Shown here: positions 1 through 37,528 of the stretch, piece after piece
Layout of the letters: each line of letters starts with the position of its first letter
Numbering within the stretch: position 1 is the first letter of the stretch
DNA from: an uncultured Bacilli bacterium
Lineage (GTDB): Bacteria > Bacillota_I > Bacilli_A > RF39 > UBA660
Direction: 5' to 3'
Assembly: GCA_947630055.1 (NCBI GenBank)
Contig: CANRGA010000009.1
Coordinates: 1-37,528 of the forward strand
Length of the DNA stretch: 37,528 nt
Program-made: the position numbers and the translations under genes
The notes under the pieces: generated by a model
Told to the model about the DNA's origin: nothing
Databases searched by the model: none
What the model saw: only the letters and a program-made list of their open reading frames with translations

Positions 1-4
1 AATA

Positions 5-577
5 ATGAATATAATTCCAACTGTAGTAGAAAAAAGTAGTAATAGAGAATATGCTTATGATTTATACTCCCGACTTTTAAATGATCGAATTGTCTTTTTA
101 AATGGGGAAATTAATGATAATGTTGCTAGCATTGTTGTATCAGAACTTTTATATTTAGATAGCCTAAATCATCAAGATATTTATTTATATATTAATAGTC
201 CAGGTGGTTCAATTACCAGTGGGATGGCTATCTATGACACGATGAATTATATTAAAAGTGATGTTAAAACTATTTGTATAGGTTTAGCTGCTTCAATGGG
301 AGCATTTCTTTTAGCAAATGGTACAAAGGGTAAAAGATGTAGCCTACCTAATTCCGAGATTATGATTCATCAACCTTTAGGTGGTACTCAAGGACAAGCA
401 ACAGATATAAAAATTGCTGCGGAAAGAATTTTAAAAATAAAGTCAAAATTAAATAGAATATTAGCAGATGTTACTGGTAATAAATTAAAAAAGATAGAAA
501 AAGATACGGAAAGAGATAATTTTATGGATCCAGAAGATGCTTTAAAATATGGACTAATAGATGAAATAATAAAATAG
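5..577 (+). CDS. clpP: ATP-dependent Clp protease proteolytic subunit ClpP
   Basis: ClpP forms the tetradecameric serine-protease chamber that degrades substrates unfolded by ClpX or ClpC in the cytoplasm. The 190-residue length is normal for the family. The catalytic triad is visible: Ser97 in GLAASMGA, His122 in IMIHQPLGG and Asp171 in ERDNFMD, the same positions as in E. coli ClpP. The oxyanion-region motif YINSPGGS is at about residues 62-69. The upstream region is cut off at the window edge, so promoter and Shine-Dalgarno cannot be judged. It is one of only two full-length non-mobile genes left of oriC that are transcribed toward the origin. Its stop codon lies inside the 5' arm of a terminator that has been split by an insertion sequence. 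Confidence 0.97.
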
Positions 578-578
578 T

Positions 579-590
579 ACCTGTTAAGAT
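579..590 (+). repeat. Left 12-bp direct repeat (target duplication) of the IS
   Basis: ACCTGTTAAGAT directly precedes the left inverted repeat of the IS and is repeated exactly after the right end at 1940-1951. It consists of the presumed terminator loop plus the closing A and T of the stem. Twelve bases is long for an IS3-family duplication, which is normally 3-5 bp. Confidence 0.8.
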
Positions 591-626
591 GAAGTTGTCA
601 ATAAAAAGTAGACACCAAAAAAGTAA

Positions 627-1568
627 TTATTTAAAACCTAGTTGAGTTCGATATTCAACTGGGTTTTTATATTGAAGTGCATATGATGGTCTAAAATTAT
701 TATTATCCCATACAATATCATCAATAAACTCTTGAACTGTGTTATAATTATTTATGTCAAAATCAATATACATTTCTTTCTTAATCCAGCCATTTTTTGA
801 TTCGATAACTGGATTATCTGTTGGTGTACCAGCTCTAGACATTGATCTGGTAACTGTGTAAGAATTAAATATATTGTTAAATGACACTGAGGAATATACT
901 GCTCCTTGATCTGTGTGAACGATTGTTTCGAGGTCTTTATATCCTCTTTTTATTTTGTTATTTAACATACTTTTCAAAGCTTCACGATGATTTAAAACAC
1001 CATTTCCACACATAGAATCTCTTACATCATACCCAACTATTTCATTGTTAAAAACATCTAAATAGAATGTCCAATCATATTTCTTTTTTTTAAAGTAAAA
1101 TGAAGTTGTATCTGAAACAATTTTTTCAAATGGTCTTGTAGTTTTCCAATTATATCCGATTAAATTTTCATACTTAACTGATTCTTCTCCAGGTCTTTTA
1201 TATTTATAATGCTTTGCTTTTGATTTTATTTTTAGTATTTTACATACTTTATGTACTAAATTATCACTTACTATCCATCCTGTTTCATCTATTATTATTT
1301 TTCTTATTCTGTGATAACCATAGCTAGGTTTTCTTTTATGTATATCTTGAATCAAAATTCCTAAATCTTTTCTATTTATTTCATACCTATTTAAAATATT
1401 TTTATTTTTTAACCATTTATAATATCCTGATCTTGACACTTTCATTATTAAACATAATGATTTTACATTATATTTTTTGCTTAATAATTCAATTATTTCA
1501 AATTTTACTTGTGTTATTTCGTGAATTTTACAATTGTACCATCTCCTTTCATTAGGTATCCTTTTTTT
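627..1568 (-). CDS. IS3-family transposase OrfB (DDE integrase domain)
   Basis: This frame encodes the catalytic part of the transposase. HTH_21-like sequence (SRSGYYKW, SYGYHRIRK) is followed by an rve integrase core with acidic residues in SDTTSF, HTDQG and NPVIESKNGW, matching the D, D and E of the DDE triad. The first ATG is at 1445, but the frame is open upstream and encodes typical OrfB N-terminal sequence (ERRWYNCKIHEITQVKFE). The functional protein is therefore most likely an OrfAB fusion of about 411 residues made by -1 frameshifting on the A7 run at 1562-1568, where the coordinates given here begin. No truncation is seen. Confidence 0.9.
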   Translation of the reverse strand, partial: KKRIPNERRWYNCKIHEITQVKFEIIELLSKKYNVKSLCLIMKVSRSGYYKWLKNKNILNRYEINRKDLGILIQDIHKRKPSYGYHRIRKIIIDETGWIVSDNLVHKVCKILKIKSKAKHYKYKRPGEESVKYENLIGYNWKTTRPFEKIVSDTTSFYFKKKKYDWTFYLDVFNNEIVGYDVRDSMCGNGVLNHREALKSMLNNKIKRGYKDLETIVHTDQGAVYSSVSFNNIFNSYTVTRSMSRAGTPTDNPVIESKNGWIKKEMYIDFDINNYNTVQEFIDDIVWDNNNFRPSYALQYKNPVEYRTQLGFK

Positions 1569-1861
1569 AATAATTCATTCTCAATTCTTAATTTCATATT
1601 TTCATATTCTAATTGTTCTTCTTTCGTTAAGTCCTTTTTATTTGAGTATTTACTTAATGGATTTCCTGGTTTCTTTTTGTTTTTTAATCCTTCCATACCA
1701 TTTTCTCGATATTTTTTAACCCAAGCATAAAGTAATCCAGAATTAATTCCTATTTCTTTAGAATATGTCCAAGCACCTTTTTCCATTTTTAACAATGGTT
1801 CAATTATTTTATATTTTTCTTCTGCTGTCCATTGTTTAAATTTTTGACCCTTTGTTGCCAT
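1514..1861 (-). CDS. IS3-family transposase OrfA (helix-turn-helix)
   Basis: OrfA is the 115-residue DNA-binding partner of the IS3 transposase. It has an N-terminal helix-turn-helix (FKQWTAEEKYKIIEPLL, then EIGINSGLLYAWVKKY) and a C-terminal charged helix (EEQLEYENMKLRIENELLKK), the usual leucine-zipper-like dimerisation segment. The KK of ELLKKG is encoded on a run of seven A residues where ribosomes can slip into the orfB frame. A Shine-Dalgarno-like AAGGAGATGGTGAA lies just before the ATG. Confidence 0.88.
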   Translation of the reverse strand: MATKGQKFKQWTAEEKYKIIEPLLKMEKGAWTYSKEIGINSGLLYAWVKKYRENGMEGLKNKKKPGNPLSKYSNKKDLTKEEQLEYENMKLRIENELLKKGYLMKGDGTIVKFTK

Positions 1862-1939
1862 TTCACCATCTCCTTATCTTAATTATATCAAAAATAAAAG
1901 CATACACTTTTTTTGTGTACACTTTTATCTTACTACTTC

Positions 1940-1951
1940 ACCTGTTAAGAT
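1940..1951 (+). repeat. Right 12-bp direct repeat (target duplication) of the IS
   Basis: An exact copy of ACCTGTTAAGAT at 579-590, directly adjoining the right inverted repeat of the IS3-family element. Confidence 0.8.
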
Positions 1952-1958
1952 ACTATTT

Positions 1959-2249
1959 TTATTTCCATTTAATTATGGTATCGCCTTCGGCTGATAACAT
2001 ATATTTTTCTTTAGCATATCTTGCTAAATAACTACTATCTTGTAATTTAGTTATTTCGGCATTTAATTTTACTTCATTATCTAGAAGTGCTGTATATTTT
2101 TGAGAAAGTTCTGATTCTTCTTTTCTATTTTTAAGTATTTGTTGCCAGTCTTTATAAACACTACCAACTAAAAGAGTTAACAATATCATTATTGCTAGAG
2201 TAATTAACACTAATCTTTTTTTCTCTTTCTTACTCTTTTTTATATGCAT
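1959..2249 (-). CDS. divIC: Septum formation initiator, DivIC/FtsB family
   Basis: DivIC is a small bitopic protein of the FtsL-DivIC(FtsB)-FtsQ/DivIB division complex at the septum. The 96-residue protein has a lysine-rich cytoplasmic N-terminus, one membrane helix (about residues 12-30, VLITLAIMILLTLLVGSVY), then a coiled coil (about 35-70) and the family C-terminal signature SSYLARYAKEKYMLSAEGD. It follows yabP-yabQ exactly as divIC does in B. subtilis, which favours DivIC over FtsL. GAGGAAAAG lies before the ATG. The stop codon overlaps the 3' arm of the IS-split terminator. Confidence 0.9.
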   Translation of the reverse strand: MHIKKSKKEKKRLVLITLAIMILLTLLVGSVYKDWQQILKNRKEESELSQKYTALLDNEVKLNAEITKLQDSSYLARYAKEKYMLSAEGDTIIKWK

Positions 2250-2307
2250 AGTCTTTTCCTCATATAATCCTATTCTTATTTTAGATTAGCATATATATAA
2301 ATAGTTT

Positions 2308-2610
2308 TCAATGTTTAAAAAATCTTTTGACATTAATTTTACTTAAGTATTTTTTATAAATTAAATAGCCTATAAAAAAGCCTATAAATACCATTAAAAT
2401 AAAATATATATGAAAATATCCTTTATTTAAATGATAAAAGATAATAATATAAATTATAGTCATATCAATAACATATATAAATGTTAATATATGTTTTAAA
2501 TATAATTTTAAATCTTTAATTAAATAAAAATTAAATTCAGTTAAAAAGAAAAAGAATACACCATATAAAAAAGATACCAAAAAAGATGTTAATTGCAAAG
2601 TACTACTCAT
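2308..2610 (-). CDS. yabQ: Spore cortex biosynthesis protein YabQ
   Basis: YabQ is a mother-cell membrane protein needed for spore cortex formation in B. subtilis. This 100-residue protein has an N-terminal LTSFLVSFLYGVFFFFLTEF segment and further hydrophobic stretches, about four membrane passes in all. This fits the size and topology of the YabQ family, although B. subtilis YabQ is longer. It overlaps yabP by one base (TAATG) and is followed by divIC, the conserved yabP-yabQ-divIC order. That context carries much of the assignment because the sequence is poorly conserved. Confidence 0.82.
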   Translation of the reverse strand: MSSTLQLTSFLVSFLYGVFFFFLTEFNFYLIKDLKLYLKHILTFIYVIDMTIIYIIIFYHLNKGYFHIYFILMVFIGFFIGYLIYKKYLSKINVKRFFKH

Positions 2611-2900
2611 TATTTAAATAATTTGGAAATTAAACTTTCTTCTTTATTCTTTTTTATGCTTTCAATGTAAGCAAAACTATTAAGATTACCTTTTATCTTA
2701 ACATTACCATCATGTGTATCTAATTTAACTATTTCTAAATTTTCACCCTTTAGAAGAATTGTTCCCATATTAGACTCCATTAAAAATTCTTGATCATCAA
2801 AACTAACTATTTTATTGATACCACTTAAATTAATCATACTACGATCTACTACTTTTATTTCATGGCTACCATAATTATTTAAATCCATAACACTTTCCAT
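2610..2900 (-). CDS. yabP: Sporulation protein YabP
   Basis: YabP belongs to the YabP/YqfC family of small mother-cell sporulation proteins required for cortex assembly. The 96-residue product has the family fold signature: HEIKVVDRSMINLSGI, then KIVSFDDQEFLMESNMG, then a LLKGENLEI / VKIKGNLNSFAYIE tail. AGGAGG is placed well before the ATG. It is translationally coupled to yabQ (TAATG). A sequence resembling a sigma-E promoter lies just upstream, within the spoVG terminator. Confidence 0.92.
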   Translation of the reverse strand: MESVMDLNNYGSHEIKVVDRSMINLSGINKIVSFDDQEFLMESNMGTILLKGENLEIVKLDTHDGNVKIKGNLNSFAYIESIKKNKEESLISKLFK

Positions 2901-2915
2901 AATTCCTCCTAGAAA

Positions 2916-2944
2916 ATATTATGACTTCAAATAAAAAAATAGTA
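2916..2944 (-). promoter_or_regulatory. Candidate sigma-E promoter of yabPQ
   Basis: On the minus strand TACTATT (2938-2944) and CATAATAT (2916-2923) are separated by 14 bases. They resemble the sigma-E consensus (KMATATT, about 14 bp, CATACANT) at 6 of 7 and 6 of 8 positions. yabP and yabQ are sigma-E genes in B. subtilis. The -35 part lies inside the spoVG terminator stem. No sigma-A promoter is obvious here. Confidence 0.45.
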
Positions 2945-2960
2945 CCAAATGGCACTATTT
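2937..2960 (-). terminator. spoVG terminator
   Basis: On the minus strand AAATAGTGCC, loop ATTT, GGTACTATTT form a 10-bp stem with one G-U pair, followed by a run of T residues (2933-2939). It lies 10 bases beyond the spoVG stop codon. Confidence 0.85.
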
Positions 2961-2970
2961 AAATATCATT

Positions 2971-3234
2971 TTATTCTTCTGTTGGATTATTATATTCAGC
3001 AAGAATTTTTTCTTCTATCATTTCTCTAGTTTCTTTATTAGTAGGATGTGCTACGTCTACAAATTTATTTTCGCCAATTTTATCATTTGGCATAGCGCAG
3101 AACATTCTATTTTCTCCTTCAATAATTCTAATATTGCTTACTGCAAAGCAGTCATCAATAGTTATTGTAGCATAACCTTTGACTTTAGATCCTTCTCTTT
3201 CAACTTTGTGAACTCTTACCTTTGTAATTTCCAT
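2971..3234 (-). CDS. spoVG: Septation/sporulation regulator SpoVG
   Basis: SpoVG is a small nucleic-acid-binding regulator that affects asymmetric septation in Bacillus and many post-transcriptional targets in other Firmicutes. The 87-residue protein starts MEITKVRVHKVEREGSKVKG and continues with TITIDDCFAVSNIRIIEG and FVDVAHPTNKETREMIE, all characteristic of SpoVG. The ATG at 3234 is chosen over a TTG two codons upstream because AGGAGTGAT stands nine bases before it. It is a single-gene unit: a sigma-A-like promoter lies upstream and a clear terminator downstream. Confidence 0.96.
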   Translation of the reverse strand: MEITKVRVHKVEREGSKVKGYATITIDDCFAVSNIRIIEGENRMFCAMPNDKIGENKFVDVAHPTNKETREMIEEKILAEYNNPTEE

Positions 3235-3275
3235 ATACAATCACTCCTATTCTTGAATACTCACAAGCTACTTTA

Positions 3276-3304
3276 ATTTTAAAACATTGTCTAGATTTTT
3301 TCAA
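3276..3304 (-). promoter_or_regulatory. Sigma-A-like promoter of spoVG
   Basis: On the minus strand TTGAAA (3299-3304), a 17-base spacer and TAAAAT (3276-3281). I see no good sigma-H match, although B. subtilis spoVG is sigma-H dependent. Confidence 0.6.
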
Positions 3305-3309
3305 CTATT

Positions 3310-3522
3310 TTAGATAAATTTTATTTTAATATCACCAGTAATATAATCATTATAAGAAAAACTTTTTTCAACTCCTTCATATATAATAGAAAAAATATTT
3401 GGATATGTTTTATATAGAATTCCTTCATAATGATTTATTTTATTACGAAGACCATAAACAGTAACTACTACTCTTTTATTTAAATTACTTTCTATCCTTT
3501 GTCTAACTAAATCTATATTCAT
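3310..3522 (-). CDS. veg: Veg family protein
   Basis: Veg is a short conserved Firmicutes protein; B. subtilis Veg stimulates biofilm genes by acting on SinR and has been linked to spore outgrowth. The 70-residue product carries the family core DLVRQRIESNLNKRVVVTVY followed by GRLN-like GLRNKINHYEG, then a beta-rich tail ending IKIKF. Its start overlaps the yabG stop by one base (TAATG), so it is translationally coupled to yabG. B. subtilis has the same yabG-veg order, but there veg has its own strong promoter. Confidence 0.9.
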   Translation of the reverse strand: MNIDLVRQRIESNLNKRVVVTVYGLRNKINHYEGILYKTYPNIFSIIYEGVEKSFSYNDYITGDIKIKFI

Positions 3523-4301
3523 TATCTTGGATACCCCACATACATAAGGCCATTACCAATAATTCCACCCATACCATCTTTGCCATATTTAGTTTTTTCT
3601 AACACTTTTTTTAAATCTATTTCTTTATTTCTTTCGGTAAGAGCAATAGTAACGGCAATAATCGCTGGATCCAAGGCATGAATATTTACTCTTTTAGGAC
3701 TTGATGCATAATTAGCTCCTGCTTTAATTAGTTCTTCATAATTACTTTGACAAGCACCAGCAATAATAACTAATTTTTCGTGACTCTTTTCATAATTTCG
3801 AGCGGTTTTAACTGCTTTAATAAAATTTTTAGTGTTTTTATAACTATCTAAATTAGTAATACTTTCACCTTTTTTTAAAGCATCATGACCAGTAATAATT
3901 AATATATCTGGTTTATATTCTTTTAAAAGTAAACCTACTTGTTCATACATATCTTCTTCTTTAATTTTTTTACCAATGGCATATACACCGATATGTTTAT
4001 AATATTTTAAACATTTTTCTAAATATTCGTTATCTCCATCAATATGTAATATTTTACCTGGTAAATAAAAATAATCATCTTTTTCTTTTATTTTAGAACT
4101 TCTGACATCATCGTTATAACTTTCTTCTTTCGGCTCTTCACACTTAACTAAATCGGAATACTCACTATCAGCATATAATCTAACTTCCGCACCTTTTAAA
4201 TAATAAATACCATTTTTTATATTAATAACTTTAAAAACTGTATCATTGTTGTAACTTTTTCTGGTCACAAAATCCCCTTTATTAATTTCCAAACATATCA
4301 C
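3522..4301 (-). CDS. yabG: Sporulation-specific protease YabG
   Basis: YabG is a mother-cell cysteine protease that processes spore coat proteins in Bacillus and germination/coat proteins in clostridia. The N-terminal half has the FVTRKSYNNDTVFKV and VRLYADSEYSDLV segments; the C-terminal half has PDILIITGHDA, IIAGACQSNYEELIKAG and ASSPKRVNIHALDP, with the conserved His and Cys expected of the active site. At about 259 residues it is a little shorter than B. subtilis YabG. The coordinate uses a GTG at 4301; a TTG at 4292 is equally possible because GGTGAT stands before it. It is separated from the upstream gene by a terminator, so it needs its own promoter. Confidence 0.94.
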   Translation of the reverse strand: MICLEINKGDFVTRKSYNNDTVFKVINIKNGIYYLKGAEVRLYADSEYSDLVKCEEPKEESYNDDVRSSKIKEKDDYFYLPGKILHIDGDNEYLEKCLKYYKHIGVYAIGKKIKEEDMYEQVGLLLKEYKPDILIITGHDALKKGESITNLDSYKNTKNFIKAVKTARNYEKSHEKLVIIAGACQSNYEELIKAGANYASSPKRVNIHALDPAIIAVTIALTERNKEIDLKKVLEKTKYGKDGMGGIIGNGLMYVGYPR

Positions 4302-4331
4302 CAGTAAAGTATATGAAAATTTAATTAAAAA

Positions 4332-4351
4332 AAGAAGATAAAACTCTTCTT
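4332..4351 (-). terminator. Terminator of the 3D-rsmA-hypothetical operon
   Basis: On the minus strand AAGAAGA, loop GTTTTA, TCTTCTT and then T7. The 7-bp stem overlaps the stop codon of the hypothetical gene and closes the operon before yabG. Confidence 0.8.
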
Positions 4352-4661
4352 AGATAACTTTTGTTAAATCAAAATTATATATTATTACTTCTGTTTCTTT
4401 GTAATTTATATAAGTGTTACCTTCCTCAATAACATAATTTATTTTATTAAGTGGTAGAGATAACTCTAATAAATAATCAGGTTGTATATCTATACCTCTT
4501 CCTCTTAAAATATTATTTTTATTAGCGTCATTAAAAAATAATATATTTTTATTAGTTATAATCATTGCTAAATTATATTCTTTGTTATTAATATCTAATA
4601 AAACACTCCTATCTTCATAAATTGCTTTTTCTTTGTTTTTAGCAAAATCATAATTAAACAT
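4350..4661 (-). CDS. Hypothetical protein, 103 aa
   Basis: I do not recognise this protein. It is soluble, lacks a signal peptide or membrane segment, and has alternating hydrophobic strands (YNLAMIITNKNILFFND, LLELSLPLNKINYVIEEG, TEVIIYNFDLTKVI) that could suggest a small beta-barrel such as a PH-like fold; that is a guess. It begins four bases after the rsmA stop with AAAGGATG as ribosome site, so it is co-transcribed with rsmA, and a terminator overlaps its stop. The location between rsmA and yabG has no counterpart in B. subtilis. Confidence 0.8.
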   Translation of the reverse strand: MFNYDFAKNKEKAIYEDRSVLLDINNKEYNLAMIITNKNILFFNDANKNNILRGRGIDIQPDYLLELSLPLNKINYVIEEGNTYINYKETEVIIYNFDLTKVI

Positions 4662-4665
4662 AAAA

Positions 4666-5463
4666 TCATCCTTTCAAATTATTTACTATATCCACAAATA
4701 CATCTTCAGATAATTCTTCTGCTCTTACACTTTCTGGTAATTTATACTTATCTAATATTTCTTTAACTTTAGTAAAATCATAATCACTTAAATTATTTTT
4801 TAAAGTCTTTCTTTTCATTTTAAAACTATCATTGATTAATTTAAAATATTCATTCTTTATTACATTTGGTTTATCTATTCTCCTTTTTAGTTTAATAACA
4901 GCACTTTCTACTTTTGGAATAGGATTAAAACTATTTTTACTTACTTTAAATAATTTAGTAATATCAAAATAATATTTTAAATACAAAGTTATACTACCAT
5001 AATCTTTGCATTTAGGTAGTGCTGAAAAACGATCCGCTACTTCATCTTGCACCATAAATATCATTTCTTCAATATCTAGATTACTTTCAATTAAATACTT
5101 TATAATTGGGGTTGTAATGTAATAAGGTAGATTACCTACTATATATAGTTTATTATAATTAATGTTTTTAATATCTTCTTTAATATTGCTATTTAAAATA
5201 TCTTGATAGATTATTTTAGTTTTATCATCTTCATATTTATTTAAATATATTTTTAAATCTGTATCTATTTCATAACAAATTAAATGAGCATTTTTCTCTT
5301 TAAGTTTGCAAGTTAAAGCACCCATACCCGGGCCAATTTCAATAATTAAGTCATTAGTTGAAGGATTAATGCTATCACTAATCTTTTGGATAACACTTGT
5401 ATCAATTAAAAAATTTTGTCCCAAACTTTTTTTAGCGTGCATTTTAACTCTTGTTTGTTCCAT
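4666..5463 (-). CDS. rsmA: 16S rRNA dimethyladenosine transferase RsmA (KsgA)
   Basis: RsmA dimethylates two adjacent adenines in the 3'-terminal helix of 16S rRNA using S-adenosylmethionine, late in 30S assembly. Visible motifs are KKSLGQNFLID near the N-terminus, the SAM-binding IEIGPGMGALT, the catalytic NLPYY and the C-terminal FKMKRKTLKNNL. Three in-frame starts exist: TTG 5469, ATG 5463 and ATG 5442. I chose 5463; the N-terminus is uncertain because none has a strong Shine-Dalgarno. It overlaps the 3D-domain gene and ends in TGA. The RNase M5 gene (rnmV), normally just upstream in Bacillus, is not present here. Confidence 0.96.
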   Translation of the reverse strand: MEQTRVKMHAKKSLGQNFLIDTSVIQKISDSINPSTNDLIIEIGPGMGALTCKLKEKNAHLICYEIDTDLKIYLNKYEDDKTKIIYQDILNSNIKEDIKNINYNKLYIVGNLPYYITTPIIKYLIESNLDIEEMIFMVQDEVADRFSALPKCKDYGSITLYLKYYFDITKLFKVSKNSFNPIPKVESAVIKLKRRIDKPNVIKNEYFKLINDSFKMKRKTLKNNLSDYDFTKVKEILDKYKLPESVRAEELSEDVFVDIVNNLKG

Positions 5464-5986
5464 AGCCAAATCTCAAAACATCATAAGTTATTACACTTCT
5501 ACCAATAGTGCTAGTAGCATATTCATTTGATTCACTTAATAAATCTAGAGAATTTCCACGGACACCGCGATCAAGTACTATTGCAATAGTTGGCTCTTCA
5601 GAAATTCTCTTACTATAAATTCTAACAATTGAGCCACATGGAAGATTAGATGAAGATGCTACTATTCTAACACGACCATACACTTCATCATCATATGTAG
5701 TTTTATAACCAGTTATATCATAAGATGGTTTGCATCCCAAAGTACCACCACATAAAGGACAATTATAAACATAACCAGTTAAATCACCAGTAAAAGTATC
5801 TTTAATACTATATATATCATTTTCTTTAAATTCATCAACTTTTAATGCCATCGTAGATAAATTAACATTTTTATTAACATTATCACTATAACTTTTTGTT
5901 TCGATTATATGTACATAACTAGAAGATAAAACAACAAAAAGAATAATAGCAGAAAATCTAATTGAATAATTAATAAATCTCTTCAT
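5444..5986 (-). CDS. 3D-domain cell-wall protein (YabE-like)
   Basis: The product of about 180 residues has an N-terminal membrane/signal segment (FSAIILFVVLSSSYVHII) and a C-terminal 3D domain, the double-psi beta-barrel found in lytic transglycosylase-like and resuscitation-type wall proteins. Signs are GSIVRIYS, the Asp-containing IAIVLDRGVRGNSLDLL and the terminal YDVLRFGYG. A CPLCGG...C insert in the domain is unusual. It holds the place of yabE, which neighbours ksgA in B. subtilis, but lacks the DUF348/G5 region of YabE. The ATG at 5986 is chosen over GTG 5995 because AAGGTGA precedes it. A consensus sigma-A promoter drives it with rsmA. Confidence 0.82.
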   Translation of the reverse strand: MKRFINYSIRFSAIILFVVLSSSYVHIIETKSYSDNVNKNVNLSTMALKVDEFKENDIYSIKDTFTGDLTGYVYNCPLCGGTLGCKPSYDITGYKTTYDDEVYGRVRIVASSSNLPCGSIVRIYSKRISEEPTIAIVLDRGVRGNSLDLLSESNEYATSTIGRSVITYDVLRFGYGTNKS

Positions 5987-6008
5987 TATATTCACCTTCT
6001 AACATTAT

Positions 6009-6037
6009 ATTATAACTAATTTAGTATGACTTGTCAA
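6009..6037 (-). promoter_or_regulatory. Consensus sigma-A promoter of the 3D-rsmA operon
   Basis: On the minus strand TTGACA (6032-6037), a 17-base spacer and TATAAT (6009-6014): both hexamers are perfect. The -35 directly follows the terminator of the upstream gene. Confidence 0.9.
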
Positions 6038-6039
6038 AA

Positions 6040-6069
6040 AAAGATAACGCTTGTTACCATGTTATCTTT
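6040..6069 (-). terminator. Terminator after the SGNH-like gene
   Basis: On the minus strand AAAGATAAC, a 12-base loop and GTTATCTTT form a perfect 9-bp stem followed by a T run. It closes the acyltransferase/SGNH unit. Confidence 0.9.
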
Positions 6070-6072
6070 TTA

Positions 6073-6999
6073 TTAATTACTATTTATTTCATTTAAATAT
6101 TTTGCAAAATGTATTGATACTTTATTAGCACCACTTTCAGATAAATGAGCGGTATCATAAAAATCTCCTTTTGTTAATTTTAAATCATTAATTAATTTAT
6201 TATAATCAATATAATTTATTTTTTCTTTTTTAGCAATTGCAAATACTTTATTGTATTTTGCTTGTTCATTTTCAGTTAAAGTACAAGGAGCTTTAACAAA
6301 AATTAAGTTAATATTATTCTTTTTAGCTAATAATATGATTTTATTTAAATATTCATTATTTTTTTCACTTAATTCTAATTGTTTAGTATATTCAAGGTAT
6401 TTATCATTATTTACAATTATATTTTTATTTTTAGATAATCCAATAAAACCTTTATTATTTAAACCAACATTTAATAATCCATTTTTTATTTCAGTTAAAT
6501 TTAATTCATTATATCTACTATGATATTTTATAATATTAAAATAATATGATAAGCGCTCATTTTTATCTTTAACACTAACATTTATTGCATTTATTTTATT
6601 TAAAGATATTTTCATTTTATCTATTGCATCTCTTGTTACACCTTCTGTAGCATAATCTTCATCAATGGCCAACATTCGAATATCTAAAACAAAATATTTT
6701 GGCTTTTGATATTTTAATGCCTCAAGCATATAATAATAAGTAATATATATTGGTTGTTGTTGGGTAGCAAAATTATATGAATTGAGATTACTATATTTCT
6801 TTATTATTTCTGGTGAAAACGTCGCGTAACTATGAGAAGAGCCAAAAAATATAACATCCAAACTATTTCTCTTTTCGTTATAAAAAGAGGTGACATCACT
6901 ACCATAACCATTTCCTTTTAAAATAAATATATTAGTTGCAACATTTAATAAAATTAAAAATATTGTTATAAACAAAATTGATTTAATAAACTCTTTCAT
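6073..6999 (-). CDS. SGNH/GDSL hydrolase-like membrane protein, MBOAT partner
   Basis: A 308-residue protein with one N-terminal membrane helix (about residues 6-27) and an extracytoplasmic SGNH-like domain. GSSH at about 53-56 supplies the nucleophile block and DTAH near the C-terminus supplies the Asp/His pair. Such proteins (DltD, AlgJ/AlgX-like) pair with MBOAT acyltransferases in O-acylation of teichoic acids or polysaccharides. Here it follows the broken MBOAT gene by 11 bases with AGGAGAG before its ATG, so they form one operon. The acceptor cannot be told from sequence; no other dlt genes are present. The hydrolase itself looks intact. Confidence 0.85.
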   Translation of the reverse strand: MKEFIKSILFITIFLILLNVATNIFILKGNGYGSDVTSFYNEKRNSLDVIFFGSSHSYATFSPEIIKKYSNLNSYNFATQQQPIYITYYYMLEALKYQKPKYFVLDIRMLAIDEDYATEGVTRDAIDKMKISLNKINAINVSVKDKNERLSYYFNIIKYHSRYNELNLTEIKNGLLNVGLNNKGFIGLSKNKNIIVNNDKYLEYTKQLELSEKNNEYLNKIILLAKKNNINLIFVKAPCTLTENEQAKYNKVFAIAKKEKINYIDYNKLINDLKLTKGDFYDTAHLSESGANKVSIHFAKYLNEINSN

Positions 7000-7010
7000 A
7001 TTAAACTCTC

Positions 7011-8441
7011 CTAAAATTGAAAATATATAAACTCAGATGCACTAAATCCTGGACCATAAATTCCAAATATAATAACACTAAAAATTAAAATATAATAAAA
7101 TAACCATCTTAAAATAATATTTCTTTTTATAAGCCAACCATATAAATCAACTTTAGTATTAATAACTTCTAATATATATACAAAAATAATTGAAAATAGT
7201 AATATAAAAATTTCCAATAAACTAGTATTTATTATATTAAAATCAATAGGCATTCCAAAATTAAATAGATGTTTTATAATAAATATTGCATCATTTAAGT
7301 TATTAGCGCGAAAAAATATCCATGCAAAATCGACTAAAATAAAGACAACTATTATTTTGATTATTTTTGGAATTTTTAATTTATAACACTTTTTATTAAT
7401 AATATTTTCAATAACTTGATATATACCATGCAGTCCACCCCAGATAACAAAAGTCCAAGCTGCTCCATGCCATAAGCCACTTACTAAAAAGACAATTAAT
7501 AAATTAATTTGAGTTCTTAAAAATCCTTTCTTACTTCCACCAAGAGGAAAGTATAAATACTCTTTAAACTATGTACTTAAAGAAATATGCCATCTATGCC
7601 AAAAATCTTTAATAGAAGTTGCCATATAAGGAACATTAAAATTTTTAGTTAAATCGTATCCTAATATTTTAGCACTTCCTCTAGCAATTATTGAATACGA
7701 ACTAAAATCAAAATAAATTTGAAAAGCAAATAAGAATGTTGCAAATATTAAATAAATACCACCAGATGTTGCAAAATTAGATAAGTTATTATACGTAGCA
7801 TTAACTATAATCGCTGCTCTATCTGCTATTACTAATTTATAAAAGAAGCCAATACCAATAAGAATTAATCCATAATTTAAATTACTCCAACTAAATTTAT
7901 GAGTTTCATCAAATTGTTTTAATAGATCTTTTGACTTTTCAATTGGACCCGCAACAAGTTGTGGAAAAAATGATACAAATAAAGCATAAGTAAAAAAGTT
8001 TTTTTCAACTTTAACATCATTTCTATAAACATCCATTGTATAGCTTAAAGCTTGAAATGTGTAAAAACTAATACCAACTGGTAATAATAAATTAAGAGTA
8101 TTAGGAATATTTAGTCCAATATTTGCAAATAATGAATTAAAAAAATTAATAGCAAATGAATAATATTTAAATAAAAACAATATAGCAATATTAATAAAAA
8201 ATGATAATCCTACAAACAACTTTTTAGTTTTGTTATTTTTGCTTTTACTTATAAATATTCCACTTAAGTAAGTTATAATCGTAGAAAATAACATTAACAA
8301 AGCATATTTAGGATTCCAAGACATATAAAAATAATAACTTGAAATTAAAAGCCAATATAATTTTAATTTTTTATTTAATAGAAAATATACAAATGTTACT
8401 ATAACAAAAAATAGCAAAAATTTAAAAGAAGTAAAAATCAT
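7011..8441 (-). pseudogene. MBOAT O-acyltransferase interrupted by an amber codon
   Basis: This reads as one AlgI/DltB-type membrane-bound O-acyltransferase of about 476 residues, interrupted by a single in-frame TAG at 7569-7571. The first 290 residues contain many membrane helices and the motifs LLPVGISFYTFQALSYT, VAGPIEKS and FWHRWHISLST. After the stop the frame continues FKEYLYFPLGGSKKG and VSGLWHGAAWTFVIWGG, which includes the catalytic His of WHG. In the family the residue at the stop is Trp (LSTW), so TGG to TAG explains the break. The N-terminal product alone lacks the active-site His. Function is probably lost unless the stop is suppressed or is a sequencing error. Confidence 0.88.
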
Positions 8442-8472
8442 AAATTTAACTCCTAACCCTTAAACACAAATT

Positions 8473-8481
8473 ATTATAACA
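8473..8481 (-). promoter_or_regulatory. Extended -10 promoter of the MBOAT-SGNH unit
   Basis: On the minus strand TGTTATAAT is a TGn-extended perfect -10 (TATAAT at 8473-8478), about 30 bases before the start codon. No convincing -35 is seen. Confidence 0.5.
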
Positions 8482-8504
8482 TATATATATTATAATTTTA
8501 CTAA

Positions 8505-8540
8505 AAAATAAGCAATATAAAATTAATTATTGCTTATTTT
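8505..8540 (-). terminator. tatD operon terminator
   Basis: On the minus strand AAAATAAGCAATA, a 10-base loop and TATTGCTTATTTT make a perfect 13-bp stem followed by TT. The tatD stop codon lies in the loop. Confidence 0.85.
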
Positions 8541-9284
8541 AGTAAACATATTATCCAAATTTTGATTAGTAATATTTGCAATTTCTTCTAAAGATATATT
8601 TTTTAAATTTGCGACAAATTTGGCTATATCTAAAATATGAGATGGACTATTTTGTTTACCACGATATGGTTCTGGTGTAAGATATGGACTATCAGTTTCT
8701 AAAACTAAAGAAGATAAAGGTAATTTTTTAATAACATCTTTAATATTCGCATTTTTAAAAGTTATTACGCCATTAATACCTATTAGATAGCCCATTTTGA
8801 TATATTCTCTAGCAGTTTCAAGTGAACCACTAAAAGAATGAATTATCCCTTTAACATGATATTTTTTTAAAGTAGTTAAAGTATCTAAAGTTGCTTCTCT
8901 ACTATGAATTATAACTGGCATATTATATTTTTCAGCTAGTTTTAATTGTATTTCTAATAACTTAATTTGTTTTTCCTTATTTTCTTTTGTATAGTAATAA
9001 TCTAGCCCTATTTCACCAATAGCTATGATTTTTTTATTAGCTATATTATCTTCAATATATTTTATATCTTCATCTTGATATGTATCTACACTTTCGGGAT
9101 GAATACCAATAGCGCCATACATATTGGGATATTTGCTTGTAAGATTAATAACTTCAACATTTGATTTTGCATCACAGCCATTATTAATAAAACGATTAAC
9201 TTTATTAAGTGATGCTTCATTTATTACTTTAGCAATATCATCATAATATTCACTATATAAATGACAATGACTATCAGTAAACAT
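8523..9284 (-). CDS. tatD: TatD-family metal-dependent DNase
   Basis: TatD-family enzymes are TIM-barrel, divalent-metal hydrolases; E. coli TatD is a 3'-5' exonuclease acting on DNA and RNA. The 253-residue length is typical. Metal-ligand motifs are SHCHL at the N-terminus, GEIGLDYYY, VIIHSRE, IHSFSG and ETDSPYL near the C-terminus, followed by PYRGKQNSP. It overlaps the metG stop by one base (TAATG), and the metS-yabD order is conserved in B. subtilis. It is the last gene of the T-box-controlled operon. Confidence 0.95.
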   Translation of the reverse strand: MFTDSHCHLYSEYYDDIAKVINEASLNKVNRFINNGCDAKSNVEVINLTSKYPNMYGAIGIHPESVDTYQDEDIKYIEDNIANKKIIAIGEIGLDYYYTKENKEKQIKLLEIQLKLAEKYNMPVIIHSREATLDTLTTLKKYHVKGIIHSFSGSLETAREYIKMGYLIGINGVITFKNANIKDVIKKLPLSSLVLETDSPYLTPEPYRGKQNSPSHILDIAKFVANLKNISLEEIANITNQNLDNMFTKISNN

Positions 9285-10807
9285 TAATCTTCTTTAATCC
9301 TTTCAAATAAATTAGCTGGTTTTTCTAATCCTAATTCATATCTAGAAACTGGAGTATATACATTATCAAAGTCACGATTATTAACTTTTAAACTTGTTAA
9401 TATTTTATCAGCAGTTTCTGGTATAAATGGTTGTAAGAATAAAGCGCATACTCTAATTGATTCAAGTAGATTATAAATAATTGTTTCTAATCTATTTTTA
9501 TTGGCATCTTCTTTAGCTAATGCCCAAGGAGCAGTATCATCAATATATTTATTACATTTACGAAGAACATCAAAAATACATTCTAGAGCTTCATTTATTT
9601 TAAGTTCATTCATTTTTTCAGAAACTTGTGCTTGTAAATTTGAAGTTGAATCTAATAAATCTTGATCAATATCTTCTGATACATTTGGATTTGTCACATT
9701 ACCTTCAAAATACTTAATGCCCATTTGAATAGTTCTACTCACCAAGTTTCCTAAAATGTTACATAAATCTGAATTAGTTCTTGTAATTAAGGCCTTTTCT
9801 GAAAAAGTACCATCACTACCAAAAGGAACTTCCCGAAGAGCAAAATAACGAACAGCATCAACACCATAAGCATCAATGTATTCTCTTGGATCTTTATAAT
9901 TACCTAAGCTTTTACTAATTTTACCACCATCAATTATAAGCCATCCATGACCAAAAACTTGTTTAGGTAACTCGATTCCTAAAGCCATTAAAATTGCTGG
10001 CCAAATAATCGTATGAAATCTTACTATTTCTTTACCTACTAAATGTAAGTCTGCTGGCCAATATTTTTTAAATTCTGGAGTAATATCAGGATAACCTAAA
10101 CTAGTTATATAATTTGTTAGAGCATCTATCCAAACATAAATAACATGTTTTTCATCAAAAGTAACAGGAATACCCCATTTAAAAGATGTTCTTGATACAC
10201 ATAAATCTTCTAGTCCTGGTCTAATAAAATTATTTAACATTTCATTTTTTCTTGATACAGGCTCAATAAAATCGGGATGTGTTTCATAATATTCTTCTAA
10301 TTTTTTTTGATATTTACTTAATTTAAAGAAATAGGCTTCTTCCGTAACAACACTAACATCTCTACCGCAATCTGGACATTTGCCATTAACGAGTTGCGTC
10401 TCTGTCCAAAATGATTCACAAGGAACACAATAAAGACCTTTATATTCACCTTTATAGATATCACCTTGATCATATAATTTTTTAAATATTTCTTGTACTT
10501 TTTTAACATGAAAATCATCTGTTGTTCTAATAAAGAAGTCATAAGAAATATTTAGTCTATTCCATAAATCTTTAGCATTTTCAATTATCTTATCAACATA
10601 TTCTTTTGGTGTAACTCCAGCCTCTTTTGCTTTATTTTCAATTTTTAAACCATGTTCATCAGTACCTGTTTGAAAAAACACATCAAAACCAGATAATCTT
10701 TTATATCTTGCTATAGCATCTGCAATAATTGTCGTATAACAATGACCAATATGAAATTCTGCGCTAGGATAATATATTGGTGTAGTTATATAATATTTTT
10801 CTTTCAT
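9284..10807 (-). CDS. metG: Methionyl-tRNA synthetase
   Basis: MetG charges tRNA-Met with methionine at the expense of ATP. The class I signatures are HIGH at residues 19-22 (EFHIGHC) and KISKS near residue 296. A zinc knuckle (CVPCESFW...CPDCG) is in the connective insert, and FVFGHGWL-like VFGHGWLIIDGG precedes KISKS. At 507 residues it ends after the anticodon-binding domain and lacks the C-terminal EMAP-type tRNA-binding domain of the B. subtilis enzyme (about 660 residues), as in some reduced genomes. It starts directly at the dut stop (TAAATG) with GAGGAATG as ribosome site. Confidence 0.98.
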   Translation of the reverse strand: MKEKYYITTPIYYPSAEFHIGHCYTTIIADAIARYKRLSGFDVFFQTGTDEHGLKIENKAKEAGVTPKEYVDKIIENAKDLWNRLNISYDFFIRTTDDFHVKKVQEIFKKLYDQGDIYKGEYKGLYCVPCESFWTETQLVNGKCPDCGRDVSVVTEEAYFFKLSKYQKKLEEYYETHPDFIEPVSRKNEMLNNFIRPGLEDLCVSRTSFKWGIPVTFDEKHVIYVWIDALTNYITSLGYPDITPEFKKYWPADLHLVGKEIVRFHTIIWPAILMALGIELPKQVFGHGWLIIDGGKISKSLGNYKDPREYIDAYGVDAVRYFALREVPFGSDGTFSEKALITRTNSDLCNILGNLVSRTIQMGIKYFEGNVTNPNVSEDIDQDLLDSTSNLQAQVSEKMNELKINEALECIFDVLRKCNKYIDDTAPWALAKEDANKNRLETIIYNLLESIRVCALFLQPFIPETADKILTSLKVNNRDFDNVYTPVSRYELGLEKPANLFERIKED

Positions 10808-11293
10808 TTAACATTCCTCTTTTCTATTTGTACTACCAAGTCCACCTTGACGTTCAGTAATAACCTCATCACCACAAGTTAAATATTTTAAAAATATTCC
10901 TTGGGCATAAGCTTCACCTTTTTTTACTTTAAACACTTTATCGCCCTCATTTTGTAAGGATACATAAAAATGTCCTTCATTATCTTTATTATTGTAAAAA
11001 TCACTATCAATAATTCCCACTTGATTAGTAGCTCTGACATTATATTTAAATCCCATACTACTACGAACTACAATGACAAGCATTTCATCACCCGGAAATT
11101 TTGCTTTATATCCAGTTGGTATCTTTTTTATTTCGCCAGGGGCAATTTCAAATTCTTCAATAGCTAGAAAATCATAACCAGCACTATGTTTAGTTTTTCT
11201 TACTGGTAATTTATATTCTTCATATAATTTTATATTATCTTTAATATCTTTTTTAAACTGTTTAAAACTTATTTTTTCAAAACATCTTTCCAT
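10808..11293 (-). CDS. dut: dUTP diphosphatase
   Basis: Dut hydrolyses dUTP to dUMP and pyrophosphate, keeping uracil out of DNA and feeding thymidylate synthesis. The 161-residue protein has the trimeric dUTPase motifs: AGYDF (motif 1), RSSMGFK (2), NQVGIIDSDFYNN (3, with the catalytic Asp in GIIDSDF), QNEGDKVF-KKGEAYAQGIF (4) and RQGGLGSTN (5, a variant of RGGFGSTG). An N-terminal extension of about 30 residues precedes motif 1. AGGAGGT lies before the ATG. Its position between a HAD gene and metG behind a T-box is unusual. Confidence 0.96.
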   Translation of the reverse strand: MERCFEKISFKQFKKDIKDNIKLYEEYKLPVRKTKHSAGYDFLAIEEFEIAPGEIKKIPTGYKAKFPGDEMLVIVVRSSMGFKYNVRATNQVGIIDSDFYNNKDNEGHFYVSLQNEGDKVFKVKKGEAYAQGIFLKYLTCGDEVITERQGGLGSTNRKEEC

Positions 11294-11302
11294 AGTACCT
11301 CC

Positions 11303-11926
11303 TTAAAATATATTCATTAAATCACTAATATTTTTAATAGTTTGATATTTTTCTGATTTTTCGTTAGTTTTCCATATTGCATTCATTCCCATTGAAATGG
11401 GAAACATAACATCTTTCTTCAAACTATCACCAACATAGACACATTCCTCTGGCTTATATTTTTTGAATATGACATCAAAAGCTCTTGGATCTGGCTTAAA
11501 ATAATTAATATCAGCCCCGATTACATCCTTAAAATATTTTAAAAGGCCTGATTTTTCTAATCTAATTTTTTGGCACTCCGTAAACCAATTAGTTATAACA
11601 TATAAATCATATTTTTTACTCAAATATTCTATTGTTTTAATTATACTTTCATCTCTAGAAATGCAATAATCTAAATTTGTCATATATTTATCGACAAAAT
11701 CTACTGTTAAATTTGTATGACATTTTTCATTAATAAAATTTACTAAATCTTGTTTTTCAAGAGTTTCTTTAACTGCTTCATTTTCATCTATTGTATCAAA
11801 TATTTTATGAACTTTCTCTAATGAATAGTTATGGCCATCTTCTTTTAAAGTTTTAACAATGGCATTAAAAAAATTATCTTGCCATTCAATTAATGTATTA
11901 TCAATATCAAATATTATTGCTTTCAT
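11303..11926 (-). CDS. HAD-family hydrolase (phosphatase)
   Basis: A 207-residue haloacid-dehalogenase-superfamily protein. Motif I is IIFDIDNTL, with nucleophile and acid/base Asp residues at 7 and 9; motif II is VITNWF, the conserved Lys is in FKPDPRAF, and motif IV is YVGDSLKKDV. A helical cap domain lies between motifs I and II, as in YjjG/phosphoglycolate-phosphatase-like enzymes. The substrate cannot be told from sequence. As the neighbour of dut, a nucleotide-monophosphate house-cleaning role is possible. It is the first gene after the T-box leader, with AAAGGTG before the ATG. Confidence 0.9.
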   Translation of the reverse strand: MKAIIFDIDNTLIEWQDNFFNAIVKTLKEDGHNYSLEKVHKIFDTIDENEAVKETLEKQDLVNFINEKCHTNLTVDFVDKYMTNLDYCISRDESIIKTIEYLSKKYDLYVITNWFTECQKIRLEKSGLLKYFKDVIGADINYFKPDPRAFDVIFKKYKPEECVYVGDSLKKDVMFPISMGMNAIWKTNEKSEKYQTIKNISDLMNIF

Positions 11927-11940
11927 AACTATTCACCTTT

Positions 11941-12155
11941 CTCAAATAAAAAATTCATAAACAAAGGAGTAAAGGACGAAAAAATTTCCGCGGTACCACC
12001 TTTATTTATGAATAAAATCATACACTTATTAGTTTTAACACACCTCTGTGATTTGACTCCTTTGTTCATACCTAATTATTTCCTTATGTTAATTTGCACC
12101 AAACATTAACTCTCTTCAATAATTCCATAATCATCATACAAATTCCACATCAATT
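11941..12155 (-). promoter_or_regulatory. T-box riboswitch, probably tRNA-Met responsive
   Basis: The minus strand carries the T-box sequence AAAGGTGGTACCGCGG (11985-12000) that pairs with uncharged tRNA NCCA. Upstream is a Stem I with GAAGAGAG, a distal stem GTTAAT/ATTAAC around GTTTGGTGCAA, and an internal loop between TTTGT/ACAAA and ATTATT/AATAAT whose 3' side contains GGTATGAAC. The ATG followed by A fits a methionine specifier, in line with metG downstream. A terminator competes with the antiterminator: ATTCATAAATAAAGG (11999-12013) pairs with CCTTTGTTTATGAAT (11953-11967), then TTTTTTATTT. Confidence 0.93.
11947..12013 (-). terminator. T-box regulated terminator
   Basis: A 15-bp stem with one G-U pair (arms 11999-12013 and 11953-11967), then a T-rich tract on the minus strand at 11947-11953. 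The T-box antiterminator sequence lies in the large loop, so the two structures exclude each other. Confidence 0.85.
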
Positions 12156-12161
12156 AAATTT

Positions 12162-12190
12162 AGTTTAGCATAAGTATTTATTTTATTCAA
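12162..12190 (-). promoter_or_regulatory. Sigma-A promoter of the T-box operon
   Basis: On the minus strand TTGAAT (12185-12190), a 17-base spacer and TAAACT (12162-12167) with an upstream TGC making an extended -10. Transcription would start near 12155, just before Stem I. Confidence 0.55.
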
Positions 12191-12197
12191 TAAAAAA

Positions 12198-12212
12198 GTT
12201 GCATTAAGCAAC
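12198..12212 (-). terminator. Short spoVT terminator
   Basis: On the minus strand GTTGC, loop TTAAT, GCAAC and then T6. The 5-bp stem is short and overlaps the spoVT stop codon. Confidence 0.55.
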
Positions 12213-12713
12213 ATCTAATTTTTGAATTATTAATCTTTGCGCAATTCTAGCATATTTTAAGTATTCATCTTTTTTATCTTTACTTAAAATGATAACAAGA
12301 CCACTACAATCTGACTGAGTTATAATAGGTAAAGCAATAAAGAAACAATTGTTATTAAAATCTGTATCTATTCTTTCGCCATAATAATTTTCTCTATTAT
12401 CAATTAATGTTTTATATTTTTCATTTAATTTAAAATTTAATAAATCTTTTAAATTATTACTTGCTGATACTACTTTTTCTCGATCACTTACTAAAATACC
12501 AACATTACAAACATCAAAAATAATATCACAGATATTTTGACCTAAATCTTTAATATTCTCTACTTGAGAATATTTTTTGATAATAATTGAATTATCGCTT
12601 GTATATATTTCTAAAGGCTCACCATCTCTTATACCTAAATTATATCTTATTTCTTTGGGAACTACGATTCTACCTAATTCATCAATTCTTCTAGTAATTC
12701 CACTTTTACTCAT
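12204..12713 (-). CDS. spoVT: Stage V sporulation regulator SpoVT (AbrB family)
   Basis: SpoVT is a forespore transcription factor that tunes sigma-G-dependent genes. The 169-residue protein has an N-terminal AbrB/MazE swapped-hairpin DNA-binding domain (residues about 3-50, GITRRIDELGRIVVPKEIR and EPLEIYTSDNSIIIKKY) and a C-terminal GAF-like domain (about 55-165). This two-domain form separates SpoVT from AbrB and Abh. It is near mfd as in B. subtilis, but dinD lies between. AGGAG precedes the ATG, and a sequence resembling a sigma-G promoter lies upstream. Confidence 0.94.
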   Translation of the reverse strand: MSKSGITRRIDELGRIVVPKEIRYNLGIRDGEPLEIYTSDNSIIIKKYSQVENIKDLGQNICDIIFDVCNVGILVSDREKVVSASNNLKDLLNFKLNEKYKTLIDNRENYYGERIDTDFNNNCFFIALPIITQSDCSGLVIILSKDKKDEYLKYARIAQRLIIQKLDVA

Positions 12714-12733
12714 AACTACACACTCCTAATTTT

Positions 12734-12763
12734 TAGTGTGAAATATTTTTTAATTATTATACA
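12734..12763 (-). promoter_or_regulatory. Candidate sigma-G promoter of spoVT
   Basis: On the minus strand TGTATA (12758-12763), 17 bases and CACACTA (12734-12740). This is close to the forespore consensus (TGMATA, about 17, CATNNTA) with one deviation in each box. B. subtilis spoVT is transcribed by sigma-G. In such AT-rich DNA chance matches are possible. Confidence 0.4.
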
Positions 12764-12771
12764 AAATATTT

Positions 12772-12809
12772 AAATTTCCTAAAAATTTTTTAATTTTTTT
12801 AGGAAATTT
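12772..12809. repeat. 14-bp inverted repeat between spoVT and dinD
   Basis: AAATTTCCTAAAAA (12772-12785) and TTTTTAGGAAATTT (12796-12809) are perfect inverted copies around a 10-base T-rich spacer. A third half-like element AAAGGAAATT follows at 12819-12828. Standing between divergent genes, it is better placed as an operator than as a terminator. It does not match the Bacillus LexA box. Confidence 0.6.
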
Positions 12810-12872
12810 CTTTAAAAAAAAGGAAATTGAAGAAAAAAAGCTAATAATATAAGTAGAAGGAGAAAAATTTAT

Positions 12873-13691
12873 ATGAAAAATAATTTAATTGAATATCAAG
12901 AAAAAACATTTGAAGACATTAAACATATTGATAAATATGGTAATGAATTTTGGCTTGCCCGGGAATTACAACTAGCTTTAGGTTATAAGGAATGGAGATT
13001 ATTTTCTGCTATTATAGAAAAAGCACAAATTGCTTGTTCTCAAAGTGAAAATGCCATAAGTTCCAATTTTGGAGTTTACCCCAAAATAGTAAAAACCGGT
13101 GTTTCAGAAAAGCAAATAATCGATTACAAACTAAGTAGATATGCCTGTTATTTAATAGTTCAAAATGCTAACCCAAAATTTAAAACTGTCGCTTTAGGTC
13201 AAACTTATTTTGCCATTCAAACTAGAAGAATGGAGTTAACTAAAGAAGAATATAATAATTTAAGTGAAGATGATAAAAGAATTTATCAGAGAAATTTAAC
13301 CAAGAAAAATAATTATTCTTTAAATATCACAGCTGCAAAAACCGGAGTTAGAAATTTTGATAAATTCCATAATGCTGGATATAAAGGTTTATATAATGGT
13401 GAAACTGCCGATGATATAGCAAAGAGAAAAGGACTAAGATATAGGGAAGATATACTTGATAATATGGGAAGCGAAGAATTAGCTGATAATTTATTTAGAA
13501 TAGTTCAAACTGAGGCAAAATTAAAAAGAGATAATATATCAAATGAAAATGATGCAAATAATGTTCATTACAATATTGGTAAAGATATAAGAGAATTTAT
13601 AGCAAAACAAGGTGGTACTATGCCAGAAGAATTACCTACACCAACTAAAAGTATAAAAACTATAGAACGCGAAAAGAAAAAGTTAAATTAA
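12873..13691 (+). CDS. dinD: DNA-damage-inducible protein D
   Basis: DinD in E. coli is SOS-induced and inhibits RecA-mediated strand exchange. This 272-residue protein matches the E. coli length (274) and its strongest blocks: an N-terminal BRO-N-like region (NEFWLARELQLALGY), LSRYACYLIVQNANP, GQTYFAIQTRRMEL and GGTMPEELPTP at the C-terminus. It is on the plus strand inside a long minus-strand block, converges with mfd with only two bases between stop codons, and runs head-on to replication. The family is spread by horizontal transfer. AAGGAG stands well before the ATG. No Bacillus-type SOS box is visible. Confidence 0.93.
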   Translation: MKNNLIEYQEKTFEDIKHIDKYGNEFWLARELQLALGYKEWRLFSAIIEKAQIACSQSENAISSNFGVYPKIVKTGVSEKQIIDYKLSRYACYLIVQNANPKFKTVALGQTYFAIQTRRMELTKEEYNNLSEDDKRIYQRNLTKKNNYSLNITAAKTGVRNFDKFHNAGYKGLYNGETADDIAKRKGLRYREDILDNMGSEELADNLFRIVQTEAKLKRDNISNENDANNVHYNIGKDIREFIAKQGGTMPEELPTPTKSIKTIEREKKKLN

Positions 13692-13693
13692 TA

Positions 13694-16600
13694 CTAGTTA
13701 TCTTTAATAGCAAGTAGTAATTTAACTAAATAATATATATAATGCTCTTCTAAATTTTTATAGAATAAAGTAATAATTATATTATTATGTAAATATTTAA
13801 TATTAAATTTAGAAGAAATACTCATTGTTTCAAATAATAATTTATCACCTTTAATTGTGCTTGATAAATCTTGCGGTAAAGTAATTTCTACAAACCGATC
13901 AGTTTTATTTACTTTGGTAATGTTAAGCATCTTACAAAGATTAGTAAACCATTCTTCATACATATATATTTCCATATCATGATCAATTTTACCAAAACGA
14001 TCTTCTAATTCTTCTTTTACTTCTTTTAGTTTTTCTAGTGAATCTATTTCATTTATCTTTTGATGAATTTCAATTTTGATATCTTCATCTGATACATAAT
14101 CATCTTTAATATGCGTAGATACTTCGATAAGATTTTTATTATCATCTTCATCTTCTTCGACATATTCACCTTTAGCGCGTTTTAATTCATCTTCAATTAA
14201 TTTCATATATAATGAAATTCCTACTGAATCAATAAATCCAGCTTGATCACTACCAAAGATGTCACCAGCTCCACGAATAGCAAGATCACGCATCGCAATT
14301 TTATAGCCACTGCCAAGAGAAGTAAATTCTTTAATTGCTTGTAATCTTTTTACTGCTATTTCATTTAACATTTTCTTTTTGTTATACAAAAGATAGGCAT
14401 AGGCAACTTTATCACTACGACCAACTCGCCCTCTTATTTGGTATAGTTGGGATAATCCAAAATTATCAGCATCATACACAATTAGAGTATTAGCATTGGC
14501 AATATCAATACCATTTTCAATAATTGTTGTACAAATTAAGATATCATATTTATAATTAACAAAATCATCCATGATATTTTCTAGTTCTTGTTTAGTCATT
14601 CTACCATGGGCAAAAGTAATTCGGGCCTCTGGTACTAAAGTTGATATTTTTTGGACTAATTCATCTAATTTTTCAATTCTATTATATAAAATAAATACTT
14701 GACCTTTTCTTGCTAGTTCCTTATATATGGCATCTTTAACTAATAAATCTTGTTCTTCAATGACATAAGTTTGCACTGGATATCTATTAACTGGTGGTGT
14801 ATCAATAATTGATAAATCCCTGAGCCCTGATAAAGCCATTTTTAATGTTCTTGGAATTGGAGTTGCTGACAATGTTAAAACATTAACATCATTTTTAAAT
14901 TCTTTAATCTTTTCTTTATGTTTTACCCCAAATCTTTGCTCTTCATCAACAATAAGTAAACCCAATTTACTTGGTTTAATATCATCACTTAAAATACGAT
15001 GCGTACCTACTAAAATATCAATTGTACCTTTTTCAGTTTCTTCGATTATATATTTAGTTTCCTTTAGTGTCGTAAATCTATTTAAAAGTCTAATTTCTAC
15101 GGGAATATCTTTAAATCTTTCTTTTATTACTCCATATTGTTGTTTAGCAAGAATGGTAGTTGGACATAAATACATAACTTGCTTGTTATTAATTACTGTT
15201 TTAAATATTGCTCGCATAGCAACTTCAGTTTTACCAAATCCAACATCACCACAAAGAAGTCTATCCATAGGTCGCTCTTTTTTTAAATCAGCATCAATTT
15301 CAGCAATAGCTTTACTTTGATCTTTAGTTTCTTCATAAGCAAAAGAACTAGCAAACAATGCTTCTTCCGAATAATCTTTGTAAGCATCACCTTTTACTTT
15401 AGCTCTTTCAGCATATAATTTTAATAATTCTTTTGATATATCTTTAGCTTTTGCTTTAATATAAGACTTAGTTTTAGCCCAACTTGTTGAATTTAATTTA
15501 TTTAATTTAGGTTTTAAACCATCTTTATCACTATATTTATAAATTGAATTGATTTTTTCCACTGGAATATATATTTTATCATTACCATCATAAAGTAATT
15601 GGATATAATCTTTTTGCATACCATCTTTAGTTAAAGTAACTAAGCCATTATAAATACCAATACCATGATTAATATGAACAACATAGTCTCCCTTTTCTAA
15701 ATCATTATAACTTTTTATTTTTTTACCAATATGTAAGTTATTTTTATATTTAGCTTCCATTTGAACTGTTCTACCTATATCATTTTCTGATATACAAACA
15801 ATATTATTAAAAATAAAACCTTTAGTTATTTTTTGTTTAATTATATTGGCACTTGGAATTAACTTCTTAATTGTTTTAATTTCTTTTTCATTTGATAGAT
15901 AAAAATAAATATCTTTTCCCTCTTTTTGCCATTTAAAATAAGCATCTTTTAAATATTCAAAATTCTCATTAAAAGAAGGTATTTCTTTAGCAGAATTATC
16001 AGTTGGGTTATTAATAGTATCAATAAATAATTCATAACTAGGATTTATTTCTTTTAATTCAAACATATACTTACTATGCTCATTTTTCTCTTCTTGATAT
16101 TCAACAATTTCATCACATAGTTTTTCGTAAGCTACATCAATTTGGGCTTTATTTAAATAAATAACAATGCCATCATCAGTATAGTCATATAATGAACTAT
16201 TATCTTGCGTTTTAATTTCTTGGAATGGTTTAATACTAATACTGTCTATATCATTAATTTTTCTTTGGGTATTTTCATCAAAATATCGAATAGATTCAAT
16301 GGTATTGCCAAAAAATTCTATTCTAACTGGATGTTCTTCATTAACAACATATATATCAATGATAAATCCACGGACAGAAAATTCACCTGAGGTAGTAACT
16401 AATGATTCTCTTTGATAACCAAAAGATGTTAAAGTATCAATTAATTCATCTCTTTTAATATCCATATCTTTTTTGATAACTAAAGTACTTTGTGCATCTT
16501 TATTTGGTAAAAATTTTAAATACCCCATTAAGTTAGTAACAATAATACATTTTTGTTTCTCTAGTTTTTCTAAAACATTCAACCTACCTAAACTAAATTC

Positions 16601-16840
16601 AGGTGACATTGCTACTACCTTGGATGTTATAAAATCATCCATTGGAAATAATTCACAGTTATCATTATGATTTTTGATTATGTTATATAATTTGTTACTT
16701 TCATATAAATTAGATGTTACTAAAATTATATTTTTGCTCTTATTTTTAAATAATTCATCAACGTAAAAAGCGATTAACTCATTTGTTAACCCATATGTAA
16801 TATTTTCCTTTGTGAAGTTAAAGTAATTGCTTAAATTCAT
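13694..16840 (-). CDS. mfd: Transcription-repair coupling factor Mfd
   Basis: Mfd is a DNA translocase that removes stalled RNA polymerase and recruits UvrA to lesions. The 1048-residue protein has the UvrB-homology N-terminal region, the RNA-polymerase-interacting CarD-like domain (KGDYVVHINHGIGIYNG), then RecG-like helicase motifs: Walker A LLCGDVGFGKTEVAM, DEEQ box LLIVDEEQRFGVKHK, TLSATPIPRTLKMALSG and the motif VI region QIRGRVGRSDKVAYAYLL, and a C-terminal TRCF domain. It is somewhat shorter than B. subtilis Mfd (about 1177). AGGTGAAAT precedes the ATG. It lies eight bases after pth, the conserved pth-mfd arrangement. Confidence 0.98.
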   Translation of the reverse strand: MNLSNYFNFTKENITYGLTNELIAFYVDELFKNKSKNIILVTSNLYESNKLYNIIKNHNDNCELFPMDDFITSKVVAMSPEFSLGRLNVLEKLEKQKCIIVTNLMGYLKFLPNKDAQSTLVIKKDMDIKRDELIDTLTSFGYQRESLVTTSGEFSVRGFIIDIYVVNEEHPVRIEFFGNTIESIRYFDENTQRKINDIDSISIKPFQEIKTQDNSSLYDYTDDGIVIYLNKAQIDVAYEKLCDEIVEYQEEKNEHSKYMFELKEINPSYELFIDTINNPTDNSAKEIPSFNENFEYLKDAYFKWQKEGKDIYFYLSNEKEIKTIKKLIPSANIIKQKITKGFIFNNIVCISENDIGRTVQMEAKYKNNLHIGKKIKSYNDLEKGDYVVHINHGIGIYNGLVTLTKDGMQKDYIQLLYDGNDKIYIPVEKINSIYKYSDKDGLKPKLNKLNSTSWAKTKSYIKAKAKDISKELLKLYAERAKVKGDAYKDYSEEALFASSFAYEETKDQSKAIAEIDADLKKERPMDRLLCGDVGFGKTEVAMRAIFKTVINNKQVMYLCPTTILAKQQYGVIKERFKDIPVEIRLLNRFTTLKETKYIIEETEKGTIDILVGTHRILSDDIKPSKLGLLIVDEEQRFGVKHKEKIKEFKNDVNVLTLSATPIPRTLKMALSGLRDLSIIDTPPVNRYPVQTYVIEEQDLLVKDAIYKELARKGQVFILYNRIEKLDELVQKISTLVPEARITFAHGRMTKQELENIMDDFVNYKYDILICTTIIENGIDIANANTLIVYDADNFGLSQLYQIRGRVGRSDKVAYAYLLYNKKKMLNEIAVKRLQAIKEFTSLGSGYKIAMRDLAIRGAGDIFGSDQAGFIDSVGISLYMKLIEDELKRAKGEYVEEDEDDNKNLIEVSTHIKDDYVSDEDIKIEIHQKINEIDSLEKLKEVKEELEDRFGKIDHDMEIYMYEEWFTNLCKMLNITKVNKTDRFVEITLPQDLSSTIKGDKLLFETMSISSKFNIKYLHNNIIITLFYKNLEEHYIYYLVKLLLAIKDN

Positions 16841-16847
16841 ATTTCAC

Positions 16848-17399
16848 CTATTTTTTATTATAATTTTCTATAACTTTATCTATACCTGATTTAATAAATT
16901 CATCAATTATTTCATTAAAGATATCATAATTTTTTGTGATTTCATTTAATTCACTTTTAGGAATTTTGGCAAGAACATATTTATCAGTTGACATCAATTT
17001 ATTATGACCAATACCTACTTTTAATCTGCCAAATTCTTCACTATTTAATTCAGAGATTATTGATTTAATACCATTATGACCACCAGATGAACTATTTTTC
17101 TTAATTCTAAAAGTTCCTACTGGTAAATCTAAATCGTCATGAATAATTAAAATATCAGCCATATCTATTTTATAAAAATTTACTACTTTACTAACAGCAA
17201 GACCCGATAAATTCATATAAGTTAATGGTTTAATAAATATGACTTGTTCACCATTTATATCAGTACTGTAGAAATATGATTCCATTTTTGTTTTCCAGTC
17301 AACTTTACCTAAAAAATTATCAATAACGGAAAATCCCACATTATGTCTAGTATTTTTATATTCACGTCCGGGATTACCTAAGCCCACAACTAATTTCAT
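16848..17399 (-). CDS. pth: Peptidyl-tRNA hydrolase
   Basis: Pth releases tRNA from peptidyl-tRNA that has dropped off ribosomes. The 183-residue length is usual. Motifs are VVGLGNPGREYKNTRHNVG, with the catalytic His at residue 19, IKPLTYMNLSG, ILIIHDDLDLPVG and SSGGHNGIKSI. The ATG overlaps the TGA stop of trmN6 (ATGA), so translation is coupled; the ribosome site GAGGAG lies in the end of trmN6. The fin gene that separates pth from mfd in B. subtilis is absent. Confidence 0.97.
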   Translation of the reverse strand: MKLVVGLGNPGREYKNTRHNVGFSVIDNFLGKVDWKTKMESYFYSTDINGEQVIFIKPLTYMNLSGLAVSKVVNFYKIDMADILIIHDDLDLPVGTFRIKKNSSSGGHNGIKSIISELNSEEFGRLKVGIGHNKLMSTDKYVLAKIPKSELNEITKNYDIFNEIIDEFIKSGIDKVIENYNKK

Positions 17400-18115
17400 A
17401 ACTCCTCCTTAAACAGATTTTGATAGGTAGTTAAATTTTGAATGCATACTGGATTATTTATTTTTACTCCTAAAGATGAATCTTTAACTGCTCTTATTAA
17501 AACCAAATATGGACTACTATTTTCTTTAGTTTTAATAAGTTCAATATTTTTAACATTTAATTTGTATTTACTACCTAATATTATAATTTCATCTAGTCTA
17601 TTAATTCGATGTACTAAATAAAATTCTCCCTTAGTATTTAAATGATCACTGGCTATTTTAAAAATATCTTCTAAAGTAACTTTTAACTCGTGTCTTGCAA
17701 TAGCTAGTTTCTCTGTTTCATTTAAATACCCGTTATTTTTAACTTTAAAATATGGGGGATTACAAGTAATTATATCATATTTTTTATAATTTACGTAATT
17801 ATTAATTTCTTTAACATCAGCATTATAAACAGTTATTTGTTCTTGTTTTTGATTATATTTAATACTTTTAATAGCAAGATTAAAAATATCCTTTTGAATT
17901 TCAAAAGCATCAATTAAAGCATTTGTTTTAGTAGATAATATTAATGGTATAGAAGCATTTCCTGTACATAAATCTAAAATACTATTTGTTTTACCAGTTA
18001 TTTTAACATATTCAGCAAGTAAAATAGAATCTAGGGAAAACTTAAACCCATCATTGTATTGATAAATTTTTAAATTATCATAATCAAATAAATCATTTAA
18101 AACTACGTTTTTCAT
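17396..18115 (-). CDS. trmN6: tRNA1(Val) adenine-N6 methyltransferase-like (YabB/TrmN6)
   Basis: A 239-residue class I SAM-dependent methyltransferase. The SAM-binding motif is ILDLCTGNASIPLIL and the catalytic motif is ITCNPPYFK, typical of N6-adenine methyltransferases. The family (E. coli YfiC/TrmN6, B. subtilis YabB) modifies A37 of tRNA-Val, so that activity is inferred by homology. It overlaps ricT by 23 bases at the start and pth by four at the end. It ends in TGA, showing that UGA is a stop in this genome. Confidence 0.9.
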   Translation of the reverse strand: MKNVVLNDLFDYDNLKIYQYNDGFKFSLDSILLAEYVKITGKTNSILDLCTGNASIPLILSTKTNALIDAFEIQKDIFNLAIKSIKYNQKQEQITVYNADVKEINNYVNYKKYDIITCNPPYFKVKNNGYLNETEKLAIARHELKVTLEDIFKIASDHLNTKGEFYLVHRINRLDEIIILGSKYKLNVKNIELIKTKENSSPYLVLIRAVKDSSLGVKINNPVCIQNLTTYQNLFKEEL

Positions 18116-18881
18116 TTTTATTAAAATCTATTTCTTCTTTATTACTGCCTACTAAAACTTTGCATTTACGATTTAAAATATCAACACTTACGACATTACC
18201 TTTACCACTTGGTGTATTTATTTCATCACCAACTAAAGGTAAGCCTTTACTACATTCTAAATAATTTTCATCTTCATATTGCAAACAGCATAAAAGTCTA
18301 CCACAAACACCATTAATTTTAGAAGGATTTAAAGCTAAGTTTTGATTTTTAGCCATGTTCATGGAAATAGCATCAATATGATTTAAAAATCTTGCACAAC
18401 AAAGTCTCTCACCACAAACACCAACACCATCAACTTCTTTCGCTTTGTCACGAGCACCAATTTGACGAAGTTCAATTCTGGTATGATAGATTCCAGCTAG
18501 TTTTCTGGCAAGTTCACGAAAGTCTACTCGCTCATCAGATGTAAAAGTAAATAATAATTGCGAACGATCAAAGTTAAAATCAGCATTAATAATATTCATA
18601 TTTAACTCTAATTTTTTTACTAAATCCCTACATTTTTCTAAAGCTTCGCTACTTTCTTTAAGTAAATCCTGATAAATTTTTTCATCATCCTTAGTGGCAA
18701 TTCTTATAATATTTTTATATTTATCTTCATTTGGTGTTTCATTAACTAAATTGTTAATTTTACCATATTGTTCACCTTTTTCGGTTTCAACAATAACATA
18801 ATCATTTACTTTTAAATTATCTTCACCATTGAAATAATAACTTTTACCATTATTTTTAAATATAACACTATAAAGTTTCAT
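18093..18881 (-). CDS. ricT: PSP1-domain protein RicT (YaaT)
   Basis: RicT (YaaT) with RicA and RicF forms an Fe-S-containing complex that modulates mRNA processing by RNase Y and promotes sporulation and competence in B. subtilis. The 262-residue protein has the PSP1 core and the conserved cysteine motifs CGERLCCARFL and CGRLLCCLQYE, preceded by ELRQIGARDKAKEVDG. Its start overlaps holB by 14 bases, with GGAAGG as ribosome site within holB. The holB-yaaT order matches B. subtilis; the yabA gene that follows there is missing. Confidence 0.95.
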   Translation of the reverse strand: MKLYSVIFKNNGKSYYFNGEDNLKVNDYVIVETEKGEQYGKINNLVNETPNEDKYKNIIRIATKDDEKIYQDLLKESSEALEKCRDLVKKLELNMNIINADFNFDRSQLLFTFTSDERVDFRELARKLAGIYHTRIELRQIGARDKAKEVDGVGVCGERLCCARFLNHIDAISMNMAKNQNLALNPSKINGVCGRLLCCLQYEDENYLECSKGLPLVGDEINTPSGKGNVVSVDILNRKCKVLVGSNKEEIDFNKNEKRSFK

Positions 18882-19737
18882 TATTGATACCTTCCATTTC
18901 TAATACCATTTTATCTAGTAACAAATTAACATTAACATTATATTGCATTTCAGTTAAAAGATTTATTAGTAGATTTACTTTCTTTTTTAAATTTTCAATT
19001 GATAAATTATTTAAAAAATTAAATCTTTCTTCTTTAATTATATCACTATTAAAACGACTATTTAATTCTTTTTGATAAATAGATAAACATAATTGTAAAT
19101 TTTTCTTGATATCATCTTTCTCTAAATCTCGCAAAATTTCGTTGTTTAAAATTGATTCTTTTGCATTATTTTCGACATTTTTTAGATATTTTTCTAATAA
19201 ATCTAAATGTTCTTGATACTCACTTTCTGATAAATTATATTCTTCATTTACTGTATTTTCAAAATCACATTCTATTATTTGACAACGACTCTTAATAGTT
19301 AGCATTACATTATCTTTATTATTTGTTATAAAGAATCCAATGACATTACCTTCTGGTTCTTCTAAAAATTTAAGCATTGTGTTAGCTGATTCTTTATTCA
19401 TTTTTTCCGCATTTTCAATGATATAAATTGAATCTTTAGTATATTGTGAATCACGAGAAAATAAGTGTTTCAATTCTAAAATTTGTTCTTTTTTAATAAA
19501 AGATCCATCAGGGACAATTACTTTTAAACTAGGTAAATTATTTAAATCAATTAAATGACATAAAGAGCATTTATTACATTTATCACTGTACTCTTGAACG
19601 CAAAAAATGTTCTTTATAACATTTATAAGAACTTCATGACATTTTTGCACATTATTTGTTGAAATTAAATAAGCATGAGCTAATTTTTTTTCATGATAAT
19701 AGGCAATTAGATTTTCTAACTCACTACTTACAAGCAT
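18868..19737 (-). CDS. holB: DNA polymerase III delta-prime subunit
   Basis: HolB is the clamp-loader delta-prime subunit, which works with DnaX and delta to load the beta clamp. The AAA+ fold is visible: AYLISTNNVQKC in place of Walker A, zinc-binding cysteines (CVQEYSDKCNKCSLC), the IYIIENAEKMNKESANTMLK Walker B-like block, FLEEPEGNVIGFFITNN and the sensor TIKSRCQII. The ATG at 19737 is chosen over one 33 bases upstream because AGGAGG stands just before it and the upstream residues overlap bofA. At about 289 residues it is slightly short for the family. Confidence 0.93.
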   Translation of the reverse strand: MLVSSELENLIAYYHEKKLAHAYLISTNNVQKCHEVLINVIKNIFCVQEYSDKCNKCSLCHLIDLNNLPSLKVIVPDGSFIKKEQILELKHLFSRDSQYTKDSIYIIENAEKMNKESANTMLKFLEEPEGNVIGFFITNNKDNVMLTIKSRCQIIECDFENTVNEEYNLSESEYQEHLDLLEKYLKNVENNAKESILNNEILRDLEKDDIKKNLQLCLSIYQKELNSRFNSDIIKEERFNFLNNLSIENLKKKVNLLINLLTEMQYNVNVNLLLDKMVLEMEGINNETL

Positions 19738-19744
19738 AAACCTC

Positions 19745-19930
19745 CTAATTAATAATATAGAGGATCGCAAATAATGACATTAAACCAGGTACTCCTAAAA
19801 AAGAAGTAATACCAATTGTAAGAATATTTATAGGTAAATATACACCAACATTTTTAAGCATAACGTCAATGCCATAAATAATACCAAAAGCAAAAATTAT
19901 TCTTTTTAAGACAGTACCTAATTTATTCAT
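19745..19930 (-). CDS. bofA: Pro-sigma-K processing inhibitor BofA
   Basis: BofA is a small mother-cell membrane protein that, with SpoIVFA, restrains the SpoIVFB protease that activates sigma-K. The 61-residue product has two hydrophobic segments and the family C-terminal signature LPINILTIGITSFLGVPGL. It lies between recR and holB; recR-yaaL-bofA is the B. subtilis order, with yaaL missing here. The ATG at 19930 is preferred to a GTG four codons upstream because GGGTGAT precedes it. A Noc-type palindrome lies 25 bases upstream. Confidence 0.9.
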   Translation of the reverse strand: MNKLGTVLKRIIFAFGIIYGIDVMLKNVGVYLPINILTIGITSFLGVPGLMSLFAILYIIN

Positions 19931-19954
19931 CAAAAATATCACCCACTAAATTAT

Positions 19955-19968
19955 ATTTCCCGGGAAAT
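19955..19968. promoter_or_regulatory. Noc-binding site (recR-bofA)
   Basis: ATTTCCCGGGAAAT, identical to the B. subtilis Noc-binding consensus, within an 18-bp perfect palindrome (19953-19970). It occupies the small gap between recR and bofA. The consensus is established; binding here is inferred. Confidence 0.85.
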
Positions 19969-19971
19969 ATT

Positions 19972-20574
19972 TTATTCTGATATTTTTTTACGATCTTCTA
20001 ATGCTTTATCTAATGTAATGATATCTAAATAGTCTATTTCGGCGCCCATTGGAATACCGTAAGATAATCTTGATATCGTTACATCTTTATCTTCAAATAT
20101 TTTTTTAATATATAAAGTAGTAGTTTCACCTTCAATTGATGATTTTAATGCTAATATTAATTCGGGATTTTTTAAACTATCTACTCTTTTTACCAGCGAT
20201 GATATATTGATATCTTCAGGTCCTACACTATCCATTGGGGAAATAAGACCATTAAGTACATGATATACACCTTTGTAATTACCAACCTTTTCAAAAGAAA
20301 AAACACTTTTATAATCTTCAATTACACAAATTAAATTTTTATCACGATTAGGATTACTGCAAATATCACATATATCATTTTCCGTTAAATTACCACATAT
20401 TTGGCAATTTTTTAATTTAATTTTTGAATCTACAATATTTTTTGCAAATTCTTTGATTTCGTTTTCAGGTAAATCTAAAGTTGCTAAAGCCATTCTTTCA
20501 GCAGATTTATCACCAACACCAGGCATTTTTTTATAAAAATCAATTAATTTTTGTAACAAACTTGGATATATCAT
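19972..20574 (-). CDS. recR: Recombination mediator RecR
   Basis: RecR works with RecO (and RecF) to load RecA onto SSB-coated single-stranded DNA. The 200-residue protein has the helix-hairpin-helix KMPGVGDKSAERMAL, a four-cysteine zinc finger (CQICGNL...CDIC), the Toprim segment ICVIEDYKSV and the C-terminal ISRLSYGIPMGAEIDYLD. It directly follows ybaB, and the dnaX-ybaB-recR order is one of the most conserved in bacteria. Confidence 0.97.
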   Translation of the reverse strand: MIYPSLLQKLIDFYKKMPGVGDKSAERMALATLDLPENEIKEFAKNIVDSKIKLKNCQICGNLTENDICDICSNPNRDKNLICVIEDYKSVFSFEKVGNYKGVYHVLNGLISPMDSVGPEDINISSLVKRVDSLKNPELILALKSSIEGETTTLYIKKIFEDKDVTISRLSYGIPMGAEIDYLDIITLDKALEDRKKISE

Positions 20575-20575
20575 A

Positions 20576-20875
20576 TTACATCAAACCATCCAATGCTCCA
20601 GCATATTGACCTAATTTTTCAGTCATTGCTTTATTAATTTGACTAAAAGCATCCTTTGTTGCAATTTGAATCATATCTTCTAAAACTTCTTTATCATCAT
20701 CAGTAATTGTTCCTTCTTTGATAATTTTTACACTTTTAATTACTTTTCCACCAGTAAATACTACTTCTACCCATTCAGATTTACCAGTAAACTCCATTTT
20801 TTCTAATTCTTCTTTTTTAGCTGTTATATCTCTTTGCATTCTTTGTGCTTGTGCCATTAAATTTTGCATATTCAT
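20576..20875 (-). CDS. ybaB: Nucleoid-associated protein YbaB/EbfC
   Basis: YbaB/EbfC is a small dimeric DNA-binding protein. The 99-residue product has the family N-terminus MNMQNLMAQAQRMQRDITAK followed by VEVVFTGGKVIKSVKI-type core strands (WVEVVFTGGKVIKSVKI) and a C-terminal helix DAFSQINKAMTEKLG. GGGAGGTGAAA is an excellent ribosome site. It sits between dnaX and recR and is probably co-transcribed with both. Confidence 0.96.
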   Translation of the reverse strand: MNMQNLMAQAQRMQRDITAKKEELEKMEFTGKSEWVEVVFTGGKVIKSVKIIKEGTITDDDKEVLEDMIQIATKDAFSQINKAMTEKLGQYAGALDGLM

Positions 20876-20890
20876 AATATTTCACCTCCC

Positions 20891-22477
20891 TTAAATTATC
20901 TCTACTTTACTTTTATCAAATACATCATTGATATCAATATTATCATCTACTTCTTTAACTACTTCATCCATCAACTTATATTGTACTTTATTTTTAATAT
21001 TTACAATATATTTTTCTTTTTCTTTTTGCCATCTACTTTCCGAAATAAATATTAATTTATATTGTTTATTTATCTCAGTTTGAATAGATTCTTCTATTTT
21101 GTTAAGCATATTATTAGCAGTATCAATGTTATGCTCATTTTTACAAGTTAGAATTAGATTAGTATTGGAAGCCGCTACTACAGTACTATCTAACATTATT
21201 GCTTTTATTTTACCTGTTATATTTATTGATGAAGAATAATTAGTTAAATCATTTTTTGCATCTTCCAAATATTTTTTTTGAGCACCAACAAAACAATTAT
21301 TTATTCTTATATCAATTAGTGAATTATCAACTTTAACTTCTTCCTTTTTAAGTGATTCTTTAGATATTATTTCTTTTTGAATTTCTTTTGGCTCATCAAT
21401 TACTATAGATTTTTCTTTTACTTCTTCTTTCACTACATTTTTTTTACTATCATTTGTTTCAAAAAAATCTAATAAGTACATTTCTAATATTGTATAAGCA
21501 TCAACATTTATATTTATTTTTGTTAAACTCTCAGCTAATTTTAAAACTAAGTTTTTATAATCATTATCATTTAATCTCTGAATTTTACCATTTAATTTTA
21601 TGTTTTTTGCTTTTTTACTAGCAATCATAATTATTTTTTTTATAAGTGTTTTATAATCAACCGCTCTCATTCGATAATCATTTATTATTTCTAAACATTT
21701 ATTAAAATCATTATCTTCTACTGTATCTAAAAAGTCATTTATGCTTTTTTGGGAAATTGTTTTTATTTGTTTTTCTATTAATTCTAAAGTTATTTTTTTG
21801 CCATTTTTTGATAATTGATCGAGCAAACTTAAGGAATCACGCATTCCGCCATCAGAAAGTTCTGCTATTTCTTGTAATGCGTCTTCTTCGATATTAATAT
21901 TTTCTTTTTCACATACAGTTTTTAATCTGCTTACAATATCTTCAATTTTAATCTTTTGAAAATCAAATCTTTGACATCTAGACAATATGGTAATAGGAAC
22001 ATTTTCAATATTAGTTGTTGCTAAAATAAAGATAGAATGAGCTGGCGGTTCTTCTAATGTTAAAAGCAAAGCATTAAAAGCACTAGTTGATAACATATGA
22101 ACTTCATCAATTATATATACTTTATATTTACCATTTGTTGGTGTTAGTTTAACATTATCAATTAAAGTTCTTATTTCATCTACTCCATTATTTGAAGCAG
22201 CATCTATTTCAATTATGTCCGGATTTTCTGCAAAATTAAGGCAAAAATCACATTTACCACAAGGATCACCATCTTTTGAATTTAAACAATTAATTGCCTT
22301 AGCAAATACCTTAGCTGTACTAGTTTTACCTGTGCCTCTAGGACCAGAAAATATGTACGCATGAGAAATATTTCCATTTTTAATGGAATTTTTTAATGTC
22401 TTAATAATATAATCTTGACCAACTATATTTTCAAAGTCACTTGGACGATATTTACGATATAAAACCTTATAATTCAT
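20891..22477 (-). CDS. dnaX: DNA polymerase III subunits gamma/tau
   Basis: DnaX is the ATPase of the clamp loader, and its C-terminal part (tau) tethers polymerase and helicase. The 528-residue protein has Walker A SGPRGTGKTSTAKV, a zinc motif (CGKCDFC), Walker B VYIIDEVHML, LTLEEPPAHSIFILATT and the sensor ILSRCQRFDF. A low-complexity charged linker (about 370-390) leads to a divergent tau region. I see no convincing slippery site that would give a separate gamma product. AGGAAAAC precedes the ATG. Confidence 0.97.
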   Translation of the reverse strand: MNYKVLYRKYRPSDFENIVGQDYIIKTLKNSIKNGNISHAYIFSGPRGTGKTSTAKVFAKAINCLNSKDGDPCGKCDFCLNFAENPDIIEIDAASNNGVDEIRTLIDNVKLTPTNGKYKVYIIDEVHMLSTSAFNALLLTLEEPPAHSIFILATTNIENVPITILSRCQRFDFQKIKIEDIVSRLKTVCEKENINIEEDALQEIAELSDGGMRDSLSLLDQLSKNGKKITLELIEKQIKTISQKSINDFLDTVEDNDFNKCLEIINDYRMRAVDYKTLIKKIIMIASKKAKNIKLNGKIQRLNDNDYKNLVLKLAESLTKININVDAYTILEMYLLDFFETNDSKKNVVKEEVKEKSIVIDEPKEIQKEIISKESLKKEEVKVDNSLIDIRINNCFVGAQKKYLEDAKNDLTNYSSSINITGKIKAIMLDSTVVAASNTNLILTCKNEHNIDTANNMLNKIEESIQTEINKQYKLIFISESRWQKEKEKYIVNIKNKVQYKLMDEVVKEVDDNIDINDVFDKSKVEII

Positions 22478-22528
22478 GATGTTTTCCTTTCATCTTTAAT
22501 TATATCAATTTTATACTTATTTTTAAAG

Positions 22529-22951
22529 TTAATCTCTTAATTTTTTAAAAAAATTATCCACTATTTTTTGATAATCTTTTTTTAATTCTTTACAAATATT
22601 TGTTTGTGTTATATTTTCTGCGTTATTTTGACTTTTTTGATCTAATAAATAATATACTTTATCTATTCTGGATTCATTAATTATCATTTGGCACATTTGG
22701 CATGGTGCTAATGTAACATACATTGTGCAGTCATCTAAACGCCAGTCTTTAATTTTTCTTTCAGCTTTTAATATAGCATTTATTTCAGCATGACCTAAAA
22801 CATTATATTTATATTGTCTATTATTATGAGCTTTTGCAATTATTTTATTATTTTTTACTATTATTGCTCCAACCGGTATTTCATTTTTTTTATATGCTTT
22901 AAGTGCCTCAGTATAAGCAATTTGCATATATTTATTTATATCATTTTTCAT
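22529..22951 (-). CDS. tadA: tRNA-specific adenosine deaminase TadA
   Basis: TadA converts the wobble adenosine A34 of tRNA-Arg(ACG) to inosine. The 140-residue zinc deaminase has GHAEINAI (zinc His and catalytic Glu) and PCQMCQMII (zinc cysteines). The ATG at 22951 is chosen because GGAGA stands before it and an upstream ATG would run into the SRP RNA gene. It follows the SRP RNA terminator by a few bases and precedes dnaX, as in B. subtilis, where the RNA gene lies between tadA and dnaX. Confidence 0.95.
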   Translation of the reverse strand: MKNDINKYMQIAYTEALKAYKKNEIPVGAIIVKNNKIIAKAHNNRQYKYNVLGHAEINAILKAERKIKDWRLDDCTMYVTLAPCQMCQMIINESRIDKVYYLLDQKSQNNAENITQTNICKELKKDYQKIVDNFFKKLRD

Positions 22952-22972
22952 TTTGCATTCTCCATTAAAAAA

Positions 22973-23043
22973 GCACACACAAATAGTGATCGATGTGGCT
23001 GCTGTCTTCCAACTCTGACCAATTTACGATATATTTGTTGTGC
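22973..23043 (-). ncRNA. ffs: Signal recognition particle RNA, short 4.5S type
   Basis: The minus strand shows the SRP domain-IV core GGTCAGAGTTGGAAGACAGC followed by AGCC: a GGAA tetraloop on a GUU/GAC stem and the asymmetric loop bound by Ffh. The outer helix is formed by GCACA-ACAAATA at the 5' end and TATTTGT-G-TGTGC at the 3' end, followed directly by T6, which also makes the 3' end a terminator. At about 71 bases it lacks the Alu domain of the roughly 270-base B. subtilis RNA. It is next to tadA-dnaX, the B. subtilis scr neighbourhood. Confidence 0.93.
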
Positions 23044-23049
23044 AAACTA

Positions 23050-23078
23050 ATATTATCATAATTTATCTTTTATTGCAA
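23050..23078 (-). promoter_or_regulatory. SRP RNA promoter
   Basis: On the minus strand TTGCAA (23073-23078), a 17-base spacer and TAATAT (23050-23055), with the RNA start about seven bases further at the G of GCACA. The -35 abuts, and by two bases overlaps, a 26-bp palindrome containing a Noc-type site. Confidence 0.75.
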
Positions 23079-23082
23079 AAAT

Positions 23083-23096
23083 ATTTCCCGGGAAAT
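23083..23096. promoter_or_regulatory. Noc-binding site (left of origin cluster)
   Basis: ATTTCCCGGGAAAT, inside a perfect 26-bp palindrome (23077-23102). It is the outer left member of the cluster Noc site-parS-parS-Noc site. Confidence 0.87.
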
Positions 23097-23106
23097 ATTT
23101 TTCTAA

Positions 23107-23122
23107 TGTTTCACGTGAAACA
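23107..23122. promoter_or_regulatory. parS centromere site 1
   Basis: TGTTTCACGTGAAACA matches the bacterial parS consensus (the ParB/Spo0J loading site) and is embedded in a 22-bp palindrome (23104-23125). ParB/Spo0J and Soj are not in the window; in B. subtilis they lie beyond jag. Confidence 0.93.
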
Positions 23123-23269
23123 TTAATAACATTTTATAAATAAATTTAGTAATTTGAAATTAATGATATTGATAATTTGCTTTTGAAATATACTTAAATT
23201 AATATATTTTATATTTTAGAAAAATTTTTTTATTTCTATATGAAATATTGATATATCTTTATTTTTTAT
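23123..23269. other. AT-rich spacer between the two parS sites
   Basis: This 147-base stretch is almost entirely A and T. I see no coding frame, RNA gene or good promoter. With its flanks (22979-23339) it forms the longest unbroken gene-free segment on the left arm apart from the SRP RNA. Confidence 0.6.
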
Positions 23270-23285
23270 GTTTCACGTGAAACAT
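23270..23285. promoter_or_regulatory. parS centromere site 2
   Basis: TGTTTCACGTGAAACA, a second perfect copy 163 bp (centre to centre) from parS site 1, toward gyrA. Confidence 0.93.
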
Positions 23286-23305
23286 TGAAATTTGATTTTA
23301 AATTA

Positions 23306-23319
23306 TTTCCCGGGAAATA
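23306..23319. promoter_or_regulatory. Noc-binding site (right of origin cluster)
   Basis: ATTTCCCGGGAAAT within a perfect 32-bp palindrome (23297-23328), the longest of the four. It immediately follows the gyrA terminator and mirrors the arrangement on the other side of the parS pair. Confidence 0.87.
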
Positions 23320-23328
23320 ATTTAAAAA

Positions 23329-23351
23329 GATGCTAGTTATTAATTAGCATC
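23329..23351 (-). terminator. gyrA terminator
   Basis: On the minus strand GATGCTA, a 9-base loop that includes the gyrA stop, TAGCATC and then TTTT. The 7-bp stem overlaps the end of gyrA. The T tract is short but merges into the AT-rich palindrome beyond. Confidence 0.7.
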
Positions 23352-25844
23352 TTCTTCTGTGTTTTGATTAGATTCAATAGAATCATTATTTTCATGAGAT
23401 AATTTTTCATTTTCACTGCTTTCTTCTTCACTTTTATCAACAACACTAATTGTTGCTACTAATTGATTATCTCTTAATGAAATTAATCTTAATCCTTGAG
23501 TAACACGACCTAATATAGAAATTTGATCAACAGGAAGTTTTATAGTTATACCAGCATTTGTCATAATTACAACAGCTTTATCATCATCTACAACTTTAGC
23601 TGCAACTAAATTACCATTCTTTTCTGTAACATTTAGAGCAAGAACACCTTTACTTCCACGCTTAGTTTGTCTAAAATCACAAACTTTTGTACGTTTACCA
23701 TAACCCTTCTCTGTTACTAATAGAATTATTGCATCATCGTTGACAACTTCACAACAGATACAAGATCCACCATCAAGATTAATACCTTTAACCCCTGTTG
23801 CAGTTCTACCCATACTTCTGATTTCACTTTCAGCAAATTTAACCATTCGGCCACGATCACTACCAAGTAATATAATATTATCACCAGTAGTTTTCTTAAC
23901 ATCAATTAATTCATCATTTTCATTTAAATTAATACAAATTTTACCAGAAGTTCTTATATTTTCAAACTCAGTTAATAGTGTTTTCTTAACAATACCTTTT
24001 CTCGTAGCAAATAATAAATATTTATGTTCATCATTTTTACTAATCTTAATAACAGAATTTATTTTTTCATCTTTTTCAATATTTAATAAATTAATAACAG
24101 GAATTCCCTTAGATTGACGACTAAATTCTGGTATTTCATAACCTTTAATACGATAAACTTTACCTTTATTAGTAAAGAACATAATATAATCATGAGTTGA
24201 TAAATTAATTAAGTGTTCAACATAATCTTCATCATTAGTAGTAAGTCCTTTAACACCGACTCCACCACGATTTTGAACTCTAAATGTATCATTTGTTGTT
24301 CTCTTAATATAACCTTTATTTGTTAATACCACCATAACATCTTCTTCAGGTATTAAAGATTCATCTTCAATATATTCAATTGCGGTCATATCTATTTTTG
24401 TACGACGATCTATAGCATATTTATCTTTAATTTCTAGAAGTTCGTCACGAATAATAGCTAAAATTTTCTCACGAGATGCTAAAATAGCTTTATATTCTTC
24501 AATTTTTTGTAATAAATCTTTTAATTCTTCTTCTATTTTAGCTCTTTCTAGACCTGTTAAACGACGAAGTTTTAATTCTAAGATAGCATCAGCTTGAACA
24601 TCTGTTAAGCCGTATTTCTTCATTAAAGTTTCTTTGGCTATAACATCTGTTTCTGATTCACGAATTATTTTAATAAAATCATCTAGATTATCTAGAGCAA
24701 TTTTATATCCTTCTAAGATATGTACTCTTTTTTCAGCTTTATCTAGATCATATCTAGTTCTTCTAATAATTACTTCTTCTTGATAATTAATATATTTTGA
24801 AATAATATCTTTTAATCCTAAAGTTCTCGGAACTTTATTATCAATCATTAAGAAAATGATACCATAACTTGTTTGAAATTGCGTATGCTTATATAAATTG
24901 TTAAGTACTACTTGTGGATTTGCTTCCTTTTTTAAAGTAATTGTGATTTTCAAACCATCTTTTAAATCTAGATGATAATCAGCAATACCATCAATTATTT
25001 TGTTATGAACAAGTTCAGCAACTTTATCCTTAAGTTCAGTAAGATTTACGCCATATGGTACTTCATCAATAATGATATAATTTTTACCATTTTTTTCTTC
25101 AATCGTGGCTTTACTACGAATAGTTATCGTGCCTCTTCCAGTTTCATAAGCCTTTTTAATACCACTATTACCTAAAATAATACCACCAGTTGGAAAATCT
25201 GGACCCTTAATATATTGCATTAAGCCTGCTGTATCAATTTCTGGGTTATCAATGTAAGCTACACAGCCATCTATAACTTCACCTAAATTATGAGGTGGAA
25301 TATTAGTAGCCATACCAACAGCAATACCCATTGTTCCACTAACTAAGATATTTGGAAATCTTGAAGGTAATACTTCAGGTTCTTTTTCAGATTCATCAAA
25401 GTTTGGTAAGAAATTAACCGTATCTTTGTTGATATCTCTTAATAATTCTAAAGAAATTTTAGCAAGTCTTGCTTCTGTATAACGAGATGCTGCTGGTCTT
25501 GGAATTGAGATATTACCAAAGTTACCATGACCATCTACAAGTGTATGGGTAAAGTTAAAATCTTGAGCAAGTCTAACCATCGCATCATAAATACTTGAAT
25601 CACCATGTGGATGATATTTACCCATAACATCACCAACAATACGGGCTGACTTACGATGTGGTTTGTCTGGAGTATATCCTGATTCATACATTGACCATAA
25701 AATACGACGATGTACTGGTTTTAAACCATCTCGTAAATCTGGTACTGCTCTTGACATAATAACACTGACCGAATAATCAATAAATGAATTTTTTATTTCT
25801 GGTACTATGTTATTTTCAATTATTTTATCCCTTTCTTGATTCAT
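23340..25844 (-). CDS. gyrA: DNA gyrase subunit A
   Basis: GyrA is the DNA breakage-reunion subunit of gyrase. The 834-residue protein has the quinolone-region sequence HPHGDSSIYDAMVRLAQ, the active-site tyrosine in AASRYTEARL, the SRFPNILVSG block and a C-terminal six-bladed wrapping domain. The place of the GyrA box reads VQNRGGVGVKGL, a weak version of QRRGGRG. An acidic tail (SEEESSENEKLSHENNDSIE) ends the protein. It starts 11 bases after gyrB with AGGAGG. The gyrB-gyrA pairing beside the origin supports GyrA over ParC. Confidence 0.97.
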   Translation of the reverse strand: MNQERDKIIENNIVPEIKNSFIDYSVSVIMSRAVPDLRDGLKPVHRRILWSMYESGYTPDKPHRKSARIVGDVMGKYHPHGDSSIYDAMVRLAQDFNFTHTLVDGHGNFGNISIPRPAASRYTEARLAKISLELLRDINKDTVNFLPNFDESEKEPEVLPSRFPNILVSGTMGIAVGMATNIPPHNLGEVIDGCVAYIDNPEIDTAGLMQYIKGPDFPTGGIILGNSGIKKAYETGRGTITIRSKATIEEKNGKNYIIIDEVPYGVNLTELKDKVAELVHNKIIDGIADYHLDLKDGLKITITLKKEANPQVVLNNLYKHTQFQTSYGIIFLMIDNKVPRTLGLKDIISKYINYQEEVIIRRTRYDLDKAEKRVHILEGYKIALDNLDDFIKIIRESETDVIAKETLMKKYGLTDVQADAILELKLRRLTGLERAKIEEELKDLLQKIEEYKAILASREKILAIIRDELLEIKDKYAIDRRTKIDMTAIEYIEDESLIPEEDVMVVLTNKGYIKRTTNDTFRVQNRGGVGVKGLTTNDEDYVEHLINLSTHDYIMFFTNKGKVYRIKGYEIPEFSRQSKGIPVINLLNIEKDEKINSVIKISKNDEHKYLLFATRKGIVKKTLLTEFENIRTSGKICINLNENDELIDVKKTTGDNIILLGSDRGRMVKFAESEIRSMGRTATGVKGINLDGGSCICCEVVNDDAIILLVTEKGYGKRTKVCDFRQTKRGSKGVLALNVTEKNGNLVAAKVVDDDKAVVIMTNAGITIKLPVDQISILGRVTQGLRLISLRDNQLVATISVVDKSEEESSENEKLSHENNDSIESNQNTEEDAN

Positions 25845-25854
25845 TTTAAACCTC

Positions 25855-27780
25855 CTAAATATCTACATTTTCAGCAAATGCTGCATTTTCTTCAATAAAT
25901 TGTCTTCTAGGTTCTACTTCTTCACCCATCAACATTGAAAATGCTTCATCAGCTGCAATAGCATCATCTACCGTAATTCTTCTTAAAACTCTCGTATTAA
26001 TATCCATCGTAGTTTCATTTAATTCTTCCGCATCCATCTCTCCTAAACCTTTCATTCTAAATATTTCGTATTTAGTATTAGGATTTAATGATGCAAGATA
26101 AGCATCTCTTTCTTTTTCATCTAAGACATACTTTCTAACCTTACCATGTTTAATACAGAAAAGTGGTGGTTGGGCAGCATATACGTGTCCTGCTTCCACT
26201 ATTGGTCTAAAGAAACGATAGAATAATGTTAATAGCAATACTCTAATATGGGCTCCATCAACATCGGCATCGGTCATTATAATAATTTTGTTATATCTAA
26301 GTTTACTTAAATCAAAATTATCACCAATACCAGTACCAAATGCTGTAATAATCGTTCTAATTTCTTCATTGGATAAAGCTCGGTCCATTCTCGCTTTTTC
26401 AACATTTAATATTTTACCTCTTAAAGGAAGAATTGCTTGAGTCATTGAGTTACGACCTTTAACGGCAGAGCCACCTGCTGAATCACCCTCGACTATAAAT
26501 ATTTCACAAACTGATGGATCTTTTTCCTTACAATCTTCTAGTTTTCCACCAAAATTAACAATATCTAAATCACTTTTTCTTCTAGCAACTTCTCTCGCTT
26601 TTTTAGCTGCTACTCTTGCTCTTGCTGCCGTCATCGTTTTTTCAACAATAATTTTAGCTTCATCTGGATTTTCCATTAAGAAACGCTCAAAGCCTTTAGA
26701 GAAAACACTATCGGCTAATTTTCTTACTTCACTATTACCAAGTCTTCCCTTAGTTTGACCTTCAAATTGCGGATTAGGATGCTTACAAGAAATAATCATT
26801 GTAAGTCCTTCTTTTACATCATCACCAGATAGTGATTCATCTTTTTCTTTTAACATGTTAGTTTTTCTTGCATAATTGTTAATAACTCTTGTTAATGCTC
26901 TTCTAACCCCTTCTTCATGCGTACCACCATCATGAGTATTAATGTTATTAACAAATGAATAAATACTATCACTATAACCAGAATTATATTGCATAGCTAC
27001 TTCAAACATAATACCATCTTCTTCACCTTCAAGATGAATTATTTCGTCATGAATCGGAGTTTTAGATGTATTTAAATATTTAACATATTCAGAAATTCCA
27101 CCTTCGTAATGGAAAGTTTCACCAGTAGTATCTTCTTCATCACGGTCATCTCTAATGGTAAGTGATAAGCCACGATTTAAAAATGCTAATTCTCTTATTC
27201 TTACCTTTAGAGTTTCATAATCATAAATATCAGTATCAAAAATATCTGGATCTGGTTTAAATTCAACAGTTGTACCTGTTCTATTTTGTTCACATTCACC
27301 AATAACAGTTAATTTTTGCACTGTTTTTCCACCATCAGCAAATTTTGCTTCTTGAATTTTACCATCACGATAAACTGTTACATTGACCCATTTTGATAAG
27401 GCATTAACAACAGATGCACCAACACCATGAAGGCCACCACTTACTTTATAGCCACCTTCACCAAATTTACCACCGGCATGAAGAACAGTATAAACTGTTT
27501 CAACGGTAGAAATACCAGTTTTAGGATGAACTCCAGTTGGAATACCACGACCATTATCTTTAACTGTTATTGAATTACCTTTATTAATTATTACTTCAAT
27601 ATGGTTACAAAAACCTGCTAAAGCTTCATCTATAGCATTATCAACAATTTCCCATACTAAATGATGTAAGCCTTTAACATCGGTAGTACCAATGTACATA
27701 CCTGGTCTTTTTCTTACTGCTTCTAAGCCTTCTAGGACTTGAATATCACTTTCATTATAATGCAAATTTTCATTATTCAT
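25855..27780 (-). CDS. gyrB: DNA gyrase subunit B
   Basis: GyrB is the ATPase subunit that drives negative supercoiling. In the 641-residue protein the GHKL ATP site is seen in [13 protein letters not shown] and DNGRGIPTG, with [14 protein letters not shown]; the Toprim domain has [17 protein letters not shown] and [12 protein letters not shown]; the C-terminus has [13 protein letters not shown]. The start overlaps the recF end by eight bases with AAGGAGAG as ribosome site, giving a tight recF-gyrB-gyrA unit. Length is normal for a Firmicutes GyrB. Confidence 0.98.
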
Positions 27781-28870
27781 AAATACTCTCCTTTACTTCC
27801 CCATCTAAAACATTAAAAGTTTTAGCGTTTTTTAATATTTTTTTATCTAATCTTTCTAATTCAGTTGTTGTAATAAATGTTTGAATATCTTTATTTAATA
27901 ATTTAACGATATTTTTTATTTTTTTATTATCAAGAGCACTGAATAAGTCATCTAAAATTAAAATTGGATAATCATTTGATGTATTCTTAATTATCTCTAT
28001 TTCCGCTAATTTAAAGGCAAAAATGGCATTTTTTTGTTGACCGTTACTACCCCATTCAGCAATATCTTTATTATCAAGTAGGAACACAAAATCATCATGA
28101 TGTATACCAGATAATGTTTTACCCATTACTACTTCTCGATCATAATTTTTATTATAATATTTAAAAATATCATCTTCACTTTTTTCTTTATAATCGGAAA
28201 TATATTTTACTTTTAAATCACCTATTTCAAATATCTCATGATATTTTTCATTAATATATTCATTTATTTTATTAATGAAATCTTCCCGATACTCATATAT
28301 TTTCTTACCATATTGAATTAATTTATGAGTTAAAATATCTAAATAATCACGACTAGTATTACTATTTATATAGGCTTCTCTTAAATAAAAATTTCTTTGC
28401 TTTAATGTCTTATTATAACTATTAAAATAAATTATATAATCTTTTTGTAATTGACTAATTTCAATATTTAATTTTTTTCTTCTATTTTGCGGTGATGATT
28501 TAAATATCATTTGTTCTTCAGGTTCTAATAAAACAATCTTAATATTAGTAATATAATCACTAACTTTAGATATTATATCATTATCAATTTTAACTTTTTT
28601 ACCTTCTTTATTGATGATAACTTGATAATTATTGGTGGTATTTTTTATAACATCTCCTTCTATTTTAGTACTTACTTCTCCACTTCTTATTAAGTTTTTA
28701 TCATTACTAGTCCGAAATGATTTTGTTAAAGATAAGGCATAGATGGCTTCAACTAAATTGGTTTTACCTACTCCATTATTCCCATAAATAATATTTAAGG
28801 TATCATTAAATTCTAAATTTAACTTTTCATAGTTACGAAAATTTTGGAGTTTTAAATTATTGATTTTCAT
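27773..28870 (-). CDS. recF: DNA replication and repair protein RecF
   Basis: RecF is an SMC-like ATPase that helps load RecA at gaps. The 365-residue protein has Walker [17 protein letters not shown] (about 29-44), the ABC-type signature region [13 protein letters not shown] and Walker [14 protein letters not shown]. Its start is preceded by AAAGG. It stands before gyrB as in B. subtilis, but between dnaN and recF this genome has two other genes in place of yaaA. Confidence 0.97.
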
Positions 28871-28960
28871 AATTAGCCTTTCTTTTAACTTCTACTTAAT
28901 AAAAATAATTTTTAAGTACTCCTATACCTATTAATAATTATAACATAAAATAACGATATT

Positions 28961-29407
28961 TTAAACAAAATTTGTTAAATTTCGGGCTTTTATTGTATTA
29001 TTTAACTTCAAATTATTTAGTAATAATTTTTCAAAACTATATTTTGATAATTTAGTATAAAATATTTGCTTATTATTACAGTTTATTTTCAGTAAATTTA
29101 CTTGTTCTTCATAATCTATAACTTTACTTGCGACAATTAACAAAGTATTATTATTTCTTATTGAATTAAGAGGTAACAAGGTAATGCTTTCATTAATAAC
29201 TATTGGTACTCGATATTTAACATTTAAAATATTTTGACTACTTTTGATTCTACCACTTAAAGTACTACCATAAAAATTACAATTATTATTAAGAATAGTT
29301 TTAATATTTTTGTTAATAACTCTTATTTTATCAACATCATAAATAATAGTTTTCTTATCTAATTTTCTTAATGCTACTGTTTTTTCAGTAATTATGTAGT
29401 TATTCAT
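28961..29407 (-). CDS. comK: ComK-family competence transcription factor
   Basis: ComK is the master activator of DNA-uptake genes in B. subtilis, binding paired AT-boxes. This 148-residue protein (B. subtilis: 192) shares the family core: an ITEKTVALRKLDKKTII strand pair, then CNFYGSTLSGRIKSSQNIL (compare CRFFGSSYAGR in ComK), KYRVPIVINESITLLPLNS and a short helical C-terminus. The shorter tail may lack the ClpC/MecA-targeted region. AAAGGAG precedes the ATG. It is on its own between recF and an unknown gene, with a Noc-type site and possible extended -10 (TGCTATAGT) upstream. The family match is good; a competence role here is inference. Confidence 0.85.
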   Translation of the reverse strand: MNNYIITEKTVALRKLDKKTIIYDVDKIRVINKNIKTILNNNCNFYGSTLSGRIKSSQNILNVKYRVPIVINESITLLPLNSIRNNNTLLIVASKVIDYEEQVNLLKINCNNKQIFYTKLSKYSFEKLLLNNLKLNNTIKARNLTNFV

Positions 29408-29472
29408 TATAAAATCTCCTTTAAAAATTAGATGTTACTATAGCATATAAAAAGGAAATAATTTGTCGAATT

Positions 29473-29486
29473 ATTTCCCGGGAAAT
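29473..29486. promoter_or_regulatory. Noc-binding site (upstream of comK)
   Basis: ATTTCCCGGGAAAT in a 16-bp perfect palindrome (29472-29487), placed in the gap between the unknown gene and comK, about 65 bases before the comK start codon. Confidence 0.85.
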
Positions 29487-29490
29487 ATTT

Positions 29491-30237
29491 TTATCTGCTT
29501 TTACAATGTTCTAATGCGTTTATAACACGATATTCTTCTTCAAAATTAGTAATAAATTTTATCATTTCTGGAGTAAGACCTATATTTAATAAAGCTTGAA
29601 TATAATTTTCTATATCTATATTATTTAATTCATTTGTTATAAACAAATTATTTTTTTCAATTAACTTAACTACTCTATATAATATATTAGCAGGTATCAT
29701 ATCAAGATTCTTTTTAGATATATAACCACTATTATACAAGAAACATAAATTTTCATAAGGAATTAATTTAGCATATCTATCTTTATCTCTATCTAAAAAT
29801 TCTTGATAATCTTTTTTAACACTATCAACTGATTTTTTATAATAATCTAACATTTGGAATTCTTGATAAATTGCACTTACTAATTCCTTAGTAGTACAAT
29901 GAAATTCAATAATTATTTTTTTACCACCATCTTCTAAATTAACTGTATCTGCTTCTTTTATATTTCCTAAATTATAACTTGTTAAAAAATTACTAATATA
30001 CGGATAAATTTCATCATAACGATAAGTATTAAAATTAAAATAATCATTTTCTTTTGTATTTTTAAATTTATAATAGTAAGAATTCCAATGATTTATTAAT
30101 TCTTCTAAAAATCTTTTATATTCATTTCTTTCTATTAAATAATTAGTATCATATTTTTCCATTTTTAATAATTCAAAATTATAAGAAGAAGCATTTTTAA
30201 CATTATGTATTTCTTGATTTAAACTATTTTTAGACAT
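29491..30237 (-). CDS. Hypothetical protein, about 248 aa, between dnaN and comK
   Basis: I do not recognise this protein. It is soluble and mostly helical by composition, rich in Tyr, Asn, Lys and Glu, with no membrane segment or signal. Distinct stretches are FLEELINHWNSYYYKFK, a central strand region KKIIIEFHCTTKELVSAI, and helical repeats toward the C-terminus ending NALEHCKSR. The ATG at 30237 is chosen because GGGAG precedes it; a TTG lies three codons upstream. It follows dnaN closely and is probably co-transcribed with it. It takes the place of yaaA in B. subtilis but has no S4-domain resemblance. Confidence 0.85.
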   Translation of the reverse strand: MSKNSLNQEIHNVKNASSYNFELLKMEKYDTNYLIERNEYKRFLEELINHWNSYYYKFKNTKENDYFNFNTYRYDEIYPYISNFLTSYNLGNIKEADTVNLEDGGKKIIIEFHCTTKELVSAIYQEFQMLDYYKKSVDSVKKDYQEFLDRDKDRYAKLIPYENLCFLYNSGYISKKNLDMIPANILYRVVKLIEKNNLFITNELNNIDIENYIQALLNIGLTPEMIKFITNFEEEYRVINALEHCKSR

Positions 30238-30261
30238 TTTTACCAAAACTCCCTTCTAATT

Positions 30262-31380
30262 TTAATATGTTTTAACAGGTAAAATAAGTTCAATTAATGA
30301 TTCATCTTTTACTGATTTTATTAAAATTGGTTTATCATCACTATTAATTAATAACAATATATTATCGTCTTTAATAACTTTTAAAGCTTCAAGCATATAA
30401 CGAGATGAGAATGATATTTCTAATTTTTCTTTATTACTACATTCAATAGCTAAATTTTCTTCTGTTTTACCTATTTCACTGGCACTTGATGTAATAGTCA
30501 TTTTTTTACTATCAATAACTACTCTAACAATATTTTTATCTTTACTTTGAGCAAGTAATGAAGCTCTATCGATGGCATCATTAAATGCTTTTAAATCTAG
30601 GTTAATCATATAAGCAAATTCATTAGGTATAAAATGATTTGTATCTGGATAAGTACCACTTAATAAATTAGTTTGAAAATCTATATTACGATATTTAAAT
30701 AATATTTTGTTATTAAAGATATGCATAACAACATCATCGTCAGTTGTTAACATTTTTTCAAATTCACTAATACTTTTTCCTGGAATAACAATATTAATCG
30801 TACTATTAACAATGTTATCAAGTTTTAAGTTTTTCTTAGCAAGTCTATATGAATCTGTCGCAATACATTCTAGATTATCTCCTAGTATCTTTAAATTAAT
30901 ACCGGTAAGTAATGGTCTTACTTCTTGCGTAGATACTGCATAAACAGTTTCATTAATAATATCTTTTAATGTTTCAGCTTTAATTGTTATCGGTTCTTTA
31001 CTATCTTCTAAAGTAATATGTGGATAATCATTAATATCATAACAATTTAAACTATATTCATTATTATCTGTATATATTTTTATTTTACTAGTATCTTCAG
31101 CTTCAAAAGTTATAATATCTGATGGCATTTTTCTAATAATATCTAAGATAAATTTACTTTGAATTATCATACTACCATTATTCTCTATCTTCTTAATATC
31201 TTTTTCATTAATAAATACTTTAATAGTAAGTTCTGAATCACTTGCAAGTAAACTTAATCCTTCTTTAGTAAGATCAAATTTAATACCATTAAGAATAGGT
31301 ATAGTCGTTCTTGTTCCTATTGCTCTAGTAACATTAGTTAACCCTTCTAATATAATATTCTTATCAATAACAAATTTCAT
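30262..31380 (-). CDS. dnaN: DNA polymerase III beta sliding clamp
   Basis: DnaN forms the ring-shaped dimer that tethers polymerases to DNA. The 372-residue protein shows the three-domain clamp pattern, with the start MKFVIDKNIILEGLTNVTRA, GIKFDLTKEGLSLLASDSEL, the domain II EVRPLLTGINL and IATDSYRLAKK, and the C-terminal LILPVKTY, a variant of the usual MPMR-type end. AAGGATGG precedes the ATG. It lies downstream of dnaA after a 130-base spacer. Confidence 0.98.
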   Translation of the reverse strand: MKFVIDKNIILEGLTNVTRAIGTRTTIPILNGIKFDLTKEGLSLLASDSELTIKVFINEKDIKKIENNGSMIIQSKFILDIIRKMPSDIITFEAEDTSKIKIYTDNNEYSLNCYDINDYPHITLEDSKEPITIKAETLKDIINETVYAVSTQEVRPLLTGINLKILGDNLECIATDSYRLAKKNLKLDNIVNSTINIVIPGKSISEFEKMLTTDDDVVMHIFNNKILFKYRNIDFQTNLLSGTYPDTNHFIPNEFAYMINLDLKAFNDAIDRASLLAQSKDKNIVRVVIDSKKMTITSSASEIGKTEENLAIECSNKEKLEISFSSRYMLEALKVIKDDNILLLINSDDKPILIKSVKDESLIELILPVKTY

Positions 31381-31438
31381 TTTCCATCCTTCTTTCTTTT
31401 TATTATTAATATTATTTTTTTTATTATAGTGTTTAAAA

Positions 31439-31447
31439 TGTTAATAA
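31439..31447 (-). promoter_or_regulatory. DnaA-box-like 9-mer in the dnaA-dnaN spacer
   Basis: TTATTAACA on the minus strand, the same 9-mer that recurs in oriC upstream of dnaA. The spacer 31381-31510 is otherwise AT-rich (for example AATTTATTTCTTTTATTTAC) and could contain an unwinding element, as the dnaA-dnaN spacer does in B. subtilis. Confidence 0.4.
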
Positions 31448-31510
31448 CTGTTATAAATTTAATTTATTTCTTTTATTTACTTAAAATAATCAAATATTTT
31501 TCTCACATTT

Positions 31511-32878
31511 TTATAACTTAGCCTTTATTTCTTTTAACATATTTTCAAGATTAGGATTATTCTTTAATTCTTTTTTTATTTTTTCACAACTCGCAATAAC
31601 TGTTGAGTGGTCTTTTCCACCAAATTCAAATCCTATTTTAACTAAGTTTTCATCTGTTTCCATTCGACATAGATACATAGCAATTTGTCTTGGTTTAGCA
31701 ATGTTATTACTTCTCTTTTTACTTTTTAAATCTTCCACGGTTATTTTAAAGAAATCCGCTACCACATTTTGAATATGTGATATTGTGTTTTCTTGATAGA
31801 TATTAACATTTATCGAATCTTTTAAAGCCTCAATGGCAAAATCTAAATCAATCACTTTTGGCATCATCATTGCGGTATAAGCAAGTAGTCTATTAATTGT
31901 TCCAATTATATGTCGAACATCATTTGGACATCCATTGGCTATGTATTCTATAACATCTCTATTTATTTTATCTTTAATACTAGAGTTATTTAGTCTTTGC
32001 TCAATTATTTCACACCTTAGTTCAAAATCAGGTGGATAAATATCAACTGGAAGTCCCCAAGCAAACCTACTTCTGAGTCTTTCTTCTATCTTCTTTAAAT
32101 CATCTGGACTTCGATCACTAGATATTATTATCTGTTTATTTTTTTGATATAAAGCTTCAAAGGTATAGAAGAATTCTTGTTGCGTTAGTTCCGATCCTAC
32201 TAAAAACTGTATATCATCTATTATTAATACATCAACATTTCGATATTTATTTTTAAAATTTTTAGCATATTCTAAGGCTTCTTTACCCTTTTCTAATTTC
32301 GAAATATCAACATATTCATCACGAAAATCACTACTTGTTGTATATAAAACCTTTTTATCAGAATTTTGAGTAATGTAATTGCCTATCGCATGCATCAAAT
32401 GAGTTTTACCAATACCGCTTCTCCCATATATAAATAGAGGATTTCTAATAGTTCCTGGTGATTGAGCAACATTCATCGCCGATATAAATGCAAGTCTATT
32501 TGATTCACCAACTATATAATTATCAAAGTTTAAATTAGGATTTAGATTAGTATGCCATTCGACTATCTTCTCTTCTGGCTTTTCTTCTTTAGGTGTATCT
32601 TCTTCATTTATTTTAGTATTTAAATCATTTATTTCATCTTCTGTTAATAACTTAAATTCATAATTCTTACCAGTTAAGGAGAAAATTGCATCATCTAATA
32701 TATCCATATAAGAATTTGTTATAATTTGTTTATGAACTGGAAGAGGTACTTTAATAACTATTTCATTATCATCAATACTAACAAGTTTTAAATCATTGAA
32801 CCAAACAGAGAATGTTCCCGGACTAACTTGATTAGCTATTTCTTGCAAAAAATTTTGAAACAGTTCTTGTGTTTTCAT
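31511..32878 (-). CDS. dnaA: Chromosomal replication initiator DnaA
   Basis: DnaA binds DnaA boxes, melts oriC and loads the helicase. The protein of about 455 residues has an N-terminal DnaB/DnaD-interaction domain, a charged linker (PKEEKPEEKIVEWH), the AAA+ core with Walker A YGRSGIGKTHLMHAIG and Walker B VDVLIIDDIQFL, and the C-terminal DNA-binding domain with ARQIAMYLCR and GGKDHSTVI. The ATG at 32878 is chosen because GGTGAGG stands before it; an in-frame ATG six codons upstream overlaps that site. It borders a dense array of DnaA-box-like repeats. Confidence 0.98.
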   Translation of the reverse strand: MKTQELFQNFLQEIANQVSPGTFSVWFNDLKLVSIDDNEIVIKVPLPVHKQIITNSYMDILDDAIFSLTGKNYEFKLLTEDEINDLNTKINEEDTPKEEKPEEKIVEWHTNLNPNLNFDNYIVGESNRLAFISAMNVAQSPGTIRNPLFIYGRSGIGKTHLMHAIGNYITQNSDKKVLYTTSSDFRDEYVDISKLEKGKEALEYAKNFKNKYRNVDVLIIDDIQFLVGSELTQQEFFYTFEALYQKNKQIIISSDRSPDDLKKIEERLRSRFAWGLPVDIYPPDFELRCEIIEQRLNNSSIKDKINRDVIEYIANGCPNDVRHIIGTINRLLAYTAMMMPKVIDLDFAIEALKDSINVNIYQENTISHIQNVVADFFKITVEDLKSKKRSNNIAKPRQIAMYLCRMETDENLVKIGFEFGGKDHSTVIASCEKIKKELKNNPNLENMLKEIKAKL

Positions 32879-32911
32879 TACCTCACCCACCTTCATATAT
32901 ATCCCAATTTC

Positions 32912-32940
32912 ATTTTAACTTAAATGCATTTTGAATACAA
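32912..32940 (-). promoter_or_regulatory. Candidate dnaA promoter
   Basis: On the minus strand TTGTAT (32935-32940), 17 bases and TAAAAT (32912-32917). The -10 is good and the -35 weak. The nearest DnaA-like box begins ten bases upstream of the -35, so autoregulation is plausible. Confidence 0.5.
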
Positions 32941-33172
32941 GAATAAAATTTATTAACATAAGTTAGTAACATTTTATTCACATTATTTTGCTAGGTAAAA
33001 TCTATAATAAAATAAGTTATTAACATTTTCAACATTTTTTTATTAACTTATTAACATAAATAAATGTTAATAAATTTAATGTTATTGTTAATAATGTTGA
33101 TAAATATATTAATGTTAAGAAATTAGAAGAAAAAATTAATAACATTTTTATCAACAATAAGTGTTATTAATA
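32941..33172. other. oriC: oriC: DnaA-box array upstream of dnaA
   Basis: The 335-base gene-free gap holds eight 9-mers of the form TTAT(T/C)(A/C)ACA. On the plus strand: 32950-32958, 33017-33025 and 33048-33056 (TTATTAACA), 32974-32982 (TTATTCACA) and 33148-33156 (TTATCAACA). On the minus strand: 33065-33073 and 33086-33094 (TTATTAACA) and 33095-33103 (TTATCAACA). None is the textbook TTATCCACA. The orientation switch near 33060 and the all-AT stretches suggest a working origin. Gene orientation diverges here, as expected of a bidirectional origin. Confidence 0.82.
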
Positions 33173-33200
33173 TTGATTTTTTTATTATTTGTGATAAGAT
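33173..33200 (+). promoter_or_regulatory. Promoter of the LRR-protein gene
   Basis: TTGATT (33173-33178), a 16-base spacer and TAAGAT (33195-33200) with an upstream TGA (extended -10). It lies at the right edge of oriC. Confidence 0.5.
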
Positions 33201-33231
33201 AAGTAACAATTTATTTAAGGGGACTATAGGT

Positions 33232-34860
33232 ATGAATAATGATTTAAAAATAATAAAGAAAAAATATGGCGAAAAGATGATGCACTTTTGTCGTGAATTT
33301 TTTCCCACATTACTAGAAAAAGAAGGATTACTATCTAGTTTATTACTAAATAATTTTAATGAAAGTCACATTTTATATAATGATTTAGTTGAACATAATT
33401 TATTAGGTGAATTTAAAGAATATATTTATAGTTTAGTAGATGTGGAACATTTAGAAGAAAAACAAGATAATATTGCATCACCAGAAGAATTACTCGGCTC
33501 AGTTGGCTATGATTTATATGAATGTCATACCGAAGAAGAAATTCAAAGTTTTAGAAAATATTATGCTAAAGGTGAAGAATTATGTACATTTACTTATGGT
33601 AATAGACTTGATACTTGTCGGGTATTTTTTGCAATAAAGAAAAATGTTAATGAAATTAAAAGAGAAGATTTTCAAAATTCTCAAAGACAAGATTTATATG
33701 GTACATCAGTAATAAGTATTCAATTTGAAAAATTAGGTGGAAATAGATTATCAATAAAAAATAGGTATAATCATCATGTAAATAATCCTGATAGTACATT
33801 TTCCAATAATTTAGATAACATAGTATCAGGATTAACAAAATCATTTGAAAAATATTATGGCATAAAACAAAGTAATGTTAATAAAGGTTTTGAAATACCA
33901 TCATATACAACAGCAAGTGATGGTAAATATTATAAATATAATTATGAAATAGATAATGTGTATTACTGTCCAGATAATATAATAATAATGAATGGAATGG
34001 CAGGAAAACTTCCAAAAGAAAAATTTTTATTATTTGATTATTTTGTACTAGATTTTGGAACAAAAAAAATAACATCACTAACTAATGATGGATTTATAGA
34101 TAGTATAGGTAAAATAGAGAAAATAGAAATATTAAATTGTGGATTACTTAAACAAGTAGTTTTATATCAAGAAGACGGAAGTTTAATAACCATTGTTTTA
34201 GATAAAGAAAATAATATAATTGGCTTAGATAATCCTTATGTTAAAGAAGTACAAAATTGTTTTTTATCTGAAAATAAAAAATGTAGAATGGTAAGATTAG
34301 CAAATGCTAAAGTTATTAAAAATGATTTTATGCGTTATAATGAATGTATCGAAGAAATATATTTTGAAAATGTAGAAGAAATCTGGGATAAATTTCTATT
34401 TGAAAATAAAATTTGTAAACAGGTAATTTTACCAAAATTAAAAACAATATCAGGTTATAAATTTATGTATGAAAATAATGAATGTAATTATGTATTTATG
34501 CCAAATTTAAAAACAGCTGGTGAGTCTTTTATGCATAATAATAAAAAAATAAAAATAATTAATTTTCCAAAAATACAATCATTACCACCATATTTTATAT
34601 CAAGTTCAAAAATAGAAATTGCTATATTACCTAAATTAGAAACTATATCCAAACGCGCAAGTGATTCTTCTGTATTAAAAAATGTTCAATATTTATATGC
34701 CCCAGAATTTAATTTGAATGATTCTAATTTATCTGAATTATTATTAAAAAATATTCCATATTGTTATACACCATTAATGCCAGAATGTTGTAATACAACT
34801 GATTTTTTACAAGATAAAGAAATAGTTAATAGTCTTAAATTAGGATTATCAAAAAGGTAA
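33232..34860 (+). CDS. Leucine-rich-repeat-like protein of unknown function
   Basis: A 542-residue protein that I do not recognise as a whole. Residues 1-90 are helical; about 90-230 form a distinctive domain (ELLGSVGYDLYECHTEEEIQ, YGTSVISIQFEK, SIKNRYNHHV, FSNNLDNIVSGLTKSFEKYY). Residues about 353-500 carry six or seven repeats of 21-24 residues of the type VxLPxLxTIxxxFMxxNxxIxx, resembling BspA-type (LRR_5) repeats. No signal peptide, membrane helix or anchor is visible, so it should be cytoplasmic. AAGGGG precedes the ATG. It stands alone between oriC and rpmH, where most relatives have rpmH directly beside dnaA. Confidence 0.85.
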   Translation: MNNDLKIIKKKYGEKMMHFCREFFPTLLEKEGLLSSLLLNNFNESHILYNDLVEHNLLGEFKEYIYSLVDVEHLEEKQDNIASPEELLGSVGYDLYECHTEEEIQSFRKYYAKGEELCTFTYGNRLDTCRVFFAIKKNVNEIKREDFQNSQRQDLYGTSVISIQFEKLGGNRLSIKNRYNHHVNNPDSTFSNNLDNIVSGLTKSFEKYYGIKQSNVNKGFEIPSYTTASDGKYYKYNYEIDNVYYCPDNIIIMNGMAGKLPKEKFLLFDYFVLDFGTKKITSLTNDGFIDSIGKIEKIEILNCGLLKQVVLYQEDGSLITIVLDKENNIIGLDNPYVKEVQNCFLSENKKCRMVRLANAKVIKNDFMRYNECIEEIYFENVEEIWDKFLFENKICKQVILPKLKTISGYKFMYENNECNYVFMPNLKTAGESFMHNNKKIKIINFPKIQSLPPYFISSSKIEIAILPKLETISKRASDSSVLKNVQYLYAPEFNLNDSNLSELLLKNIPYCYTPLMPECCNTTDFLQDKEIVNSLKLGLSKR

Positions 34861-34876
34861 AAAATCAAATTTTACC
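34856..34876 (+). terminator. Weak hairpin after the LRR gene
   Basis: GGTAAAA, loop AATCAAA, TTTTACC overlaps the stop codon. There is no real T tract after it (CTATATTTC), so termination is uncertain. Confidence 0.35.
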
Positions 34877-34885
34877 CTATATTTC

Positions 34886-34915
34886 TTGACATTAAACCAT
34901 TTTTAATATTATAAT
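34886..34915 (+). promoter_or_regulatory. rpmH operon promoter
   Basis: TTGACA (34886-34891), an 18-base spacer and TATAAT (34910-34915). Both hexamers are perfect matches to the sigma-A consensus. Confidence 0.88.
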
Positions 34916-34948
34916 AATGGGGCTTGAAGAAAGAGGTGGAAATACAAA

Positions 34949-35071
34949 ATGAAAAGAACTTATCAACCAAATAATCGTAAAAAAGCAAAAAAACATGGAT
35001 TCTTTGCTCGTAAAGGAACTAAAATAATTAATAATCGTCGTAAGAAAGGTCGTAAGAAATTAACTAGATAG
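34949..35071 (+). CDS. rpmH: 50S ribosomal protein L34
   Basis: L34 is the small basic protein of the large subunit. The 40-residue product begins MKRTYQPNNRKKAKKHGFFA and ends RRKKGRKKLTR, the family pattern with a shortened middle (usual length 44-46). AGAGGTGGAA lies before the ATG. It is driven by a consensus promoter, and its 3' end forms one arm of a terminator hairpin, so it may be expressed well above the downstream rnpA. Confidence 0.97.
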   Translation: MKRTYQPNNRKKAKKHGFFARKGTKIINNRRKKGRKKLTR

Positions 35072-35090
35072 TTTCTTACGCATTTTTTTA
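35051..35090 (+). terminator. Terminator/attenuator between rpmH and rnpA
   Basis: CGTAAGAAA (35051-35059) and TTTCTTACG (35072-35080) form a perfect 9-bp stem with a 12-base loop, followed by CA and T7. It overlaps the end of rpmH and stops six bases before the rnpA ATG. Partial readthrough would set the rnpA-yidC-jag level. Confidence 0.85.
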
Positions 35091-35095
35091 ATACT

Positions 35096-35431
35096 ATGAA
35101 AAAAAGAGATGTAGTAAAATCTAATGAACTTTTTAATGAAATAATTCAAAAAGGCAAAAGAATAAGTAACAAGTATTTTGTTATTTGTATGATGAAAAAA
35201 GATATCAAAATGAATAATTATGGTATTGCTGTTGGTACTAAAGTAGGTAATGCTGTAACTAGAAATAAAATAAAAAGACAAATGCGTAATATAATTGATC
35301 ATAATATTGAATTATTTTCAAATTATCATAATTATATTATAATATGTAAAAAGGATGTATTAGATATTTCATTTAAAGAAATGGAAAATGAATTAGTAAC
35401 ATTGCTTACTAATAAAGGAGATAAACAATGA
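35096..35431 (+). CDS. rnpA: Ribonuclease P protein component
   Basis: RnpA is the protein cofactor of RNase P, which removes 5' leaders from tRNA precursors. The 111-residue protein has the central strands and the RNR-type helix GNAVTRNKIKRQMRNII. It begins 24 bases after the rpmH stop, right behind a terminator, with no recognisable Shine-Dalgarno. Its TGA stop overlaps the yidC ATG (ATGA). Confidence 0.96.
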   Translation: MKKRDVVKSNELFNEIIQKGKRISNKYFVICMMKKDIKMNNYGIAVGTKVGNAVTRNKIKRQMRNIIDHNIELFSNYHNYIIICKKDVLDISFKEMENELVTLLTNKGDKQ

Positions 35432-36477
35432 AAAAAAAGATAGTAGTATTACTTATAATGGTTGTATTTTTAACTAGTGGATGTGGTGCAAATGACTATC
35501 TACAAGATAATAATAAGAAAATAGTTCAATATGCTGAAACTGGTCAAAATTTGCCAAACAATATATTATGTAAACCAGAAGAAAATACTGATTTATATAA
35601 ATTATATGAAGAATACTCAGATGATTTAAAAATACCATTTGATAAATTACCATCTTGTAAGAATTTTAAATTAAATTCTAATAAAGCATCAGGTATATGG
35701 GAATTAATCTTTGTTAAACCACTGGCATATTTAATATTAAAACTAGGTAGTTTAGTAGGTAATATGGGTGTATCAGTTATCTTAATTGGTTTACTTATTA
35801 GACTTATTTTATTACCATTCTCATATAAAACTCATAAACAAAGTAAAAATATGCAAAAGGTTCAAAGAGAGTTACAAAAGTTAGAATATAAATATCGTGG
35901 TCGTGATGATCGTGAATCAATGATGATGAAAAGTCAAGAAATGATGGAAATTTATAAAAAATTTGACGTAAAGCCAATGGGTGGCTGTTTAGTTGCGTTT
36001 ATTCAACTGCCAATGTTCTTTGCCTTCTTGCAAGCAATTAATCGTGTACCAGCTATATTTGAAGGTGAACTCCTAGGATTTAATTTAGGAATGACTCCAT
36101 ATGTAGGACTTTCTCATGGTAATTATTTATATATAATTTTAATTCTATTAATCGCAGCATCAACATATTTCTCATTTAAGTATTCAATGAATTCAACTGG
36201 AGCAATGAATCAAACAGCTGATATGAAAAGTCAAATGAATACAATGACTAATATTATGGTAGTATTAATCGTTGTTACATCATTCTCACTTTCAACAGCT
36301 CTATCTTTCTACTGGATTACAACTTATGCCTTTATCGCAATTCAAACATATTTATTTAAGGTACTAAGTGGTGATACGAAAAGAAATAATAAAACCAAAG
36401 ATAAAGATAATAAAAAAAGTAAAATAAAAGATAAATTAGAAGTTAAGAGAGGTATGAAGTATGGAAATAATAACTAA
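35428..36477 (+). CDS. yidC: Membrane protein insertase YidC/OxaA (SpoIIIJ-like lipoprotein)
   Basis: YidC inserts and folds membrane proteins alone or with SecYEG. The 349-residue protein starts with a lipoprotein signal and lipobox LTSGC (Cys19), followed by the five-helix core typical of Gram-positive YidC: SVILIGLLIRLILLPFSYKT with the conserved groove Arg, a coiled hairpin (QRELQKLEYKYRGRD), GGCLVAFIQLPMFFAFLQAI and a basic C-terminal tail. In B. subtilis the paralogue beside jag (SpoIIIJ) is needed for forespore sigma-G activation. It is coupled to rnpA and overlaps jag. Confidence 0.96.
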   Translation: MKKKIVVLLIMVVFLTSGCGANDYLQDNNKKIVQYAETGQNLPNNILCKPEENTDLYKLYEEYSDDLKIPFDKLPSCKNFKLNSNKASGIWELIFVKPLAYLILKLGSLVGNMGVSVILIGLLIRLILLPFSYKTHKQSKNMQKVQRELQKLEYKYRGRDDRESMMMKSQEMMEIYKKFDVKPMGGCLVAFIQLPMFFAFLQAINRVPAIFEGELLGFNLGMTPYVGLSHGNYLYIILILLIAASTYFSFKYSMNSTGAMNQTADMKSQMNTMTNIMVVLIVVTSFSLSTALSFYWITTYAFIAIQTYLFKVLSGDTKRNNKTKDKDNKKSKIKDKLEVKRGMKYGNNN

Positions 36478-37069
36478 AGAAGGAAAAGAATTAGAAAGTA
36501 TCTTAGATAGTATTTGTGAAGAATACAATTTAACAAAGTCAGATTTTTATTATCAATATAAAGAAAAAAAGAGTGGTTTGTTTAATAAAAATAGTAATAT
36601 TGAACTTACCGTCATTACTAAAAAAGATTTATTAGAATATGTTAAAGAATATCTAGAAGAATTACTTACTAACATGGGATTAGAAGTTAATTTCGAAACT
36701 AAACTTCGAGAAGATACAATGTATGTTAAAATTTATTCTAATCATAATCCAATCTTAATTGGTAAAGGTGGTAATACTTTAAAAGCATTAGAAACCTTAG
36801 TTAAACAAAAAATTAATACTGAATTTGGTATTAGAGCCTATATCAATTTAGATGTTGAAAATTATCGTGAAAAGAATCAAAGAAGATTAGAAAGGCTTGC
36901 TAAAAATGTAGCAAGAGATGTTGTTAAAACTAAAACAGAAGCACATTTAGAAAATATGAATGCTTATGATAGAAGAATTGTTCATAACATTTTAACTGAT
37001 TTTAAAGGAGTAACAACAGAAAGTACTGGCGAAGAACCAAATAGACATGTTGTTATTAAACCTGAATAG
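36461..37069 (+). CDS. jag: RNA-binding protein Jag/KhpB (SpoIIIJ-associated)
   Basis: Jag/KhpB is a cytoplasmic RNA-binding protein that acts with KhpA and influences cell elongation and division. The 202-residue protein has the Jag-N domain (about 1-50), a KH domain with the GKGG loop (NPILIGKGGNTLKALE) and a C-terminal R3H domain (NAYDRRIVHNILTDF and EEPNRHVVIKP). The linker between Jag-N and KH is short. It overlaps yidC by 17 bases with AGAGAGGT as ribosome site. Confidence 0.96.
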   Translation: MEIITKEGKELESILDSICEEYNLTKSDFYYQYKEKKSGLFNKNSNIELTVITKKDLLEYVKEYLEELLTNMGLEVNFETKLREDTMYVKIYSNHNPILIGKGGNTLKALETLVKQKINTEFGIRAYINLDVENYREKNQRRLERLAKNVARDVVKTKTEAHLENMNAYDRRIVHNILTDFKGVTTESTGEEPNRHVVIKPE

Positions 37070-37092
37070 TTAATTAATAGGTGGGGTTTGAA

Positions 37093-37461
37093 ATGAATAA
37101 AAAAGAAAAAATTATTTCAACGGCATTATTAGTTTGTATTATTTCTAATATTGTTACTGTATTAGCAGTGAAATTCAATAATAAAAATGAAAAAAATATA
37201 GATAATAAAGAAAGTACTAAAGTAGTAGCAGAAGTTGAAGATAAATATTTTGAAATTGATAAATTTATTGTTATTGAAAGAACTAGTATTCAAGGTATTA
37301 ATAAATATTATATATTAGAACATAGACCAATATATTCATTTCTATCCGGTGAAGAATATTATAAAGAAATTAATGATTTATTTAATGCAGAGTATAATGT
37401 TACTTATCCAGAAAATGAGCAAGATCCATTTTCAGAAAATTATATTTTTTGTTCATATTAA
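37093..37461 (+). CDS. Hypothetical membrane-anchored protein, 122 aa
   Basis: I do not recognise this small protein. It has a lysine-rich start, one membrane helix (about residues 7-26, ISTALLVCIISNIVTVLAV), a charged linker and an outer domain of about 75 residues ending FSENYIFCSY. The ATG at 37093 is chosen because AGGTGGGG precedes it. It follows jag by 23 bases. In B. subtilis mnmE comes next, so this gene is lineage-specific at this place. Confidence 0.75.
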   Translation: MNKKEKIISTALLVCIISNIVTVLAVKFNNKNEKNIDNKESTKVVAEVEDKYFEIDKFIVIERTSIQGINKYYILEHRPIYSFLSGEEYYKEINDLFNAEYNVTYPENEQDPFSENYIFCSY

Positions 37462-37481
37462 CCATCCATTCCTTTCACTTC

Positions 37482-37513
37482 GTTCAAGGCACACATAGCC
37501 ATGAAACTTGAAC
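37482..37513. repeat. Inverted repeat at the right edge
   Basis: GTTCAAG (37482-37488) and CTTGAAC (37507-37513) flank an 18-base loop and are followed by AAAATTTATTTTA. It could be a weak terminator for the preceding gene, or the edge of a feature cut off by the window. Confidence 0.3.
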
Positions 37514-37528
37514 AAAATTTATTTTATA

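Follow-up and report, generated by a model that had tools for sequence, protein, structure and literature searches.

Noc is thought to have derived from ParB and to have become an inhibitor of cell division by way of scattered binding sites and a membrane helix. The change of specificity from parS to the Noc-binding site (NBS) is brought about by Q173 and R201 together with a lysine at position 179 or 184 (Jalal et al., PMC7383237). In Bacillus subtilis, Noc requires an N-terminal amphipathic helix, in which F5, R7, F8 and F9 are important and which was present in every Noc homologue examined in that study (Adams et al., PMC4331003). The NBS of Staphylococcus aureus fall into 41 major loci across the origin-proximal chromosome (PMC5540599), and Spo0J and Noc of B. 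subtilis jointly affect Z-ring timing (PMC6852036).

Here, we analyzed a stretch of 37,528 nucleotides (the window) from the genome of an uncultured Bacilli bacterium, in which NBS and parS sites share one intergenic gap beside gyrA. The Noc-NBS system of the corresponding family resembles those of B. subtilis and S. aureus in its 14-bp site, its Q173/K179/R201 readout, its ParB/CTPase fold and the placement of noc by rsmG in the origin region. However, the NBS of those bacteria are scattered and their Noc carries the N-terminal amphipathic helix (PMC4331003), whereas here the window genome has four NBS, located near the origin, NBS are paired with parS, and Noc has a long acidic linker and no N-terminal helix. 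Similarly to the ParABS (Spo0J-parS) systems of Bacillota, perfect parS sites are found near the origin, ParA and ParB are encoded in one operon, and SMC is present; unlike in those systems, parS was found in the window genome in two copies only, between the SRP RNA gene/tadA and gyrA, and is interspersed, at phased distances, with binding sites for another member of the ParB family. A further parallel could be drawn with plasmid RK2, in which KorB, a ParB-family sliding clamp, works together with a second DNA-bound protein, KorA (PMC11790492). The two cases might share a logic whereby a DNA-bound protein stops or reshapes a sliding ParB-family clamp. KorA is not a ParB-family clamp; here, by contrast, both partners would be clamps, and the interaction between them is putative. 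In the open literature searched, we found no description of NBS-parS pairing, of a helix-free Noc or of NBS restricted to the origin, an absence that in itself is weak evidence.

ParB and Noc sites in the window and in the genome

The 252-bp gap with the two parS sites is bounded by gyrA and by the SRP RNA gene, which overlaps the start of tadA, and is located 8-10 kb from dnaA (Table 1). The initial annotation, made on the window alone, had listed four sites here, all of which are real and perfect, although its second NBS and second parS were each placed one base too high. Its location of the cluster is borne out by the Rfam match and the position of gyrA, and the 26-bp and 32-bp palindromes around the NBS were recovered, as were the two centre-to-centre distances. 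Two further perfect NBS of the window, the third and fourth in Table 1, were missing from its list.

Table 1. Sites, genes and other open reading frames (ORFs) of the window
Feature	Position	Strand	Remarks
NBS ATTTCCCGGGAAAT, perfect	23083-23096	.	within 26-bp palindrome 23077-23102
parS TGTTTCACGTGAAACA, perfect	23107-23122	.	within 22-bp palindrome 23104-23125; 25 bp centre-to-centre with left NBS
parS TGTTTCACGTGAAACA, perfect	23269-23284	.	35 bp centre-to-centre with right NBS
NBS ATTTCCCGGGAAAT, perfect	23305-23318	.	within 32-bp palindrome 23296-23327; after gyrA terminator-like hairpin 23327-23353
Third NBS, perfect	19955-19968	.	between recR and holB; 3.1 kb from the cluster
Fourth NBS, perfect	29473-29486	.	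beside 3' end of ORF 29491-30246 (between recF and dnaN); 6.2 kb from the cluster
Bacterial small SRP RNA	22967-23047	-	left border of the gap; Rfam RF00169, 47.9 bits
gyrA	23340-25844	-	right border of the gap; anchor gene for family comparison
dnaA	31511-32896	-	marker of the origin region
ORF, 542 aa	33232-34860	+	repeat-like by eye; between dnaA and rnpA, the presumed replication origin
ORF, 272 aa	12873-13691	+	opposite strand; DNA-damage-inducible protein D-like by eye; inserted between spoVT and mfd
Two ORFs	627-1861	-	resemble an IS3-type transposase pair; adjoin clpP

The genome assembly consists of 1,194,517 bases (1.19 Mb) in 60 contigs and is 90% complete. Allowing for up to 2 mismatches, the NBS 14-mer occurs at 4 places in the whole assembly, all of them perfect and all within 9.5 kb near dnaA, whereas its reversed control pattern has 0 matches, so that these matches are not attributable to chance. 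Every NBS of this genome is no more than about 13 kb away from dnaA, and the same search of the 1.19 Mb yielded no scattered degenerate NBS outside the origin; thus, a distribution of many NBS across the chromosome outside ter does not apply here. The 14-mer core of parS (at most 1 mismatch) has 2 matches, both in the gyrA gap: as in a ParB-parS centromere, the two perfect copies are near the origin, with none elsewhere in the assembly. Altogether, the genome-wide search that had been proposed along with the initial annotation returned one parB, one noc, 4 NBS and 2 parS. The genome does encode Noc, and the palindrome is neither randomly placed nor unconserved among relatives.

ParB and Noc proteins

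Only two ParB_N genes were identified in the genome, namely, parB, downstream of parA on contig 10, and noc, directly after mnmG-rsmG on contig 49 (1471-2748 of locus L008), the same neighborhood as that of noc in B. subtilis. SMC and FtsZ are encoded as well; MinC was looked for in this genome and not found. The nearest solved structures are those of Noc (7nfu, 7ng0, 7ol9) for the noc product and that of Spo0J (6sdk) for ParB. Against the NCBIfam family nucleoid_noc (TIGR04285), Noc scores 275 bits, below the cut-off of 315, and this is still its best family. At the specificity positions, Noc carries Q-K-S-R (Q173, K179, R201), in line with the Q-K-x-R found in all 36 family Noc examined, and ParB carries R-L-N-S (R173, S201), i.e., is of the parS type. 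The DNA-reading residues of Noc predict NBS binding and, given the specificity residues and nearest structures of the two proteins, the NBS and parS sites can be assigned with good confidence to Noc and ParB, respectively, as their predicted ligands. The motifs AGERR and ENVQR-type (VENVQR), read in the protein sequences, predict CTP-clamp activity.

The N-terminal membrane-targeting helix is absent from 36 of the 36 family Noc examined. Their reading frame opens approximately 14 residues ahead of the conserved IIPNRFQPR, too short a stretch to accommodate the helix; a GGGG-type ribosome site precedes the start codon, and stop codons are present shortly upstream in nearly all 36. Because the helix is consistently missing, genome-wide, membrane-based nucleoid occlusion by family Noc is unlikely. 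This bears on the initial description of the gap as a segregation/nucleoid-occlusion locus. The concept of a compound ParB/Noc loading locus holds, since both proteins are encoded and NBS and parS form specific pairs that recur throughout the family; the nucleoid-occlusion half finds no support, given the lack of the helix and the confinement of NBS to the origin region as opposed to the whole nucleoid.

The long disordered linker of family Noc contains a conserved NKFFNFLEDE-like motif (NKFFNFLEDExxNM). The signature [KR]FF is present in 23 of the 36 linkers, against 0.7 expected in shuffles, and the hydrophobic moment of the motif is 0.49, compared with 0.43 for residues 1-11 of B. subtilis Noc. 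In character, the linker motif resembles the N-terminal membrane helix of the B. subtilis protein (SFSRFFGL). It may be that a membrane or partner motif was relocated to the linker, which would restore a membrane role.

Pairing of the sites across the family

Matches to the compound motif NBS-N2-32-parS were obtained in more than 112 GTDB genome stretches, almost all from Bacilli/Mollicutes-type metagenome assemblies. Given that, in a sample of the class, 12 of 54 genomes of the same family and 0 of 341 from other families contained the exact compound pattern, we do not claim breadth outside the family. Within it, the exact 12-mer core of the NBS is present in 118 of 145 genomes and the reversed control in 0.

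For a set unselected for the motif, we took gyrA as the anchor in 145 genomes of the family, which represent 144 genera, fetched the 3' flanks and added the earlier loci, which resulted in 122 genomes (about one per genus). In the gyrA-dnaX interval, parS (at most 1 mismatch) was found in 107 of these, NBS in 65, and both in 55. With one NBS taken per genome, 30.5 of 55 are located within 50 bp of a parS, compared with 17.4 +/- 3.3 when NBS are placed at random anywhere within the respective non-coding interval (a value that 0 of 2000 trials reached the observed one in), and NBS and parS are closer than 22 bp in only 1 of 113 cases in the gyrA-anchored set, against 8.8% expected. This larger set supersedes a permutation test on 18 loci chosen for their NBS and with both borders, in which the closeness was not above chance (p 0.16-0.29). 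Thus, the comparison with relatives suggested at the outset revealed a pairing of ParB and Noc sites that is kept family-wide. The pairing is not obligatory, because half of the family gyrA gaps hold parS without NBS (at most 1 mismatch); some NBS-parS pairs are more than 100 bp apart. The relatives are not independent of one another, and their metagenome assemblies break at NBS/parS repeats.

The occurrence of NBS follows that of Noc. In genomes of 90% completeness or more, NBS were recorded in 93 of the 106 that have a Noc-level match and in 2 of the 7 that have none (p=0.001); to count as Noc, the best match had to exceed the ParB level clearly. In 39 NBS-bearing loci of relatives, 72 of the 74 exact NBS are found in loci with origin-region genes, including single sites elsewhere near the origin, inside dnaX and between yabB and pth, jag and mnmE, rsmG and noc, and gyrB and recF. 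In the gyrA-anchored set, the NBS inside dnaX falls within a variable linker part of the gene, where it encodes either ISREI-type peptides (29 cases) or FPGN (5 cases), i.e., is read in two frames, which, along with the differing peptide contexts, argues for selection on the DNA.

Several additional observations were made on these sites. The dnaX-embedded NBS, seen in approximately 30 family genomes (e.g., loci L193, L195, L206, L229 and L261), is located ~1.0-1.2 kb from the gene start; in the window genome, an NBS is found just after recR instead. In three genomes (L134, L145 and L151), rsmG contains an exact NBS a short distance ahead of noc, a site that could serve noc autoregulation. A high-GC Streptomyces contig (L104) was set aside as probably an unrelated row of variant parS: positions 2529-2579 (~51 bp) contain a parS, a GTTTCCCGGGAAAC-like site, which is a palindrome similar to parS with CCCGGG at its core, and another parS, with spacings of 16 and 20 bp, unlike those of the family.

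Order and spacing

The mirror-image order emphasized in the initial annotation is present in the window but is one of many in relatives, among which we found (N, NBS; P, parS) NPP, NPPPPN', N'NPNPN, NNPPPNN and long strict N-P-N-P arrays. Given these other orders and the mild excess of loci with NBS at both ends (9 of 30 genomes versus 4.9 expected), we reject the mirror order as a generally conserved trait. What is conserved is how far apart NBS and parS lie within single pairs. Switches between N and P number 151, compared with 127 +/- 6 in shuffled order (p 0.0002), a count to which tandem arrays contribute. Such strictly alternating NBS/parS arrays reach about a dozen units (L042, L043, L078, L087 and L115), and their sizes are underestimated because many assembly contigs end inside them.

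For the 67 NBS-parS spacings of the unselected set, de-duplicated within genomes, a period of 10.6 bp fits best. A mean vector of 0.335 was obtained at 10.5 bp (p 0.0003-0.0014 relative to jittered spacings with the envelope kept; about 0.007-0.009 when the period scan is taken into account), whereas parS-parS spacings from the same loci display no period at 10.5 bp (p 0.41). When the range is cut to 20-52 or 15-60 bp, the phasing is weaker, with p about 0.03 at 10.5 bp and a best period of 8.5-8.8, and the signal of the unselected set taken alone is therefore moderate. In the motif-selected set, 184 spacings with non-homologous linkers are concentrated at 25-27, 35-37 and 45 bp (R 0.30, p<1/3000); this set, from which similar linkers were removed, and the gyrA-anchored set share genomes. 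Both spacings of the window fall within the two main peaks. The phasing is a statistical property (mean vector about 0.3) among related genomes, although the linkers were de-duplicated.

Discussion

The identity of the sites is strongly established. As to their role, we put at roughly even chances the possibility that the 252-bp gap is a centromere built as a two-clamp loading site for ParB and Noc. ParB would load at the two parS and the Noc-type ParB paralogue at the two NBS 25 and 35 bp away, both as open dimers that would slide as CTP clamps (PMC8429893). Given that the 25-bp spacing leaves 9 bp between two 16-bp footprints, the two dimers could be bound simultaneously in a set rotation, at about 2.4 and 3.4 turns; on CTP, both clamps would close and slide over one shared origin-proximal stretch of a few kilobases. 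Under this scenario, family Noc would no longer be a genome-wide, membrane-recruited division inhibitor but a second origin-bound clamp that helps, limits, shapes or positions the ParB/ParA/SMC complex. ParB and Noc would be functionally coupled at the paired sites, through joint occupancy and mutual contact or blocking, with segregation or origin organization, rather than division control, as the output. More tentatively, at somewhat less than even chances, we extend this proposal to the family as a whole, in the form of a centromere of two CTP-clamp proteins at face-phased paired sites, with Noc now an origin-bound partner or boundary of ParB. Because the genome encodes FtsZ and the search for MinC gave no match, family Noc may nevertheless have a division role.

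The main rival to the two-clamp centromere is a membrane tether via the linker motif of Noc, whereby this aromatic amphipathic motif, relocated from the N terminus, would recruit DNA to the membrane, either keeping the Z ring off the origin, as an origin-limited form of nucleoid occlusion, or anchoring the origin itself. The excess of [KR]FF in 23 of 36 linkers, the hydrophobic moment (0.49 versus 0.43), the presence of FtsZ with MinC not found, and the joint action of Spo0J and Noc against early Z rings in B. subtilis (PMC6852036) are all compatible with a tether. However, 13 of the 36 Noc lack the motif, which, moreover, is internal and followed by acidic residues, with membrane binding being putative, so we regard this explanation as unlikely. 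Similarly doubtful is independent co-residence, in which parS and NBS both need to be close to the origin, the gyrA-tadA gap is among the few long gaps available, and the two proteins load without interacting. Such a scenario accommodates the single NBS elsewhere in the origin region (dnaX, yabB-pth, jag-mnmE, rsmG-noc and gyrB-recF) and the chance-level closeness in the first small set, but not the larger unselected set, in which NBS are nearer to parS than they would be if scattered randomly over that gap, with a lower limit near 22 bp, nor the helical phasing that is missing from parS-parS pairs.

Control of replication initiation, with origin-proximal NBS enabling Noc to restrain DnaA, has a precedent in S. 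aureus, where Noc limits initiation and a minor site is located beside dnaA (PMC5540599), and would fit the proximity of all NBS of the window genome to dnaA (about 13 kb). Still, the NBS are clustered around parS rather than dnaA, and there is none between dnaA and rnpA in the window, which renders this option quite improbable. Finally, the palindromes could be RNA-level elements, that is, terminators or hairpins of the flanking genes, considering that the one after gyrA can be folded into a 12-bp RNA hairpin. This reading, to which we assign next to no probability, was rejected: gyrA already has a terminator-like hairpin (23327-23353), and the NBS occurs inside dnaX in two frames, depends on the presence of Noc and is found only 4 times in the window genome.

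The proposed two-clamp centromere has implications for the history of Noc. The family possesses Noc specificity without the scattered sites or the helix, and its NBS are interleaved with parS at the origin, a state that could either precede those gains or reverse them, which makes the ParB-to-Noc history testable. The phased pairs are also a natural, ready-made substrate for two different sliding clamps loading side by side. If the proposal is correct, Noc of a whole gut-bacterial family would have switched from inhibiting division genome-wide to serving as a partner or boundary of ParB at the origin. In this large uncultured family, Noc seems to be part of the origin segregation complex.
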